64,000 nt of DNA. Source: an uncultured Pirellulaceae bacterium. Its GTDB lineage: Bacteria; Planctomycetota; Planctomycetia; Pirellulales; Pirellulaceae. Positions 1 to 64,000 of this stretch are shown in pieces. The notes under the pieces were generated by a model. The model was not told the origin of the DNA, ran no database searches, and saw only the letters and a program-made list of their open reading frames with translations. The translations under genes and the position numbers were made by a program. The stretch covers positions 1 to 64,000 of the forward strand of contig CAKZVF010000100.1 of assembly GCA_937921995.1 (NCBI GenBank), in the 5' to 3' direction. Position 1 is the stretch's first letter. Each line of letters starts with the position of its first letter.

Positions 1-239
1 GATGGCTCGTGTTTTACGGGCTGAAAATATCAGTCGCGCAAAATTTGAGTCAATCTTGGCGAAGGAACTGCAAAACCTATTTTGAGAAGATGATCCCGCT
101 ACCGCCAAACCACCGGCACCGGGGGACACGTTTGAGCAGTGAAGAAAGCATTCAGCTACATCAAGCTACGGCGAAAAGATGAAATACCAGAAGGTGAAAG
201 ACTACAAGACGAAAAACGAGTTTGCGTCACATCCGCCGA
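1..239. other. Left-edge stretch; possible tail of an upstream + gene
   Basis: A short open frame on the + strand runs from base 2 to a TGA ending at 85 (last residues ...ELQNLF). It could be the C-terminal end of a gene that begins left of the window, but it is too short to identify. The rest, up to the end of the sensor kinase gene at 240, shows no gene. A small GC-rich palindrome (CCGGCACCGG, near 113-122) could take part in termination of the leftward kinase transcript, but no T-run follows it closely. Confidence 0.2.
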
Positions 240-3200
240 CTACCCAAGAAACTTTTTGAGCTCTTGGGTAAGCGATTCAAAGTTCTTTTTCAGTTCCGCA
301 AATACTTCTTCACTTCCTTCGAGCTTACTGTTGGCTCCCATTTGTTCGATGTTCGACGCCGATTCAAATGGGGCTTTGGTGTTCAGGAACAAGACGGAAC
401 CTTTGACCTTGTGTGCTACTTTTTTTACTATATCTCCGTCGCCGGCGGCGACGCCTTCTTCAAGGCGCTGTAGCAGATCAGGCAACTCATCCAGAAAAAT
501 AGAAACCAACTCTCGCAACAAACCGGCGTCGTGCCCCGTCGCTTTGGCGGCCAGTTCCCAATCAACGTGCCCATCGCTTGCCGGCACATTGGTCTCAAGT
601 TCAATCAACGGCTCTTCTGATTCCCCGGCAACCTGCACGTTGGATTCGGCAGCGTCTTCCTCGGGTTCAAATAGCGATTTAATCTTCGCCGTGAAGGTTT
701 CGATACGAATTGGCTTGGAGAGATAGTCGTCCATGCCAGATTCGATACAAAGGTCTCGGTCGCCCTTCATGGCGTGAGCCGTCATGGCAACGATTAATTG
801 ATGGGAGCCCGTTTCTTTTTCTCTTGCGCGAATCGCGCGTGTTGCATCCAGCCCGTCCATGATCGGCATCTGGACATCCATCAACACGAGATCGTATGTT
901 CCATTGGCAACCATCGTGACCGCCTCTTTGCCATTGTTGGCGACGTCGACATGGTGTCCCTGTTTTTCCAACACACTTACGGCCAACCTCTGGTTCACTT
1001 TATTGTCCTCGGCCAGCAACACATTGAGTTTCTTCTGGATCGCAATGGGCCAAGATTTTGACGGCGTCTTCTCCCGGACAACGGCATGGTTAAGGCTCAG
1101 CCCCATCACGTCGATAATGCAGTCAAACAGTTCGGACTGCGTCACGGGTTTCATAATACAACTGGCAATCTTAAGCCGTTCGCGGTCTTTCACATCACCC
1201 ACCCGCGTCGCAGATGTCAGCATAATGATAGGGATATCGCAGATCGCTTCTTCGGCGCCGCGAATTTGTTCTGCCATCATGAAACCATCGGTGTCGGGCA
1301 TTTGAACATCCGAGAGAACCAGTTGAAAAGGCGTTCCTTTTTCAGATTGTTCGCGCAACAGCGCCAGCGCAGGTTCGGGGGCAGAACAGGTCGCCGGCAG
1401 CATCCCCCAACTGTGCAGCATTTCTTTAAGGATCAACCGATTGGTCTCGTTGTCATCGACCACCAAGACGCGCGTACCGCCGACGACGACAGGCATCCGT
1501 TTCAGTTCAGCTTCGTCGCCGAGGTTCACGTTTACGGTGAAGTAGAACTCGCTGCCCTGATTGGGCGTGCTCCGAACACCGATCGTCCCTCCCATCATTT
1601 CGACCAGTCGTGAAGAGATGGTAAGCCCCAACCCCGTCCCACCGTAGCGGCGCGTCGTCGAAGTATCAGCCTGTTCGAATTCTGCAAAAACCTTTTCGCA
1701 GGCCTCTTCAGACATGCCGATGCCGGTATCGCAGACCCTGATCAGCAATGTCACGCCGTCATCGGTGCGTTGACTAAGGCCAATATCGACGAAGACTTCA
1801 CCTTCCTCGGTGAATTTGATCGCGTTACCCACCAAATTGATGATCACCTGCCGAAGTCTGCCGACATCGCCGTAGAGGGCTTCGGGAACTTCGTTCTGCA
1901 CCCGGAAAGCCAGTTCCAGCTCTTTCGCATGGGCACGCGTGGCAAGCGATTTCATCGTACCGCCAATCGCACTGCGAAGCCCAAAACCGACCGGATCAAG
2001 CTCCAGTTTTCCAGCTTCGATTTTTGAGAAGTCCAAAATGTCGTTGATCACACGCAGCAAAGATTCACCTGACCCCTGAATCATCTCCAGATAGTCCTGT
2101 TGCGTTTGCTCCATTTGCGTGTCTTGCAAAAGCTCCGTCATCCCGATGATCGCATTCATCGGCGTGCGAATCTCATGGCTCATATTGGCCAAGAAATCAC
2201 TTTTGGCTCGGTTCGCCTCATCGGCGGCATCTTTTGCAGCGGATAACTGAAGGTTCGTTTCAATGGATTTTGTAATGTCGCGTGCAATTCCGACCAGCCC
2301 GGTGACTTCGCCAGCGTCGTCAAACAAAGGCACTTTGCTGGTCTGCAACCAAACCTCATTGCCGTCACGGTCACACGTTTTTTCCTGTTGATCGATCAAC
2401 GGGCGTCCTTCACGCATCGCCATCTGATCATCAGCGACGTAATTAGAGGCCATTTCTGGAGGCCAAAAATCAAAGTCAGTTTTTCCGATGACGTCTTCGA
2501 TGGAATCAACATTCAGCGAGTTGAGAAATGCTCGGTTGACATTAATGAATCGCCCGTGTCGGTCTTTGAGGAAAATCAAATCGGGCACGTTATCGATGAT
2601 CGTTTTTAATCGGTCCCGTTCGCGTCCAAGTTCCGCTTCGGCAAGCCTTTGCTCGGTGATGCAACGTGAGATTCCAAAAGTGCCAACGGGTTTACCTTCC
2701 AAGTCCTTCAACGGCAGTTTCGTCGACGCAATCCAACTCACACTGCCATCGATCTCAATTTCACGTTCCACTTTCTCGATGATGTCGATTTCGCCATTGT
2801 AAAGCGCGAGTTCATCCTGCATTCGATCACCGACTTCTGTCAAAAATTCGACATCGGAGAGGCCTACCATATCCTCAGGTGAATCCAGTTGATACTTGGC
2901 TGCCATCGACTGACTGACACGCAGGAATCTACTTTGCGCGTCCTTGAAATAGACGTAGTGAGGAATCGCATCCAAAAGCGCCTTGAGTAGATAGCGTTCG
3001 CGATCGCCGGCTTCTTCCAAATGCTTGTTTTCAGAGATGTCGTGATAGACGACTTGGTAGCCGATTGCCTGACCGGCGGTATTGAGAACCGGAAAAGTGA
3101 ACGTTTCAATGTAGGCGAATGTGTTTCCTGGACGCATATGTTTCTCGGTAGTCCGAAAAAGCTCACGTTGCTTGAGAACTTTTTGATCCTTATGTGCAAA

Positions 3201-3797
3201 TCGCTTGGCCACATCGGCCGGAAACAAATCGAAACTCGTTTTGCCGATTAGTTCAGGCAAACTTTTTTCGTTGACCTCGCAGTACTTTTGGTTGGCGAAA
3301 ATAATCTTGCCTTCGGTGTCTTTGCACACCACGCTCATAGGAATCGCCTCAGCCAACGCATAATAAGCGGATTCGACGTTTTTCAATCGGCGGTTCTCAA
3401 GCGTGCGGGCGGTGACATCGGTTGCCACACCGCCAATGCGCACTGGGTCTCCGGGCAGTACCGTCACGCGGTCTTCGATCCACCGTTGTTCGCCATTGGG
3501 CAGAACAATTCGATAAGTTAAAGTGGATGGGGAGTTTTGGTTGAGGTTGTCTATCTGCTGGTTGAGCTGAGCGAGATCTTCACCGAGTACGAATTCGGAT
3601 CGCCAATTTGTTTTTGTTGAAAGTTCTTGCGGATTCCAACCGAAAATTTCTTGAGCAGATGGACTAAGGTAGTGCAATTTTCCGGACTGAGCATTGGCCA
3701 CCCAGAAAACGCTCGAGGAGCCCTCGACAAGCGCAATCAGGTGCTCAAGCCCGTGTTTTTGGCCATCTCCGTCTTGCGCTACAGTGTTATGGCTCAT
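240..3797 (-). CDS. Hybrid sensor histidine kinase, 4 PAS + HisKA + HATPase + 2 REC + HPt
   Basis: Multi-step phosphorelay kinase of 1185 residues, apparently soluble because no membrane segment is visible. Four PAS domains lie at about 20-135, 145-260, 270-385 and 395-510. The dimerisation box NMSHEIRTPMNAI carries the phospho-acceptor H541. The ATPase has its N-box near 650-662, the DTGIGMS loop near 690 and GTGLGL near 720. Two receivers follow with acceptor aspartates D830 and D974, and a C-terminal HPt domain has H1129 in VAHKVKG. All relay residues are present, so a full His-Asp-His relay within one protein is plausible. The start is backed by AGAGGAGT about 11 nt upstream. It is transcribed alone and diverges from the permease gene; no separate response regulator is adjacent. 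The signal sensed is unknown. Confidence 0.95.
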   Translation of the reverse strand: MSHNTVAQDGDGQKHGLEHLIALVEGSSSVFWVANAQSGKLHYLSPSAQEIFGWNPQELSTKTNWRSEFVLGEDLAQLNQQIDNLNQNSPSTLTYRIVLPNGEQRWIEDRVTVLPGDPVRIGGVATDVTARTLENRRLKNVESAYYALAEAIPMSVVCKDTEGKIIFANQKYCEVNEKSLPELIGKTSFDLFPADVAKRFAHKDQKVLKQRELFRTTEKHMRPGNTFAYIETFTFPVLNTAGQAIGYQVVYHDISENKHLEEAGDRERYLLKALLDAIPHYVYFKDAQSRFLRVSQSMAAKYQLDSPEDMVGLSDVEFLTEVGDRMQDELALYNGEIDIIEKVEREIEIDGSVSWIASTKLPLKDLEGKPVGTFGISRCITEQRLAEAELGRERDRLKTIIDNVPDLIFLKDRHGRFINVNRAFLNSLNVDSIEDVIGKTDFDFWPPEMASNYVADDQMAMREGRPLIDQQEKTCDRDGNEVWLQTSKVPLFDDAGEVTGLVGIARDITKSIETNLQLSAAKDAADEANRAKSDFLANMSHEIRTPMNAIIGMTELLQDTQMEQTQQDYLEMIQGSGESLLRVINDILDFSKIEAGKLELDPVGFGLRSAIGGTMKSLATRAHAKELELAFRVQNEVPEALYGDVGRLRQVIINLVGNAIKFTEEGEVFVDIGLSQRTDDGVTLLIRVCDTGIGMSEEACEKVFAEFEQADTSTTRRYGGTGLGLTISSRLVEMMGGTIGVRSTPNQGSEFYFTVNVNLGDEAELKRMPVVVGGTRVLVVDDNETNRLILKEMLHSWGMLPATCSAPEPALALLREQSEKGTPFQLVLSDVQMPDTDGFMMAEQIRGAEEAICDIPIIMLTSATRVGDVKDRERLKIASCIMKPVTQSELFDCIIDVMGLSLNHAVVREKTPSKSWPIAIQKKLNVLLAEDNKVNQRLAVSVLEKQGHHVDVANNGKEAVTMVANGTYDLVLMDVQMPIMDGLDATRAIRAREKETGSHQLIVAMTAHAMKGDRDLCIESGMDDYLSKPIRIETFTAKIKSLFEPEEDAAESNVQVAGESEEPLIELETNVPASDGHVDWELAAKATGHDAGLLRELVSIFLDELPDLLQRLEEGVAAGDGDIVKKVAHKVKGSVLFLNTKAPFESASNIEQMGANSKLEGSEEVFAELKKNFESLTQELKKFLG

Positions 3798-3923
3798 TCT
3801 GCTTGACTCCTCTTAACCGTCGATCGTTTTTATCAGGTTTAAGTTATTCTATTGGTTACGCGTTGGCCAAGTAAAGACAATTCGGTCTGATTCATTCACT
3901 CATCTCCTTTCGTCGCAAACGAA

Positions 3924-4748
3924 ATGCCTAGTTCTATGTTTGAAGCCTTAGGTTATCTGATCGGCGTATTTATTGGAGTTGTGTTGGGAATCACCGGTGG
4001 CGGGGGGTCGTTACTATTACCCACCTTCACTTATCTGTTTGAAGAACCGGTTCAACTTGCCACGGCCTATACGCTGATTCTCACCGGGGCTACTGCAGCT
4101 ATCGGCGTCGTGCCGCGCATCCGCCAGAAAGAAGTCGACTACCCCATCGCGATCACGTTGGCCATCCCGGTACTGCTGGGGACGTTGCTGGTCAGGGGAT
4201 GGTTGTTCGCGCGGGTGCCAACGGTTCTTTTTAACATCGGCGACTTCGAACTGGGCAAACGCACGTTTGTGATGATGATCTTTGCCGGCATCGTACTTTT
4301 ATCTTGGGCAACGATGATCGGCTTGGTTGGCCGCAATCTTAAACCGAATCCGAATTTACGATCGGAGCAGCCGCTGCGCTACTTTGGAATTCTGTCAATT
4401 TGCGGTTTGGCGATTGGAATTCTAACAGGCTTCATCGGGGCAGGGGGGGGCGTGATGCTGGTGCCACTGATGGTAATCGTGATGGGACTGGAGATGCGAA
4501 CGGTTGTGGGCACCACGCTTTTGATCGTCGCGGTCAAATCGACACTCGGTTTCGTGGGGGATTTATGGACGCAGGGCGCGGCGATTAGCGTTCTGTTTTT
4601 AGCTCAATTTTTGGCCGCGATGGTCTTTGGTGTATTGTTGGGGTCGGCAGTTTCAAACCGAATTTCGGCTAACACGCTAAAGATTGGTTTCGCGTGGTTT
4701 CTCTTATTCATCGCCGTGTTTGTGATTATCAAAGAGTCGCTGCTGTAG
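3924..4748 (+). CDS. TauE/SafE (DUF81) family membrane permease
   Basis: Integral membrane protein of 274 residues with the family's two-fold repeat. Each half starts with a glycine-rich motif, GITGGGGSLLLP near residue 22 and GFIGAGGGVMLVP near 170, and about eight hydrophobic segments are visible. Family members export sulfite, sulfoacetate or related organosulfur anions, but the substrate cannot be read from sequence. The start at 3924 and an in-frame ATG 12 nt later are both possible; neither has a strong ribosome-binding site. It diverges from the sensor kinase gene across 126 bp, so the two could share a control region. No sulfur-metabolism genes are nearby. Confidence 0.85.
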   Translation: MPSSMFEALGYLIGVFIGVVLGITGGGGSLLLPTFTYLFEEPVQLATAYTLILTGATAAIGVVPRIRQKEVDYPIAITLAIPVLLGTLLVRGWLFARVPTVLFNIGDFELGKRTFVMMIFAGIVLLSWATMIGLVGRNLKPNPNLRSEQPLRYFGILSICGLAIGILTGFIGAGGGVMLVPLMVIVMGLEMRTVVGTTLLIVAVKSTLGFVGDLWTQGAAISVLFLAQFLAAMVFGVLLGSAVSNRISANTLKIGFAWFLLFIAVFVIIKESLL

Positions 4749-4939
4749 CTCGTATCATCGCAAGGGATTGCCATCCGCCTCTGGTGGCAAAATGGCTTTG
4801 CAGTTTTCCTTGTCACCAGCAATTTTCTTGCTCTTGCCTGCCGCGCGGGATACGATGAGGTTGAGCTCTGCGGTTCCGATTCTCAAAGGACTCCGCTCAT
4901 TCGGATTTATTCATTCTTTTTTATAAGGAGGAGTATCCG

Positions 4940-5287
4940 ATGAGACTTAGGTTCGACGTGGATGAATGGAAAGAGAATTGGTTATGGCCGATAGTCATCG
5001 CTGTGGCGTTGCCATTTCAGACTGCAGCTTGTCAGGCAACCGAGCCCGTCAGGCTGCAAGAGACAAATAGCACATCGACGGTACGCGACTTTCAAGATGT
5101 GAAACAGGAAGTCGGGTACTCCGATCCACAGCGCTTTGGCAAGGTTCAACCAACGATCTTGATTTCGTGGATTTTGATTGGAACAGGGATTTGGCTTTTA
5201 CTTGTAATTTTTCTGTTTGCTTTGTTTTACAGATCCCCAGCCGACAAAATTTGGCTCGCCAAGGAAGAGGAAGACGTTAGCAGTTAG
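4940..5287 (+). CDS. Small single-span membrane protein, function unknown
   Basis: This 115-residue protein is not recognised as any family. It has an N-terminal hydrophobic stretch (about 15-32) that may be a signal or lipoprotein-like segment ending near a Cys, a polar middle part, and one clear transmembrane helix at about 75-97 (ILIGTGIWLLLVIFLFALF), followed by a short acidic cytoplasmic tail. The gene is convincing because AAGGAGGAG sits just ahead of the ATG and a strong intrinsic terminator follows the stop by about 50 nt, making it a monocistronic unit. Confidence 0.7.
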   Translation: MRLRFDVDEWKENWLWPIVIAVALPFQTAACQATEPVRLQETNSTSTVRDFQDVKQEVGYSDPQRFGKVQPTILISWILIGTGIWLLLVIFLFALFYRSPADKIWLAKEEEDVSS

Positions 5288-5339
5288 TTCTTTTCTGCTG
5301 CTTCGTAAACCTCACCTTAAACCTCACCTTAAACCAACG

Positions 5340-5371
5340 AAGGCCTTCTCATTTGTTGAGAAGGCCTTTTT
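5340..5371 (+). terminator. Intrinsic terminator after the small membrane protein gene
   Basis: A perfect 11-bp stem (5340-5350 with 5358-5368, AAGGCCTTCTC against GAGAAGGCCTT) with a 7-nt loop ends in a run of T. It lies about 50 nt after the stop codon at 5287. A 12-bp tandem duplication (AACCTCACCTTA twice) precedes it. Confidence 0.85.
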
Positions 5372-5521
5372 GGGTTGCCTACCGAGTGCCGTTTCTGGTT
5401 GCCGTGTTGAGCGTGGCCGGCTCTGGTGCGGGATGGCCCCGGCATCGGATGTGATTTGGCTTAAATCGCGGAAATCAGGCAAGAATCCTCGGGTTCCGCG
5501 GTTGGGAATTTGCGGTCGATC

Positions 5522-5589
5522 TTCTATAAAGTGGGACGCAGATTGCGCCCTGTTTTGGCAAATTTCAGGGCCGACCCCTATTTATAGAA
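5522..5589 (+). promoter_or_regulatory. Structured 5' leader of valS
   Basis: A perfect 9-bp inverted repeat, TTCTATAAA (5522-5530) and TTTATAGAA (5581-5589), encloses a GGG/CCC pairing, a small CGCA/TGCG hairpin and a 6-bp GCCCTG/CAGGGC hairpin. The outer stem closes 10 nt before the valS ATG and would cover the ribosome-binding region. This suggests a cis-acting leader RNA that controls valS, but no known riboswitch or T-box core was recognised. Confidence 0.45.
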
Positions 5590-5599
5590 TCAGACTCAA

Positions 5600-8500
5600 A
5601 TGACAACGACTCCCGACCCACAAGATATTCCCAGCCGCTTCGATTTCGAAACCGCACAAGACAAAATTTATGACGCTTGGCAATCCGGCGGTTGGTTCCA
5701 TGCCGAACCTGATTCAAAGAAAAAACCCTACACCATTGTCATCCCGCCGCCAAATGTCACCGGCGCCTTGCACTTGGGGCATGCGCTAAACAACACGTTG
5801 CAAGACGTCGTGATCCGCATGAAGCGCATGCAGGGTTTTAATGCGCTGTGGATGCCCGGCACCGATCACGCTGGCATCGCCACACAAGCGCGTGTCGAAA
5901 AACGAATTAAGGATCTCGAAGGCAAGTCACGTCATGATCTGGGGCGCGAGGAGTTGGTCAATCGCATCTGGCAATGGAAAGAACAGTACGAAGAACGTAT
6001 CCTCGGCCAGCTGAAAAAGATGGGTTGCAGCTGCGACTGGGAGCGCACCCGATTCACGTTAGACGACACCTGTGCCCGCGCCGTACGAAAGACGTTCTTT
6101 GATCTGTTTCAGAAATCACTGATCTATCGCGGAAAACGACTGGTCAACTGGGACACGCACTTAGGCACCACCGTCAGCGACGACGAAGTTGAAAACAAAT
6201 CGATCAACGGGCATTTCTGGCACTTCATGTACCCCGTGATCGATCCCAAACCAGGAGAACCTCATCACGTTACCGTTGCCACGACGCGCCCGGAAACGAT
6301 GTTGGGCGACACCGCGGTTGCCGTTCACCCTGATCCGGCCGCAGCGCTGTCGAAGGTTGAATCGGAATTGAAAGCGAAACTTAAAAAGGCACCCGAAAGT
6401 GAACACGCCTCGATCAACGATCAGATTGAAGCGCTGGCAAATCGACGCAAAGCAATGCTGAACGGTTTAGAGTTGCTGCGCGACATGGCCAATGATGGCC
6501 GGATGTTGAGGCTGCCGTTGGCCGATCGCGAGATTCCCTTGGTGACCGACGTGTGGGCGAAACCTGAACTTGGTTCGGGTTGCGTGAAGATCACGCCGGC
6601 TCACGACCCCAACGACTACGAAGTCGGCAAAAGGGCAGGGCTGCCGATGATCAATATCATGAACGCCGATGGGACGCTCAACGCGGAGACCGGCACCTAC
6701 GAGGGTCTGTACATGAAGCAGGCTCGCACAAAAGTCGTCGATGATCTGGAGGCCTTAGGGCTGTTGAAAGAAGTCGAAGATCGCGCGATTGAGATGCCGA
6801 TGTCCGATCGCAGTGGAACGCCGATCGAACCGTATCTGACCGATCAGTGGTTCGTAAAAATGGATCAGTTGGCTCAATCGGCGATGGACGTGGTTGAATC
6901 GGGCGAAGTCAAAATCACGCCCCAACGTTACATCAAAGGTTATTTGTCTTGGTTGGGAGAGAAACGCGATTGGCCGATTTCGCGGCAACTGTGGTGGGGG
7001 CATCAGATCCCTGTTTGGTCAATGCCATGCGCGACCCAAGCGGACGCCGACAAGTTGATCGCGGATATCAAAGGGTTAAAAGCGTTCGACGAAAAACTGG
7101 CGTCCATCCAGACAGAAGCCTCCTCAGAAACGGATTCTGAAAAACGGGCGCAGCTGGGTCTGCCAGATTTCACGCTGCACGTTTGTGTCGAGGATGCCTC
7201 GGAGACGCTTGAGCAAGAACTGGAATCATTGGGCTTGGTACGCGAAGAAGATGTTTTGGATACGTGGTTCAGTTCGGCGCTGTGGCCCTTTTCGACTTTG
7301 GGCTGGCCGGAGCAGACCAAGGAACTAGATTACTTTTATCCAACGTCGGCGCTGATCACCAGCCGCGACATCATTACGCTGTGGGTCGCGCGGATGGTGA
7401 TTATGGGGCTGAATAATCTGGGGCGAGTCCCGTTTAATTCGGTCTTTATTCATCCAAAAATCCTCGACGGCAATGGCGAAACGATGTCCAAGTCCAAGGG
7501 CAACGGCATCGACCCGTTGGATGTGATCGATAAATTTGGCGCCGATGCGCTGCGATTTGGGATGGCCAGTTTAACGACCGAAACCCAAGACGTACGGATG
7601 CCGGTTCAGTTCGAATGCCCGGTCGAATCCTGCCAAGCGGCGATTCCGCAAACGGTCAAAAACCGTGTGCTGCCGGTCGTGGAATGTCCCAAGTGTAAGA
7701 ACAAGTTTCGGACGCAATGGGCAGAGAGAGAAGACGATCTAAAACTACCGCGCGGACCGGTGATCAGCGAACGCTTCGAAGTCGCGCGGAACTTCATGAA
7801 CAAACTTTGGAACGCTTCTCGTTTTGCGATGCTCAATCTGGAGGGTTATGAGGCGGCTCCGATCAAGGAATCGGACCTGACGGTGGAAGACCGCTGGATT
7901 CTTAGCCGGTTGTACACCGTTTCACGGGATGTCACCGAGGCGCTTGAAGGTTATCGCTACGCCGAAGCGACTCGCACACTCTATAACTTTGCCTGGGATA
8001 ATTTTTGCAGTTTCTTTGTGGAGATTCTGAAGGACCGGCTGGCTGATCCCGACCGTCGCGCTCATGCTCAGCGGATCCTCGTGTTCGCGCTGGATCAACT
8101 GTTACGCATGCTGCATCCTGTGATCCCGTTTGTGACCGAAGCGATCTGGGAACAACTGAATCGTTTTGCAGCCGAACGTGGTTTGGAAGAGGTCACCACG
8201 GCCAGTGAATGTTTGATTGGTGCTGCTTGGGCGAAGATTGATCCGAAATGGGCCAATTCAGAAATCGAAACCCAGTTCGCGCGGTTCCAATCAGTGTTGG
8301 GCAGTTTGCGCGAAATCCGGTCGCGCCAGAACCTGCCCCCCAAGAAGGCGATTAAGTTCCTGATTCGCTGCGATGAAGAATACGCGGCCTCGATCGAACC
8401 GATGGCGGGGTACTTCAACAGTATGGCGGCGGCGGAATTGGTGTCCATGGGTGCCAAAGTCGAAGCGCCGGAGATCAACGCACTGATCGCCCAAGATGGA

Positions 8501-8740
8501 ATCGAAATTTTCGTTGACCTCGAAGGCCTGATCGACGTCGAAGCTGAGATCAAACGATTGGAGAAAGAGAAAAAGAAGCTAGAAGGTAATATCGGTGGCA
8601 AAGAAAAGAAGCTGTCCAACGAAAAGTTCGTCGGCAGCGCTCCGGCAGAGATTGTTCAACGCGAGCGCGACTCGCTGGAGCAATTAAAAGAACAATTGGT
8701 TAAAGTGAATTCGGCGTTAGAGAAATTTAGCAAGGCTTAG
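5600..8740 (+). CDS. valS: Valyl-tRNA synthetase
   Basis: Class I aminoacyl-tRNA synthetase that charges tRNA-Val in the cytoplasm. The HIGH-type motif HLGH is at residues 58-61 within PPPNVTGALHLGH, and the KMSKS-type motif TMSKSKGN begins at residue 628. A C-terminal coiled coil (about 985-1046) matches the ValS tRNA-binding arm. At 1046 residues it is longer than the usual 880-950. Extra material includes a lysine- and glutamate-rich insertion in the editing domain (about 250-295), an acidic insertion near 490-520, and a CX4C...CX2C zinc-ribbon-like segment (C673, C678, C696, C699) between KMSKS and the anticodon-binding domain. It is preceded by a structured leader and is not in an obvious operon. 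Confidence 0.98.
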   Translation: MTTTPDPQDIPSRFDFETAQDKIYDAWQSGGWFHAEPDSKKKPYTIVIPPPNVTGALHLGHALNNTLQDVVIRMKRMQGFNALWMPGTDHAGIATQARVEKRIKDLEGKSRHDLGREELVNRIWQWKEQYEERILGQLKKMGCSCDWERTRFTLDDTCARAVRKTFFDLFQKSLIYRGKRLVNWDTHLGTTVSDDEVENKSINGHFWHFMYPVIDPKPGEPHHVTVATTRPETMLGDTAVAVHPDPAAALSKVESELKAKLKKAPESEHASINDQIEALANRRKAMLNGLELLRDMANDGRMLRLPLADREIPLVTDVWAKPELGSGCVKITPAHDPNDYEVGKRAGLPMINIMNADGTLNAETGTYEGLYMKQARTKVVDDLEALGLLKEVEDRAIEMPMSDRSGTPIEPYLTDQWFVKMDQLAQSAMDVVESGEVKITPQRYIKGYLSWLGEKRDWPISRQLWWGHQIPVWSMPCATQADADKLIADIKGLKAFDEKLASIQTEASSETDSEKRAQLGLPDFTLHVCVEDASETLEQELESLGLVREEDVLDTWFSSALWPFSTLGWPEQTKELDYFYPTSALITSRDIITLWVARMVIMGLNNLGRVPFNSVFIHPKILDGNGETMSKSKGNGIDPLDVIDKFGADALRFGMASLTTETQDVRMPVQFECPVESCQAAIPQTVKNRVLPVVECPKCKNKFRTQWAEREDDLKLPRGPVISERFEVARNFMNKLWNASRFAMLNLEGYEAAPIKESDLTVEDRWILSRLYTVSRDVTEALEGYRYAEATRTLYNFAWDNFCSFFVEILKDRLADPDRRAHAQRILVFALDQLLRMLHPVIPFVTEAIWEQLNRFAAERGLEEVTTASECLIGAAWAKIDPKWANSEIETQFARFQSVLGSLREIRSRQNLPPKKAIKFLIRCDEEYAASIEPMAGYFNSMAAAELVSMGAKVEAPEINALIAQDGIEIFVDLEGLIDVEAEIKRLEKEKKKLEGNIGGKEKKLSNEKFVGSAPAEIVQRERDSLEQLKEQLVKVNSALEKFSKA

Positions 8741-8757
8741 CGCGAGGCGCACTGGGC

Positions 8758-8883
8758 CAATGTCGCTCGATTCTCCGAATCGTAAGCGCGCACTAGGGAA
8801 GACTTAATCATTTGGTAAGACATTCTGAAGCGCCAAATCGCTCTCTTGGATCCGCTTTTAACTTGGAAAGTTGAGCGACATTG
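8758..8883. repeat. REP-like intergenic element with inverted ends
   Basis: The 126-bp segment begins CAATGTCGCTC (8758-8768) and ends with its exact reverse complement (8873-8883). The first 34 bp (8758-8791) recur identically at 36381-36414 and include the hairpin CGATTC-TCC-GAATCG. The right end holds a hairpin AACTT-GGA-AAGTT (8860-8872), whose counterpart in the other copy is AGCTT-GAA-AAGCT, a paired base change that keeps the stem. The element lies between the convergent genes valS and the following - strand gene. Confidence 0.6.
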
Positions 8884-8915
8884 ATTGACCGACATTGGGG
8901 CAGGGCAGGGCGGTG

Positions 8916-9539
8916 CTACAGTGGAAGTAGCTCACTGCTGCTTTCGGTTTTTCCGTCAAGCTTCACCGTTACATCATCGTTGGATTCGAATGTTTTGTCC
9001 GGACCGGCGCTGCGGATGATTGCGTGATCGCCATGTCCGTCAAACCGCAACGACTCGCCCCACGGATCAACGTGCTTGATAACCAGCATGTTGGAATCAA
9101 TGATCGACGGCAACTGACCATCGTGGCTATCGCGATAGGTTTCTAATTCGTCAACGGCGACGGTTAGGAGACGCTTTGTTTTCGTTTTCTGCTTCGCAAT
9201 GACTCGTGCGTTTTTTGATTCGATCCGCTGTTGGTGATGCTGATGGTGCGCTGCGATCGTAAACGCAACTATCGTTCCGGCGATCCCGACGCCCAGTAGC
9301 GACAAAAGGGTTCCCGCCGCGGCAGCTTTACGTGGGCCTTTCTTTTTTCGCAACCCGTTGAGACTGATCAACAAAGGAACCGGCGAGGTGAACCCCAACG
9401 TTAGGAGGCTGACCATGGACAACCAGAGCCCGCTGATCCCCCACCAGTTGAATTTTCGACGAGGCGGATCGAATCCGATATAGACCGGGCCGCGCCTGCC
9501 ATTGGAAGGTCGTTGATTAAACGGTACGTGAAAGGCCAT
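8916..9539 (-). CDS. Small two-span membrane protein with GspG-like C-terminus
   Basis: A 207-residue protein with two hydrophobic segments (about 32-58 and 74-96) separated by a short basic loop RKKKGPRK, an arrangement like DUF4190-type membrane proteins. A polar region follows, then a C-terminal piece DPWGESLRF...SAGPDKTF. That piece resembles the C-terminal motif of type II secretion pseudopilins (GspG), often found at the end of planctomycete pilin-like proteins. AGGAG lies about 9 nt before the ATG. The gene could form a leftward unit with the membrane hydrolase gene upstream (gap about 180 bp). The function is unknown; the secretion-like tail is similarity only. Confidence 0.6.
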   Translation of the reverse strand: MAFHVPFNQRPSNGRRGPVYIGFDPPRRKFNWWGISGLWLSMVSLLTLGFTSPVPLLISLNGLRKKKGPRKAAAAGTLLSLLGVGIAGTIVAFTIAAHHQHHQQRIESKNARVIAKQKTKTKRLLTVAVDELETYRDSHDGQLPSIIDSNMLVIKHVDPWGESLRFDGHGDHAIIRSAGPDKTFESNDDVTVKLDGKTESSSELLPL

Positions 9540-9720
9540 TTGATTTATCTCCTACTGCCACCCCAGTGTTTTTTTGCTCATTTGTTCTGTTCGCTGAAGC
9601 AAATGAGATATTGGCGGAGGAAATAAAATTTCTTGAAAAAAAGAATTACGCGACCGCGCAAAACAATAGCGCAGACAAGTCAATGTTTTCCAAAAAGCCA
9701 CGGTGAAATCCGATTTCGCG

Positions 9721-10533
9721 CTAACGCACCATCGGGTTTTGACTTTGCTGAGAGAATTGGGGCTCAAACGCTTCGCCGACCCATTCTTTGGCTTGGCCTT
9801 CGAACTGATCAAAGATTTGATTCAGCCCATCGCTCAGCCGCAGACTAGGCTGCCCACCCTCGTGCACGTGTTCATGAAGCTTCCCACCGGCGGCGCGGCA
9901 GCAGTCCATCAAAACGCCGTCGCTGGCGATGAAACCGGCGATGATAATGATGTTTGCATACACTAAAAGATTTGGCCCTGATTTCTTGCCGAAGAACTTT
10001 AATGCCGTGCCAGAGCTTTTCTTAATTCGCCGATTCATCAGGTCCACCGAATACAATTCATCCAGCAGCAAATGCAGCAAAAACCCTAACACGACCGCCC
10101 AAGATTTCATCAGGCGGATTTCGTTTTCAGGCGAAAGACAGATCAGATAGGTGACCATCCCTGCCAAAATAGCCGCCGGAATGCTGTGCCACATTCCTCG
10201 ATGAACCGTGAATTTTCTGAAGAGTTCTCCACCAACAAATCGAATCAAAACGTACAGCACGCCGGAAACAAAAACCATTTGTTCAGGCGACAGTCCGATC
10301 TCTTCAAAACGCCTTAGCATCAGCATCGGCACCATCAACGACACAAAACACAACATCTCGCGTAGGGGAACGCCAAGCTTATGATCTAAATCGGGCAACA
10401 TGCCGGCCACGCTACATAGTGCCGCTGCCACACAGCTGTGACCTGCAGAAACGCCGAATTGAGTGTAAGCAACCGTGCCGTAGGCCACGCCAAGCAGAGT
10501 GCTTGCGCTGATATGCGTTTGAAAATTTGCCAT
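9721..10533 (-). CDS. Membrane-bound metal-dependent hydrolase-like protein (DUF457/YdjM type)
   Basis: A 270-residue protein resembling the COG1988/DUF457 family of inner-membrane putative metal-dependent hydrolases. Typical features are MLPDLDH near residue 47 (the PDxDH metal-site motif), HRGMWHS near 110 (the HRGxxHS motif), and LHLLLDELYS near 165 (the HxxxD motif), with several hydrophobic helices between them. The start at 10533 (MANFQTH) is chosen because the family begins here and AAGGAA lies upstream. A longer frame to 10803 adds 90 residues without family character. The C-terminal 60 residues are polar and glutamine-rich. The substrate is unknown. Confidence 0.75.
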   Translation of the reverse strand: MANFQTHISASTLLGVAYGTVAYTQFGVSAGHSCVAAALCSVAGMLPDLDHKLGVPLREMLCFVSLMVPMLMLRRFEEIGLSPEQMVFVSGVLYVLIRFVGGELFRKFTVHRGMWHSIPAAILAGMVTYLICLSPENEIRLMKSWAVVLGFLLHLLLDELYSVDLMNRRIKKSSGTALKFFGKKSGPNLLVYANIIIIAGFIASDGVLMDCCRAAGGKLHEHVHEGGQPSLRLSDGLNQIFDQFEGQAKEWVGEAFEPQFSQQSQNPMVR

Positions 10534-10914
10534 GATTCCATTCCTTGGGGCGTCGTCAATCGTGACTGACGTATTCACTATTTCAAAAATCGTTTCGTTT
10601 TGCCATAGCAATTGAAACTTCAGGGACAATACGAAGACAGGGCAGGGTGGTTCGCAAATTCTGCTAGCGGATTCCAAACTTTCTTTCGAACACCGGCTGG
10701 CGAGATCCGTAAAACCTGCAAAGAAAGAGCACGCACCAAACGCACCGGAATTGAAACTTGAATCGCAGTTGAAGCGGATTTCGGATTCCTCTCTAATCCG
10801 CATCCGTGAATCATCGAGCCGGTGACAATTTTTACTGACTCAGGTTTTAATGAATCAGATTCTACTGATTCAGATTTGCGGCGTGAGAATTTGCCTACCT
10901 ATGAAGGAGTGAGC

Positions 10915-12015
10915 ATGTCGGTTTATGACATCATAATGTTGATAATTTTTATTGGGTCTGTTTGGTTCGGATTCCGTAAAGGACTCGCCTGGCAAGTCGC
11001 CTCCGTATTGTCGATCGTGCTCAGTTACTTCGTCGCGGTCAACTTCCGCAATCCCGTCGCGGCCTTGATCTCGGCTCAAGAACCTTGGAACCAATTCGCA
11101 GCGATGTTGATCTTGTTCTTGGGAACCTCGTTGGTAGTTTGGACCGTTTTTGCTTCTTTCAGTCGCAACATTAAAAAGATGAACATGGGCGGATTCGACC
11201 GTCAGGCCGGCGCGATTTTGGGTGCCTTCAAAGGCGGAATTCTCTGCATGCTGGCGACGGTGTTTGCCGTTTCCTTATTCCAGCCAACACGCGACATGGT
11301 CCACAATTCCAAAGCCGGTCATTACGTGGTCAGCGGCATCCGCCAATTCGCGCGTTTCACGCCCAGTGAACTCGTTCCGTACCTGGAACCACACTATCAA
11401 AACTTCGACAATTCTATCGGCGCGACGCCGGAGAAAAAGCCTCTGTTTGACACTGGTAATGACAGCCAAAACTTCCAAGTGAATCAGAACACTAATTTCC
11501 AAACGTTCCCATCGAATTCAACGTCCGGCGGCGGATTCACAACAAACACGAACACAAACACAAACTTTGGACAGCAAAACGCGCCCGCCCAAACGACGGG
11601 CCAATTCCAAACGCCGTGGCAGCAACCCAACGGCGGCTTTGGGGTTAGTCGCCCAGCCACGAATCAGAATTACAACCAAAGCACACCCTACTCTCAGAAT
11701 CTCCCGAACAACCAAACTCAAACTAATAACGGGAGCTTCTACAGCACAGGATTTGGCAGACAAAACAGCGGCGTCCAAAACCAGCAGCAGCCAGTCCGCA
11801 ACAACGGTCAATTTTATCAACCGCAACAAACGCAAACCCAGCCGCTGCAAAACGGTTATGGGCAACCGCAACAACAGCGCTCAGTCACGGTGGGCGAAAA
11901 CGGTTGGCCGGAAATCAATACGAAGATTAACACCGGAGACGTACTCCAGCGCGGCGTGGAAACGACCGCCGAGATGCTCAGACGCGCCTACGAATCGAAC
12001 GTGCAACCGCGTTAG
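10915..12015 (+). CDS. CvpA family membrane protein with Gln/Asn-rich tail
   Basis: A 366-residue protein. The first ~170 residues form a CvpA-like domain with four hydrophobic helices and the typical opening SVYDIIMLII...GFRKGLAWQVA. E. coli CvpA is needed for colicin V production; in general the role is membrane-associated and poorly defined. Residues ~200-330 are low-complexity Gln, Asn, Thr and Pro-rich sequence. The start at 10915 has AAGGAG 5 nt upstream and places the CvpA domain at residue 1; an upstream start at 10822 would add a Ser/Asp-rich leader with no family match. It is convergent with the monooxygenase-like gene across the candidate dif region. Confidence 0.85.
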   Translation: MSVYDIIMLIIFIGSVWFGFRKGLAWQVASVLSIVLSYFVAVNFRNPVAALISAQEPWNQFAAMLILFLGTSLVVWTVFASFSRNIKKMNMGGFDRQAGAILGAFKGGILCMLATVFAVSLFQPTRDMVHNSKAGHYVVSGIRQFARFTPSELVPYLEPHYQNFDNSIGATPEKKPLFDTGNDSQNFQVNQNTNFQTFPSNSTSGGGFTTNTNTNTNFGQQNAPAQTTGQFQTPWQQPNGGFGVSRPATNQNYNQSTPYSQNLPNNQTQTNNGSFYSTGFGRQNSGVQNQQQPVRNNGQFYQPQQTQTQPLQNGYGQPQQQRSVTVGENGWPEINTKINTGDVLQRGVETTAEMLRRAYESNVQPR

Positions 12016-12072
12016 ATTTCTCCGCGGCAGGGGGCTTCGAGCGGCGTATTTTTTACGGTGGCTGGAAGGCGC

Positions 12073-12306
12073 AACTACGGATTTGATGTCTCGCCTTGGC
12101 TAAGCAAGGCGATGACGATTAGGGACCGGGTTATGCAACGTCACTGCGAAACCCGAATGTTGCTATTCCCAAGGGAAAACAGGGCTCTAACCGAACATAA
12201 GAAACATTATCGGACGTTCAGTAGTGGGCTTATTTGCCTTCTTTTGGCATGTATCCGGCTGATACATCCGTCCGCCGACGCATTGCTTAGCCAAGCGTGC
12301 GTAGTT
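12073..12306. repeat. Segment bounded by interrupted inverted repeats
   Basis: The outer arms are AACTACG (12073-12079) and CGTAGTT (12300-12306). The inner arms are the 13-bp CTTGGCTAAGCAA (12095-12107) and its exact reverse complement (12283-12295). The left inner arm can also fold alone (CGCCTT/AAGGCG). The right end reaches the stop codon of the next gene. The segment could be a non-autonomous element or a structured intergenic site. No other copy was seen in this window. Confidence 0.4.
12190..12217 (-). other. Candidate dif site (XerC/XerD recombination site)
   Basis: Read on the - strand, the left arm is ACGTCCGATAA, the spacer TGTTTC and the right arm TTATGTTCGGT. This has the canonical dif layout of ATAA, six bases, TTAT. 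By my own count against sequences recalled from memory, it matches 17 of 28 positions of E. coli dif (16 if the exact boundary is drawn differently) and 19 of 28 of B. subtilis dif. It lies between convergent genes and inside the interval where KOPS-like motifs reverse. The 8-base core alone could occur by chance about once in a window of this size, so the position is what gives it weight. Confidence 0.45.
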
Positions 12307-12608
12307 CAAAACTGACCCAATTCATCGGCGCGCCATCGACTGAAGCTACTGGTCTCCAGTTGCAATTCGTTTTTCAAATTTCGGAACTCGTCCATGTGCG
12401 ATTTCTGCATGTGGCTTTTGAGCGTTTCGGTGGATTCCCATTCTTCGTAGACATGCAACAGGTCGTCCTGTTGCACGTCGATCCCGAATCGAAAAGCGGC
12501 CACGCCATCGTCGTGCTGTAGCGTATTCTTTTGCAGTCGCACCAGACATTCCAAAATCTGTGCGCGATGCTCGTTGGGGATTCGAATCGTTCCAGCAATT
12601 ACAATCAT
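12306..12608 (-). CDS. Antibiotic biosynthesis monooxygenase (ABM) domain protein
   Basis: A 100-residue protein matching small ABM-fold quinol monooxygenases of the YgiN type. It begins IVIAGTIRIPNEHR, has FRFGIDVQQDD and VYEEWES in the central strands, and SHMQKSHMDEFRNL in the last helix, the region that carries the conserved His and Phe of the family. Such proteins are dimeric cofactor-free oxygenases or remain unassigned. It stands alone and is convergent with the cvpA-like gene. No strong ribosome-binding site is visible ahead of the ATG. Confidence 0.8.
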   Translation of the reverse strand: MIVIAGTIRIPNEHRAQILECLVRLQKNTLQHDDGVAAFRFGIDVQQDDLLHVYEEWESTETLKSHMQKSHMDEFRNLKNELQLETSSFSRWRADELGQF

Positions 12609-12667
12609 CTTTAACTTTCTAACTTTCTGACGTGTTGCAGCAGGCGATCCGCAATGCCGTCGGACCT

Positions 12668-12688
12668 AAAAAAAACCGCAAAGGCGGT
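12668..12688 (-). terminator. Intrinsic terminator for a leftward transcript
   Basis: Read on the - strand, the stem ACCGC-CTTT-GCGGT is followed by eight T. No recognised - strand gene lies immediately to the right, because the next gene starts at 12927 and runs rightward. It may therefore end a short transcript that starts within 12690-12926, or act as a barrier protecting the next - strand gene. Confidence 0.55.
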
Positions 12689-12763
12689 ATTCTCTATTTT
12701 GAGGCAGATAACGCTCAAGAGGGGGTGCCTGAGAGTTTTGCATCGTAGGCGGCCAGAGTATTG

Positions 12764-12871
12764 TCATAGAGCGACCGCAAGCACACGCTGAGCGTATATA
12801 TTGCGGCTCGAATCCTTGTTCGATTCGAACCTTTGTAGAATCTCTGCAATGTGTTCTTTTTTTCCGTACAT
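12764..12871 (-). other. Possible small - strand ORF or RNA ahead of the terminator
   Basis: A 35-codon frame begins MYGKKEHIAEIL and ends AQRVLAVAL, about 75 nt upstream of the terminator at 12668-12688. It has no clear ribosome-binding site and resembles no family I know. The same stretch contains a GGTTCG/CGAACC hairpin. A small RNA or small protein is possible. The only support is the downstream terminator in a region with no other gene to serve. Confidence 0.15.
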
Positions 12872-12926
12872 AGATATAGATACGATTCCCGTGTTTTGAA
12901 TTGTTTGATCGCTTACGATAGTAGGT

Positions 12927-14096
12927 ATGAATCGACTTGGAAACATTTCTCATTTGCTGATGCCGCTGCCACGTTTTGCGTTGCTGCCAATTCTCTGCAT
13001 GGTCTTTGCGGTGATGTTGACCATTGGAATCGTCGGCTGTGAGACGCAAAAACCAAAACCGCTAACTGCCGCTGAGTCTCAGTCCGCCCGCGAATCGACT
13101 TCACCGACGCTGATAAATTCTTTTGGAATTCAAACAGCGCGATTGGCGATTGAAAACCCAACAGGTCTGCCTGCGACGCTCTACCGCGTCGAGGCCAACG
13201 AGTTAATCGAAGCTAAAACACTGGATGCTCGAGAGACCCATCATTCGTTCGTCGTACCCTCGGGTATTTACTCCATCAGCGTGCATCACACCGACGATGC
13301 AAATTCGGATGAGGCCCAACCACCTATCATCGCGTTCCCAGCACCTGCGATCTCCAGCATCCTTGGTTCTGAGTCGCTCGAAATTAAAATCTCTAAGCCA
13401 CCGGAGCCTGAATCAGGTTGGTGTTGGATCCCAGCGGGCCCTGCGGTGATCGGTGACACGATCGGTGTCGGCGCCGAGAACGAACGGCCGGCGAAAATCG
13501 AATACGTGGCAGCATTCTGGCTTGCCGAAACCGAAGTCACCAACGGCCAGTACACTCAATTTCTTTCCGCTCAAAAATCAGTTGATGAAAAATGGATCGA
13601 CCTAGAAAGCATGAAGTGCCGCATTCAAAAATCGGAAGAAGGCAAATTCTCTTCAGACGCTCCTGAGTTGCCCGTTGTGATGGTGAGTTTCTATGGTGCG
13701 GAAGCCTATTGTGATTGGCTTAGCCAGAAGACAGGAGTGACTCACCGCTTGCCGGTTGAAGTTGAATGGGAAAAAGCTGCACGCGGCCCCAATTCCAACG
13801 TCTACGCTTACGGGAATATTTATCAGCAATCGCTGGCCAATCAAGAAAGTGGAAAACTTAAAGCAATTAAAAGCTATCAACCCAACGCTTACGGGCTGTA
13901 TGATATGACCGGTAACGTATTCGAATGGATGGCCAATCCAAATGATCCAAACGGAGATGCAATCTTCGACCAGAGTCTTCGAGGTGGATCTTTTGTTCTT
14001 GATGGAATGTACCTGCGGAACAGCTTTCGAATGCGGCAGTCAAAAAGCGTGATGACAGACGACATCGGATTTCGAGTTGCCAAGGCGCCGAATTAA
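12927..14096 (+). CDS. Lipoprotein with formylglycine-generating-enzyme (SUMF1) domain
   Basis: A 389-residue protein. A hydrophobic N-terminus ends in the lipobox-like GIVGC near residue 36, so export and lipid anchoring are likely. Residues ~60-160 form an unassigned domain. From WCWIPAG near 168 to the end it is a SUMF1/FGE-type domain with the signatures FWLAETEVTNGQY, RLPVEVEWEKAARG, YGLYDMTGNVFEWM and RGGSF. Most bacterial SUMF1 homologues on the cell surface are not true sulfatase activators and are often of unknown binding function; I do not see the Cys pair of active FGE near the C-terminus. It is followed after 24 nt by the deiodinase-like gene, which suggests co-transcription. Confidence 0.85.
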   Translation: MNRLGNISHLLMPLPRFALLPILCMVFAVMLTIGIVGCETQKPKPLTAAESQSARESTSPTLINSFGIQTARLAIENPTGLPATLYRVEANELIEAKTLDARETHHSFVVPSGIYSISVHHTDDANSDEAQPPIIAFPAPAISSILGSESLEIKISKPPEPESGWCWIPAGPAVIGDTIGVGAENERPAKIEYVAAFWLAETEVTNGQYTQFLSAQKSVDEKWIDLESMKCRIQKSEEGKFSSDAPELPVVMVSFYGAEAYCDWLSQKTGVTHRLPVEVEWEKAARGPNSNVYAYGNIYQQSLANQESGKLKAIKSYQPNAYGLYDMTGNVFEWMANPNDPNGDAIFDQSLRGGSFVLDGMYLRNSFRMRQSKSVMTDDIGFRVAKAPN

Positions 14097-14120
14097 AACG
14101 GCCCAGCCGAAAGAGAAAAA

Positions 14121-14795
14121 ATGAACGCCTCCCCCCTGCCCTCCTCAAGCTCAGGTGAAAAAAGTTCCATCTGGCAAGCGTTTGCCGTTTTTACTTTTTT
14201 CTTAATGCCATCGCTGACCTCCGCCGCACCTGCGCCTCAACAAATGGAACTCCGTGCAAGCGAAGAGTACGACGAAGAAACCTTCAAGAAATCGAAACCG
14301 GCCGTTGGTAGTTTAGCTCCCGACATGCAGCTGAAAACGCTTGACGGTAAAACGGTTTCGCTCGATTCTTATCGCGGCAAGAATATCGTCGTCATCAAGG
14401 CGGGTTATACGTGACCTCCCATCAGACGAAGTGCCGCCGGGTTGCGGCAATTACACAAAGAATATTCGAAGACGGGAAAAACGGAAATTCTGATCGTCTA
14501 CCAGAAGGAGCCGCATCCAGGGCAAATGGCTTTCAAAGAAATTGCTCAACCAGAAACTTTCGAAGCGCGCGTGAAACTGGCGACGAAAATGAAGAGCGAA
14601 TATGAGATGCCGATGACGGTATTGGTGGACACCATGGAGGACCAATCGCGTGCACTTTTCAGCGACCTTCCCAGCCCTGTCTTCATCATCGACGCTAAAG
14701 GCATCATCCAAAACAAGTTTCCATGGCCATATTCTGAGCAGATTAAAACGGCGGTTTCAGAAATGCTCTCCGCTGCCACAGACCAATCCGAATGA
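14121..14795 (+). CDS. Iodothyronine-deiodinase-like selenoprotein (UGA at 14412 read as Sec98)
   Basis: With the in-frame TGA at 14412-14414 read as selenocysteine, one 224-residue protein results. A signal peptide covers ~1-36 (LMPSLTSA), and a thioredoxin-fold domain starts near 62 (GSLAPDMQLKTLDGKTV). The motif GYT-U-PP places the UGA at the redox position. Downstream sequence matches the deiodinase family as I know it: VYQKEPH with His132 (deiodinases have a conserved EAH), AFKEI, and VDTMEDQS at 169-176 (deiodinases VDTMENQS), then a final strand FIIDAKG and a PW pair. A SECIS-like hairpin lies 17 nt past the UGA. Read conventionally, the gene would be a truncated 97-residue protein plus an orphan fragment from 14442. 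The likely location is the periplasm. The substrate is unknown, and iodothyronine should not be assumed. Confidence 0.85.
14432..14449 (+). promoter_or_regulatory. Bacterial SECIS-like hairpin for UGA recoding
   Basis: A 6-bp perfect stem TGCCGC/GCGGCA encloses the loop CGGGTT, which has a G in its second position. The loop starts 23 nt after the UGA. Known bacterial SECIS elements sit directly downstream of the UGA inside the coding region, with a G near the start of the apical loop, and this hairpin fits that description. Confidence 0.6.
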
Positions 14796-14854
14796 TACTT
14801 CGGGCGTTGCCCACATTGCCGCCGATTTTCAAGAGATTTTGAGAGACATTCAAA

Positions 14855-15301
14855 GTGCGAATAGAGATCATTGAACATGGCGGCCCAAAATACGAATTGA
14901 CCGTTGCCTTGCGAGATCGCGTACTGAGGCAGCCACTGGGTTTGCGATTCAGCGCTGAGCAACTTGCCTCGGAATCAACGTGCATTCACTTTACCGGATC
15001 TGTTAACGACCAAATTATTGCTTGTTGCGTCGCCGCTAAAAAACAGGAGGGCTGGTTCCAAGTCCGACAGGTCGCCGTTGATTTTGACTTCCAGCGCAGA
15101 GCTTTCGGTCGGCAACTGATGGAATTCGTTCATGGGCACATTGCATCACTCGGTGGGAAGGATGTCTTCTGCCATTCCCGGGACGTCGCCGAATCGTTCT
15201 ACGAAAAATTAGGCTATCAAGCCGTCGGCGAGTACTTTGAGGAAGTCTCGATCCACCACATCCGAATGGAAAAGAACCTTGGTCCTACCAAGGCAAACTG
15301 A
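14855..15301 (+). CDS. GNAT family N-acetyltransferase
   Basis: A 148-residue protein of the GCN5-related acetyltransferase fold. The acetyl-CoA loop region is VRQVAVDFDFQRRAFGRQLM (residues ~68-87), and CHSRDVAESFYEKLGYQAVG is the typical last helix and strand. It resembles ElaA-like members of the family. The frame starts at a GTG (14855) 59 nt after the deiodinase-like gene, with no strong ribosome-binding site, so the start is moderately certain. It is probably the last gene of the SUMF1-deiodinase-GNAT cluster and converges on the glycosyltransferase gene, with only 3 nt between them. The acceptor is unknown. Confidence 0.85.
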   Translation: MRIEIIEHGGPKYELTVALRDRVLRQPLGLRFSAEQLASESTCIHFTGSVNDQIIACCVAAKKQEGWFQVRQVAVDFDFQRRAFGRQLMEFVHGHIASLGGKDVFCHSRDVAESFYEKLGYQAVGEYFEEVSIHHIRMEKNLGPTKAN

Positions 15302-15304
15302 ACC

Positions 15305-16561
15305 TTACACAAACGATTCGGAGGATTTCAGCGCCAACGTCGAACTCTCAGCAGCCTTCAACTGTTGAATCTCAGCGATGCGATCGTGGTCATATCCAGC
15401 GTTGACGATTGATTGATCGTAAATATCCAACAACATTTGAAAGTTGTAGTCAAATGTGTATTTGGATTCGAATTCAAGCCGTGCCGCGGTTCTCATTTTC
15501 TGCCTTGCTGTTTCGTCGGACAGAACGGCTTTCACTTTTGCCATTAAATCTTCCGAGTTACCGGGCTCGAAAAAGTACCCCGTTTCACCATGCAAAACCA
15601 ATTCCTGCATGGCACCGATGCGTGACGCAACGACGGGCGTTCCGCTGGAATAAGCTTCGATAATGATGCGGCCGAATGTTTCGTAGAACACCGATGGCAC
15701 GACCACGACTTTCGCTTGCCCCATCAAGCTCAGAACTTCGGTGAATGGTTTGCGTCCCAACCATTCGATCAGAGGGTTGGCTTCGGCGGCTGCTTTAACC
15801 TCACCAGCCAAAGGTCCATCACCAATAATCTTCAGTGGAATGTTTGGATGATGTGCATTCCAAGCATCCAGCAATGCGTAGATACCTTTTTCTTCAGACA
15901 ACCTTCCGGCGAAGAGAGCAAAATCCTGATCGCCCTGCCCTACCCCGGGATCTGGATGAACACAATTTGGTTTCACCGCGATACGATCTGGATTGATGCC
16001 CAAGTTCAGAAGTTTACTTTTCGAGAATTCCGTCAGCGTGTAATACAGATGGATCTTCTTCTTCCACGTTCCAAGCATCCGGTGGGAAGCCAACATGGAA
16101 GAAACGGCAAAGCTACCGGCGCGACTGCCTCGGTAACATTTGTGTTGAATCGCAGGCCACGCGAATTTCTTCTTCAGGCATTTCTCGCAAACCTTGCTGT
16201 CACGACACAAAAACGCATCGGGGCAAAGGAGACGAAAATTGTGCAACGCCTGAACAACCGGCGTGCTTTCAACCTCAGCGGCATAATAAACCGATGGCGA
16301 TATTAGAGGAAATGTATTGGTGCAATGCAAAACGTCAGGCTTATGCTCACGAAGCAGCCCGCGCATCTCGCGATAGCTCTTACGGTTCCATGCTGTACTT
16401 AGGGCTACCGCTAACTGGTTGCTTCGATCAATCGAATCATTGTTGCGAATGTAGGGAATAACTGTGTGGCCGTTGCTCTCTAACTGCGCAATTTCATCCT
16501 CGAAGCACTGATCCTCGCCCCCGCGAACCTTGTAGTAGTTGTGACAGACCAGAATTTTCAA
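15305..16561 (-). CDS. Glycosyltransferase family 4
   Basis: A 418-residue GT-B fold glycosyltransferase. The N-terminal domain has the opening NYYKVRGGEDQCF. A four-cysteine cluster (near residues 113-145, within CPDAFLCRD...CEKC) is typical of one GT4 subgroup. The C-terminal nucleotide-sugar site contains FAGRLSEEKG and the E-x7-E motif YETFGRIIIEAYSSGTPVV near 290. It probably adds a sugar in surface polysaccharide or lipopolysaccharide synthesis at the inner face of the membrane. The start is a TTG with GGAG about 7 nt upstream. It diverges from the second glycosyltransferase across 600 bp. Confidence 0.92.
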   Translation of the reverse strand: MKILVCHNYYKVRGGEDQCFEDEIAQLESNGHTVIPYIRNNDSIDRSNQLAVALSTAWNRKSYREMRGLLREHKPDVLHCTNTFPLISPSVYYAAEVESTPVVQALHNFRLLCPDAFLCRDSKVCEKCLKKKFAWPAIQHKCYRGSRAGSFAVSSMLASHRMLGTWKKKIHLYYTLTEFSKSKLLNLGINPDRIAVKPNCVHPDPGVGQGDQDFALFAGRLSEEKGIYALLDAWNAHHPNIPLKIIGDGPLAGEVKAAAEANPLIEWLGRKPFTEVLSLMGQAKVVVVPSVFYETFGRIIIEAYSSGTPVVASRIGAMQELVLHGETGYFFEPGNSEDLMAKVKAVLSDETARQKMRTAARLEFESKYTFDYNFQMLLDIYDQSIVNAGYDHDRIAEIQQLKAAESSTLALKSSESFV

Positions 16562-17170
16562 TCTGATCTCCTATTGAAAGCGGCAATCGAATTTTTGCGT
16601 AGTTGAGCTAAATGCATCGCGTGAACTGCATCCATCGCGCGCAGTGCTGCCCGGTTAATTCCAAACATCTGAAGTAGTCTGATTGCTGAGCCTACCTAGA
16701 CAAGCCGTCCTCTGGATACTTCCTCTGGATACTTAAATGAAACTGCCGCTATCTTATTCGGCAAAGTCCATTTATGCCGAACTTATCGGAAAATTCGCTG
16801 GATCTCAGTTGAAATCCACCTTCTCACGGCGAAATGGTATTCAATTTCACCTTTAGCACTGCTGACGGTTTGGTTTTGCCGGTGGCCAGCAGCAAAGCCC
16901 GAAAAACCGTACCTATTCTCCAGTCTGGCACAGCATCACCCCCCGTTTCCACATTGAATCAAGGTCGTTTTCAAGCATACTCATTCGGGTTGGCAAAGAA
17001 TCCAGGCGGGTTGGCAAAGGCTTCAGTCAGGTTGTCAAAGGTTACAATCAATCGCCGGTTGGTGTGCCCAAAGATTTGACTCTTGGAAACATTAACGAAC
17101 TCTCTCTCTTTTGTTTTGACCTCTGCCTCTTCTTTCAGTTTCTCGCGCGTCCATAATTTAACTTAAGTCG
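16562..17170. other. Divergent intergenic region between two glycosyltransferase genes
   Basis: This 609-bp region must hold promoters for both flanking genes. I see no convincing gene; one + frame (16834-17079, 81 codons) lacks a ribosome-binding site and family character. Its one distinct feature is a set of three tandem 21-bp repeats near 17.0 kb. Confidence 0.5.
16986..17048 (+). repeat. Three 21-bp tandem repeats
   Basis: Units start at 16986, 17007 and 17028. The first 13 bases are CGGGTTGGCAAAG in units 1 and 2 and CAGGTTGTCAAAG in unit 3, and the remaining 8 differ. A period of 21 bp is two helical turns, so a protein could bind all units on one face. They lie 123-185 bp ahead of the glycosyltransferase gene at 17171. 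Confidence 0.5.
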
Positions 17171-18439
17171 ATGAATTCAGAAACACTCCAACAAAAGTCG
17201 CCTCGCACCTCTGATACGATCGACAGCGGACTCCAACGAACGCTGGCGTTTGAAATTGAAACTGGTGGTCACCACGCCAGCTACATTCGCAATTTCGCTC
17301 AACAGTGGGCAGAGAATTTAGAACCCCACCAAATTCACTTTGTCGTGACTCCCGGGTTCTTTCAAAAGCACGCTGATGTCGTCGATCTCATCAAGTCCTT
17401 TAAGACTGACACTGTACAGATTCACTCGATCACACCATCAGAGAACAACCTGCTTCAGGGGCGCGTCAGCCGAATGTTTCAAGCGTGGAAACTGTTCTGT
17501 CAATACGCATCGCAACTGGGCGTTGACCGCGGTTTACTGATGTACTCCGACCGGTTCCAAATCCCGATGCTGGTTGGGCAAGTATCGCCCTGCCCTGTTT
17601 CGTGCATCTACTTTCGCCCGACGTTTCACTACGGCAATCTGGACAACTACCGCCCCAGTTTGAAACAGAGATTAGCTGCATGGCGGAAGCGATTGCTCGT
17701 TGAGCGTCTGTTAAAGCTAAAACAAATGGACGTTCTGTTTTCGCTTGACTCACTGGCAGTGGGATTCATGAAGGACAACTTCACCACCAAGACAAGTATT
17801 CGCCAACTTCCTGATTCTTTCGTGCGTAGTCAAACAACCGCAGACCAAATCGCCAAACTTCGTTCGGATCTAAAAATTTCATCGGGGCGAAAAGTATGTT
17901 TGTTACTGGGCAGCTTGGACAGAAGGAAGGGGCCACTTCAATTGCTTGACGCGGCAGAGCGATTGCCTGAATCACTGCAGAAAAAGCTTTGCCTGCTTTT
18001 GGTAGGCAGTCTCCACGTCGATATTCAAGACGAGGTGATCCAGCGCATAGGACGTCTTCAACAGCGCACCTCGGTCGAGATAGTGTTGAAGAATGAGTAC
18101 GTTTCGGACACCATTGTCCAGCGCTATTACGAACTGGCCGATGTTGCTTTGACGACGTATCAAAAACATATGGGAATGAGTTCGGCAATCATCCGCGCGG
18201 CGTTGGCAGAAATTCCAGTCCTGTCATCAGACTACGGATTGATGGGAGAATTGGTGAACCGACAAAGGCTCGGCATCACCGTCGACACCACCGACCCCCA
18301 GAGTTTCTCCGATGGGTTGGCCGCTGTTATCGAACAACCCGGCCAAAAACTGTTTGACGTTTCTAGCGCTTCGGCATTTGCGTCGTCCCATTCACCTTCG
18401 GCGCTTGCCGAGACCCTGAAGGCTTGGGCGATCAGGTAG
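17171..18439 (+). CDS. Glycosyltransferase, GT-B fold
   Basis: A 422-residue protein. The N-terminal half opens EIETGGHHASYIRNFA, and the C-terminal half has LLGSLDRRKGPLQLLDAAE (residues ~238-256) and LALTTYQ-like and SSDYGLMGELV segments, the usual nucleotide-sugar domain elements of GT4/GT1 enzymes. The E-x7-E motif is weaker than in the neighbour. The acceptor is unknown. Given the divergent partner it probably serves the same polysaccharide. The start is the ATG at 17171; no strong ribosome-binding site is visible. There is no signal peptide, so it is cytoplasmic. Confidence 0.8.
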   Translation: MNSETLQQKSPRTSDTIDSGLQRTLAFEIETGGHHASYIRNFAQQWAENLEPHQIHFVVTPGFFQKHADVVDLIKSFKTDTVQIHSITPSENNLLQGRVSRMFQAWKLFCQYASQLGVDRGLLMYSDRFQIPMLVGQVSPCPVSCIYFRPTFHYGNLDNYRPSLKQRLAAWRKRLLVERLLKLKQMDVLFSLDSLAVGFMKDNFTTKTSIRQLPDSFVRSQTTADQIAKLRSDLKISSGRKVCLLLGSLDRRKGPLQLLDAAERLPESLQKKLCLLLVGSLHVDIQDEVIQRIGRLQQRTSVEIVLKNEYVSDTIVQRYYELADVALTTYQKHMGMSSAIIRAALAEIPVLSSDYGLMGELVNRQRLGITVDTTDPQSFSDGLAAVIEQPGQKLFDVSSASAFASSHSPSALAETLKAWAIR

Positions 18440-18914
18440 TTGTCGCCAAGACTCCGCTCGGGCGAGCAAAACCCCTGCGCGCAAAACAAGTGTGCGCCGC
18501 TAAGGCAATCAAAAACCGGCGAAAAACTCCTATTTAAGGACCGCGAACGGCTCTTTTGAGCAGAATTAAGTATGCAAAATGCGGCAAAACGACTATCCTA
18601 TTACTCGAGACGGCGGTGCATTTCTGTATCCGTTTTAGAGTTTGGTCATTCCAGAACAATCAATTCCGATTCTCTGAAGTGACTTTCGGTTGAGAGTTTA
18701 TGAATTACTGGCCGCCAAAAGTCAATTTTTCATTAGCCCTCCTCCACTTGAACAGTCCAGTGGCGGCGAAGTAACGACGTCACTCAATGGGTATGATAAT
18801 GGGTATCACGTGAATCCGATCTTTGCTCAGGTTTTTCGACCACGGCCGCCTTGGCCTTTTTCCGAAAAATCTGAGAGAGATGTTATCACTCACTGTTACT
18901 GTGAAGAAATTTAG
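18440..18914. other. Intergenic region ahead of coaE
   Basis: No convincing gene in 475 bp. There is a short inverted repeat CCACT/AGTGG near 18749-18767 and a duplicated ATGGGTAT near 18788-18808. The promoter of the coaE-rho group is expected here but was not pinned down. Confidence 0.4.
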
Positions 18915-19523
18915 ATGTTGGTTATTGGTCTAACCGGTGGAATCGCAAGCGGCAAAAGTTTTGTCGCGGAGTGTTTTGCTGAGTTAGGTTGCGAAATCGT
19001 CGACGCGGATGTCATCGGCCATGAAGTGCTGAAACAACCCGAGACGATCCAGCGGATCCAAGAAGCTTTTGGTGACAAGGCGGTCGTCGACGGAGAAGTC
19101 GACCGGCGGGCTTTGGCGACAATCGTTTTCCCCAAGGATTCTCAATCACCATCGGAAGAACTGAAATTGCTTGAATCAATCACCCACCCAGAAATTGGAA
19201 AGTGGATGGAACTCCGGTTTTTGGAGATTGAACAATCAAAATCGGCACAAGCAGTGATTTTAGATGCTCCTGTCATGTTCAAAGCGCAATGGGATCGTTT
19301 TTGCGACCATATCGTTTTTGTTCATGCTGATTTGAAAATTCGACAACAGCGAGCCAATCTGCGTGGCTGGCCGGAGGGAGAATTGCAACGCCGAGAACGG
19401 CAGCAACTTCCGCTGGAACACAAACGCAGTCGCGCGACGGATGTGATCGACAATTCAGGTTCGGCAGAACAGACGCGGTCCCAAATACAGTCACTTTGGA
19501 TGAAGTGGCAACAGCGCGGATGA
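18915..19523 (+). CDS. coaE: Dephospho-CoA kinase
   Basis: A 202-residue P-loop kinase that phosphorylates dephospho-CoA, the last step of coenzyme A synthesis. The Walker A motif GLTGGIASGKS is at residues 5-15, followed by the DADVIGHEVL substrate-binding region near 31-40 and THPEIGKWM near 88. Length is normal for the family. It begins a run of + strand housekeeping genes and precedes rho by 75 nt. Confidence 0.96.
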   Translation: MLVIGLTGGIASGKSFVAECFAELGCEIVDADVIGHEVLKQPETIQRIQEAFGDKAVVDGEVDRRALATIVFPKDSQSPSEELKLLESITHPEIGKWMELRFLEIEQSKSAQAVILDAPVMFKAQWDRFCDHIVFVHADLKIRQQRANLRGWPEGELQRRERQQLPLEHKRSRATDVIDNSGSAEQTRSQIQSLWMKWQQRG

Positions 19524-19598
19524 TCAAGCGATTTTGAAACGCGATTTGAAAAACACTGGCATTTCCCACCTGAATATTGCTAGTTTGAGGAAAGAACA

Positions 19599-21077
19599 AT
19601 GACAGACGCTCGAAATCCCAGAACGCAAGGGACCAGCGGTTCCAGATCCAATCGGCGCAAAAGTGACAATCGGGACCTTGAACCTGACGTCAGCCAGCGC
19701 TTGAAAGAGATCGAAAACTCCGGCGAACCCATGTCTTTGGCCGAAACGATCTCGCGCGAAACGGCGCCTTCACAAGTTTCTGCTGAATCCAACACCAAAG
19801 CTGAAAAAGCCATCAACGTAAATCAATTGCAGAAGATGTCTCTTGAAGAACTTCCGGCGCATGCCTTGAAAGTGGGCCTAACCGACTTCGAAGACCTTGA
19901 TAAAGACGAACTGGTATCGGCAATCCTTAAACAGCAAATCAAACGCCAAGGGCTAATGATTGGGGAAGGTACTTTGCAGATCCTGCCCGACGGATTTGGT
20001 TTTCTGCGCAGCCCAGACTATCACTATCTCAGTTGCCCGGACGACATTTACGTTTCGCCCAGCCAAATCAGGAAGTTCAACCTTCGTAACGGGGCTGTGG
20101 TCAAAGGACAGATTCGACCGCCAAAAGAAAACGAACGCTATTTCGCTTTACTGCGCGTTGAAACGATCAACGGCCAGTCACCCGAAGCTAACTCGCGGCG
20201 AATCAGTTTCGACGATTTGACGCCACTGCATCCGGACGAACGAATTCGTTTGGAGCACGACGAAAAGGATATCTCCACACGGATCATCGATATGATGACG
20301 CCCATTGGATTTGGACAACGCGGGCTGATCGTCGCACCGCCCCGCACGGGTAAAACGATATTAATGCAACGGATGGCCCGAGCCACGTTGAAGAACCATC
20401 CTAATGCTTATGTCATCATGTTATTGATCGACGAACGCCCCGAAGAAGTCACCGATATGGAGCGCGAAGTTAAAGGCGACCGCTGCGAAGTCATCAGTTC
20501 AACCTTCGACGAACCCGCATCGCGTCACATCCAAGTCACGGAAATGGTTTTGGAAAAAGCGAAGCGGATGGTCGAAGCTGGCACCGACGTCATTATCTTT
20601 TTGGATTCAATCACACGATTGGGCCGCGCTTGGAACTCCGAATGTCCGCAATCGGGAAAAACGCTGTCTGGCGGCCTGGACGCCAATGCAATGCAAAAAC
20701 CCAAAGCCTTCTTTGGTTCGGCAAGAAAACTGGAAGAGGGTGGTTCGCTCACGATTCTGGCTACCGCTTTGATCGACACCGGCAGCCGCATGGACGAAGT
20801 GATTTTCGAAGAATTCAAAGGCACCGGAAACTTAGAGATCGTGCTGGACCGGTCGTTAGTGGAGCGCCGAATTTGGCCCGCAATCGACATCGCCACATCC
20901 GGCACACGCCGTGAGGAACGCTTGTTTGAAGAGGACGAATACGATCGAATCTGTCTTGTCAGAAGAGCGTTGGTGGAAATGAGCCCGTCTGAAGCGATGG
21001 ATAAACTGACGACGCGTCTTAAGAAAACCAAAACCAACGCTGAATTTTTGATGCAAGTGAAGCCCGATTCCATTTAA
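19599..21077 (+). CDS. rho: Transcription termination factor Rho
   Basis: A hexameric RNA-dependent ATPase that ends transcripts. After a ~75-residue polar, charged N-terminal extension comes the Rho N-terminal helical domain ([17 protein letters not shown]), then the cold-shock-like RNA-binding domain ([11 protein letters not shown]), then the motor with Walker A APPRTGKT near residue 250, [23 protein letters not shown] and FEEFKGTGN. The protein is 492 residues against about 420 in E. coli, the difference being the extension. GAGGAAAG lies upstream of the ATG. No separate leader regulatory structure was recognised. Confidence 0.97.
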
Positions 21078-21169
21078 CCGCCCTGCCCTGCCCCGATTGG
21101 CGGGACAGCCTACCCCTTTTCCTGCGACCTTCCTGTTCAAAACCTCTTCTAAATTATTAGCAATTTCTC

Positions 21170-21649
21170 ATGCAAGAATTTACCGGCAAAACGGCTTCGG
21201 TCTCCGATAAAAAATTCGCTATCGTGGTCTCGAATTATTACGAGAACATCACCCACAAACTTTTAGAGGGCGCCGTCAAAACACTGGTTTCCTCGGATGT
21301 CGCGGAGTCCAACATTACGACCCTTTGGACGCCAGGTTCATGGGAATTGCCGGCCGCCACGCTGAGAGTATTAAAGTCGGGAAAATTTGATGGCATCGTT
21401 ATTTTGGGGTGCGTGATCAAAGGGGAAACCACCCATGACCAACACATCAACTCCGCGATCAGCAACGGCATCGCCGAACTTACGCTGCAATACGACGTTC
21501 CCATCGGTTTTGGGCTGTTAACCTGCAATACGCTTCAACAAGCCCTTGATCGCTCCGGCGGCTCCGTTGGCAACAAAGGTGTCGAAGCCGCAGAAGCGGC
21601 CGTCCATATGTCGCGCGTCTTCACCGAATTTGGGGCGATGGGCGAATAA
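21170..21649 (+). CDS. ribH: 6,7-dimethyl-8-ribityllumazine synthase
   Basis: Penultimate enzyme of riboflavin synthesis. The 159-residue protein shows all expected motifs: FAIVVSNYYENI at the N-terminus, TPGSWELP near 58, ILGCVIKGETTHDQHI near 80-96 with the active-site His, and PIGFGLLTCNT near 111. It forms icosahedral or pentameric assemblies in other bacteria. It is followed by nusB and ftsY, a ribH-nusB order common in bacteria, although here the gap to nusB is over 200 bp. No FMN riboswitch was seen upstream. Confidence 0.97.
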   Translation: MQEFTGKTASVSDKKFAIVVSNYYENITHKLLEGAVKTLVSSDVAESNITTLWTPGSWELPAATLRVLKSGKFDGIVILGCVIKGETTHDQHINSAISNGIAELTLQYDVPIGFGLLTCNTLQQALDRSGGSVGNKGVEAAEAAVHMSRVFTEFGAMGE

Positions 21650-21788
21650 CTCCTCCGGTGTCGCGATCATCGGGCGATTGCCCAAGCCTATTTAAAGCGT
21701 GGTCTACGATTGGCCAGCCGATCCCCTAATTTCCGATGACGGAGCCATCGCTTAAGATAGTATCGTCCAGTAGGCTAAAGTGCTTCTG

Positions 21789-21806
21789 TTGAAAACCGGT
21801 TTTCAA
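21789..21806. promoter_or_regulatory. 18-bp perfect palindrome ahead of nusB
   Basis: The palindrome TTGAAAACCGGTTTTCAA lies 58 nt before the nusB start. Symmetry this exact and lacking a loop suggests a dimeric repressor site rather than a terminator. No regulator can be named. Confidence 0.4.
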
Positions 21807-21864
21807 TGATCACCCGCTGTTGGCCTCTTTTTCTTGTTTTCCACTGTCCCAAGCGAATCCGTTT

Positions 21865-22329
21865 ATGTCACGTCGCAGCCGCGCCAGAGCGATTGTACTT
21901 CAGATCCTTTACCAGGATGATCTCAACCCCACGCAACCCGAGGATGTGAAGACCCAATTTGTCAATTCTCGGTTGAAGAACAATCAAGAGCTGGTTAAAT
22001 TCGCCGACGGGCTGATCATCGGAGTCCGGAACAACCGTGATGCACTCGACGAAAGACTCTCCAAGATCGCCGACAATTGGCGACTTTCACGCATGGCGGC
22101 GACAGATCGTAACGTGCTGCGGCTGGGGGCATACGAATTGCTTCACACCGATACGCCGCCGCCGGTGGTGATCAACGAGGCGATCGAATTGGCGCGGCGG
22201 TATGGCTCAAACCAATCGGCCCAATTCGTTAACGGTGTGCTGGACAGATTGCTTAAACGCAGCAGGTCCAGCGACACGCCGACGACGAAGAAGCCATCGA
22301 CCGAAGGCCCAACCGACGGCTCAAAATAA
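21865..22329 (+). CDS. nusB: Transcription antitermination protein NusB
   Basis: A 154-residue all-helical RNA-binding protein that acts with NusE on rRNA operons. It starts MSRRSRARAIVLQILYQDD, the usual NusB opening, which supports 21865 over an upstream start at 21820. The motifs LSRMAATDRNVLRLGAYEL and VINEAIELARRYG are typical of the family's second half. The C-terminal ~20 residues are a Ser, Thr and Lys-rich tail. It lies 78 nt before ftsY. Confidence 0.94.
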   Translation: MSRRSRARAIVLQILYQDDLNPTQPEDVKTQFVNSRLKNNQELVKFADGLIIGVRNNRDALDERLSKIADNWRLSRMAATDRNVLRLGAYELLHTDTPPPVVINEAIELARRYGSNQSAQFVNGVLDRLLKRSRSSDTPTTKKPSTEGPTDGSK

Positions 22330-22407
22330 AGCGAAACAAAACACCAAACCCAATCATCACCAACTTAAAACCACTGCTGTTTTTTCACTCCCCATAAGAC
22401 AACTGTC

Positions 22408-23454
22408 ATGGCACGCTGGAACCCATTCGGATCATCCGACCAAAAGAAAAACGAAAACACCGAATCGCCGCCGCCTGAGAATCAGGACGCCAATGATTCC
22501 AACGACGCCAGTTCCCCTCCGCCCACTGAGAAGAAAAAGGGTTTGTTCGGTGGTATCAAACGCGCCATGTCCAAAACGATGGAGGTGCTTAACACCGACA
22601 TCCGCGACCTGGTCAAAGAAGATGGGCGTTTGGTCGACGATCAATTTTTGGACGAACTGTTTGCTCATCTTGTTAAAACCGATATGGGCAACGGCCCCGC
22701 GGCAAAGATCCGCGACGACATTAAATCAAAATATCGCGCTCGAAAAATGACGCTGACGCAATTGATCGATTCGGCCAAAGAAACGATCAGCGCCATCATG
22801 CAGCAGGAAAACGCCGATATCAATCTTGCCTCCTCGGGCACCACCGTCATTATGGTGGTCGGCGTTAACGGAGCGGGAAAAACCACGTCGATCGCAAAAC
22901 TGGTGAACCTGTTCAAGCAACAGGGAAAAACCGTTGTCTTGGGAGCCGGCGATACTTTCCGCGCCGCGGCGGTCGAGCAGTTGACCATTTGGGCCGATCG
23001 CATGGACGCCGAAATTGTCACTGGCCGCCAAGGCAGCGATCCCGCCAGCGTCGCCTACAAAGCCGTCGATGCAGCCATCAAGGCCGAAGCTGATATCTGC
23101 ATCGTTGACACCGCCGGCCGCTTGCAAACGCAAAACAATTTGATGGACGAATTGGGCCGTATTCGGCGGGTGATGCAAAAAGTTTCCCCCGACGCACCGC
23201 ACGAGGTTTTGCTGGTCTTAGACGCCACCGCCGGTCAAAACGCAATCTCGCAAGCCAAAGGTTTTGGAGAAGCCGCCGGTTGCACAGGAATTGTTTTGGC
23301 GAAACTGGACGGGTCCGCCAAAGGTGGCGTCGCGATTCCCATCCGTCAGGAATTTGGCTTGCCCGTAAAATTCGTCGGCCTTGGCGAAACACCCGATGAT
23401 TTTGCCCCCTTCGATGTCGGGACTTACGTTGACGCGCTCTTCGACGCGCCGTAG
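22408..23454 (+). CDS. ftsY: Signal recognition particle receptor FtsY
   Basis: The SRP receptor GTPase delivers ribosome-nascent chain complexes to the membrane. The 348-residue protein has a polar, low-complexity N-terminus (~1-50), an N domain (~50-130) and a G domain with VGVNGAGKTTS (G1), GDTFRAAAVEQL (G2), DTAGR (G3), AKLDGSAKGG (G4) and GLGETPDD (G5). The acidic A-region of E. coli FtsY is largely missing, as in many bacteria. Its position after nusB suggests shared transcription. Confidence 0.97.
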   Translation: MARWNPFGSSDQKKNENTESPPPENQDANDSNDASSPPPTEKKKGLFGGIKRAMSKTMEVLNTDIRDLVKEDGRLVDDQFLDELFAHLVKTDMGNGPAAKIRDDIKSKYRARKMTLTQLIDSAKETISAIMQQENADINLASSGTTVIMVVGVNGAGKTTSIAKLVNLFKQQGKTVVLGAGDTFRAAAVEQLTIWADRMDAEIVTGRQGSDPASVAYKAVDAAIKAEADICIVDTAGRLQTQNNLMDELGRIRRVMQKVSPDAPHEVLLVLDATAGQNAISQAKGFGEAAGCTGIVLAKLDGSAKGGVAIPIRQEFGLPVKFVGLGETPDDFAPFDVGTYVDALFDAP

Positions 23455-23580
23455 TGGATGAGGCAACGAATCCGGGGCCTCCATTAAACGCAAAAATAGA
23501 ATCGACGGCGATCACGCTAGATCTTTACCGTCTATTGGCTAACAAAAACTCGTCGCTTGCAGGCTGTTGATTTCGTAACC

Positions 23581-24426
23581 CTACTTCGCTTGCGGCGGGT
23601 TGTTGGTGGGTTTCGTGTTGACGCTATCCATGACCCAACGATTGGCATCGCCAAGCAACGCATCAGAGATCTTATCGACGCCGGGGTACTGACGAAGCGT
23701 CAGTGAAAAACCGGCGATGTGAAGCAAACGCAATTGCTGACACAACTGTTGCTGATCAAACTGATCCGATTTACGGCACTGAGCCCAGAACACTGGCAGC
23801 TTCCTTGCTCGATCCCAATGGCACAAAGGCGTACCCACGGTCGGCAAGGGACCGTTGAGCGCAAGCACACCGGCAAACAGTTCCGGACGCTCAAGCGCGA
23901 CGCGAAACGCCATCGTTGCTCCGGCATTGAAACCGGCAAGAAAAATACGCTTTGGATTAATGTTGAAACGCAAGCGTGCCTGATCCACCGCCGCAACGAC
24001 CGCATCATGCGTCGCATTGATCGACGCACCGTTTTGCTGCCATGGCGATTCTTTGGTTTGAATCTCTGGAGCCACGCCCACATAATTTCTCATGCTGATT
24101 CGCGGCATCACGTCGTGGACTTCGCTGGCAGATTGTTCCGCTGAGTGCAGCCAAACGATCAGAGGATAGGCGTAGTTCTTTTCATAGTGCATCGGCACGA
24201 AAAAAGAAGCACTTTGGCGAACATGAAGACCGCCCTGCCCCGCCGCCGGAGATCCCGAGATACCGCTGACCAGCGGTTGAACCGTCTCAGATTGCTGAGA
24301 ATCTTTGATCTCCTGAGTTGCTGTCATCGCAAGTGGGCTGATCTTGATGCGGTTCATATTTGGCCGAAGTGAAGGAGATTGATTGCCAGAGGCTCTGGTT
24401 TTAAAAAAGATGCTTTGGCAAGTCAA
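23581..24426 (-). CDS. Esterase-like alpha/beta hydrolase with degenerate active site
   Basis: Up to 281 residues with the fold of LpqC/feruloyl-esterase-type or phospholipase/carboxylesterase-type hydrolases: YPLIVWLHSAEQ as the first strand and oxyanion region, RIFLAGFNAGATMAFRVAL as the nucleophile elbow, and LPVFWAQCRKSD near the acid region. The elbow reads GFNAG where active enzymes have GFSAG, so the nucleophile Ser is Asn, and the usual catalytic His region (YPxxHEI) reads YPGVDKIS. Catalysis by the normal triad is therefore unlikely. The start is uncertain (24426, 24357 or 24327); no good ribosome-binding site supports any of them, and no signal peptide is present. Confidence 0.75.
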   Translation of the reverse strand: MTCQSIFFKTRASGNQSPSLRPNMNRIKISPLAMTATQEIKDSQQSETVQPLVSGISGSPAAGQGGLHVRQSASFFVPMHYEKNYAYPLIVWLHSAEQSASEVHDVMPRISMRNYVGVAPEIQTKESPWQQNGASINATHDAVVAAVDQARLRFNINPKRIFLAGFNAGATMAFRVALERPELFAGVLALNGPLPTVGTPLCHWDRARKLPVFWAQCRKSDQFDQQQLCQQLRLLHIAGFSLTLRQYPGVDKISDALLGDANRWVMDSVNTKPTNNPPQAK

Positions 24427-24555
24427 CGCTGTTCTGCGCGGGAAAAAAATGTCCCCGAAATACGCTGCGTGCTAGCGATAGCAACCCAGCGCATAATCAG
24501 TATTGCATCAAAGAATCGGCCGCAAGTGAAACATGTTGGATTCAACTCCAATCGT

Positions 24556-25533
24556 TTACAGCAGGTCCTTCACTTCGTTGGACTCTTCTTTCAGCTCCGC
24601 CATCGTGGCGTCCATTTTCTCTCGGCTGAAGTCGTCCACTTCAAGACCTTGGACAATGGAGTACTCACCGCCGGAGCAAGTTACCGGGAACGAGTAGATC
24701 AGGCCTTCCTCGATGCCGTAGCTGCCATCGCTGGGGATTCCCATGCTGACCCAATCGCCTTCATCGGTTCCCATCACCCAAGTTCTCATGTGATCAATCG
24801 CCGCGTTGGCGGCCGATGCTGCGCTTGATGCGCCACGAGCTTCGATGATCGCCGCACCGCGTTTTTGAACCGTCGGAATAAACGTCTCGCGATACCAAGC
24901 TTCATCCACCGCTTCGGCTGCGGGTTTACCATCGACAACCGTGTTGGAAATATCTGGGTACTGCGTTGCCGAGTGGTTGCCCCAGATCGTCATCTTTGAA
25001 ATCGTAGTGGAATCAACATCCAACTTCGTCGCCAACTGGCTGATGGCACGGTTGTGATCCAGTCGTGTCATCGCGGTGATATTTCCGTGCTTGATCGACG
25101 GAGCGTTGGCCATGGTGATCAAGGCATTGGTGTTGGCAGGGTTGCCGACGACCAATACGCGGATGTCTTTGCTTGCATTTTCGTCGATCGCTTTTCCTTG
25201 AACGGAGAAGATCTTCGAGTTCGCGGTCAGCAGATCCTTTCGCTCCATCCCCTTCTTACGAGGCATCGCACCCACCAACAGCGCAAAATCTGAATCCTTG
25301 AACGCGACATTAGGATCATCGGTCGCGACGATCCCTTTGAGCAGCGGAAACGCACAGTCGTCCAATTCCATGACGACTCCCTGCAACGCGTTCATGGCAG
25401 GTGGGATCTCCAGCAATTGCAAGATCACGGGCTGATCAGGGCCAAGCATATCGCCGGACGCGATGCGAAACAGTAGGCCGTAGCTGATTTGACCAGCAGC
25501 GCCGGTGACGGTGACTCTTACAGGTGACTTCAT
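24556..25533 (-). CDS. mdh: Malate dehydrogenase
   Basis: NAD-dependent enzyme of the TCA cycle, 325 residues, of the cytosolic-type subgroup. The Rossmann motif [19 protein letters not shown] is at the N-terminus. [11 protein letters not shown] carries the substrate-binding Arg, and [12 protein letters not shown] carries the catalytic His. The start at 25533 (MKSPVRV) is chosen because GAGGGAA lies 8 nt upstream; an alternative at 25548 adds five residues. It is transcribed alone, leftward. Confidence 0.97.
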
Positions 25534-25715
25534 CCCAATTTCCCTCATTCAAGTGGCGTTTTTTCAGACACGAGAATATCATGCAGACACCCGGAAACAT
25601 CAAGTGGTAAGACCCGTTTCGAAGAATATTGAACGAGTAAATCCAAGAGATTTTCTTCACAAAACACGCAGCAGTTTTAGGCTGTGAGAACAGAATGGCG
25701 TTTTGTTACCGTTTG

Positions 25716-27227
25716 CTAGTGTTCGATCTGGTCTTCAAACGGGCTGAGGTCAATTTTCTCAGGCAGCGCGGTTTCACCCGAGGCGATCAAACGGCTGCGT
25801 TTCTTCCGGTCCTTGAAGACGCCATAACCGACCGCTGCCGCGACCGTCAACAGAATCCCAACCAACAGCACCCGCATCAGCAGATCCACGCCTTCGGCGG
25901 TGGTGGTCTGGGGCGCGACGTCGATCACGCTGGCCATCACCAACGGGCTGATCTGTCCGGATTGGCCTGCCTCGGATGAAACTTTGGATTGGTACTTGAT
26001 GAAACGGTAGAAATTCCCGATGACTTCCGCCGGCCTACCTTCGAGTTGCTTAGCCGTCATACCCTGAGGCAATTCCCGAAAGCATACCGTTACCGGAAAT
26101 TGTTCGAACTTGATGCTTTCTTCTCCGGAAGTCCGCACAACGACGTCGCGCCCTTTCAAGTTCGGAAACAGGCTGACCTGATAATAGCGCTCGGCCCCCA
26201 CCAGCGTTTGCCGGTCTGCATCGACAATCTCGATCGGCACGCACTGTCGCAGACGCCCCGACAGCGCGATCTTATTTCCAAATTGGCTGGCCGGTGCGGA
26301 CATCAGTTCAGTAAACGAAATTGGCGATATGTTCGAAGAGTCCGGCGCCGCTTCCGCCGACGTCCGCGCCGAATTCACAGCGGCCAGCATCTGATAGAAC
26401 GCATCCGAATCGTTTTTGGAAAGCGGTTTACTGTTTTGCTGGCGTACAAAGTCAAACAACCCAACGTCAACGCCGCGCGCGGCGAGCTCTACTTGGCTGG
26501 CGGTGACGCCCATCGCATCATCGGCAATCGCCGGGTACCACGAAAAACGGTTGGCGATGAAAAGAGGAACGCCCGGAGAATCCGTTTCTGTTTCGGTGCG
26601 TTGGTCTTCATCAGCCTCGTCGTCAACCTCGCCATCGGCCATCATTAGCTCTCCTTCAGGCCCGACCGCGACGTTGTTGTAGAAAAATCCGGCGAATGAT
26701 ATCGGCTGATCGAGTGATTGCTTCAGCGGCAACTTCCGAGGGGCCGATCGAGTGATCAGATAGGCTACTTGTCCGACTTCGTTAACGCATCGCGCGAGGT
26801 AAACCCCTTTAAGTTCATCCGCAGCGATCTGCTCGGGGAACCGAAGAAGACTCAGATTCTGCAAACGCAATTTTCGTTTGAACGTCCAAAATCGAAAACG
26901 CTGAGGCGCCGCGCTGATCTGCTGCCACGAAACATCGTCGGCAAACTGGCTCCATTTTTCGAAGTTGCCCCGGGATACCTTCCCACTGCGAAACAACAAC
27001 TTCATCAGCTGGCGGTCGCCGAGGTCCAGCGGATCGCCGGCTTGGAGGTCGTAGGCTTCGCTGACCGAAAACCCAGACAGCTCGATCGCGACGTCGCCAT
27101 CAGATTGCCCCCGTACACCGCCGGCCAACAAACAGATGCAAATGGCAACGCTCAAAAGCAGACGTTCCAACCGTCGGACTAACAGACGGTTCAACAAACG
27201 GTTCATAGGTCGATCGAATCGCATCAT
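25716..27227 (-). CDS. Membrane-anchored exported protein, paralogue of the next gene
   Basis: A 503-residue protein of no recognised family. A signal-type helix lies near 20-40 (LLLSVAICICLLAGG) and one membrane helix near 455-480, followed by a short cytoplasmic tail. Between them are two regions. One contains a domain with the start QFGNKIALSGRLRQC (~330-440) that looks like a small beta-barrel and has a counterpart in the upstream gene. The other is an acidic linker (EVDDEADEDQRTETETD). Its ATG overlaps the stop of the upstream gene by 4 bp (ATGA), so the two are translationally coupled and probably form a complex in the envelope. The function is unknown. Confidence 0.75.
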   Translation of the reverse strand: MMRFDRPMNRLLNRLLVRRLERLLLSVAICICLLAGGVRGQSDGDVAIELSGFSVSEAYDLQAGDPLDLGDRQLMKLLFRSGKVSRGNFEKWSQFADDVSWQQISAAPQRFRFWTFKRKLRLQNLSLLRFPEQIAADELKGVYLARCVNEVGQVAYLITRSAPRKLPLKQSLDQPISFAGFFYNNVAVGPEGELMMADGEVDDEADEDQRTETETDSPGVPLFIANRFSWYPAIADDAMGVTASQVELAARGVDVGLFDFVRQQNSKPLSKNDSDAFYQMLAAVNSARTSAEAAPDSSNISPISFTELMSAPASQFGNKIALSGRLRQCVPIEIVDADRQTLVGAERYYQVSLFPNLKGRDVVVRTSGEESIKFEQFPVTVCFRELPQGMTAKQLEGRPAEVIGNFYRFIKYQSKVSSEAGQSGQISPLVMASVIDVAPQTTTAEGVDLLMRVLLVGILLTVAAAVGYGVFKDRKKRSRLIASGETALPEKIDLSPFEDQIEH

Positions 27228-28816
27228 GAAAAATCCTCTTCCAAGCGTTTGTTCAACTCAGCGACGCGCTGCGCATCGGTCATCACCGTTTCGTCATCGA
27301 CGAGCGCATCCAATGACCGGCTGACGCGTTGGGAGGTCGGTTTGTCGGCGCGTTGAGTCCCCCAGTGAGTCGAACGAAAAACGGCCAAAGCAATCCCCAC
27401 CGCTGCCAAAGCAGCAACCAACAGAAACGTGAGCGCTAAGGGCGCAGATGGCTGCCAACTGGGGGCGGCACTGGTGGATTGCGATGGGCTGGCATCGAAG
27501 TCTGCCACAAATGTTTCGGCGACAACGACGGGGCAATGGCTGACCGATTTGCCGGCGTCTTGGTAGGACCTGATTTTGAAAAATCGTCCCGCCACGGTCG
27601 CCGAAAATTGGACCTTTTGATACTGCGCGGTCAACTCCGGCACCACAGAATCGAAACCTTGAGGCAGCGTAGCCGCATAAACACAAATCAACCCATCAAT
27701 GGTTCGGCCGGGCGGTTCAATCCACAGTTCAAAGTAATGATCCAAATTTAGCTGCGTCTGTTTGAGGTCTTTGCGGCGAATCGTACGCACCGTTCCCGAA
27801 ACAGTGATCGTTTGCCCGCGGAAGGCCTGTGGCTGACCAATCAATTGCAGCAACGTCGTCTCTGGTTGATGCCTCCGGTGCACCGTTTCGGCATCGCGTT
27901 GCACGAAGTCCCAGATCGCCAGCCAAGCCAACCTGTCCCGCGGGTTGCCCATGCCAGTCATATCCTGGACGTCCTTCAAGACGATCGGGTCGATGGTGGC
28001 GCGAATCGAACGGATGGTTGCCTGGTCGGTCATCGTAAAATCAGCACCCGCAATCGAAGCTTTCAGTGCCGGCAAACCATGTTTCTGCCAGCTCTGGTCA
28101 AAGGCAAAGAGATTCTCGGACAGCTCATTCTTTGGCTCACCTTTGCTCATCGCCGCCATTTCACCCAAGATCCTTGTTTGATGGTTCAGCTGTAATTTAG
28201 CCAAACGTGCAACGGTATCCTCAAAAGGCAGCTCCGCTTGAGGCGGCTGAAGCCGCGCGGTGTCAATTCGACGCAGCAGTTGATAAAACGCTTCCTGCTG
28301 AACATTTGTTAGTTTCACAAAAGCGGTGCGCCAGAAATCAATCGCAACGGGCGTTTGCTGAGGATCTTCGTTCTCTTCCCGGCTCGCGCCCATCGAATCG
28401 GGATCCGATTGATCAGACCGATCGGAGCGATTAGCAGGTCCCTCATCCGTCTGCTTCAATCGGTTGGCGATGCGGTCGGGCATATACCCGACCCCTTGGT
28501 CTAGCTGTGCCTGCGGGTTGGATTGGGAGGCCAAGGATTCTGCCTTAAGGACAATATCGTCACCCGAAATTTCTTCTTCGGAGACAAGTGCGGCGTCCGC
28601 TGGCGGGTCAAAGCCCAACCACATCCAGCGCTCTGGCTTGCCGGCTTCTTTCATCGCCACGATCACCAGCAGCAACAATCCCATCAACGACACCAGTCGC
28701 AATTTAACGGCCTTGTCCGCTCGGAAATGGGACGCACTGTCGTCGCCGCTCAGCCTGCCCGAAAAATCGAGCTGCGTGGATCGCGGAGACGATTCTTGCT
28801 CTTCATAATCTTCCAT
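27224..28816 (-). CDS. Two-span membrane protein, paralogue of its downstream partner
   Basis: A 530-residue protein not assigned to a family. The N-terminal 38 residues are acidic and cytoplasmic, followed by a membrane helix (LRLVSLMGLLLLVIVAM) and a second helix near 455-480 (LTFLLVAALAAVGIALAVF). The exported middle part includes LIGQPQAFRGQTITVSGTVR, comparable to SAPASQFGNKIALSGRLR in the partner; both continue with YxxL/V and end with a buried VVAETF or similar strand. This suggests duplication. The promoter is probably in the 320-bp divergent region shared with the TPR operon. Confidence 0.75.
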   Translation of the reverse strand: MEDYEEQESSPRSTQLDFSGRLSGDDSASHFRADKAVKLRLVSLMGLLLLVIVAMKEAGKPERWMWLGFDPPADAALVSEEEISGDDIVLKAESLASQSNPQAQLDQGVGYMPDRIANRLKQTDEGPANRSDRSDQSDPDSMGASREENEDPQQTPVAIDFWRTAFVKLTNVQQEAFYQLLRRIDTARLQPPQAELPFEDTVARLAKLQLNHQTRILGEMAAMSKGEPKNELSENLFAFDQSWQKHGLPALKASIAGADFTMTDQATIRSIRATIDPIVLKDVQDMTGMGNPRDRLAWLAIWDFVQRDAETVHRRHQPETTLLQLIGQPQAFRGQTITVSGTVRTIRRKDLKQTQLNLDHYFELWIEPPGRTIDGLICVYAATLPQGFDSVVPELTAQYQKVQFSATVAGRFFKIRSYQDAGKSVSHCPVVVAETFVADFDASPSQSTSAAPSWQPSAPLALTFLLVAALAAVGIALAVFRSTHWGTQRADKPTSQRVSRSLDALVDDETVMTDAQRVAELNKRLEEDFS

Positions 28817-29138
28817 GCGTTAAGTTTAGCCGATAGAGTTCTTATTCGTGAATTTTTCATCATGAAAATGGATAGCCCGTTCACCAACAACGGATTTTTG
28901 CACTATATTAAAGAGGTCTTCTCTCGCCCACCACTTTCCACATAGTCGTCGATCATACCATTGGACGGATCCTCGGAAGCCGCATGTTGAAATTAACTTG
29001 CCCTCGACCTTGGGTGGTGCTTTCAACTGAACGCTTTGCGATTTTGAAGCAAATGCTTAAAAGTCCGATCGCCGATCATTTCGACATTCGTTTAATTCAA
29101 CCATGCTTCTTTTATTTGGTCACGTTCGAACCCCTTAA
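28817..29138. other. Divergent control region ahead of the TPR-Exb operon
   Basis: A 322-bp stretch with no gene. It contains a near-perfect palindrome TTTTCAT-C-ATGAAAA (28854-28868), which could be an operator acting on either flanking unit. Confidence 0.4.
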
Positions 29139-32100
29139 ATGATGAACCCATCAAAAAGTTCCACCCCTCAGGTTTCACGCATCAAATTTTTCATGACGCG
29201 CTGGTTTTGCACGAAGTTGACGATCTCTAAGTCAGCTCTTTTTATGCTGGCGGTCCTGGCGTGGTCAGGCAGTGCCGTCGCCGACGAACCCGCGGAGAAG
29301 TTTGTCACGGCGTTGGCCGAAAATGGCTATTTCGACGTCGCGGTAGAGTACCTTGATGGTGCCCAAAACGATGAACTGGTTGATGAAAGTTATCGCAAAA
29401 GAATTCAGTTCGAAAAAGCTAAGGTATTGATCCTTAGCATTGCCTCCGAGCGCAACACTGAAAAACGGGAGGAGAAACTCAACCAAGCCGATCGTCTCCT
29501 TTCGGAGTATTCTCGACAACTGGCCGACGAGGATGAACAACAAGAAGTCATCGAGATCGGTGCGAACATCAAGATCAAACGGGCCGAATCCTACATCGCT
29601 CAGTCCGGCAACGACCGGCTGACCGAACCGGAAAAGAAGAACCTGCAAAAGAAAGCCGCGGGGCTGCTCGATTCAGCCCGGAAGCAATACCAACAGGCGC
29701 GCGGAACGCTGCGTGACCGGATCCAAAATTACCAACTTGATCCCGAAGATCCGCAATCGCTGGCGAAGAAAAAACGTCTGCAATCGTCTTACATTCGCGT
29801 ACGGACGAAACTGCCTTTGGTGACCGCGCTGATCGCCGATACGATGCCAAGTGGTTCACAGGCTCAAAAGAAGATGCTCAAAGAGGCCGTCAAAGAAAAC
29901 CAAGACGTCTACGATGACTACAGCAGCCAAGGCGCTGTCTTTGTTTTCGAATCAGCCATCAATGGTGCCCGGGCGGCTCAAAAGGCGGGCGATCACAAGA
30001 CGACACTTTCAATGTTGGAAAATGTTTTCTTCCTTGGTGATGGAGCCGTCGAGCGCCGTTTGAAAAAGGAAGCGATGCTGGTTGCCGTCGACAGCTGGAA
30101 CACGCTCAAGCCCTACCCTTTCGAAACCGTTTCGAAATTGCTGGCCAAACCCATCGGTCTTCTCAACCGCAATGAAGTCCGCAACCCCGACTGGCAACGA
30201 TTGCAACTGGAATTCGGCAAAGCACAGTTGATGTCCGCCGAAGACTTGAAGAAAAAGGGCGGTGGCGAAAACGCGTCCAAATCGCGCGAATTGAATCGCG
30301 AAGCGGGGAAGTTGATTCGCAAAGTGGCTCGCGCCCCAGGCCCCTATCGCGACGACGCGCGAGCCCTGATCGAGCAGTTCAATTTGTCGTTCGCCCAGCA
30401 AGACGAAACCGAAAGCAAAGAGATCAAGACGTTCACCGATGCCAAAGAAAAAGGCAGCGAAATGATCTCCGAAATCGCCGATCTACAAAATGAAATCGCT
30501 CAAGCCAAACGTGCACTGGCGTCGATGACCGATGCGACCAAGAAAGCCCAAACCTTGGCGATGGTCGAGGAAAATTCAGAGGCACTTGATAATAAAACGA
30601 CCGCGGCCTTAGACCTGTATGACAAAGCCCTTTCCCTGGCGACAGATGAAACCGATCGCGCGGATATTAATTTCATTCACTACCAGCGTACGATCTGTTT
30701 GTTCTTTCAAAACAAACCACTTCAATCGGCGATCATCGCGGAGTTCCTGTTAAATAATTACCCGTCTGTCGATTGGAGCAAACAAGCCTCCGCCTATATC
30801 GTCAACGGATACTCCGCGCTGTTGGATTCAGCGCCTGAGGATGATCGTGGGTACGAGATTGAAAAATTGAAGACCGCGTGCCGCGAGATCTGTAAGCGAT
30901 GGCCCGGTTCCGATGAAGCATCGCGTGCGGCCAGTAAAATGACGGAGATCGCCATCAGAGGCGACGACGTGGCAACCGCAGAAGAATTCTTTGGTCAAGT
31001 CTCCCAATCATGGCCTGCGAAGAATCCGCTGGCCGCGGCTTTGGGTCAGAAACTTTGGTTCAACTTCCGCACCAAAGGCGACATGTCCCAAACGCAGCGG
31101 CAGGAAGCCCTTGCCAAAACAAACCAACTGTTGACCGATGCTGTCAATTCAGCCGGCGGGAAGATTGACTATACGATCGCTAATTCAGCTTTGACGTTGG
31201 TCGATGTGCTGCTGGAACAAAAGCAGTTCGATGCGGCTTTAAAACGATTGGAAACCGAATCGGTAGCGCCTCTGGATTTGGTGAAACAGAAACATCCGGC
31301 CATCTCCGACCCACGTTATGCTGAACGCTACCGACGCAACACTTACCTGACCGCGGTGAAGGCCTATCTTGGATCGATGAGTAGTGGCGCGGCGTTTGAA
31401 ACGACGATCGAAAAAGCCTCCGGGATCATCGCCGCGCTCAAATCTGAACTCGAATCCAGCGGCGATCCGAAAGCTGCGGCCAAACTTACGGCCGTATACC
31501 AAAGCGTCGCCAAACAACTCAATGATCAGTTCCAAACCTTGGAGACGCTGGAGCAACGCAAGAAGTTTGCGACGGGGTTGGCGTCATTTTTGGGCACGGT
31601 CGAACGGCAATCCTCGGACGCACCGACCGTTTTGTGGGCGGGATCAACCCTACGCAACACGGCCTCTGCACTGGCCCAAGAAGGCGCCAAAGCCGAAGCG
31701 GAGCCTCTGTTCAAGCAAGCCGTTTCGGCATTTGATCGAGCAGAAAAATTGGGGATCGCCGATCCGGCTTTGAATCTAACATTGCGCCAACAGCGGGCCT
31801 TAGCGCAACGCGGCAGTGGCGATTTCAAAGGATCGGTCGCTTCGCTGATTGAACTATTGAAAGAAAAATCAGCGCTCAATTTACAGATCGATGCCGCAGA
31901 AACACTGCAGATGTGGGGCAAAGCAGAATCCAATAAAGACGCTTACGGAAAAGCCTTGATTGGAACGGGGAAATACAAGGATGGCAAAAAAGTAAAGAAC
32001 GCTGTTTGGGGATGGCGAAAATTGGAACAATTGACACGCGGCAAACCCAAACTTAATGATGCCTACCGTACCGCGCTTTATGGATCAATGAGAACTCAGT

Positions 32101-32252
32101 TCGAGTACAGTGTGCTGATCAAAAAGAAGCAAGGCGTAAAATCATCATTGAGCTTTCTTGAAAAATCTTTGAATAAATTTAAGTTCTTAAAGACCGGACC
32201 TTGGGAGAAAAAGTTCGACGATCTGGTCGCAGAAATGAAAAACAATCTCTAA
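29139..32252 (+). CDS. Large exported TPR-like helical repeat protein
   Basis: A 1037-residue protein. The signal peptide ends near residue 49 (LAWSGSAVADEP). The rest is almost wholly alpha-helical, with degenerate tetratricopeptide-type repeats (for example EEKLNQADRLLSEYSRQLADEDE and QAKRALASMTDATKKA) and lysine- and glutamate-rich coiled segments. Proteins like this often head ExbB-ExbD clusters in planctomycetes and may be the periplasmic partner of the proton channel. It is followed after 8 nt by a second exported TPR protein, then ExbB and two ExbD genes. Confidence 0.8.
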   Translation: MMNPSKSSTPQVSRIKFFMTRWFCTKLTISKSALFMLAVLAWSGSAVADEPAEKFVTALAENGYFDVAVEYLDGAQNDELVDESYRKRIQFEKAKVLILSIASERNTEKREEKLNQADRLLSEYSRQLADEDEQQEVIEIGANIKIKRAESYIAQSGNDRLTEPEKKNLQKKAAGLLDSARKQYQQARGTLRDRIQNYQLDPEDPQSLAKKKRLQSSYIRVRTKLPLVTALIADTMPSGSQAQKKMLKEAVKENQDVYDDYSSQGAVFVFESAINGARAAQKAGDHKTTLSMLENVFFLGDGAVERRLKKEAMLVAVDSWNTLKPYPFETVSKLLAKPIGLLNRNEVRNPDWQRLQLEFGKAQLMSAEDLKKKGGGENASKSRELNREAGKLIRKVARAPGPYRDDARALIEQFNLSFAQQDETESKEIKTFTDAKEKGSEMISEIADLQNEIAQAKRALASMTDATKKAQTLAMVEENSEALDNKTTAALDLYDKALSLATDETDRADINFIHYQRTICLFFQNKPLQSAIIAEFLLNNYPSVDWSKQASAYIVNGYSALLDSAPEDDRGYEIEKLKTACREICKRWPGSDEASRAASKMTEIAIRGDDVATAEEFFGQVSQSWPAKNPLAAALGQKLWFNFRTKGDMSQTQRQEALAKTNQLLTDAVNSAGGKIDYTIANSALTLVDVLLEQKQFDAALKRLETESVAPLDLVKQKHPAISDPRYAERYRRNTYLTAVKAYLGSMSSGAAFETTIEKASGIIAALKSELESSGDPKAAAKLTAVYQSVAKQLNDQFQTLETLEQRKKFATGLASFLGTVERQSSDAPTVLWAGSTLRNTASALAQEGAKAEAEPLFKQAVSAFDRAEKLGIADPALNLTLRQQRALAQRGSGDFKGSVASLIELLKEKSALNLQIDAAETLQMWGKAESNKDAYGKALIGTGKYKDGKKVKNAVWGWRKLEQLTRGKPKLNDAYRTALYGSMRTQFEYSVLIKKKQGVKSSLSFLEKSLNKFKFLKTGPWEKKFDDLVAEMKNNL

Positions 32253-32260
32253 GCCTATCT

Positions 32261-33316
32261 ATGAAATCACAACTATCACAATTGATTCTTCTCCCGCTTT
32301 GTTTTTGCCTGATCGCCAGTACGGCGTTGGCTCAACGGGGAGACACGGTCTACCGAGCCAATGCCAACGGCGTTGGTTCAACGAAGATCTCGGGAAAGGT
32401 CGTCGACATGACGCCGATGGGGATCTTGGTTGAATCAAAAGGTTCCACCACGACAATTCCCGCAGGCGAGGTTCGAAACGTCGTCTATGCCAACCAAGCC
32501 AATTCGATCACGCGCACCGCGGATCGAATTAAATCCGGCAGCTATGCTCAGGGAATCGAAGAGATCGCCAAAATCGACGATAAAGGGAACCCGTTTGTCG
32601 CACATGAACTGGCATTTTTGAAAGCTTACGCCGAAGGGAATCTGGCACTCAAAGGTTCATTCGATGCGATTGAGGCAGGTAAGAGCTTAAGTAACTTTTT
32701 AGCGAAGTATAAAAAAAGTTATCACTTCTTTCCGGCGACGGAGCTGAAGGGTCGGTTGCTGTACTCCTTGAAATTTCCTGATCTGGCAGCAAAAGAATTC
32801 AAACGACTGACGCAATCGGATTGGCCAGAGTATGTCATCAAAGGCAATTACTACTTGGCACAGACGGCGATTGCTCAGAAGAATTTTGACGGAGCCATCA
32901 CCAGCTGCGATCAGATTCTTGCTTCGACCGACAATGATGACGTAACGCGGCAGTATCAGTTACTGGCGAAGTGCCTCAAGGCCAAGGCACAAACCCTTTC
33001 CGGCAATCCTGGATCCGCCGAAAGCGATTTAAAACAGATCATCAAAGTTGAAAACCCCGATAACCAAGAACTCTTTGCTGCCGCCTACAATGCTTTGGGC
33101 GTCTACCATTTCAAGGCGAACCAGCTGAAAGAAGCCCGCGAAAAGTTCCTGCTGACCCACCTTTTGATGTACTCTGAAAGTGAATCCCACGCAGAAGCGC
33201 TGTACTATTTGGCTCAAATTTGGCCCCAACTGGGTAACACCGACGAGGCAAACAAGACGCGCGAGCTATTGAAATCTCGCTATCGCAATTCATACTGGGC
33301 TAAAATACTCAACTAA
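32261..33316 (+). CDS. Exported TPR protein
   Basis: A 351-residue protein. The signal peptide is MKSQLSQLILLPLCFCLIAS with cleavage after TALA. An early small domain (~22-90) has a KISGKVVDMTPMGILVES segment that looks like a small beta fold, followed by TPR-type helical repeats to the C-terminus (EYVIKGNYYLAQTAIAQKNF, AAYNALGVYHFKANQLKEA). The start at 32261 is preferred over 32201 because it begins the signal peptide and avoids overlap with the upstream gene. It lies 8 nt after that gene. Confidence 0.85.
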   Translation: MKSQLSQLILLPLCFCLIASTALAQRGDTVYRANANGVGSTKISGKVVDMTPMGILVESKGSTTTIPAGEVRNVVYANQANSITRTADRIKSGSYAQGIEEIAKIDDKGNPFVAHELAFLKAYAEGNLALKGSFDAIEAGKSLSNFLAKYKKSYHFFPATELKGRLLYSLKFPDLAAKEFKRLTQSDWPEYVIKGNYYLAQTAIAQKNFDGAITSCDQILASTDNDDVTRQYQLLAKCLKAKAQTLSGNPGSAESDLKQIIKVENPDNQELFAAAYNALGVYHFKANQLKEAREKFLLTHLLMYSESESHAEALYYLAQIWPQLGNTDEANKTRELLKSRYRNSYWAKILN

Positions 33317-33395
33317 AAAATCCGTTTCGGCCCACCCAACTTTTAACCAATCAAACACCACGTTGTTCGGACGTAAATTCCAACGAAGGTTCCCG

Positions 33396-34211
33396 ATGCA
33401 AAATTCTTCTTCCATTTTGACTGTAAATTCCTCAGCGACAGGCCTGAGACTACGCTGGGCCGTTATGCTCTCATTTGGATCGTTGCTGATCCTGGCCTGC
33501 TTAACAGCAACATCATTGGGACAAGATGGAGCGGCAGTCGCCGCCGATGGTACTCCCAAGGAAGTCACCCAACAGACGTTGCTGGGATGGCTTTACAGTG
33601 CACTCGGTTGGGAGTACTTGGGCATCTTTACAGCGCTGTCATTTATTTTGGTCGCCCTGGTGATCATGAACGTGATTTCAGCCCGCCGCGAATCGGTTTG
33701 CCCACCGTCACTAATCGAAGGTTTCGAAGCCCACCTGGACAACAAAGAGTACCAAGGTGCTTACGAACTTTCAAAAACGGATGAATCATTTCTGGGTAAC
33801 GTTTTGGCCGCAGGTTTGGCACGATTAAGCAGCAGCTACGAACACGCCGTCGCGGCGATGCAAGAAGTTGGCGCCGAAGAAAACATGAAGCTTGACCACC
33901 GCCTCAGCTATCTGGCCCTCATCGGTACGCTCAGCCCGATGATTGGTCTCTTCGGCACAGTCCACGGAATGATTAACTCGTTTTATGAAATCGCCAACGG
34001 CGGCGGTGCACCCGAACCAAGCGTGCTGGCCAACGGTATTTCAACGGCTTTGTTAACGACACTGCTGGGACTGGCGGTCGCGATCCCAGCGATTGCTGCT
34101 TACAACCTGCTTCGAAATCGCGTGCAAAAACTTGCCTTGGAAGTGGGCATCCAAAGCGAGAACCTTATGAGTCGGTTCGAAAAGGTCGGTAATAAGAAAA
34201 CGGCTACTTAA
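33396..34211 (+). CDS. MotA/TolQ/ExbB proton channel family protein
   Basis: A 271-residue inner-membrane protein. An N-terminal hydrophobic segment (about 22-42) ends near an Ala-rich stretch and looks like a signal. Then come a membrane helix at ~65-85 (LGIFTALSFILVALVIMNV), a cytoplasmic helical region, and the ExbB/TolQ hallmark YLALIGTLSPMIGLFGTVHGMINSF (~173-197) with TLLGLAVAIPAIAAYNLL. The start at 33396 has GAAGG upstream and is preferred to a TTG at 33363. It provides the proton channel for the two ExbD subunits encoded next. Confidence 0.93.
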   Translation: MQNSSSILTVNSSATGLRLRWAVMLSFGSLLILACLTATSLGQDGAAVAADGTPKEVTQQTLLGWLYSALGWEYLGIFTALSFILVALVIMNVISARRESVCPPSLIEGFEAHLDNKEYQGAYELSKTDESFLGNVLAAGLARLSSSYEHAVAAMQEVGAEENMKLDHRLSYLALIGTLSPMIGLFGTVHGMINSFYEIANGGGAPEPSVLANGISTALLTTLLGLAVAIPAIAAYNLLRNRVQKLALEVGIQSENLMSRFEKVGNKKTAT

Positions 34212-34320
34212 TCGGTTGCTTGCGGCCACTTTAAAAAAGAAAGTGCCGCACTGCAGTTGCTGATTTTACTTTTCTCCCCTGCCCTCCCCTTGCTCGGATC
34301 AACGGCATCTCCAACACGTC

Positions 34321-34761
34321 ATGAAATTTAACAAAAAACAAAAATCAAAGATCCTCGAAGGCGACCTAACGCCGATGATCGACATGACGTTTCAGTTGAT
34401 CGCGTTCTTTATGTTGCTGATTAATTTCTCCAAAGTTGACCGCGCTGAAGAGATCGCATTGCCGGTCAGCGAATTGGCCGTGCCGCCCGATGGATCAATC
34501 GAATACAAAATGATCCTGAACCTCGAACCCGGTGGAAATGTGATCTTCGCGGGCCAACGGATCCAAAAAATTGACCTGATGGGCCCGATCCTCAATCAAG
34601 AAGTCCGAAACGCCGAACGCGAGAACGTGGCCGCCGGCGATGTTGCCGTCATCATTCGTTCACATGCTGATTCGCCCACGGGATTGGTGCAGAAACTGAT
34701 CTCCAAATGCCAGGACAGCGAACTGGAAAGCTTCATCCTGCGCGTCAAAGACTCCGAATAA
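34321..34761 (+). CDS. ExbD/TolR family protein (first copy)
   Basis: A 146-residue protein with one membrane helix near 18-40. It carries the family motif DLTPMIDMTFQLIAFFMLL, in which the Asp of PMID is the proton-carrying residue. The periplasmic domain follows (VSELAVPPDGSIEYKMILNL ... IRSHADSPTGLVQKLISKC). It should pair with the preceding ExbB and with the second ExbD to use proton flow for work in the envelope. It lies 109 nt after exbB. Confidence 0.93.
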   Translation: MKFNKKQKSKILEGDLTPMIDMTFQLIAFFMLLINFSKVDRAEEIALPVSELAVPPDGSIEYKMILNLEPGGNVIFAGQRIQKIDLMGPILNQEVRNAERENVAAGDVAVIIRSHADSPTGLVQKLISKCQDSELESFILRVKDSE

Positions 34762-34794
34762 ACAACGACTTAAAGCGATTAGAGTGATCCAAGT

Positions 34795-35301
34795 ATGAAA
34801 ATCGAAACGGAGGAACCTGAAGACATTGAAGTCAACATGACGGCGATGATTGACATCGTTTTTCAGTTGCTCATTTTCTTCATCATGACGTTTAATGTCG
34901 CGCCGCAAGAGGGCGATTTCAATATCAAAATGCCCTTGGCGTCGGCACCATCGGACGAAATCCCTTTGGACGAACCGCCCGAATTGATCCGCATCGCGCT
35001 ACGATCGGGAGCCGAAGGAAAGATCAATACCATCAATGTCGACGATGAAATCGAATCTCGAACTTTCGGCCCCAGCGAAACCATGTTCCTCGAACTGACG
35101 GACTACATTGAACAGAAACTGGCCGCCGACGGGGACCCTGAAGACGGCGAAGATACCGAAGTCGAATTCGACATCGATTTCGATTTGAGATATTCCTACA
35201 CCGTTGACGCGATCGCAGCGGTGTCGGGAAAAGTGGTCGACGGGAAAGTCAAAAAGCTGATCGAAAAGATCAAGTTTAAAAATAACGCTAACGGCCGATA
35301 G
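34795..35301 (+). CDS. ExbD/TolR family protein (second copy)
   Basis: A 168-residue protein with the motif NMTAMIDIVFQLLIFFIMTF, conserving the intramembrane Asp, and a more acidic periplasmic domain (SGDPEDGEDTEVEFDIDFD-like stretch near 118-138). Two different ExbD subunits after one ExbB suggest a heteromeric periplasmic part. It is 33 nt after the first copy and ends the TPR-Exb cluster. No TonB or TolA is in the window. Confidence 0.92.
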   Translation: MKIETEEPEDIEVNMTAMIDIVFQLLIFFIMTFNVAPQEGDFNIKMPLASAPSDEIPLDEPPELIRIALRSGAEGKINTINVDDEIESRTFGPSETMFLELTDYIEQKLAADGDPEDGEDTEVEFDIDFDLRYSYTVDAIAAVSGKVVDGKVKKLIEKIKFKNNANGR

Positions 35302-35431
35302 CAGCCATCGGCCAAGGATTTCGGGCTGTTCACCTCCGGTCGTCAAAGGTGCTCCAGCGCCATATAATCCTCTGCAGACAAAGAACGCCGATTCATATTG
35401 GCTCTCCCCTTCCCGACTACCGGAAAATTTG

Positions 35432-36313
35432 ATGGCTGAAGCGACTGATCAATGGACGATCAAGAGACTGCTTGAATGGACCACCGATCATTTCAACAAA
35501 GTCGGGTCTGAAAATGCACGCCTGGACGCAGAAGTGCTGCTCGCCGAAGCCTTACAGTGCGACCGGATCATGCTCTACACGCGCTTTGAAGAGGTGCCCT
35601 CGGGCGAAAGCCTAACCAAGTACCGCGCGTGGGTGAAACGTCGTATTGCCGGTGAACCCGTCGCCTACATCGTCGGCCACAAAGAGTTTTACTCGCTGAA
35701 CTTCGTCGTCAACGCCAACGTTCTGATCCCGCGTCCCGAAACCGAACACGTTGTCGTCGAAGCGCTTGAAGCGGCAAAAGAGATCAACGATCGGCCTCTC
35801 CGCATCATCGACGTCGGAACCGGCAGCGGATGCGTGGCGATATCATTGGCAAAACACATCGACCAGTGCAAGATCGCAGCGATCGACATCTCCTCCGATG
35901 CCATCGCTGTTGCGGGCGAAAACATCCAAACACTCGCTGTCGCCGACAAAGTCAAATGCTTCACCGGTGACCTGCTCCAAGCGCTTCCCGACGGCAGCCA
36001 ACCGGTCCACTTGATCGTCAGCAATCCTCCTTACATCGGCCGATTTGAAACGGAGACTGTCGAGGACAGCGTACTGAAGTACGAACCTGAACAGGCGCTC
36101 TTTGGCGGCGAAAAAGGAACCGAGATCATCCAGCGATTGGTAACGGAATCTGAACCGATGCTGCTTCCCGGTGGACGTTTGATTTTCGAAACCAGCCCAT
36201 CGGTCTTCGATGACTGCTTACAGATCGTCGAAAACAGCAGCCTTGAGCTGGAGAAGTCTGTCAAGGACTACGCGGGTCTACGGCGCGTCATCGTTGCCAA
36301 GAAAAGTCCTTGA
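35432..36313 (+). CDS. prmC: Peptide chain release factor N5-glutamine methyltransferase
   Basis: HemK/PrmC methylates the GGQ glutamine of release factors RF1 and RF2. The 293-residue protein has the N-terminal helical domain and the SAM-binding motif IIDVGTGSGCVAISLA (~127-142). The substrate-binding NPPYI motif is at ~198-202. All are as expected. The start is the ATG at 35432; a TTG one codon upstream is possible. It follows the Exb cluster by 130 nt and is convergent with the recombinase gene, with a REP-like repeat between. Confidence 0.96.
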   Translation: MAEATDQWTIKRLLEWTTDHFNKVGSENARLDAEVLLAEALQCDRIMLYTRFEEVPSGESLTKYRAWVKRRIAGEPVAYIVGHKEFYSLNFVVNANVLIPRPETEHVVVEALEAAKEINDRPLRIIDVGTGSGCVAISLAKHIDQCKIAAIDISSDAIAVAGENIQTLAVADKVKCFTGDLLQALPDGSQPVHLIVSNPPYIGRFETETVEDSVLKYEPEQALFGGEKGTEIIQRLVTESEPMLLPGGRLIFETSPSVFDDCLQIVENSSLELEKSVKDYAGLRRVIVAKKSP

Positions 36314-36361
36314 AGTGCCCAAGCAAAACAATGGCAGCGACCTTTTTCTACGCACGCTATC

Positions 36362-36414
36362 AGCTTGAAAAGCTGAGCCACAATGTCGCTCGATTCTCCG
36401 AATCGTAAGCGCGC
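36362..36414. repeat. REP-like intergenic element, second copy
   Basis: A hairpin AGCTT-GAA-AAGCT (36362-36374) leads into a 34-bp stretch (36381-36414) identical to 8758-8791, which includes the stem CGATTC/GAATCG. Both copies lie between the 3' ends of convergent genes. Confidence 0.6.
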
Positions 36415-36461
36415 CGGGCACTTCAACTCAACCACAGAAATTTGTTTCCTTCGTCGAAACC

Positions 36462-37412
36462 TCACGCCCGTGGATGAAATTGGTTGTGCACCTTTTTCAG
36501 TCGCGATTGATCGACGTGAGTATAGATCTGCGTCGTGGCAATGCTGGCGTGCCCAAGCATTTCTTGCACCTGCCTCAGATCCGCGCCGCCGGCCAATAGG
36601 TGCGTCGCAAAACTATGCCGCAGCGTATGAGGGCTGATGTCTTTGGTCAGTTTCGCGATCAAGGCATACTTTTTTACCAATTCCCAGATCGCTTCGCGCC
36701 GCATGCGCTTGCCAGAGCGCGTCAGAAATAACCAATCATCTTCCTCGGGACGTTTTGCCGCCAACTGTGGTCGCAGTTGCTTCAAATAATCAGACACCGC
36801 ATCCACCGCCGCCTCGCCCAGCGGAGCCATCCTTTGCTTGCTACCTTTTCCGTGGCATTTGCAGTATCCTTCGGCCAACTGCAGATCACGCAAACGCAGC
36901 CCGCCCACCTCCGACGCGCGGCAACCGGTCGCATACAGCATCTCCAGAAGCGCCCGATCACGCAAATAATAAAGCTCGATTCGGCGCGGCGCGTTGAGAA
37001 ATTTGTCGATCTCTTTGGGGCTGAGCACCTCAGGAATTCGTTGCCACAGTTTTTGACTGCCCAACAATTCGATGTGGTTGTCTTTGAGCACGCCTTCCAG
37101 CTGCAGGTAACGGAAGAACATCTTGATCGCCACAACACCACGCGCGATCGACGCAGGCGCAAGACCGCGACTGTTGAGATACGCCACGAAGTCGGACAGC
37201 TGAGCGACCGTCAAATCGACAACGCTACGACCGGCCAACCAATCTTGGAAATGCACCATGTCGCGGCCGTAAGCCTTAACGGTGTTGTCGGCCAGATGAC
37301 ACTCGCTGCGCAGGTACTCGATAAACGATTTGTTGTATCCCTCGGTGGCCAGCTGGTTTTGCTTCTTACCGGGCGCGGCCTGCGATAAGCGGCTTTTCTT
37401 AAGTCGGTTCAT
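36462..37412 (-). CDS. Tyrosine recombinase of the XerC/XerD family
   Basis: A 316-residue protein with an N-terminal SAM-like core-binding domain and a C-terminal catalytic domain. Catalytic residues are intact: Arg in GCRASEVGGL, Lys in CHGKGSKQR, HTLRHSFATHLL (HxxR), GHASIATTQIYTHV (His/Trp position and the nucleophile Tyr). Normal length and the absence of phage or integron neighbours suggest the housekeeping chromosome-dimer resolvase that acts at dif, although XerC and XerD cannot be told apart here. It lies 24 kb from the candidate dif site. The N-terminal 25 residues are basic. Confidence 0.93.
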   Translation of the reverse strand: MNRLKKSRLSQAAPGKKQNQLATEGYNKSFIEYLRSECHLADNTVKAYGRDMVHFQDWLAGRSVVDLTVAQLSDFVAYLNSRGLAPASIARGVVAIKMFFRYLQLEGVLKDNHIELLGSQKLWQRIPEVLSPKEIDKFLNAPRRIELYYLRDRALLEMLYATGCRASEVGGLRLRDLQLAEGYCKCHGKGSKQRMAPLGEAAVDAVSDYLKQLRPQLAAKRPEEDDWLFLTRSGKRMRREAIWELVKKYALIAKLTKDISPHTLRHSFATHLLAGGADLRQVQEMLGHASIATTQIYTHVDQSRLKKVHNQFHPRA

Positions 37413-37557
37413 CGCCAGTCAATCCATCACAAACTTAGAGATACTCAATTATTATCATCGGCCGCAACCGTGAACCGGGTGAATGCGCGGCAGCGGAAAA
37501 GTTGGAATTGGTCTTGCTCGGCCTGCACAACCAATACTTCCAACTGCTTTCGAAGGA

Positions 37558-39015
37558 TTAGTACTTCAATCCCGTTGCCAGACGTTCACGATCCTTCTTT
37601 AACTCCCGCATCAGACGTTCCAAACGATCCAATTCGCCGTTGTGGTCTTTCAGCTGAGCCATCTGTTTTTTGGTGACTTCGATCATATCGTCGAGTCGTT
37701 TCTGAATATCTTGGGCTGCCAGTTCTAACCCGCGGCGAGTTCCCAAAACCGTTTCGTTTTCTCCCTCGAGCAGGTCCAACTTGCGAGTCAATTCGCGGGT
37801 CAACTTTTGGGTTTCCTCGATTTCTGTCTCAACTTTTTTGATACGTTCGGCGTTGACGACAACCGGTGAATAATCTCCGGTTCGTAGACGTTCAATGATG
37901 GGCACCACCTCCTCAAACGGAATCGCAAGACTAGACACACGACCGGCTCTGGCAATGTTGATGCCAACAATCTTTCCGTCGAGATCAACGATCGGGCCAC
38001 CACACTGCGCCGCTTGGAGGGCGGTGTCATGTTGGAAGGCCAAAGGGAAATCTTTCCGACGACGACTCAGGCGACTGCCCATGCTGTTCTGCTGGTTGCT
38101 TCGCATATTCTCGGAGCTGACCTTATCGCGCTCGGCCAGCGTCAGCTTGACCTTCTTAGGTTTATCATTTCTTAGAATCGACAAGGTCACCAAATCGCCG
38201 GCATCGTACTGCTCCAGACTTTTTCGCAGTTCGCTGATATCCTTCACCAGTTGATCGTCCAGTTTCAAAATCACATCCCGCGGCTTAAGACCACCCTCAT
38301 CTGCTGGGGATTTTTCTTGAACATTGATTACCATAACGCCTGTAGGCTCCGCGTCGTTCATATAGATCCCAATGAACGGCTTGGAGGGTTCAATGAACCG
38401 CGCGTCAACCGAGACGATGCCGACTTCAACCTCCTGGTCATGATCCAGCGGCGTCGCCACCCAGTCTCCGGTTTCGGTCGGATTGCTTTTCACCCAATCG
38501 CCGACCGTCAACTCCGAAGCATCCGTCTTCAACAGCGCCAAATCGTTTTCCGTATCCAAACCCATCAATTCCGCGGCGACCACTTCACCTGAGGCGAACT
38601 CGCAATACAGGTCGCCTTTGAGTTCGCTGGCCTTGGTCAACACTAACCCGTCCTCCGAGACAACCGTTCCCAACGCAATCGCGCGTTTAAGAGCCTTCGG
38701 GCTTCTGCTGAGCCCCTTGCTGCGGACGATCGCCAAGGACTGCCGAGCACCTGCGACGACATCGTCGAACATGTTCTCAAAATCTGGCGAGCTCTTAGAG
38801 AATTTGTCGAGGATTTCTTTTTCGTTCTCAATCGCGAGTGCTTCCATGCTCGAAAGCGTCAAAGAAGAACTGCCTTCAGGCCGCTGATCCTCAAACCACC
38901 GCCGTTCCAGCGGATCATTCAGCTTGGGTTCGGGAGACTGGGCCATGGCGACTGACGAAACCATGGCAAGGAAGATCACGGTAATGACGGGGCAGGCGTT
39001 AATTTTAAATTTCAT
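37558..39015 (-). CDS. Degenerate trypsin-like protease with inserted PDZ and C-terminal coiled coil
   Basis: A 485-residue exported protein (signal peptide to about residue 25). The HtrA-like fold is recognisable, but its active site is broken: the position of the catalytic His is Ser130 (VLTKASEL), Asp158 is kept (NDLALLK), and the nucleophile position is Cys338 (AAQCGGPIVD). A PDZ domain (~213-293) lies between the N-lobe and the GGP segment, instead of after the protease domain. Residues ~383-480 are a coiled coil. It probably acts as a binding or regulatory protein, perhaps for the intact protease encoded just upstream (gap 89 nt), with which it seems co-transcribed. Confidence 0.85.
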   Translation of the reverse strand: MKFKINACPVITVIFLAMVSSVAMAQSPEPKLNDPLERRWFEDQRPEGSSSLTLSSMEALAIENEKEILDKFSKSSPDFENMFDDVVAGARQSLAIVRSKGLSRSPKALKRAIALGTVVSEDGLVLTKASELKGDLYCEFASGEVVAAELMGLDTENDLALLKTDASELTVGDWVKSNPTETGDWVATPLDHDQEVEVGIVSVDARFIEPSKPFIGIYMNDAEPTGVMVINVQEKSPADEGGLKPRDVILKLDDQLVKDISELRKSLEQYDAGDLVTLSILRNDKPKKVKLTLAERDKVSSENMRSNQQNSMGSRLSRRRKDFPLAFQHDTALQAAQCGGPIVDLDGKIVGINIARAGRVSSLAIPFEEVVPIIERLRTGDYSPVVVNAERIKKVETEIEETQKLTRELTRKLDLLEGENETVLGTRRGLELAAQDIQKRLDDMIEVTKKQMAQLKDHNGELDRLERLMRELKKDRERLATGLKY

Positions 39016-39104
39016 CGGCTTCTAACTCTTTTCTAAGCTCGTAACGTTGCTCTGTCTTGGAATCGACTGGTAAATGCAGCATAGTCTTCAAGGCGTTACC
39101 TTGA

Positions 39105-40481
39105 TCAACGTATTCTGCGGCGATTCGAACCAGACCGACTTGATTCGCCCAGCCTCACCTCCAGTTCAACTTCCTTGCTGCCACGCTTGACGGTCACTTT
39201 GACTTTCTCGTACGGGTATCGATCCGACAGCGCTGAACCAATATCGCCACGGTCGGCAACGGGTTCGTCACCGATTGCGGTAATGATGTCTCCGACTTCA
39301 ATACCGGCCCGTGCAGCAGGTCCACCCTCCGCCAAATCCGAAACAAGCGTGGATCGCGGACTGATCGAAACGCCAAGCTTTCCCGCTTCGCCAATTTTGT
39401 AGCCTCGGATCAGCATATCCCAAGTATCCGAAAACACGTCTACCGGAACGTGCAGATTATCGTGGAGACGGCTGCCGATGCGACTATGGATCGCGACTAA
39501 GTTGCCATCCATGTCTACCAAAGGTCCGCCCGAATCACCTCCGACCAAAGTACAGTCAGTCCGCACCGCCGCATCAAGTTGATTGATAATCCGCCCCACA
39601 CGAACGACCATCCCACGTTTCTCATCTAAACCACCTGGGTGCCCGACCGCAATCACCCACTGTCCGTCTTTTAGATCTTCGGACACGCCTAGATCAAGGT
39701 ACGGAAAAAATGGCAAATCGTTTTCTTTAAATGCGGCGGCGACAACGTCTACCTCTTCTTCATCTTGCTCGTCGTTCTTCAGCAGCAATGATTCAGGATC
39801 GTCATCGGTGTCTTTTTCGTCGGCGCCATCTTCCTCAGATTTTGGTTGATCGGTTTCGTCATCCGGTTCACCTTCGGCTTCATTCTCGCCGGAGGCCTCC
39901 TTTGCTTCATCGGATTCTACTTCCTCGGTCGGTTCGCCGTCCTCTGATTCGGACGGGTCAATGACGTCAAAGATCTTGAGCATGCCAGAATCTTTGCCCG
40001 TTTCGACACCCAAAGTTCGGGCACGGGCTTGTGATCCATCGCTGAAGGTAATCAAGGCAACCTTCAGCGGACGCTCGATCACGTGAGCCGCTGTCAGGAT
40101 GATCCCGTCGCTGGAAACCAGAACTCCGGTGCCCTGCCCTACCCCGAGATTAATGTTGACGGTGGCTTCCTTGACACGCTCAGAAACCTCACGGACGTGG
40201 TCCTGCATGGCGCGTAACTGGGCCAAGCTCTTGGGGTTTTTGCCCTCGTTGAGAAACGCCAAGCTCACCGGTTCAGTCGCGGCGTCGGTTTGTTCACTGA
40301 CGACCTCACGGGCCACATCGCCGGCTTTGTCTGTTTTGGTGCTGGTGTTGGATGTCTGAGCAACCAGCAAACTGGCGCTGGTTCCAAACAATAATCCGAT
40401 GGCAAAAACACAAGCAACCCAGTGCGCGATGGATGTCTTGGGGGCGCCGTGCGCTCGGATTGAATATCCGTTGTCTTTCAT
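39105..40481 (-). CDS. Trypsin-like serine protease with PDZ domain (HtrA/Deg type)
   Basis: A 458-residue exported protease. A membrane or signal helix lies at ~20-42. The catalytic triad is intact: H133 in LTAAHVIE, D164 in DSGML and S317 in GGDSGGPLVD. A long acidic insertion (~174-250, rich in Glu, Asp and Ser) lies between Asp and Ser and may form a flexible surface loop or bind metal ions. One PDZ domain (~365-445) follows, then a basic end. A single PDZ is as in DegS-type sensors. It precedes the degenerate paralogue and diverges from the epimerase-like gene. Confidence 0.9.
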   Translation of the reverse strand: MKDNGYSIRAHGAPKTSIAHWVACVFAIGLLFGTSASLLVAQTSNTSTKTDKAGDVAREVVSEQTDAATEPVSLAFLNEGKNPKSLAQLRAMQDHVREVSERVKEATVNINLGVGQGTGVLVSSDGIILTAAHVIERPLKVALITFSDGSQARARTLGVETGKDSGMLKIFDVIDPSESEDGEPTEEVESDEAKEASGENEAEGEPDDETDQPKSEEDGADEKDTDDDPESLLLKNDEQDEEEVDVVAAAFKENDLPFFPYLDLGVSEDLKDGQWVIAVGHPGGLDEKRGMVVRVGRIINQLDAAVRTDCTLVGGDSGGPLVDMDGNLVAIHSRIGSRLHDNLHVPVDVFSDTWDMLIRGYKIGEAGKLGVSISPRSTLVSDLAEGGPAARAGIEVGDIITAIGDEPVADRGDIGSALSDRYPYEKVKVTVKRGSKEVELEVRLGESSRSGSNRRRIR

Positions 40482-40770
40482 GAAGTCTTCCTAAGCTGTT
40501 GGCTGACCACGTTTGCCTAAACAAACCGCGGGAGTTATCCTGAACTCATCATTGAATCGTTGGCAGATCGCCTCTTACCCAATACGGATATCTTTATTAT
40601 ACCACCCACTTTAGAACCGTGGGGCGTCGCGATTCTACTGGTAAAATATAACACTCAGACCGATTTTTAGGCGAATTTCTGGCACCGCTACCTTTCACTT
40701 TTTTCGGTCCATCAAACGGACACTTCGTCAGAACTGTTACACTCAAACTTTCTAATTTACGGACTTCATC

Positions 40771-41652
40771 TTGAATCGTCTTATCGTGGGCTGTGGATTC
40801 CTTGGCTGGCCTCTGGCTTTAAAATGGGTCAGCCAAACCGACAGCTCAAGTGAATCCGCCACCACTTCCCAAACCTTTGCGATGACGCGCTCGCAATCCC
40901 GCGCCGACGAATTCGCCGCGTCGGGCTTGAAGCCGATCGTCGCCGACATCACCAACGCCGTAGGACTCAAGCAGGCTCTGGCGGATCTCCCTGCGATGGA
41001 CACGATCGTGTTTGCCGTGGGCATGGACCGCAGTCGGTACAACGATATCTATGATGTATACGTTGAAGGACTACGGAGGTTCATTGATTCCTATCCGCAC
41101 AAGATTAAACATCTGATCTACGTCAGTTCGACCGGCGTTTACGGCGACTTTGGCGGAGACTGGGTAGACGAGGATTCGCCAACGCTGCCGGCACGCGAAG
41201 GCGGGAAAGCCTGTTTGGCGGCTGAGGCATTGCTGGCACAGTCGACCGATCATTGGACGGTGCTGAGGATGGCAGGGCTTTACGGAGGCACGCGCGTACC
41301 GACGAAAACGCTGATCGAAAACCGAGATTGGGCAAAACTATCGCCGCATGGTTATCTGAACCTGATCCACCAAACCGATGCGGTCGCAGTGATCGCCAAA
41401 ACCGCCGACGTTAGACCGATGCAAGAGATCATTCTCTGCAGCGACGGCAACCCACCGGTTCGGAAAGATTATTACCAGCACATCGCCGACCAATTCAAAA
41501 TTGGGCCCATCCCGTGGCCCGATCAAACAACCGTCGATCCGAATTCAAGATCCGCAAATTCGAAGCGCATCGGCAATGAAAAAATGCTCAGGCTATTGGA
41601 CCTTAAGCTTGAGTACCCCGACTATAAATCCGGTTTAGCCGAACTGTTTTAG
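40771..41652 (+). CDS. NAD-dependent epimerase/dehydratase-like protein (YeeZ type)
   Basis: An extended short-chain dehydrogenase fold, 293 residues. The dinucleotide motif IVGCGFLGWPLA is at residues 5-16, and YVSSTGVYGDFGGDWVDE near 108-125 matches the family's substrate-side region. The catalytic Tyr-x3-Lys is not clear, as in YeeZ-type relatives, which are annotated as epimerases of unknown substrate. The start is TTG at 40771, because the Rossmann motif begins five codons later and no ATG upstream fits. It is convergent with the giant surface-protein gene. Confidence 0.8.
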   Translation: MNRLIVGCGFLGWPLALKWVSQTDSSSESATTSQTFAMTRSQSRADEFAASGLKPIVADITNAVGLKQALADLPAMDTIVFAVGMDRSRYNDIYDVYVEGLRRFIDSYPHKIKHLIYVSSTGVYGDFGGDWVDEDSPTLPAREGGKACLAAEALLAQSTDHWTVLRMAGLYGGTRVPTKTLIENRDWAKLSPHGYLNLIHQTDAVAVIAKTADVRPMQEIILCSDGNPPVRKDYYQHIADQFKIGPIPWPDQTTVDPNSRSANSKRIGNEKMLRLLDLKLEYPDYKSGLAELF

Positions 41653-41716
41653 CTTGCGTAGGGCCGGCTCCCTGTTTAGTGTCGAGACATGGGTAACACC
41701 TGTGCCGCTATTGGCT

Positions 41717-41743
41717 TAGACGTAGTCGCGGACTCGGCGAGCG
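41717..41743. repeat. 27-bp copy of the sufD 3' end
   Basis: This stretch is identical to 46605-46631, the last codons of sufD (coding for RRVRDYV and the stop start on the - strand). Here it lies in the 120-bp gap between the epimerase-like and surface-protein genes. Together the two copies bracket 4.86 kb in direct orientation. Confidence 0.8.
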
Positions 41744-41772
41744 CTGATGATATGTGCGAACTTTCCGTTGAA

Positions 41773-44700
41773 TCACGCGCCAAATTCTGCAAAGACTTCG
41801 TCAATCGCAGCGGGCGAGTCGCGTGGGTCGATCGTGATCGGCGCGTCGTAGACACCATCAACGGTTCGCTCAAGATTCACATCGCCCGCGAGAGTAAGAA
41901 ACACTTCATCGGACAAACGCGGAAGCCGGTTTTGATCGTTGTTGCTGTTGGTAACGTTACTGGTGAAAATGCGAGGTCGGTAATCGAGCGGTAACAGTGG
42001 CGCGATGGGTACTGACAGATCCCGCGTTGCCGGCAAACGAGTGGGTTTAGCAGAAGGGAAAGTGCCCTTTGCCTTCAAGCCACTAATGTTTCGGGTGCCG
42101 CTGAAAGTCAGTGATATTGATGATTCGTTTTCACTCGCCGGAGAAACAACCGGCACCACTCGCGTGTGGGTACCCGAGTCCGTCAGCAGGAACGAGCTTT
42201 CAGTCACACCGGCTTCTGCGATAAACGTCACCGGTGCGCTCACCACACTTTGTGCAGGAGGACCGCCGCTGAGTACATTGATGAACGGTGCGATGTCAAG
42301 GAAAGTAACCACCCCGTCCTGATTAACATCCGCTTCGGCTTGATACATGTTGGAGGACAGAACCGAAATGAACGGAGCGATATCTAAGAAGTTAACTGTC
42401 TCGTCTTGGTTTACATCTCCCAGCAGAACTGCTGGTCCCGCCACAGGTGCGACGCCGGGCGTTCCACCCGCGGTCGCACTGAGGCGCCAATTCGCGGGAT
42501 CGCTGTGATTGCCCATCGTGTCCAGCACTTCCAGCGTAGGTCCATCGCCATCGGCGCCGATGGGCCACGGAATTGTGTCGGAGTAGGTAAAGTCGTGAAT
42601 CACCTGAGCGAAGCTGTCGATCAGCATTACACGTTCGGCGCTATCGGAGAACTTTCCTGAATACTCGCCAGCAATCGGAAAGCCCGTTCCATAACGCGCC
42701 TCAAACGCAGTAATGTTATTGACGACCAAGACCGTTTCGCCTGGCGCGAGTGTTGTGATCACTGCGGAAGTAAAGTCAAAATTGACAGCGACCGCCAGCG
42801 TCACACCGTTAAGACTGATGGCGTCAGCGCTCACGTTCATCAATTCAATGAACTCGTAGTCGTCTTTGTCGGTGCCAGGTGCATCGAGTAATTCCGCGGC
42901 ACCAGGATCCGCCGGATGGTAGTGCAACTCTGAGACTCGCAAGTTGCTTGAATCGGCGGGGACTTCTATCGAATACAAGCCCTCGACCGCTTGACTCCAT
43001 GGACTGGTGTCGGGGGTCTGCCCCACGCTCTCAGTTGGCGTATCCATTGTTCGGGAAATAACCTGAGTCGTCGCGCTGACCGTTAGCGGCCCAGTATAAA
43101 GAATCGCGGAAGAAGAAATGCCTCCGCCGTCGGCCCTCGGATCGGTCCCGTCGAGCGTGTAGAAAATGTCTGCTCCCGGCTGGTTGGAAACGAGCGTTAT
43201 CTGGCTGCCAGTGGAGACGTTTCCGGGATTCGTTCCCAGTGACGGAGCGGCGACCAGTCTTGAGTCGATCCAGTCCACTCGCGCCATCAACCAGCCAGCC
43301 AGATGACTCACTTCCGCTTCCCAGCCCGTCAGACCCGCCTGTGCATATGCACCACCGTTGGGTGAATTCTCTGGCCAACGAGCAAAGTTTCGCGCCTGAG
43401 CCTCGACCAGTTGTGCGGCTTGTCCGTTCAACGTTGCCAGAATGTTTGCGTCGCTGAAGGATGTCAGTCTTAGCTCTTGCCAACGGTCGACCCATCTCTG
43501 TTTAAAGTCAGTGTCATTGAACAACTCGCCCCACCAATCAAACTCGAAAAAGTCGACGCCGGAGAACCAAGCTTCCGGGTCAGAAGATCGAGTGTCGCCA
43601 TCGGAACCCATCGAACGGTCAAAGTCCCACAGCGGACCGAAGGCCAGTTTGCCATCACGATCTTTGGTCAAAAAGGTACTTAGGCCAAGCGAGTCGGGCT
43701 CTAGGCTAACGGTGCGAATAATGTGATGGTCAATGGACGCGTCGACATCAAGCCACGCTTCGTAGCCAAGTTCCGGGTCGGTTGCGTTGGGACCATAGAG
43801 TGCATCTTCTAGGTCTTGTACATAGCCACGAATATAATCCCTTTGCGGGTCGGTCAGCTCCGGTGCCTCAGGTGACACATGCACAAAGTTGGCACCTCCA
43901 CGGTTGGGTACGCCGCGCGACGTTTCCCAGCCGCCGCCACGATCAATCTTGATGATGTAACCACCGGTCACATCAGGTTCGGCGTTATCGCTGGTGTCAA
44001 GTTTTGCGATGTCGACTCGATTGTCGTCGATTTTGATGTTTTCCATCAAAACGTAAACGCCCAGATAATCATCATTGGTTAGCGTTCCGTTGTCAAAGTT
44101 CCCATACACTTCGACGAAACGAGTCCGAACAGAATAGCGCCCGATCTGATTGCTCAAGTCATGCAGCAACGAGTCACGAATCAAGGCGCGATCAAATCGG
44201 TACGGGCCAGTAAGAATCCAATCCGATTCCGCAGGCAGGTCCAGCCAAGAGACGTTCTTATCCTCACCCAAAGCATCGCGCGTTTCAATCCGCAGGTTTG
44301 GCTTGGGGTTGTTCAGCGTGCTCGACCCGCGTCGATGTTGACCAATCAACGTCGACACGTCAGCAGCATTTGCAAGCGCGCTACGACCACTGATGTCGTC
44401 GACGTCGTAGAGTGATAGAGCGGCGTCTTCGAAGTCAGCGTCTCCTGGTATCCCCGAACCATAGTTCTCGATGACGATAATCGGCAGGTCTGACGTGAAG
44501 CTATTCGTCGCCGAATCGGCCAGTGTATAGGACTCAACGGAGATTGGTCCTACCTGTCCAACGGAGCCGAAAGCTCGCGCTCGCACCTGCGCCGACGCAG
44601 ACAAAGTAATCGGTGCTGTGTAAGCGGGCGAACTCGCCGTTGGCTGGCTACCATCGGTCGTGTAGCGAATCGTTTCGCTTTGCCCTGAAGAAGTCAGCGC

Positions 44701-45864
44701 CAGTTGGAAAGCATTGAAAAAGGTGCCGCCGACGTGCGAAAATTCAACGGCGCTCGCCGTAACGTTGGTGTTTGGTTGGCCGGGCGTGGGAGATACAAGT
44801 TGCCCTTCGGTGATCGGCGAAACCAGGCTGCCAGCTGTGGTGATTAGGTTGGGCACCGAAAGAAAATCCGAACTGCCACTGTTGCGATTGAGCAAATGAA
44901 TGGCCAGCGTGTTGGTACCAACGACCAAGGAATCTGAGTAAGCGCTGATGTTGAAGTCAACGTAATTTACGGCCAAGCTATCGCCATGCTGACCTGTCGC
45001 TGTCGAATTGTAAGCTCCCACCGCTGGAGCATTGTCGCTGGCGATTTGTGTGCCGTTGAGGTAGGCAATGAAGCCATCGTCATACTTCATCTGCAACGTA
45101 CTAAGTGAAGTATTGGGATCCGTTACGTTGAAAGACATCCGTGAATACAAGGAGGTCGTTCCTAAGGGGACTTGGGTGATGATCAGATCGTCAAAGTCAG
45201 CTGGAGTTTCTTCGTAGCCAATACTCGCGGTACCCGTCAGCCATGCCGAGTCATCAAAGCCGTTACCGGTCCAAGTCGCATCGACCGATGCATCGGAGGG
45301 AATCAGATACTGGGCGCTGCTGGTGGGAGTCACCACCTCGGTCACGCTAGAATCAAACGCCAGCCCGTAAGCTTCGTCCGTCTGCTGCGCCGGGTAGTTG
45401 GTCGTGCTTGATCCGAATTCGCTCAATACTGTGCCGCTTGGATCGGACAGCGCCAAATACTCACCGCCTGCCGAAAGGGCAAAGTTGGTATGCAGATTGC
45501 CTGCGGGATCGGGGATCGCATCGCCAGAGGCAAAGACGACCAAGTACGCGCCCGGGTCGAGCGTCTGACTTGGAAACACCCACTTGTTTACTTGCAAGGG
45601 ATCGTCGGTCAATGCATATCCGGCGAGATCAACACTTTGGTCACCCTGGTTAAAGACCTCAATCCAATCAGACGACGCACCATTGCCGTCAAGCAGCACA
45701 CTTTGATTCGAGGCACTGAATTCCGTGATGATCGGCATCGCGGCCAGTAGCTGACGCAGTTCCAGTCGCTGGTAGATCAGCTGCCTGTTTTTTGCTGATC
45801 CATTGAAACGAAGTTGCTTACTTCTTTTGTGGCGAGACAACAGGCGGTTCGGTTTTCCGGGCAT
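41773..45864 (-). CDS. Giant surface protein: lamin-tail, CotH kinase-like and dockerin domains
   Basis: A 1363-residue extracellular protein. The N-terminus has the planctomycete surface motif RLELRQLLA near residue 31-39, just before the first lamin-tail domain (~40-150; SDWIEVFNQGDQSVDLAGYAL). Two chitobiase-type repeats (~380-445 and ~905-965) flank a CotH-like domain (~455-840; DYLGVYVLMENIKIDDNRVD, GGYIIKIDRGGG). A second lamin-tail domain (~995-1120; YEFIELMNVSADAISLNGV) and a dockerin-type calcium pair (~1165-1215; GDVNQDETVNFLDIAPF and ADVNQDGVVTFLDIAPF) follow. CotH-type proteins can phosphorylate proteins of spore coats; activity here is unproven. The base composition appears similar to that of its neighbours. 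Confidence 0.9.
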   Translation of the reverse strand: MPGKPNRLLSRHKRSKQLRFNGSAKNRQLIYQRLELRQLLAAMPIITEFSASNQSVLLDGNGASSDWIEVFNQGDQSVDLAGYALTDDPLQVNKWVFPSQTLDPGAYLVVFASGDAIPDPAGNLHTNFALSAGGEYLALSDPSGTVLSEFGSSTTNYPAQQTDEAYGLAFDSSVTEVVTPTSSAQYLIPSDASVDATWTGNGFDDSAWLTGTASIGYEETPADFDDLIITQVPLGTTSLYSRMSFNVTDPNTSLSTLQMKYDDGFIAYLNGTQIASDNAPAVGAYNSTATGQHGDSLAVNYVDFNISAYSDSLVVGTNTLAIHLLNRNSGSSDFLSVPNLITTAGSLVSPITEGQLVSPTPGQPNTNVTASAVEFSHVGGTFFNAFQLALTSSGQSETIRYTTDGSQPTASSPAYTAPITLSASAQVRARAFGSVGQVGPISVESYTLADSATNSFTSDLPIIVIENYGSGIPGDADFEDAALSLYDVDDISGRSALANAADVSTLIGQHRRGSSTLNNPKPNLRIETRDALGEDKNVSWLDLPAESDWILTGPYRFDRALIRDSLLHDLSNQIGRYSVRTRFVEVYGNFDNGTLTNDDYLGVYVLMENIKIDDNRVDIAKLDTSDNAEPDVTGGYIIKIDRGGGWETSRGVPNRGGANFVHVSPEAPELTDPQRDYIRGYVQDLEDALYGPNATDPELGYEAWLDVDASIDHHIIRTVSLEPDSLGLSTFLTKDRDGKLAFGPLWDFDRSMGSDGDTRSSDPEAWFSGVDFFEFDWWGELFNDTDFKQRWVDRWQELRLTSFSDANILATLNGQAAQLVEAQARNFARWPENSPNGGAYAQAGLTGWEAEVSHLAGWLMARVDWIDSRLVAAPSLGTNPGNVSTGSQITLVSNQPGADIFYTLDGTDPRADGGGISSSAILYTGPLTVSATTQVISRTMDTPTESVGQTPDTSPWSQAVEGLYSIEVPADSSNLRVSELHYHPADPGAAELLDAPGTDKDDYEFIELMNVSADAISLNGVTLAVAVNFDFTSAVITTLAPGETVLVVNNITAFEARYGTGFPIAGEYSGKFSDSAERVMLIDSFAQVIHDFTYSDTIPWPIGADGDGPTLEVLDTMGNHSDPANWRLSATAGGTPGVAPVAGPAVLLGDVNQDETVNFLDIAPFISVLSSNMYQAEADVNQDGVVTFLDIAPFINVLSGGPPAQSVVSAPVTFIAEAGVTESSFLLTDSGTHTRVVPVVSPASENESSISLTFSGTRNISGLKAKGTFPSAKPTRLPATRDLSVPIAPLLPLDYRPRIFTSNVTNSNNDQNRLPRLSDEVFLTLAGDVNLERTVDGVYDAPITIDPRDSPAAIDEVFAEFGA

Positions 45865-46227
45865 GGCGTTGAGTGTCGCTGATTAGGAGGATGAGGTGGG
45901 AATCTTTATGCATACGTGCAACGATTGGTCGCAGAAACATATTTTGCAATGGCAATCGAATGGTTGCCCAAGCGTCACGGGCACATGTTCCGAGCACTCT
46001 ATAGCAGTGTCGATTATAACAGCACGAGCACTATCCTCTTCATCCCTTGTTTTCAGGAATTTGCACCTGCACACTCTGCATTTAGTGTTTTTTCAAGAGA
46101 TTTTGAATTTCAATAGTCAAACAGCTCAATTTCCTACGACTCCGAGAAGCGATGACTTAGCGGTATTCTTGTATTTTGTTTCGCAACCAAAGAGCAGAGA
46201 TGACTCATCATTTTGAAGCGGTCATTG

Positions 46228-46362
46228 ATGTACGCGGCTTTGGTGGCAGTGTTTGCTGTTCTCTCTGGCGGAACGAATCAAGCCGAAGCGGATTGTGATG
46301 AGAGCGGATTCGTTGGCTTCTTAGATATCGCACCGTTCATCATGATCTTAAGCGGGTCATAG
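46228..46362 (+). pseudogene. Short frame with one dockerin-type repeat
   Basis: A 44-residue frame made of a signal-like start (MYAALVAVFAVLSGG) and a single dockerin half, AEADCDESGFVGFLDIAPFI, very like AEADVNQDGVVTFLDIAPFI in the adjacent giant protein. The calcium loop is weakened (N and D positions changed). It is probably what remains of a larger dockerin-bearing gene after deletion. A functional minimal secreted peptide is possible, but no good ribosome-binding site precedes it. Confidence 0.45.
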
Positions 46363-46529
46363 GACCGTGATCATCGCGGTGGTGCGTTTGCATTCGCGAA
46401 AGACTGGGGCGTCGCGAAAACCGTAGTGCGGTTTCTGGCCCGCACAAGCCTGAGTAAACTTAGGTCCGGTTCTTACTTGCAGCAGCCTTAGCAAAGCGGC
46501 CGGTGGGAACCGGCCCTACTTGTTGACGA

Positions 46530-46589
46530 AACCGGAGGGCTTGCGCCCGTACCACTATCAGTTGGAACCGGAGGGCTGGCGCCCGTGCC
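46530..46589. repeat. 36-bp-period pair of palindromic repeats
   Basis: Two copies of ACCGGAGGGCT-T/G-GCGCCCGT start at 46531 and 46567. Each has a GGGC/GCCC dyad that could fold. They lie directly downstream of sufD, between its stop codon and the dockerin remnant. Confidence 0.5.
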
Positions 46590-46603
46590 GCTAACATTTT
46601 ATG

Positions 46604-47917
46604 CTAGACGTAGTCGCGGACTCGGCGAGCGATTGCTAGGGCCAGCGCTTCGCGGACGCTTTCGATTGTGATGCGGTCGAAGACCTGCTGGAAGAATCCG
46701 GTGACGACCACGCGGACGGCTTCCTTGCGAGTGTAACCTCGACACTGAGCGTAGAAGATCAGCTCTTCGTCGACGCGGCCGCTGGTAGAACCGTGCGTGC
46801 AACGCACATCGTCGGCCTCAATTTCCAAACCGGGAATCGAATCAGCGCGGGCCTTTTCGGACAGCAAGAGATTGTCGTTGCGTTGGTAACCGTCGGTTTG
46901 CTGAGCTTCCTGATCGACCTTGATCATGCCGCGCCAAACGGTGCGGGAAACATCCTGCAGCGCTGATTTGTAGAGGAAGTCGCTGACACAATCCGGTTTT
47001 TCATGATGTTGCAGCGTGTGGTAGCTCAGGTGCTGCTTGTTCTCTGTGAAGATCGCACCGTTGACCTGAACGTTGGCCCCTTTGCCTCGCAGTGCTACAT
47101 GCTGGTTGACTTTCGCCAATCGAGAACCCAATGCACCAACAGTCCACTGGAGATTACTGTCTTGGCCGACGATGGCTTTTTGGTGGGCGAAGTGCCAGAC
47201 CTTTTGGCCCCAGTCCTGAAGATTAACGTATCGCAGATTGGCACGATTGCCAACAAACAGTTCGATCGCACCGCAGTGCAGCGCGTTGGTTTCAGCAGCG
47301 CTATTGGATTCGGCCAACACGGTCGCTTCGGCGCCCTCTTCGAGCACGATCAGCGTGTGACGCATGTCGCTGCCACCGTCGGTGACTTGGCTGCTGATGT
47401 GGACAGGTTTATCCAGCGTCACGTTGCGTGGCACGTACAGGAAAACACTGTTGGTCCACAACGCCGCGTGGAGGGCCGCAAAGCGATCAAAGTGTGGATC
47501 GACGGCTTTGAATAGATACTTCTTGATTAGGTCGCCGTGTTCGGCAATCAAATCATTAATCGTTCCAAAGATGACGCCTTTGTCCTTGTACTCATCGGCC
47601 AGTTCGGCCGCTGAATGGGGATGGCTGTCCAGGGTACCGACGCTGCCGGCGAGATCGACGCCTTCACCGAGTACCAACGGTGGCAGATCGCTGCTGGAGG
47701 ATTCGGCGTTGAGCCCGAACTTTTCCAGCTTGAACATCCGAATATCGGTGCGCATCCACTCTTCCATGCTATTGGACGGCCACGGAAGTTCATTGAACTT
47801 CTTCCAGGCGTCCTTGCGCATGTCCTGAAGCCATTGCGGTTCGTTCCGCGCCTCTAACACCGATTGAAATCCGGCATCGTCAAATGCAATCTGTTTTTCT
47901 TGAGTCACTGTTGTCAT
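46604..47917 (-). CDS. sufD: Fe-S cluster assembly protein SufD
   Basis: A 437-residue scaffold partner of SufB and SufC in iron-sulfur cluster assembly. Family motifs include LPWPSNSMEEWMRTDIR near 39-55, VFLYVPRNVTLDKPV in the beta-helix, and near the C-terminus VRCTHGSTSGRVDEELIFYAQCRG, which is the SufB/D core signature. It is last in the sufC-sufB-sufD order, 126 nt after sufB. Its final 27 bp are duplicated at 41717-41743. Confidence 0.95.
   Translation of the reverse strand: MTTVTQEKQIAFDDAGFQSVLEARNEPQWLQDMRKDAWKKFNELPWPSNSMEEWMRTDIRMFKLEKFGLNAESSSSDLPPLVLGEGVDLAGSVGTLDSHPHSAAELADEYKDKGVIFGTINDLIAEHGDLIKKYLFKAVDPHFDRFAALHAALWTNSVFLYVPRNVTLDKPVHISSQVTDGGSDMRHTLIVLEEGAEATVLAESNSAAETNALHCGAIELFVGNRANLRYVNLQDWGQKVWHFAHQKAIVGQDSNLQWTVGALGSRLAKVNQHVALRGKGANVQVNGAIFTENKQHLSYHTLQHHEKPDCVSDFLYKSALQDVSRTVWRGMIKVDQEAQQTDGYQRNDNLLLSEKARADSIPGLEIEADDVRCTHGSTSGRVDEELIFYAQCRGYTRKEAVRVVVTGFFQQVFDRITIESVREALALAIARRVRDYV
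46605..46631. repeat. Right copy of the 27-bp direct repeat, inside sufD
   Basis: Identical to 41717-41743 and part of the sufD coding end, so this copy is presumably the original. Duplication of a gene's 3' end at both borders of a segment resembles the outcome of site-specific integration, although no integrase lies inside. Confidence 0.8.
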
Positions 47918-48043
47918 GGACCTGCTTGTATCTTATTCACATAGGATAGGATGCGGAAATTCCAACATCCAGCATTTTGTGTAACGGGTTTTCGCAGCCG
48001 CCTTTTCCACTTGGCGGCTGCAGAGAAAGTCGGTCGGCGGAGG

Positions 48044-49456
48044 TTAGCCTACCGAGCCTTCCATTTGCAATTGGATCAGTCGATTCATCTCGACCGCGTA
48101 TTCCATCGGCAGCTCTTTGACCAACGGTTCGATGAAACCATTGACGATCATCGTGCTGGCTTCGGTCTCCGAAAGACCGCGGCTCATCAGATAGAACAAT
48201 TGCTCTTCGCCGATCCGAGACACACTTGCCTCGTGCCCGACCGAAACGTCTTGCTCGTTGATTTCGATGTAAGGATAGGTGTCGCTGCGACTGTCTTTGT
48301 CCAGAATCAAAGCATCACAAACGACGCTGCACTTGGAATTGACTGCCCCTTTTTCGACGCGGGCGAGCCCACGGTAGCTGCTGCGACCACCGTTTTTCGA
48401 AATTGATTTCGAGATGATCGTTCCGGTTGTGTTAGGAGCACAATGGACCAGTTTCGCACCAGCGTCTTGATGCTGTCCGGCACTTGAGAACGCGATCGAA
48501 AGGATCTCGCCCCGCGCACCCGGTTCCATCATGTAAACCGCGGGGTACTTCATCGTCAATTTGGAACCGAGGTTCCCGTCGACCCACTCCATCACCGCGT
48601 CTTGGTAGGCAAAGGCCCGTTTGGTAACGAGGTTGTAGATGTTGTTCGCCCAGTTCTGAATCGTCGTGTAACGGCAACGAGCGTCCTTCTTCACGACGAC
48701 TTCCACGACCGCACTGTGCAGCGATTCGCTGGTGTACATCGGCGCGGTGCAGCCTTCGACGTAGTGAACTTGAGCACCTTCGTCGACAATGATCAGCGTC
48801 CGTTCGAACTGGCCCATGTTTTCTGCGTTGATACGGAAGTAAGCCTGTAGCGGATACTCGATCTTCACGCCCTTGGGCACGTAGATGAACGATCCACCGG
48901 ACCACACCGCGCTGTTAAGCGCCGCAAATTTGTTGTCAGAAGGTGGAATAATTTTCCCAAAGTACTCACGCAACAGTTCGGGATGCTCACGAACAGCAGT
49001 ATCGGTGTCGGTGAAAATCACACCCAAGTCGGTCAGCTCTTTTTTCAGCGATCCGTAGATAACTTCGGATTCAAACTGAGCCTTCACGCCGGCCAGGTAT
49101 TTACGCTCGGCTTCGGGAATGCCCAGTTTCTCAAAGGTGTCCTTAATCTCCTCTGGAACATCGTCCCAGCTCTTGCCCTGCTCGTTGGTGGGTTTGAGAT
49201 AGTAAAAGATGTCCTGGAAATCCAAATCGATATCGCCGCCCCATTCAGGCATCGGCTTCTCGTTGAAGATCTTTAGAGACTCCAATCGGAACTGGCGCAT
49301 CCAATCGGGTTCTTCTTTGATGTCGGAGATCTGGTTGACGATCTCTTCATCAACGCCTTTCCGCGCCTTGAAGATCGCAGTCGTTTTCGTCTTGAAATCG
49401 TACTTGTTGATTTCAGTTTTTTTGAGTTCTGCACTCTCGGTGATGTCAGTCGCCAT
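48044..49456 (-). CDS. sufB: Fe-S cluster assembly protein SufB
   Basis: A 470-residue core scaffold on which Fe-S clusters are built with SufC and SufD. The typical segments are present: [18 protein letters not shown] near the start, [50 protein letters not shown] (with the conserved Cys region) and [20 protein letters not shown]. Length is normal. It follows sufC by 77 nt. Confidence 0.97.
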
Positions 49457-49533
49457 ATTTCAAATGCGGAAACCGCAACGGTTTCCACCCTTTCGTGTAA
49501 AGATTGTTAGCTTCGCTCCAGCAGTCAGAGTGG

Positions 49534-50349
49534 TTAGCTGACGAGTTCTTTCTCTGCGTTTTGGTCGTTTGCTTCAGCGGCTTCTGGGTAAGCCTTACGA
49601 ATTCGATCGTAGCCTTCGGAATGAAGTTCAACCGCAAGTTCTTTGCCACCGGATTCGACGATCTTGCCGCCAAGAATCACGTGCGTGTAGTTTGGTGGAT
49701 TGTGTTCGAGTAATTTGTCGTGGTGAGTGATGATCAAGAGGCCCATTTTGTTGTGGCCGATCTCGTTGATGGATTGGCTGGCCAAACGAACGGCGTCCGC
49801 ATCAAGACCCGAATCGGTTTCATCGAGGATCGCAAATTTGGGTTGCAGCATCGCCAGTTGTAGAATTTCGGCGCGTTTCATTTCACCGCCGCTGAAACCG
49901 TCATTGACGTACCGGCGAGCAAACTCGCTGTCCATCTGGAGCTGTTCCATGTTGGTTTTGATTTCCTTGCGGAACTCACGCATCGGGATCAGGTCCTCGC
50001 CTTCTTTACGTTCGGGATTGCGAACGTTCGTGGTGGCATGGCGAAGGAAGTCAGCCATTTTCACACCAGGGATCGCAACCGGTCGTTGAAACGCAAGAAA
50101 AATTCCCGCCCGAGCACGCTCGTTAGGCTCAAGTTCCAAAATGTTCTCGCCGTTGAGCAGGATCTCGCCAGAGGTGACTTCGTAGTTGGGGTGGCCCATG
50201 ATGACCAAGCCCAAAGTACTTTTGCCACTGCCGTTGGGTCCCATCAAGGCATGCGTTTCGCCGTGCTTGATTTCGAGATTGACGCCTCGCAGGATTTCTT
50301 TGTCGTTGATCGAAACGTGAAGATCTACAATTTTTAGTACGTCTGACAT
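49534..50349 (-). CDS. sufC: Fe-S cluster assembly ATPase SufC
   Basis: A 271-residue ABC-type ATPase of the SUF system. Walker A is ALMGPNGSGKST near 33-44, the signature FSGGEMKRAEILQ is near 146, and Walker B is FAILDETDSGLD near 168-179, followed by the His switch region IITHHDKLL. The start at 50349 (MSDVLKIVDLHVSI) matches the family; an upstream start adds 22 unrelated residues. It is the first gene of sufCBD. SufS, SufE or SufU and a regulator are not in the window. Confidence 0.96.
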   Translation of the reverse strand: MSDVLKIVDLHVSINDKEILRGVNLEIKHGETHALMGPNGSGKSTLGLVIMGHPNYEVTSGEILLNGENILELEPNERARAGIFLAFQRPVAIPGVKMADFLRHATTNVRNPERKEGEDLIPMREFRKEIKTNMEQLQMDSEFARRYVNDGFSGGEMKRAEILQLAMLQPKFAILDETDSGLDADAVRLASQSINEIGHNKMGLLIITHHDKLLEHNPPNYTHVILGGKIVESGGKELAVELHSEGYDRIRKAYPEAAEANDQNAEKELVS

Positions 50350-50866
50350 AATGTTCTTGAGATTGTTTGCTGTTGAAATTGCATTTGGGGTGAGCACCTT
50401 AGATCGCTTGACCAAGGGATTCCTTACCTGTGCTCACATTGTGATTTGGCTTAGGCCCACCGCCTGTATTTAACCGGTTATCAAAATCCGAAATAACGGG
50501 AAATCGTTCTTGGTCAGGAACCTCTCATCTTCTGCTAAATGAGAGACAAACCCCACCCCGAATCCTAACATTAGAACCATTTTGGACAACCAGAAATGGT
50601 AAAAATCAGAACCTTAGCCCGTTTGAATCGAAAACTCAGCGGAGTCGACGCGATCGGAATTAACGTCGCCGATTCCCAATATGAGCCGATCACACAGATC
50701 GCTTACCCAAGCCACCTGTAGTGGTGCCTATTTACGCAAACCGCCGACTTCGGTGACTTTCTCCCCTCGGTAGCACGATTTCAACCTTGAGCCGATCCTT
50801 CGCAAGCGCCATGATAAATGTCGATCGGTGATCACCTTCCATTTACGACAGCAATTCGAATCTATC
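50350..50866. other. Divergent region between sufC and the symporter gene
   Basis: A 517-bp region holding both promoters. A 7-bp stem CTCTCAT/ATGAGAG (50522-50528 and 50539-50545) lies about 170 nt ahead of sufC and could be part of its leader or an operator. No gene was recognised. An IscR/SufR-type site was not identified with confidence. Confidence 0.4.
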
Positions 50867-52705
50867 ATGAAACGATTTCCAAACGCGTCTGCGGCCAATA
50901 CTTACCTACTGGCCGGGCTGGTCGCAGGGATTATATTCGCCGCCTTTTCGCCGGCCACATTCGCGCAGGATCAAGCGCCTGTCGACTCGGCGGCCGCTGA
51001 AGTGTCCGACGTCCCGCAGACTAATGCCATTAAAGCCTACTTCGATGGCGTCAACGAAAAACTGGAAGTCGTCGATCAGTGGTTTGGGGAATCAGTCGTA
51101 GGGCCGCTGGCCGGCGTCGTGTTCAACGGACTTTGGACGGGCGACTGGACCGATGCCGAGGGTGTGGCCCATCAAGGTTGGCTGGGGACCCAAGTTCCGT
51201 TCATCGTAATCTGGCTGTTGGTGGGAGCCGTCTTCTTCACGGTATATATGGGGTTCATCAACGTGCGTGGTTTCTGGCACGCGCTGCGGTTGACCAAGGG
51301 CGACTACGACGATCCTGATGACCACGGCGAAGTGTCTCACTTTCAGGCGCTATCCTCGGCGCTTTCAGGCACAGTGGGTTTGGGAAATATCGCTGGCGTT
51401 GCGATTGCGATCGCCAACGGCGGACCGGGAGCGACATTCTGGATGATCCTTGTAGGGCTGCTGGGGATGAGCTCGAAGTTCACCGAGTGTACGCTGGGAC
51501 AAATGTATCGACGTACCGATTCCAAAGGGAAAGTCTCCGGCGGGCCGATGAGGTACTTGAGCGACGGGCTCAAGGAAAAAGGATTCGGCCCGCTGGGCAG
51601 TGTTTTGGCGGTTTTGTTCGCGCTGCTTTGTATCGGTGGTTCTTTTGGCGGCGGCAATACCTTTCAAATCAGCCAATCCCTGGACGCGATCAAAACCGAG
51701 ATTCCGTTGCTGAATGAATACAACTGGATCTACGGATTGGTAATGTCAATCGCCGTTGGTCTGGTAATCGTAGGTGGTATTAAGTCAATCGGAAAAGTCG
51801 CGGGGCGTATCGTGCCGTTTATGTGTGCAGGTTACGTCCTGTGTGCGATCTACATTTTGGTGGTCAATCGCTCTGAGATTCCTTCGGCGTTTTCCCAAAT
51901 CTACAACGGAGCGTTTAACTGGGATGCCGGTTGGGGTGCGTTTTTAGGATGCATGGTGATCGGCATTAAACGGGCTGTCTTCTCCAACGAAGCCGGCACC
52001 GGTTCCGCCTCCATCGCCCACTCGGCGGCCAAAACAGATATCCCGGTTCGGGAAGGCTACGTCGCGCTGTTGGAACCTTTCATTGACACCGTCGTTGTCT
52101 GCACGATGACGGCGTTGGTGATTATCATCACCGGCGTGGTGTCTGATAAAGACCAGAAAGTCCCGATTCAAACGCTGCGACAGGAATTGCGTATCGCCGT
52201 CGGTCCTGACGTCGATGTGATGTCGCTGTCGCAACAAGACGCCGAAGCTTTGCTGATCGAAAAGAATCCAAAGCTTGACAAAAACGGAGACGGCACGATG
52301 ACCGTCGATGACATGATCCAACTGCAGCGCGGAGCGTACTTCACCAAAGAGGCGTTTACGCGCGGCGGGCACGAGTTCTTTAAATGGTTTCTCTATCTGG
52401 CCGTCGTGCTGTTCGCGTATTCGACTTGTATTTCCTGGTACTACTACGGCGAGCGATGTTTCACGGCGTTGCTGGGGGATTGGTCGTCGATTCTGTTCAA
52501 GATTTTGTTTTTGATATCAACCTTTTTGGGTTCCGTCATTTCTGCAGGCAACATCAAAGACTTTAGCGACATCATGATTCTGGGCATGGCGTTTCCTAAT
52601 ATGCTGGGCATGTACTTTCTCTCAAGCAATGTCCGCAGTCAGCTGAATCAGTACGTAGAAGGCCTGCGATCAGGAGAGCACGTGCCAACCTCCAAACGGG
52701 ATTGA
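50867..52705 (+). CDS. Alanine/sodium symporter (AGCS family) with signal peptide and EF-hand
   Basis: A 612-residue inner-membrane transporter that should take up alanine or glycine with Na+. Family motifs include SALSGTVGLGNIAGVAIAIANGGPGA (about 160-185), FTECTLGQMYR, and NEAGTGSASIAHSAAK near 374-389. An unusual N-terminal signal-like stretch ends near FAQDQ. A large loop after ~430 carries DKNGDGTMTVDD (residues 471-482), a canonical 12-residue EF-hand calcium loop, which ordinary family members lack. The start at 50867 is preferred over a GTG at 50828 because the signal-like stretch begins there. Confidence 0.92.
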   Translation: MKRFPNASAANTYLLAGLVAGIIFAAFSPATFAQDQAPVDSAAAEVSDVPQTNAIKAYFDGVNEKLEVVDQWFGESVVGPLAGVVFNGLWTGDWTDAEGVAHQGWLGTQVPFIVIWLLVGAVFFTVYMGFINVRGFWHALRLTKGDYDDPDDHGEVSHFQALSSALSGTVGLGNIAGVAIAIANGGPGATFWMILVGLLGMSSKFTECTLGQMYRRTDSKGKVSGGPMRYLSDGLKEKGFGPLGSVLAVLFALLCIGGSFGGGNTFQISQSLDAIKTEIPLLNEYNWIYGLVMSIAVGLVIVGGIKSIGKVAGRIVPFMCAGYVLCAIYILVVNRSEIPSAFSQIYNGAFNWDAGWGAFLGCMVIGIKRAVFSNEAGTGSASIAHSAAKTDIPVREGYVALLEPFIDTVVVCTMTALVIIITGVVSDKDQKVPIQTLRQELRIAVGPDVDVMSLSQQDAEALLIEKNPKLDKNGDGTMTVDDMIQLQRGAYFTKEAFTRGGHEFFKWFLYLAVVLFAYSTCISWYYYGERCFTALLGDWSSILFKILFLISTFLGSVISAGNIKDFSDIMILGMAFPNMLGMYFLSSNVRSQLNQYVEGLRSGEHVPTSKRD

Positions 52706-52747
52706 GGAATCTTTTCAGGCGGGGATGATGCGAAGCTGATTTAGAAT

Positions 52748-55096
52748 TCAGCTGTTGGAATTCTTGTTTGCCAGTGAACGTTTCTCGATCGCGTCCAGCA
52801 ATTGTCCCATCAGCTTTTGCACCTCGGCGGAATCTTTTTCCGAAGCGTTGTAGCGATCGTACTGTTGCTGGATCTGATCCGTCGTCAGCAAGGTGCCAAA
52901 GCGCTGTACCGAATCGGCAAAACACTCTGCCGCGATGGCGCGTTGCTCGATCGTGTATCCGGACTGGCTGGCGAAGTTCGCCAAAGCTTCCTGTGATTTC
53001 GCGGTGCCCAATTTAGCGATCATCTGGCACGCTTTCTTGGTGTAACCGTCAATGATCAGCAATCGGTAGATCGATTCTTCATGTTTGCGAACCTGATAAA
53101 AACGGCGCTGATCTTTTTCGTCAATGATCTTCAACATCCAGTTCGCAGCAACCTGTCCATGCAGTAGTCGGCTGGTCGTCGAGACCGGCCACGAAGACGA
53201 AAGCGACTGAATCTGATCTAATTGACTGGCCACGATTTTGGAATCAAAACTCAGCTCCAGTGGACGCAACAGTGCATCAGTTTGAGCCAATAGGTTAACG
53301 CTGTTGAGGCTTGACATTTCACCTCCAACAAAACCGATGGGAATTTGACGCGTTCGCCAATCACTTCGCAGCAGTTGAATCAACTCCCGCGCGGCGGGCT
53401 TGGCCAAAGACTCTGTGACGATGAAAATTTGAAAGTCGGGGCTGCTAATGGCTGAGTTATAAAATTGGTGCCCGTTACGCGCAGAAGACACTGACAATCC
53501 TGAACTCGAAACCACGCTGGCGTAGGACTGCGACGAAGGCCCCAGCAGATGGCCGACCAGTGCTTTTTCAATCCCCTGCGTCTGGGCCAAGAACACCGCC
53601 AGATCCATCACGTGACTGCTACCGGCGTAAGCGGATTTCGGATTGATCGTTTGCACCGCATCAAACGCCGCAAACTGAAGGTGCCGGTCACCATACAAAA
53701 TCGCTTCAATCAATTGGCTGCGCGTGGTCGTTTGCAGCACGGCGGGATTGGCCTGATGCTTCATCAGTTCGCAAATCGCGATCGAGGCCGGCATCAGCCT
53801 CAGTTCCAGCGCCCGTTTGAGAAGATTGTTCAATTCGTAAGCGGGCGGGTTGCCAAACTTTTTCAGCAAAGCCTCCGCATCAACCGACGCGTCGGGCCCC
53901 TCCGCCCGTTTGGCCGACTCAAGCTGAGTCAACATGAACAGTTGCCTGTTGAAAGTGGTGCCCGGCTGGATCTCATACAGCAACTCTGCCTGAATCGCGG
54001 CCAGCCGCTTTGCCGCCAGCGCCGCAGGAATCCGCGAGCGGATGAATTTCTTTTTCTGGTTGTCGAACGTCCAATCATTCACCTGGGCTTGCGAATCGAA
54101 TGCCGTCTCGATCACTTTCAAGCTGGCCTTGGCACCGTCGGCAATATCACAGTACAGGCGCTGTCGATCGACGGTTCCGTAGGCGCGTTCTAAACTTTTC
54201 AGGGCCAATTGTTTCACCGATGAGGAAGTCTTTGGCGAAAGGTAGAGATAGCCAACCACTTCCAGCGCTTCTTCGGATCTCAATTTCGTCAGCGCGACAT
54301 ACGCTTCGGCTTGGAGTTGATCGTTCCTTGAACGCGCCGCGGCGATAAGAACTTCGGTTGCGTCATTGCCCAAGTGCTGAACGGCGCCTCGAATGCCGTT
54401 GAACTCGGCGCTGCGGTTTTTGTCCGCGAATACTTCCAACATGGCTGCATAAGCAGGTGTGCCAATGCGTTTGAGTTGGTTCAAGGCGTTGCTGCGAACG
54501 CTGATTTCTTCATGGGACAGCTGTTTCACCAACGCGCCGATGCGCTGCGGTGAAACCGCGTACGCTTTGGCCGCGCCTAAGACTTGTTTTGCGAAAGCCT
54601 GTCCGGTGGGCGCTAATTCATCAGTGGCGTGTAACTGATAGAAAAACTCGGTCCCCCGCACCTGAAACAATTCGAACAGTTGTTGCTGATTTAAGTTCTG
54701 TTTAACCAGTTTGTTTAAATAGAAGCGTGCATCGCCGATCGCCTCTACGTCCAACAACGTTTCAATCGCGCTTAATAATTCGTCAGCCGTTTTTGGATCC
54801 GAGAGTCGCACCGAACGCACCACCAAGCCGATGTCTGATCGTGCGTTGTCGGAGGTAATCTCAAAAACTTCTTGGTCGGTCGCGGTAACTGCGACCGGGG
54901 CGTCAGCGGTCGAGGTCGATGCTGGTGGGTCTTCATCGCCCGAAAATGGATTGCCTTGGAATGCGATCGCCGACGTACTATGCAGCGCTGCTACTGCCAG
55001 CACTGCGACGCAAAGAGCGCATCGGAGGATCACGCGATTCGCATGCCGCACGCCGACTTCAAGGTGATTCAATCGCATAACAAAGTTCATAGACAT
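52748..55096 (-). CDS. Exported HEAT-repeat protein with receiver-like C-terminal domain
   Basis: A 782-residue protein. A signal-type helix lies at ~23-45 (ILRCALCVAVLAVAALHS), followed by a Pro/Asp/Ala linker. Helical HEAT-type repeats follow from about 130 to 330 (LSHEEISVRSNALNQLKRIG, AEAYVALTKLRSEEALEVVGYL). Around 555-625 a segment DFQIFIVTESLAKPAARELIQLLR with RQIPIGFVGG resembles a receiver fold lacking the phospho-Asp pocket. A final helical part is glutamine-rich. It is convergent with the symporter gene, 42 nt away. The function is unknown; a protein-binding scaffold is likely. Confidence 0.75.
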   Translation of the reverse strand: MSMNFVMRLNHLEVGVRHANRVILRCALCVAVLAVAALHSTSAIAFQGNPFSGDEDPPASTSTADAPVAVTATDQEVFEITSDNARSDIGLVVRSVRLSDPKTADELLSAIETLLDVEAIGDARFYLNKLVKQNLNQQQLFELFQVRGTEFFYQLHATDELAPTGQAFAKQVLGAAKAYAVSPQRIGALVKQLSHEEISVRSNALNQLKRIGTPAYAAMLEVFADKNRSAEFNGIRGAVQHLGNDATEVLIAAARSRNDQLQAEAYVALTKLRSEEALEVVGYLYLSPKTSSSVKQLALKSLERAYGTVDRQRLYCDIADGAKASLKVIETAFDSQAQVNDWTFDNQKKKFIRSRIPAALAAKRLAAIQAELLYEIQPGTTFNRQLFMLTQLESAKRAEGPDASVDAEALLKKFGNPPAYELNNLLKRALELRLMPASIAICELMKHQANPAVLQTTTRSQLIEAILYGDRHLQFAAFDAVQTINPKSAYAGSSHVMDLAVFLAQTQGIEKALVGHLLGPSSQSYASVVSSSGLSVSSARNGHQFYNSAISSPDFQIFIVTESLAKPAARELIQLLRSDWRTRQIPIGFVGGEMSSLNSVNLLAQTDALLRPLELSFDSKIVASQLDQIQSLSSSWPVSTTSRLLHGQVAANWMLKIIDEKDQRRFYQVRKHEESIYRLLIIDGYTKKACQMIAKLGTAKSQEALANFASQSGYTIEQRAIAAECFADSVQRFGTLLTTDQIQQQYDRYNASEKDSAEVQKLMGQLLDAIEKRSLANKNSNS

Positions 55097-55335
55097 ATCT
55101 CAGGGTGAATCGACGAGACCAAGGCGGTTTCATAAGGCTTGGATCAATAAGTCCGATTGTAATTAGCGCTGGCGGGCTTTCATCGACGAACAATCAAAAT
55201 AATCGGCAAGGCTTCATCCAGCGGTTCGCCGGATCGGTTTGATGAGCAGTCGTTAAGCGACGACGTTGTGTCGAGCCAAACACGGTCGCCTTCCGGCTCG
55301 TCGTTAAACTCTGGCCCTAACCAAGGTCAAACCCA

Positions 55336-56856
55336 CTAAGCCAGACGCGACTTCCACGCAGCGACCTGGCTGGCGACCTGTGCCGGTGCGGTTGACCCTA
55401 CGCTTTGAAACGCTTGAACCGCATTCTCCACACCCAGCACATCATAAACCGACTCATCCAGCGACGAATCAAAAGATTGGAATTCTTCTAAAGATAGATC
55501 CGAGAGCGTAACGGATTTTTCGGTTGCAAGCTTCACCAAGGCTCCGATCAGGTGGTGGGCGGACCGCTGCGGCGTGCCGCGTTTAATCAGATACTCCATC
55601 AGCGTCGTGGCGTCTAAAAAACCACGGTGGAGCCTGGCCGCGATCGACGCGCGTTTTAGTTCGGCCCCCGCCACCAACGGTGCCGCGACCTCTAAACAGG
55701 CCTCGACCGTATCGACGGCGTCAAACAGCGGCGGTTTATCTTCTTGCAGATCACGATTGTACGCCAGCGGCAACCCCTTGGTCAGCATCAACAGCGTCTG
55801 CAAACTGCCAACCACACGCGCCGTTTTTCCGCGCGTTAGTTCCAGCACGTCGGGATTGATCTTCTGGGGCATGATGGACGACCCCGTACAAAACGCATGA
55901 GGAAGATCAATAAAATCAAACTCAACGGTCGACCACAGAATCCACTCTTCGGCCCAACCGCTTAAATGAATCGCGATCGTGGAAAGACAGAAAACCGTTT
56001 CCAAGAGGTAGTCCCGGTCGCTTGAGGAATCGATGCTGTTGGCCACTAAGCCCTCGAAGCCTAACTGTTTGGCGGTGTTTTCTCTGTCGATGTTAAGCGT
56101 CGTTCCCGCCAAAGCCGCGGTGCCCAACGAACACAGATTCACGCGCCGGCGGCAGTCCATCAGGCGATCGCGATCGCGCTGGAATTTCTCGACGTAGGCC
56201 AACCAGTAATGCGGGGCCAGAACAGGTTGAGCCCGTTGCAAATGAGTGTACGCCGGGATGATAACATCCGCGTCACGATCACAGCGCTCCAAGAACGCCT
56301 TCTGCAAATCCGCCAACAGTCCGTCGATTCGGTCGATCGCCTCACGCACCCACAATCGCGCGTCGGTCGAACACTGATCGTTACGACTGCGGCCGGTGTG
56401 AAGTTTTCGCCCCACATCGCCCAAGCGGTCGATCAGTACCTGCTCGATATTCATGTGAATATCTTCCAGTTCCTGTTTGAACTCAAACGTGCCCGCGGAG
56501 ATCTCTTCGCCGATTTCAGTCAACGTGCTTTCGATTTGCGTGGCTTCTTCAGAAGTCAAAATCTTCTGGTCGGCCAACATCCGCGCGTGGGCGATGCTGC
56601 CACGGATGTCCTGCTGGTACATGCGACAGTCGAAGCTGATGCTTTCGGTGAATTTTTCGACACGTTTGTCCACCGCAGCGTCGAACGCTCCGCTGCGACT
56701 GGGGCTGGAGGTGGGATCAGAATTTGGATCAGAAGCTGGCTGAGAATTGGACAAAGGATTCCCGTCGCGAAAAATAAAACGATTGTTCGGAAAAAACGAC
56801 CTGATGCGGTGTTCTTCGGTGGCTGACACGATAATCGGCCCGTAAAATGCTGTCAA
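55336..56856 (-). CDS. argH: Argininosuccinate lyase
   Basis: The last enzyme of arginine synthesis cleaves argininosuccinate to arginine and fumarate. Family homology starts near residue 53 ([17 protein letters not shown]). HTGRSRNDQ near 135, [11 protein letters not shown] near 205 and the fumarase-superfamily signature [12 protein letters not shown] near 325 are all present. The open frame (506 residues) begins at a TTG. The first ~50 residues are low-complexity Asn, Ser, Pro and Asp-rich sequence, so the true start may be a TTG at 56754, giving about 472 residues, near the usual size. Confidence 0.93.
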
Positions 56857-57070
56857 ACGCGTCGGCCAGCCACTTTATGGAGCTCTGCGAAAATAGCACG
56901 ATCGGCCCCTTGGGCAGTGCATTCGCGCAGAACCAATCTCGAATCCGCAGTATAAACAACTTCGCGGAACTTGATTTAAACGGGTGACCGCGATTGGCCG
57001 ATACTCCAAAAGTATATTCCGACTCGATTCGCATAACCATCAACCTTTCGTTTGATCAGCCAGGATTTCC

Positions 57071-57763
57071 ATGCTGTACAACCTCCCCAAGCCTACTACT
57101 TCAGTCGCCTTGCTTCTTTTTAGCTTGGTGGCATTTTGCTTCGTTCCTGCCGATCACTGCCTGGCTCAAGCCGACCAAGATGATTCGGGCGAGTGGATGA
57201 AGCAAAGCCCCGAAGGTTCTAACGCGGAGTTCCGGATGCCGGTGGAACCGCGCGAGATGGAGCGCTCTTTCAAGCCTGTGGCTGATCGCCCCCCGATTAC
57301 CGTGCATCTGAGGATCAGTTCGATCGACGGAGGCCAGATCGTGTTCGTGTTCTCATACCACGACTTACACGATATGCCAGAAAGCCGCCAGAAGATTAAA
57401 GAAGTTCTGGACGGGGCCGTGAAAGGTTCTGTGGCTCGCGTCATTGGGCAGCTGAACGAAGACGAGTCGGTCAGCTTACGTGAATACCCGGGACGCAAGA
57501 TTTCGTATGACTTCACCCAAAACGAACAAACGCTGAAATCGGAATCGGAAATTTATTTGATCGGCAAGCGGCTCTACGTCTTGAATACGATTTTCAAAAC
57601 GTCCAACTTCGATCCCGAACTATCTGAGAAGTTCTTTGATTCTTTCAATCCATTCAACCCCGAAGAGTCTCTGGCAATGGATGGATCCTCCGAAGCCCTA
57701 CCGGTGGATAGCGACAACGGTTTTTCACTTCCCCAAGGCGCCATGCCGGTTGAGCTCAAGTAA
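57071..57763 (+). CDS. Exported protein of unknown function
   Basis: A 230-residue protein. The N-terminus is a signal peptide (LLLFSLVAFCFVPADHCLAQ, cleavage near residue 36). The mature part is a single domain with alternating strands (ITVHLRISSIDGGQIVFVFSYHDL, ISYDFTQNEQTLKSESEIYLIGKRLYVLNTIF) and ends FDSFNPFNPEE, the final pattern of small planctomycete secreted domains that I cannot name. It sits alone, with possible hairpins after the stop. Confidence 0.65.
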   Translation: MLYNLPKPTTSVALLLFSLVAFCFVPADHCLAQADQDDSGEWMKQSPEGSNAEFRMPVEPREMERSFKPVADRPPITVHLRISSIDGGQIVFVFSYHDLHDMPESRQKIKEVLDGAVKGSVARVIGQLNEDESVSLREYPGRKISYDFTQNEQTLKSESEIYLIGKRLYVLNTIFKTSNFDPELSEKFFDSFNPFNPEESLAMDGSSEALPVDSDNGFSLPQGAMPVELK

Positions 57764-57782
57764 CGTTTGAAGTGAAGTCAAA

Positions 57783-57800
57783 CCAAGCACCATCGCTTGG
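57783..57800 (+). terminator. Possible terminator hairpin after the exported protein gene
   Basis: The stem CCAAGC/GCTTGG with a 6-nt loop lies 20 nt after the stop and is followed by GGATTTTC, so the T-run is weak. It may act with the larger inverted repeat that follows. Confidence 0.35.
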
Positions 57801-57821
57801 GGATTTTCAACAAACGATCCT

Positions 57822-57885
57822 AACCCGAACGCGTCAGCGAGGGATTTTGCCGTAATCAGAGATCCCTTGCTGACGCATTCGGGTT
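57822..57885. repeat. Palindromic intergenic element (24-bp arms, 16-nt loop)
   Basis: The arms 57822-57845 and 57862-57885 pair at 22 of 24 positions (core GCGTCAGC/GCTGACGC, ends AACCCGAA/TTCGGGTT). I recall similar AACCCGAA...GCGTCAGC...AGGGA palindromes as common intergenic repeats in Rhodopirellula-type genomes. It lies between convergent genes, as do the other REP-like elements here. Confidence 0.65.
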
Positions 57886-57975
57886 GGGACTCATTCGGCA
57901 TAGTCGTGGTCGCTATCAAATCAATCGACCCTACCGCGGTCGCCTTATGAAATACGGTTCTTAGAGGGAATGTTT

Positions 57976-58875
57976 CTAATAAACGTACTTGTCCTTGCCC
58001 GATTTTTTGGCCTCGTACAGTTTGAGATCTGCTTTTTTGATCAACTGATTCGGCTTGAGATCTTTGGGTTCGCCGGCGTACGATGAACCGCCGATGCTGA
58101 CGGTGCAGTTGATTTCGATCTCGCCAGAGACAAACGGTTTGTCACGGACCGCATGAAGGCAACGCTCAGCCACGACCTTGGCTTGCTCTTGTCCGGTCTC
58201 GTTGAGCATGACCACGAACTCTTCGCCGCCATAACGAGCGACCATGTCTTCTTCGCGCAGCAATCCGTTGATGCGATTGGCGAACTCACGCAACACATCG
58301 TCGCCCACAAGATGCCCATGAGTGTCGTTGACTTGTTTGAAAAAATCCAGATCCATCATCAACACGGTCAGCGGCGTATGCGACCGCGCCGATCGACGCA
58401 GTTCCCGATTAAGCATGTCAGAGAAGTATCGCTTGTTCAAAACGCCAGTGAGACTATCGGTCGTCATCATCGAATAGGCGGCCTCGTAGTGATGAGCTTC
58501 GATGTGATCGGTTGTCAAAAACTTATAAATCTGACTTCCAACGCGAATCGTGTCGCCGGCATACAGTGGATATGGCGTGTTACCAATCCGTTTCTCATTT
58601 AAGTACGTGCCATTGGTCGAATTCAAGTCGATCAGAACGAATTCGCCGGTGCCTTTTTGGTCGATCCGGCAGTGACGTCGTGAAACAGCGTCTTGATTGA
58701 TCGTCAGGTCACAAAAATCTTCGCGCCCCACCAAATAGGACTCCGATTCGAACAAGAGCAGACCTGTATTGAGGTCCATTGGATGGATACGCAGCAAACA
58801 GCCTTCGCTCTGGACATTCTGAGGACTGAGCGAAACCTCTAAGTCCATAATCGTTTTTGATTCGGTTTCAAACAT
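57976..58875 (-). CDS. FHA-GGDEF diguanylate cyclase
   Basis: A 299-residue cytoplasmic protein. A forkhead-associated domain (~20-110) has LVGREDFCDLTINQDAVSRRHCRI and NSTNGTYLNEKRIG, which bind phosphothreonine. The GGDEF domain (~125-299) has the active-site motif GGEEF in VARYGGEEFVVML and an inhibitory I-site RxxD (REED) five residues before it, so product inhibition by cyclic di-GMP is expected. The enzyme probably couples a Ser/Thr kinase signal to cyclic di-GMP synthesis. No kinase is adjacent. It is transcribed alone. Confidence 0.94.
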   Translation of the reverse strand: MFETESKTIMDLEVSLSPQNVQSEGCLLRIHPMDLNTGLLLFESESYLVGREDFCDLTINQDAVSRRHCRIDQKGTGEFVLIDLNSTNGTYLNEKRIGNTPYPLYAGDTIRVGSQIYKFLTTDHIEAHHYEAAYSMMTTDSLTGVLNKRYFSDMLNRELRRSARSHTPLTVLMMDLDFFKQVNDTHGHLVGDDVLREFANRINGLLREEDMVARYGGEEFVVMLNETGQEQAKVVAERCLHAVRDKPFVSGEIEINCTVSIGGSSYAGEPKDLKPNQLIKKADLKLYEAKKSGKDKYVY

Positions 58876-59083
58876 TTTCGGTAGGCAACTGGTGGGAGCA
58901 ACTTAGGAAGAGCAATTTATCGGTAGGAAAAGGTAGGTTGCTCTAAACCAGGTAGCCGCTGGACCGCTTCAGCGCGAAGCAAAATTGACAACTGCCGGAT
59001 CACATCTGCTGGAAATTCCGGTTCTAACGATTAACGACGGCACAACGTTGGTGGTTCCCATCTCAAAGCGTTATACTGCCTCA

Positions 59084-59608
59084 ATGAATGCGTTTGAAAT
59101 GATCAACCTGCCTGCCCCTTCCGATATTGGCCGCGCGATCAAAAGATGGAGACAATCTGCCAGAGGATGCTTTTGGAGCTGCGTTCTGACCTCCCCACTG
59201 ATGGCGTTCGTCAAATCCAAAGACGCTGAAAAATCGTTAGGCAATCGGGGAGAATTGGCCGCAGAGCGCTATCTTCTTAAGCTTGGTTACATCATTTTGT
59301 TTCGAGGGTACGAAGACAAGTTTGGCGAAATAGACCTCATTGCCGTCGATTTGGATACGATCGTTTTCGTGGAAGTCAAAACCCGCAGCACCGATGATGC
59401 AGGGAATCCTGCCGAAGCCGTCGACGCCGCGAAGCAGATGCATCTGACCAAAACGGGAATTGGTTTTTTGAAATGGCACCGGCTGACCGAGTACGCGGCG
59501 CGGTTTGACGTGGTTGCCATTTTGGGCGAACCGTCCGCCGATAGCGCTGAGATCAAGCACTACATCAACGCTTTTGAACCGACGGGCGAATTCCAAATGT
59601 TCGGCTAG
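59084..59608 (+). CDS. UPF0102 (YraN) family nuclease-like protein
   Basis: A 174-residue protein. The YraN core lies in the C-terminal ~120 residues: LGNRGELAAERYLLKLGYIIL, GEIDLIAVDLDTIVFVEVKTRS with the PD-(D/E)XK-like Asp, Glu and Lys residues, and AKQMHLTKTGIGFLK. It is predicted to be a Holliday-junction-resolvase-like endonuclease, but its role is unproven. The start is uncertain: the frame is open from 58985, and 59084 or 59099 are more likely because upstream sequence has no family character. Confidence 0.85.
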   Translation: MNAFEMINLPAPSDIGRAIKRWRQSARGCFWSCVLTSPLMAFVKSKDAEKSLGNRGELAAERYLLKLGYIILFRGYEDKFGEIDLIAVDLDTIVFVEVKTRSTDDAGNPAEAVDAAKQMHLTKTGIGFLKWHRLTEYAARFDVVAILGEPSADSAEIKHYINAFEPTGEFQMFG

Positions 59609-59647
59609 CGATAATGTTCGGCTAACGTAAACCTTCGGCAAATCTGT

Positions 59648-61021
59648 ATGACGCAAAAACTTCAACTTGTTCTCGGTCCCTTGCTCGCCCTGGTTCTATT
59701 GTTGTCGATCTCAGCCGCCGGTTGTTCTGCTTCGGTGGCTTGGACGGCGGCGGTCGCGTTGTGGATGGCTTGGTGGTGGGTGACCGAACCGATCGACATC
59801 GCCGCCACATCGCTGTTGCCCTTTGCCATCTTTCCCTTGGTGGGAGTGCTGACGCCTTCAGACGTTGGGAAAGCCTATGGCAATCCGCTGATCCTGTTGA
59901 TGCTGGGCGGGTTCTTGTTGTCAGCGGCGATGGAACGCAGCGGCGTCCACCGACGCATCGCCCTTTGGATGGTGAATTTGGCGGGAGGAAACTCTGGCCG
60001 TCGGTTGGTGTTCGGTTTCATGTTGGCTTCGGCGGTGCTGAGCATGTGGATCTCCAACTCGGCGACGACGTTGATGTTGCTGCCGATCGTGATGGCAGTC
60101 GTTGGGCAGATCAACGATAAAAAAGTTACCGTCGCATTGGTTTTGGGAATCGCCTACGCGGCCAGTATCGGCGGCATCGGGACACCGATCGGAACGCCAC
60201 CGAACCTCGTCTTCATGAAGATCTACCAAGAGGCCACCGGTGTCGAACCCACCTTTGTTCAGTGGATGGGTTGGGCGTTGCCGGTGACTGCTTTGATGTT
60301 GCCACTGACAGGATTGTGGCTGACGCGCGGTCTACCGACGAATCTACAAATTGAACTGCCTCAGGTTGGCCAATGGCGATCCGAAGAGAAACGCGCGTTG
60401 GTGATTTTTGTTATTACCGCGCTGTTCTGGATCACCAGGAAACAACCCTGGGGTGGCTGGAGCGGATTGCTATCGTTGGAAACGGCGAACGACGCCAGCG
60501 TGGCGTTGCTGGGCGCGATGGCGATGTTCGTTTCGCCGCGCGGCGGTGGCCAAAGCGGAATGTTGCTGGACTGGGACACCGCGCGAAAGATCCCCTGGGG
60601 AATCCTGATTCTGTTTGCCGGCGGCGTCTGTCTGGCCAGCGCTTTTCAATCATCGGGACTCAGCGCGCTGCTGGGGAATTCAATCGGCGGATTGCAAGCG
60701 CTACCCGTACTTATTCTAGTGCTGATCATCTGTCTGTCGGTGACGTTTTTAACAGAGCTAACCAGCAACACCGCCACAGCAACCCTGCTGATGCCGATCT
60801 TGGCGGCCATTGCAATCGCCAACGAGATCGAACCGGCGCTGCTGATGGTGCCGGCCACCATCAGCGCCAGTTTCGCCTTCATGCTGCCAGTGGCGACGGC
60901 CCCTAATGCGATTGTATTCGGTTCGGGAGAACTCGCGATCAACCGCATGGTGCGCGAAGGCATTGTGCTAAATTTGATGGGTGTTGTGATCGTTTCTGGT
61001 GTTTGCTATTGGATACTTTAG
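59648..61021 (+). CDS. SLC13/DASS family anion permease
   Basis: A 457-residue membrane protein of the divalent anion:Na+ symporter family, which transports dicarboxylates, citrate or sulfate. The two hairpin-helix motifs SNSATTLMLLPI (~137-148) and SNTATATLLMPI (~374-385) form the substrate and sodium sites, and IGTPPNLVFM lies near 180-189. About eleven hydrophobic segments are visible. Its stop overlaps the GTG start of the next gene by one base (TAGTG), so the two are coupled. Confidence 0.93.
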   Translation: MTQKLQLVLGPLLALVLLLSISAAGCSASVAWTAAVALWMAWWWVTEPIDIAATSLLPFAIFPLVGVLTPSDVGKAYGNPLILLMLGGFLLSAAMERSGVHRRIALWMVNLAGGNSGRRLVFGFMLASAVLSMWISNSATTLMLLPIVMAVVGQINDKKVTVALVLGIAYAASIGGIGTPIGTPPNLVFMKIYQEATGVEPTFVQWMGWALPVTALMLPLTGLWLTRGLPTNLQIELPQVGQWRSEEKRALVIFVITALFWITRKQPWGGWSGLLSLETANDASVALLGAMAMFVSPRGGGQSGMLLDWDTARKIPWGILILFAGGVCLASAFQSSGLSALLGNSIGGLQALPVLILVLIICLSVTFLTELTSNTATATLLMPILAAIAIANEIEPALLMVPATISASFAFMLPVATAPNAIVFGSGELAINRMVREGIVLNLMGVVIVSGVCYWIL

Positions 61022-62028
61022 TGCTGAGAATCTGCTTTCAAGGTCTGATATGGCTGTGCGTGCTGTTGGCTTTCCTTTGGGCGGCCGGGGCGATCTACTT
61101 TCTTCCTTGGTTGCCGGGGTGGATGCGATTGTTGTGCTGCGGTTTCTATGTTGTTGGATTGTTGATTTTGGTGTGGCGATCTCAGGAACGGAAGAAAGCA
61201 CGCGCGCTCCTCGCCGGCTCTACGGTGATCGTCTACATGTTGACGCTTTTAATTACCCCGTCCAATGATCGAGTTTGGGCTCATGATCAGGCGCGTGTTG
61301 CCAGCGTCGAGGTTAACGATGGCAAGGTAACGATCGACAACTTCCGGAACTTTCACTACCGAAGCGCCGGTGACTTTGACGTCAATTTCGAGAAACGCAC
61401 GTTCCAGCTGTCAGACCTTGATTCATTGTCCCTGATCGTTCAAAAATTCACTGCCTCCGAAGGGCTGGCCCATGTCATGCTCAGCTTCGGCGTCGGCGGA
61501 GACTGTCCCCTGCCAGAACCCCAATACTTTTGTCTTTCGGTGGAAGTCCGCCGCCAGCAAGGCGAACGGTACAGTCCGCTTAGGGGAGTCTACCGAAATT
61601 ATGAGCTGGCTCATGTGATTGGCGACGAACGTGATTTGATTGGGGTACGAACCGTCCACCGCCCCGGCGATCGAGTTTGGTTGTACAAACTGAACGCGAC
61701 GCCCCCGCAAATCCAGCAACTGTTCCTCCGTTTCGCACAGCGGATCAACCGCTTGGAGACCGATCCTGAGTTCTATCACACATTCCTCAACAACTGTGCC
61801 AACGGTATCACGCGGCAGACCTATGAGCTGACGCCCGAGCCGATTAATTGGTTGGATCCGCGCATCGTGCTGCCCGGATATAGTGATCAATTCGCTTTTG
61901 AAAATGGTTTGATCGCTTCTGAAGAGGGTCAATCCTTTGAGCAGACCAAACGCGCGGCAAGAATCGACATTCGGGCTCGGGAGACAGGCATCACAGAAGA
62001 ATTCTCAGCCGCCATCCGCCGCCGGTGA
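61021..62028 (+). CDS. DUF4105 domain membrane protein
   Basis: A 335-residue protein with three N-terminal hydrophobic helices (~5-25, 30-55, 63-80) and an exported C-terminal domain. The DUF4105 signature is FLNNCANGITRQTYEL near 260-275, which carries the Asn-Cys core of this papain-like family; an earlier His lies in LAHVMLSFG-like sequence near 155. The bacterial Lnb lacto-N-biosidase N-terminal domain is the best-known relative. Activity is unknown. A GTG start overlapping the preceding stop (TAGTG) is chosen over an upstream TTG. Confidence 0.85.
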   Translation: MLRICFQGLIWLCVLLAFLWAAGAIYFLPWLPGWMRLLCCGFYVVGLLILVWRSQERKKARALLAGSTVIVYMLTLLITPSNDRVWAHDQARVASVEVNDGKVTIDNFRNFHYRSAGDFDVNFEKRTFQLSDLDSLSLIVQKFTASEGLAHVMLSFGVGGDCPLPEPQYFCLSVEVRRQQGERYSPLRGVYRNYELAHVIGDERDLIGVRTVHRPGDRVWLYKLNATPPQIQQLFLRFAQRINRLETDPEFYHTFLNNCANGITRQTYELTPEPINWLDPRIVLPGYSDQFAFENGLIASEEGQSFEQTKRAARIDIRARETGITEEFSAAIRRR

Positions 62029-62030
62029 AT

Positions 62031-62456
62031 CTATTGAGCTTTGCATTGGTGCGTCTTACGAAAACCAAAACAAGACAAAATCCTTGCTCGCGTGATGGGC
62101 CAGCTGGCGATTAGACATCCCAAGGCAAGGCACACGAAAAAGCTGGTTGCCGTGGAATTGACAGTTGCCAGTGACAGCGCAATCGCAAAGCAAACTAAAG
62201 CTGCGATTCCCTGTCGAAATAAAATAGCGATCGCCATCGCAGCAAATGCTGCCACCGCCAACGATCCGATCGCATTGGCGTAAAGGCTGACTAACGCCAC
62301 CAAGCCCGTCAACTCGAAGAAAACACTCAATGGAAATTGAACTCGAGGGGAAGTTACCAGATCCAAGTCTAAGTCCAAGTCGTCCAAGTCGCCTTCGCCA
62401 AAATTACGAGAGGCTTCAGTGTCAAATTCATCGGACGCGCTTTTATTTTCAGTCAA
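62031..62456 (-). CDS. Small membrane protein with acidic N-terminus
   Basis: A 141-residue protein of no known family. The first ~35 residues are acidic, with an alternating DLDDLDLDLDL run, and the rest forms three or four hydrophobic helices (~40-60, 65-85, 88-105, 108-122). It ends in a short basic tail. It is convergent with the DUF4105 gene, 2 nt apart. The gene model is plausible but has little support beyond its length and hydrophobic pattern. Confidence 0.5.
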   Translation of the reverse strand: MTENKSASDEFDTEASRNFGEGDLDDLDLDLDLVTSPRVQFPLSVFFELTGLVALVSLYANAIGSLAVAAFAAMAIAILFRQGIAALVCFAIALSLATVNSTATSFFVCLALGCLIASWPITRARILSCFGFRKTHQCKAQ

Positions 62457-62582
62457 ACCCTACCCCATTTTTGCTCAATGGCCGACGAACATCATCCGCC
62501 GCACCAATGATATACTATGTTTCCCGTCGAAACCGGCCGTTCTTTAACACCACTTTCACAACTTGCCACAGTAGCCAGTCTA

Positions 62583-64000
62583 TGCAGCGTCTCTACCATT
62601 GGCTTCGTCAACCTTTAAACGGCATGCAGTACGCGTTGTGGGGTGGTGCGCTGATGGGGCTGAAGTACATTACAGAACTACTCCTGATTTGGCTGACCTG
62701 CGGCAAAATCTACGGACCGTTGGCTTTTGTGCTTCCGTTTAATCAGCTGCGAATTGAGTCCATCGCCGGAGCGCCTTCGTGGGTGACTTGGTTCGTTCTG
62801 CTGTGGTCGCTGCCGTTCGTTTTCCTGGCCATTTTATTTTCGGTAAGAAGGTTTGTTGATGCCGGATTCGGCCCTTGGATGGCGATGTGGATTTTGTGTC
62901 CCTTCGTAAATTTGTTCGTCATGGTGGGAATGTGTTTTGCCCCAACACATGATCCGGCAGCACAACCGGTGTCTGAGACAGATGCCCCTTCTCCCCCACC
63001 TGAGATCGGCGATTCCCCAGACTCGGTGGAACCCGTCCCAACTCCGAGCTCAGACTCCGATGCAACTTTGTTGTTGCACACGATTGGAAATATTGTGGCC
63101 GGTCTTGGGGTCACAGTAGCGATCCTGATGGGCAGCATCTTTTTTCTTGGAGAGTATGGGGCGTCGATATTTTTTAGTTCGCCGGTCTTGCTGGGCGTGA
63201 TTTGCGGATACAGCCAATCAAAACACAATAACGACGCAAAGGCTTGGAGCGCCATTGGTGTTTCCTTGACAGCTGTGCTGCTTGGATGTGGCATCTTGGT
63301 CGTGTTGGCTTTTGAAGGTGTCATTTGCATCCTCATGGCCCTGCCGATCATGTTGCCGGCAGCGGGAATTGGTGGGCTGATTGGGCATTTGATTGCTGTT
63401 TCCACCAGTGCCAGAAGCCCTTCCTGGATGGTGATATTGCTTCTCTTGCCTTCTTCGGCGGGGATTGAACATGCGTTAACCCGACCTGTTCTTTTTGAAG
63501 CCGTTACCGTTGTCGAAATCGACGCACCGGCCGAAGCAGTCTGGGAGCAAGTCGTCGCGTTTCCTGAGATAACCTCATCGCCGGGAATTCTGTTTCAACT
63601 TGGCGTCGCCTATCCCGTCCGCGCAAGAATCGAAGGAACGGGCGTCGGTGCCGTGCGTTACTGTGAGTTTTCGACGGGTGATTTTGTGGAACCGATCACC
63701 GTCTGGGACCAGCCGCACCATCTAGCGTTCTCCGTCGAAGATCAGCCGTGCCCGATGACGGAGTTGAGCCCCTATGAAGACATACACCCTCCTCATCTGG
63801 ACGGTTTTCTACGCAGTCACAAGGGTGAGTTTCGCTTGATCGACCTGCCCAACGGCCGCACGAAACTAGAAGGACACACTTGGTATTCGGTTGACATGTA
63901 CCCCCAGTTGTACTGGAAGACATGGACAGACTCGATCATTCACGCGATCCACTTCCGGGTGTTGGACCACATCCGAACCGTGAGTGAGTCAAGGCTCGAA
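62583..64000 (+). CDS. DUF805 plus SRPBCC-like membrane protein, cut by the window edge
   Basis: The frame is open from the ATG at 62583 to the end of the window (at least 472 residues). The N-terminal part (MQRLYHWLRQPLNGM... RRFVDAGFGPWMAMW) is DUF805-like with two to four helices, then comes a Pro/Ser/Asp-rich linker and further helices. From about residue 300 (VVEIDAPAEAVWEQVV) it is an SRPBCC/polyketide-cyclase-type lipid-binding fold, with EGHTWYSVDMYPQ near the end. It probably combines a membrane anchor and a ligand-binding domain; the ligand is unknown. An ATG at 62625 is an alternative start. Confidence 0.8.

Follow-up and report, generated by a model that had tools for sequence, protein, structure and literature searches.

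The window, the whole stretch of DNA analysed here, comprises 64,000 nucleotides from an uncultured member of the planctomycete family Pirellulaceae and carries two adjacent genes, one for a SUMF1-fold protein and one for a predicted selenoprotein, with a stem-loop of the bacterial SECIS type located inside the latter (Table 1). From its ATG to the stop codon at 14793-14795 the selenoprotein gene forms one frame with a sole internal TGA, found in the context GYT-U-PPIRR. At this locus, standard gene calling delivers an ORF of 97 aa and an ORF of 117 aa. The initial annotation had joined two same-frame ORFs across one TGA lying within a T-x-P-P motif and had expected conventional annotation to split the gene; both statements are borne out, with the motif reading T97-U98-P99-P100. 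Equally, the two further motifs it had named hold their positions in the joined frame, with EPH ending at residue 132 and VDTMEDQS spanning residues 169-176.

Table 1. Features of the two-gene locus, in window coordinates.
Feature	Position	Strand	Description
SUMF1-fold partner gene	12927..14096	+	Lipobox GIVGC, predicted exported, without the FGE catalytic Cys pair; PF03781 155.4 bits
Selenoprotein gene	14121..14795	+	224 residues, Sec98, signal-peptide-like N-terminus, deiodinase-like thioredoxin-fold domain at about residues 57-222
Predicted signal peptide region	14121..14240	+	About residues 1-40; based on the sequence and on the other clade members
In-frame TGA read as selenocysteine	14412..14414	+	Codon 98; TGA in 10/10 clade members, selection behind the TGA
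Stem-loop of bacterial SECIS type	14432..14449	+	TGCCGC (CGGGTT) GCGGCA; covariation

The Pfam scores of the joined protein lie above cut-off for PF08534 (Redoxin, 48.3 bits), PF00578 (AhpC-TSA, 44.5 bits) and PF00837 (T4_deiodinase, 41.6 bits versus a cut-off of 27), and either half scored alone remains below the joined protein. The deiodinase profile proposed by the initial annotation thus recognizes the joined protein, though slightly less well than the two other profiles do. From about residue 50 onwards the AlphaFold2 model has high confidence (mean pLDDT 87.5, pTM 0.78), and its active-site helix, residues 99-116, starts directly after the TGA codon, where the redox residue belongs. When codon usage was scanned over the entire 64 kb of the window, two TGA joints had coding signal on both sides; the other one, at 46964 on the forward strand, is antisense to an ORF at 46604-47917 and was rejected, and the TGA at codon 98 is the only credible joint. 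Export of the selenoprotein is predicted from a hydrophobic N-terminus followed by a mature start, ..QM..R, that is conserved across the clade. The protein has no cysteine, nor does the clade have a conserved one. Scanning the window for Rfam families and tRNA genes gave no matches.

The genome, a metagenome-assembled genome (MAG) of 4.8 Mb and 77% completeness, holds the components of selenocysteine insertion named in the initial annotation: selA (585 bits), selB (361 bits), selD (273 bits) and a tRNA-Sec with UCA anticodon were all found, in loci whose GC content matches that of the window. The selD match (L018, G000:C34:22133-23056) is located within a 744-aa open frame of about twice the selD length, which suggests a fusion. 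The search for homologues covered 241 genomes from the family and 392 from the phylum, mostly MAGs and for the phylum a sample, with other phyla covered by a single-sequence scan. Ten sequences form the clade (the window, L051-L055 and L081-L084), whose members come from the Pirellulaceae and from two further family groups of planctomycetes (f12 and f74). The initial annotation had pointed to the orthologous codon, and in all ten members codon 98 is TGA and in none Cys; cysteine at this position occurred only outside the clade, in more remote relatives (for example L056). In comparison with the nearest relative, L051, 77 of the 112 codons behind the TGA are identical, 32 differ synonymously and 3 change the amino acid; the frame behind the TGA is under strong purifying selection. 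Furthermore, of 24 Sec-form genomes that were checked 23 have selB, versus 6 of 30 genomes in which the PF00837 match listed was without an in-frame TGA; some of these six may carry other selenoproteins, as G112 seems to.

The putative SECIS element has a stem of 6 bp and a loop CGGGUU, lies 17 nt behind the TGA and has the same position in all ten members; the loop contains a G and its start is 26 nt away from the T of the TGA. Covariation was used to assess the stem-loop because its folding energy alone does not differ significantly from that of shuffled sequences; equally, single-sequence hairpin scores in the clade are marginal versus synonymous-codon shuffles. Across the ten sequences 98.3% of the cells of the stem are paired and nine cells have changed on both sides, values that none of 500 shuffles reached, and sliding the strands against each other abolishes the signal. 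In the wider family, hairpins are better in 50 Sec genes than in 19 Cys genes (p = 6e-9).

That the TGA might be a true stop, with the locus a pseudogene, the product of a sequencing error or two separate genes, would agree with the two ORFs of standard gene calling and with the origin of the assembly as a MAG. Such a stop would, however, have to be kept in all ten members, which come from independent genomes, with purifying selection acting behind it, a covarying stem-loop following it and a complete selenocysteine machinery in the same genome, and is considered very improbable. Selenocysteine is by far the best reading of the TGA, and the insertion of Sec98 claimed initially is strongly supported by the genomic machinery, the covarying stem-loop and the invariant codon.

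Fold comparison places the selenoprotein close to the deiodinases. The top match in the PDB is mouse DIO2 (Foldseek 1.3e-11, VIA Z 19.6), followed by mouse DIO3 (Foldseek 7.2e-11, Z 19.2), while ResA is found about 2 Z units lower (Z 17.7). With DIO1-3 (PF00837; 4tr3, 9h48) the protein has in common the thioredoxin fold, T-Sec-P-P and the VDTM region, and T97, U98, P99, P100, Y127, E130 and H132 are retained. Of the proton relay proposed for Dio2, which includes Thr129, Sec130, Tyr157, Glu160, His162 and His182 (PMC11592359), the first five residues correspond to Thr97, Sec98, Tyr127, Glu130 and His132 of the selenoprotein. The second relay histidine, on the other hand, is replaced by Pro in the clade, the Dio-specific omega-loop insertion is a gap of about eight residues in all members, the C-terminal GxGP of deiodinases is FPW, and neither the proximal nor the distal Cys is present. 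The clade protein also differs from DIO1-3 in being bacterial and predicted to be exported. A maximum-likelihood tree of 73 sequences unites the ten members in one clade (99/97), which is located outside a core clade (99/99) comprising DIO2, DIO3 and most bacterial deiodinase-like proteins, and the NCBIfam model NF038285 (deiodinase_rel) gives 89.2 bits, below its curated cut-off of 250. The initial assignment to the deiodinase family therefore stands with respect to closeness, as seen in the fold search and Pfam, and fails with respect to membership proper, as the tree, the omega-loop, the second histidine and the C-terminal motif indicate; on account of the missing elements and the position outside the core clade the protein is labelled deiodinase-like and not filed as a deiodinase.

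Bacterial deiodinase-like selenoproteins as such are not new. They were described from the Sargasso Sea in 2005, with a redox role suggested without substrate evidence (PMC1088965), and are found in recent lists (PMC9312934, PMC13188914). A UGA-encoded Sec or a Cys, the deiodinase-like domain and a bacterial SECIS are common to these proteins (PMC1088965; NF038285) and the present clade. The sampled ones, however, carry REAHPxDGW and GRGPxG and cluster with the animal deiodinases, whereas the clade has QKEPH, SDLPSP and FPW instead. From the ResA/TlpA thiol-disulfide oxidoreductases, which are equally exported and of thioredoxin fold (Z up to 17.7), the clade is set apart by a single Sec and zero Cys in place of CxxC.

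The searches also gave observations on the wider family. A separate, abundant clade (L058, L061, L070 and many further matches), occurring in many Pirellulaceae, comprises longer frames of about 400-600 aa that have one in-frame TGA each and carry the motifs LTUPPFL and LAHP. Three successive deiodinase-like genes with in-frame TGA are present on one contig (G200:C146:13672-16254; L041, L058). Of the 19 Cys forms, 17 group together in a single clade that is embedded in the Sec forms; selB is missing from most of the genomes concerned. This looks like one change from Sec to Cys with subsequent loss of the Sec machinery. The tree places animal DIO2 and DIO3 among planctomycete TUPPF-type sequences (L021, L027, L033 and relatives); support for this placement is modest (86/84), and it agrees with a bacterial ancestry of the animal enzymes.

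The presence of a SUMF1-like neighbour, mentioned in the initial annotation, is confirmed; the constancy of the partnership goes beyond what had been seen there. In 10/10 members the selenoprotein gene has a partner homologue of this one subfamily directly beside it. In the window the partner gene ends 24 nt upstream of the selenoprotein ATG, and in five members the partner stop and the selenoprotein ATG overlap as ATGA. In L113 (G079:C104, minus strand, 6376-8067) the two are naturally fused into a single 564-residue frame interrupted by one TGA, the selenoprotein part first and the SUMF1 part behind it. Among the 241 family genomes, partner orthologues (493-543 bits) are restricted to the six genomes that also have the selenoprotein and are present in each of them, and the next match to the partner profile reaches 120 bits. 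Since the profile was built from these same partners their high scores are expected; the gap in scores and the absence of unpaired partner orthologues are informative.

The partner has a PF03781 domain (155 bits) and predicted export in common with the FGE/SUMF1 family, and its best PDB sequence matches include FGE, SUMF2, PorK and PvdO. In the alignment of FGE SYLCHDSYCNRYR with the partner SFVLDGMYLRNSFRM, however, the catalytic Cys pair of FGE is Leu in the partner, and no conserved Cys was found at the FGE catalytic site near the C-terminus in the ten partners. Without this pair the partner is therefore not an FGE, and it stays below every NCBIfam cut-off reported. Its SUMF1 domain is strongly conserved; its structure model is of low confidence. 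A literature search for SUMF1 together with selenoproteins or thioredoxin operons returned nothing relevant, and the planctomycete candidates in S9 of PMC4807772 may list the clade.

Beyond the pair, inspection of ORF lists by eye revealed no flanking gene shared across families. A GNAT acetyltransferase gene follows the pair in the window (14855-15301) and likewise in the closest relative (L110); tblastn did not find it at the other eight loci. Downstream of the selenoprotein gene, an exported protein resembling Cu/Zn superoxide dismutase was recognized by eye at the corresponding place in L115 and L116, which belong to the two f12 genomes.

The reading preferred here, to which a probability of about 0.6 is assigned, is that of a two-gene unit in which UGA is decoded as Sec98 and a probable periplasmic selenol reductase acts with a substrate-binding SUMF1-fold partner. 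The products of the unit would both be exported, one being the SUMF1-fold protein and the other the selenoprotein of the deiodinase-like clade, whose UGA is decoded, as the sequence strongly supports, through the stem-loop, SelB and tRNA-Sec. In the periplasm the selenolate of Sec98 would probably attack and reduce an electrophile such as a peroxide, an S-oxide or a C-halogen bond, and Thr97, Tyr127, Glu130 and His132 would supply the proton as a relay of deiodinase type. The oxidised selenium would then be reset by a thiol from outside, which must be external because the selenoprotein is devoid of Cys and has Tyr at position 96; in DIO1 the proximal Cys resolves the oxidised Sec (PMC9141512). 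From the constant pairing and the natural fusion we infer that the SUMF1-fold partner most likely binds a substrate or client and keeps the selenoprotein close to it. An extension of this proposal, put forward tentatively, is an obligate two-component envelope selenoenzyme with a reaction new to both families, for example the Sec-driven reduction of a SUMF1-bound substrate or metal site.

The selenol reductase has two main rivals, a peroxidase and a dehalogenase. A periplasmic, thiol-dependent one-Sec peroxidase resembling 1-Cys peroxiredoxins or GPX, with the SUMF1 protein merely an envelope anchor, would fit the slight lead of Redoxin and AhpC-TSA in Pfam, GPX8 as the best single-sequence match in the PDB, the missing resolving Cys and the Cu/Zn-SOD-like gene nearby in two of ten loci. 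It appears rather unlikely, however, as the active site with T-U-P-P and a distant EPH follows the deiodinase pattern, deiodinases rank first in the fold search, and a mere anchor leaves the strong conservation of the SUMF1 domain unexplained. A deiodinase-like reductive dehalogenase acting on halogenated aromatics or other halogenated compounds would be suggested by the retained Sec, Thr, Tyr, Glu and first His of the proton relay and by DIO2 and DIO3 as the closest folds, but the loss of the substrate-recognition omega-loop, of the second relay His and of the C-terminal motif, together with the position outside the deiodinase core and the lack of any dehalogenation gene seen nearby, makes this an improbable alternative.

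What is new is that a deiodinase-like selenoprotein clade is always paired with one SUMF1-fold subfamily without the FGE catalytic cysteines, which suggests a small, undescribed two-protein system. Both the enzyme and its tie to the SUMF1-fold gene would be missed because standard gene calling cuts the selenoprotein gene into halves. As the clade is located outside the animal-deiodinase group and is without the thyroid-hormone loop, it bears on the roles that such enzymes had before hormone metabolism. The constant pairing and the natural fusion offer a direct way into the question of what bacterial deiodinase-like selenoproteins do.
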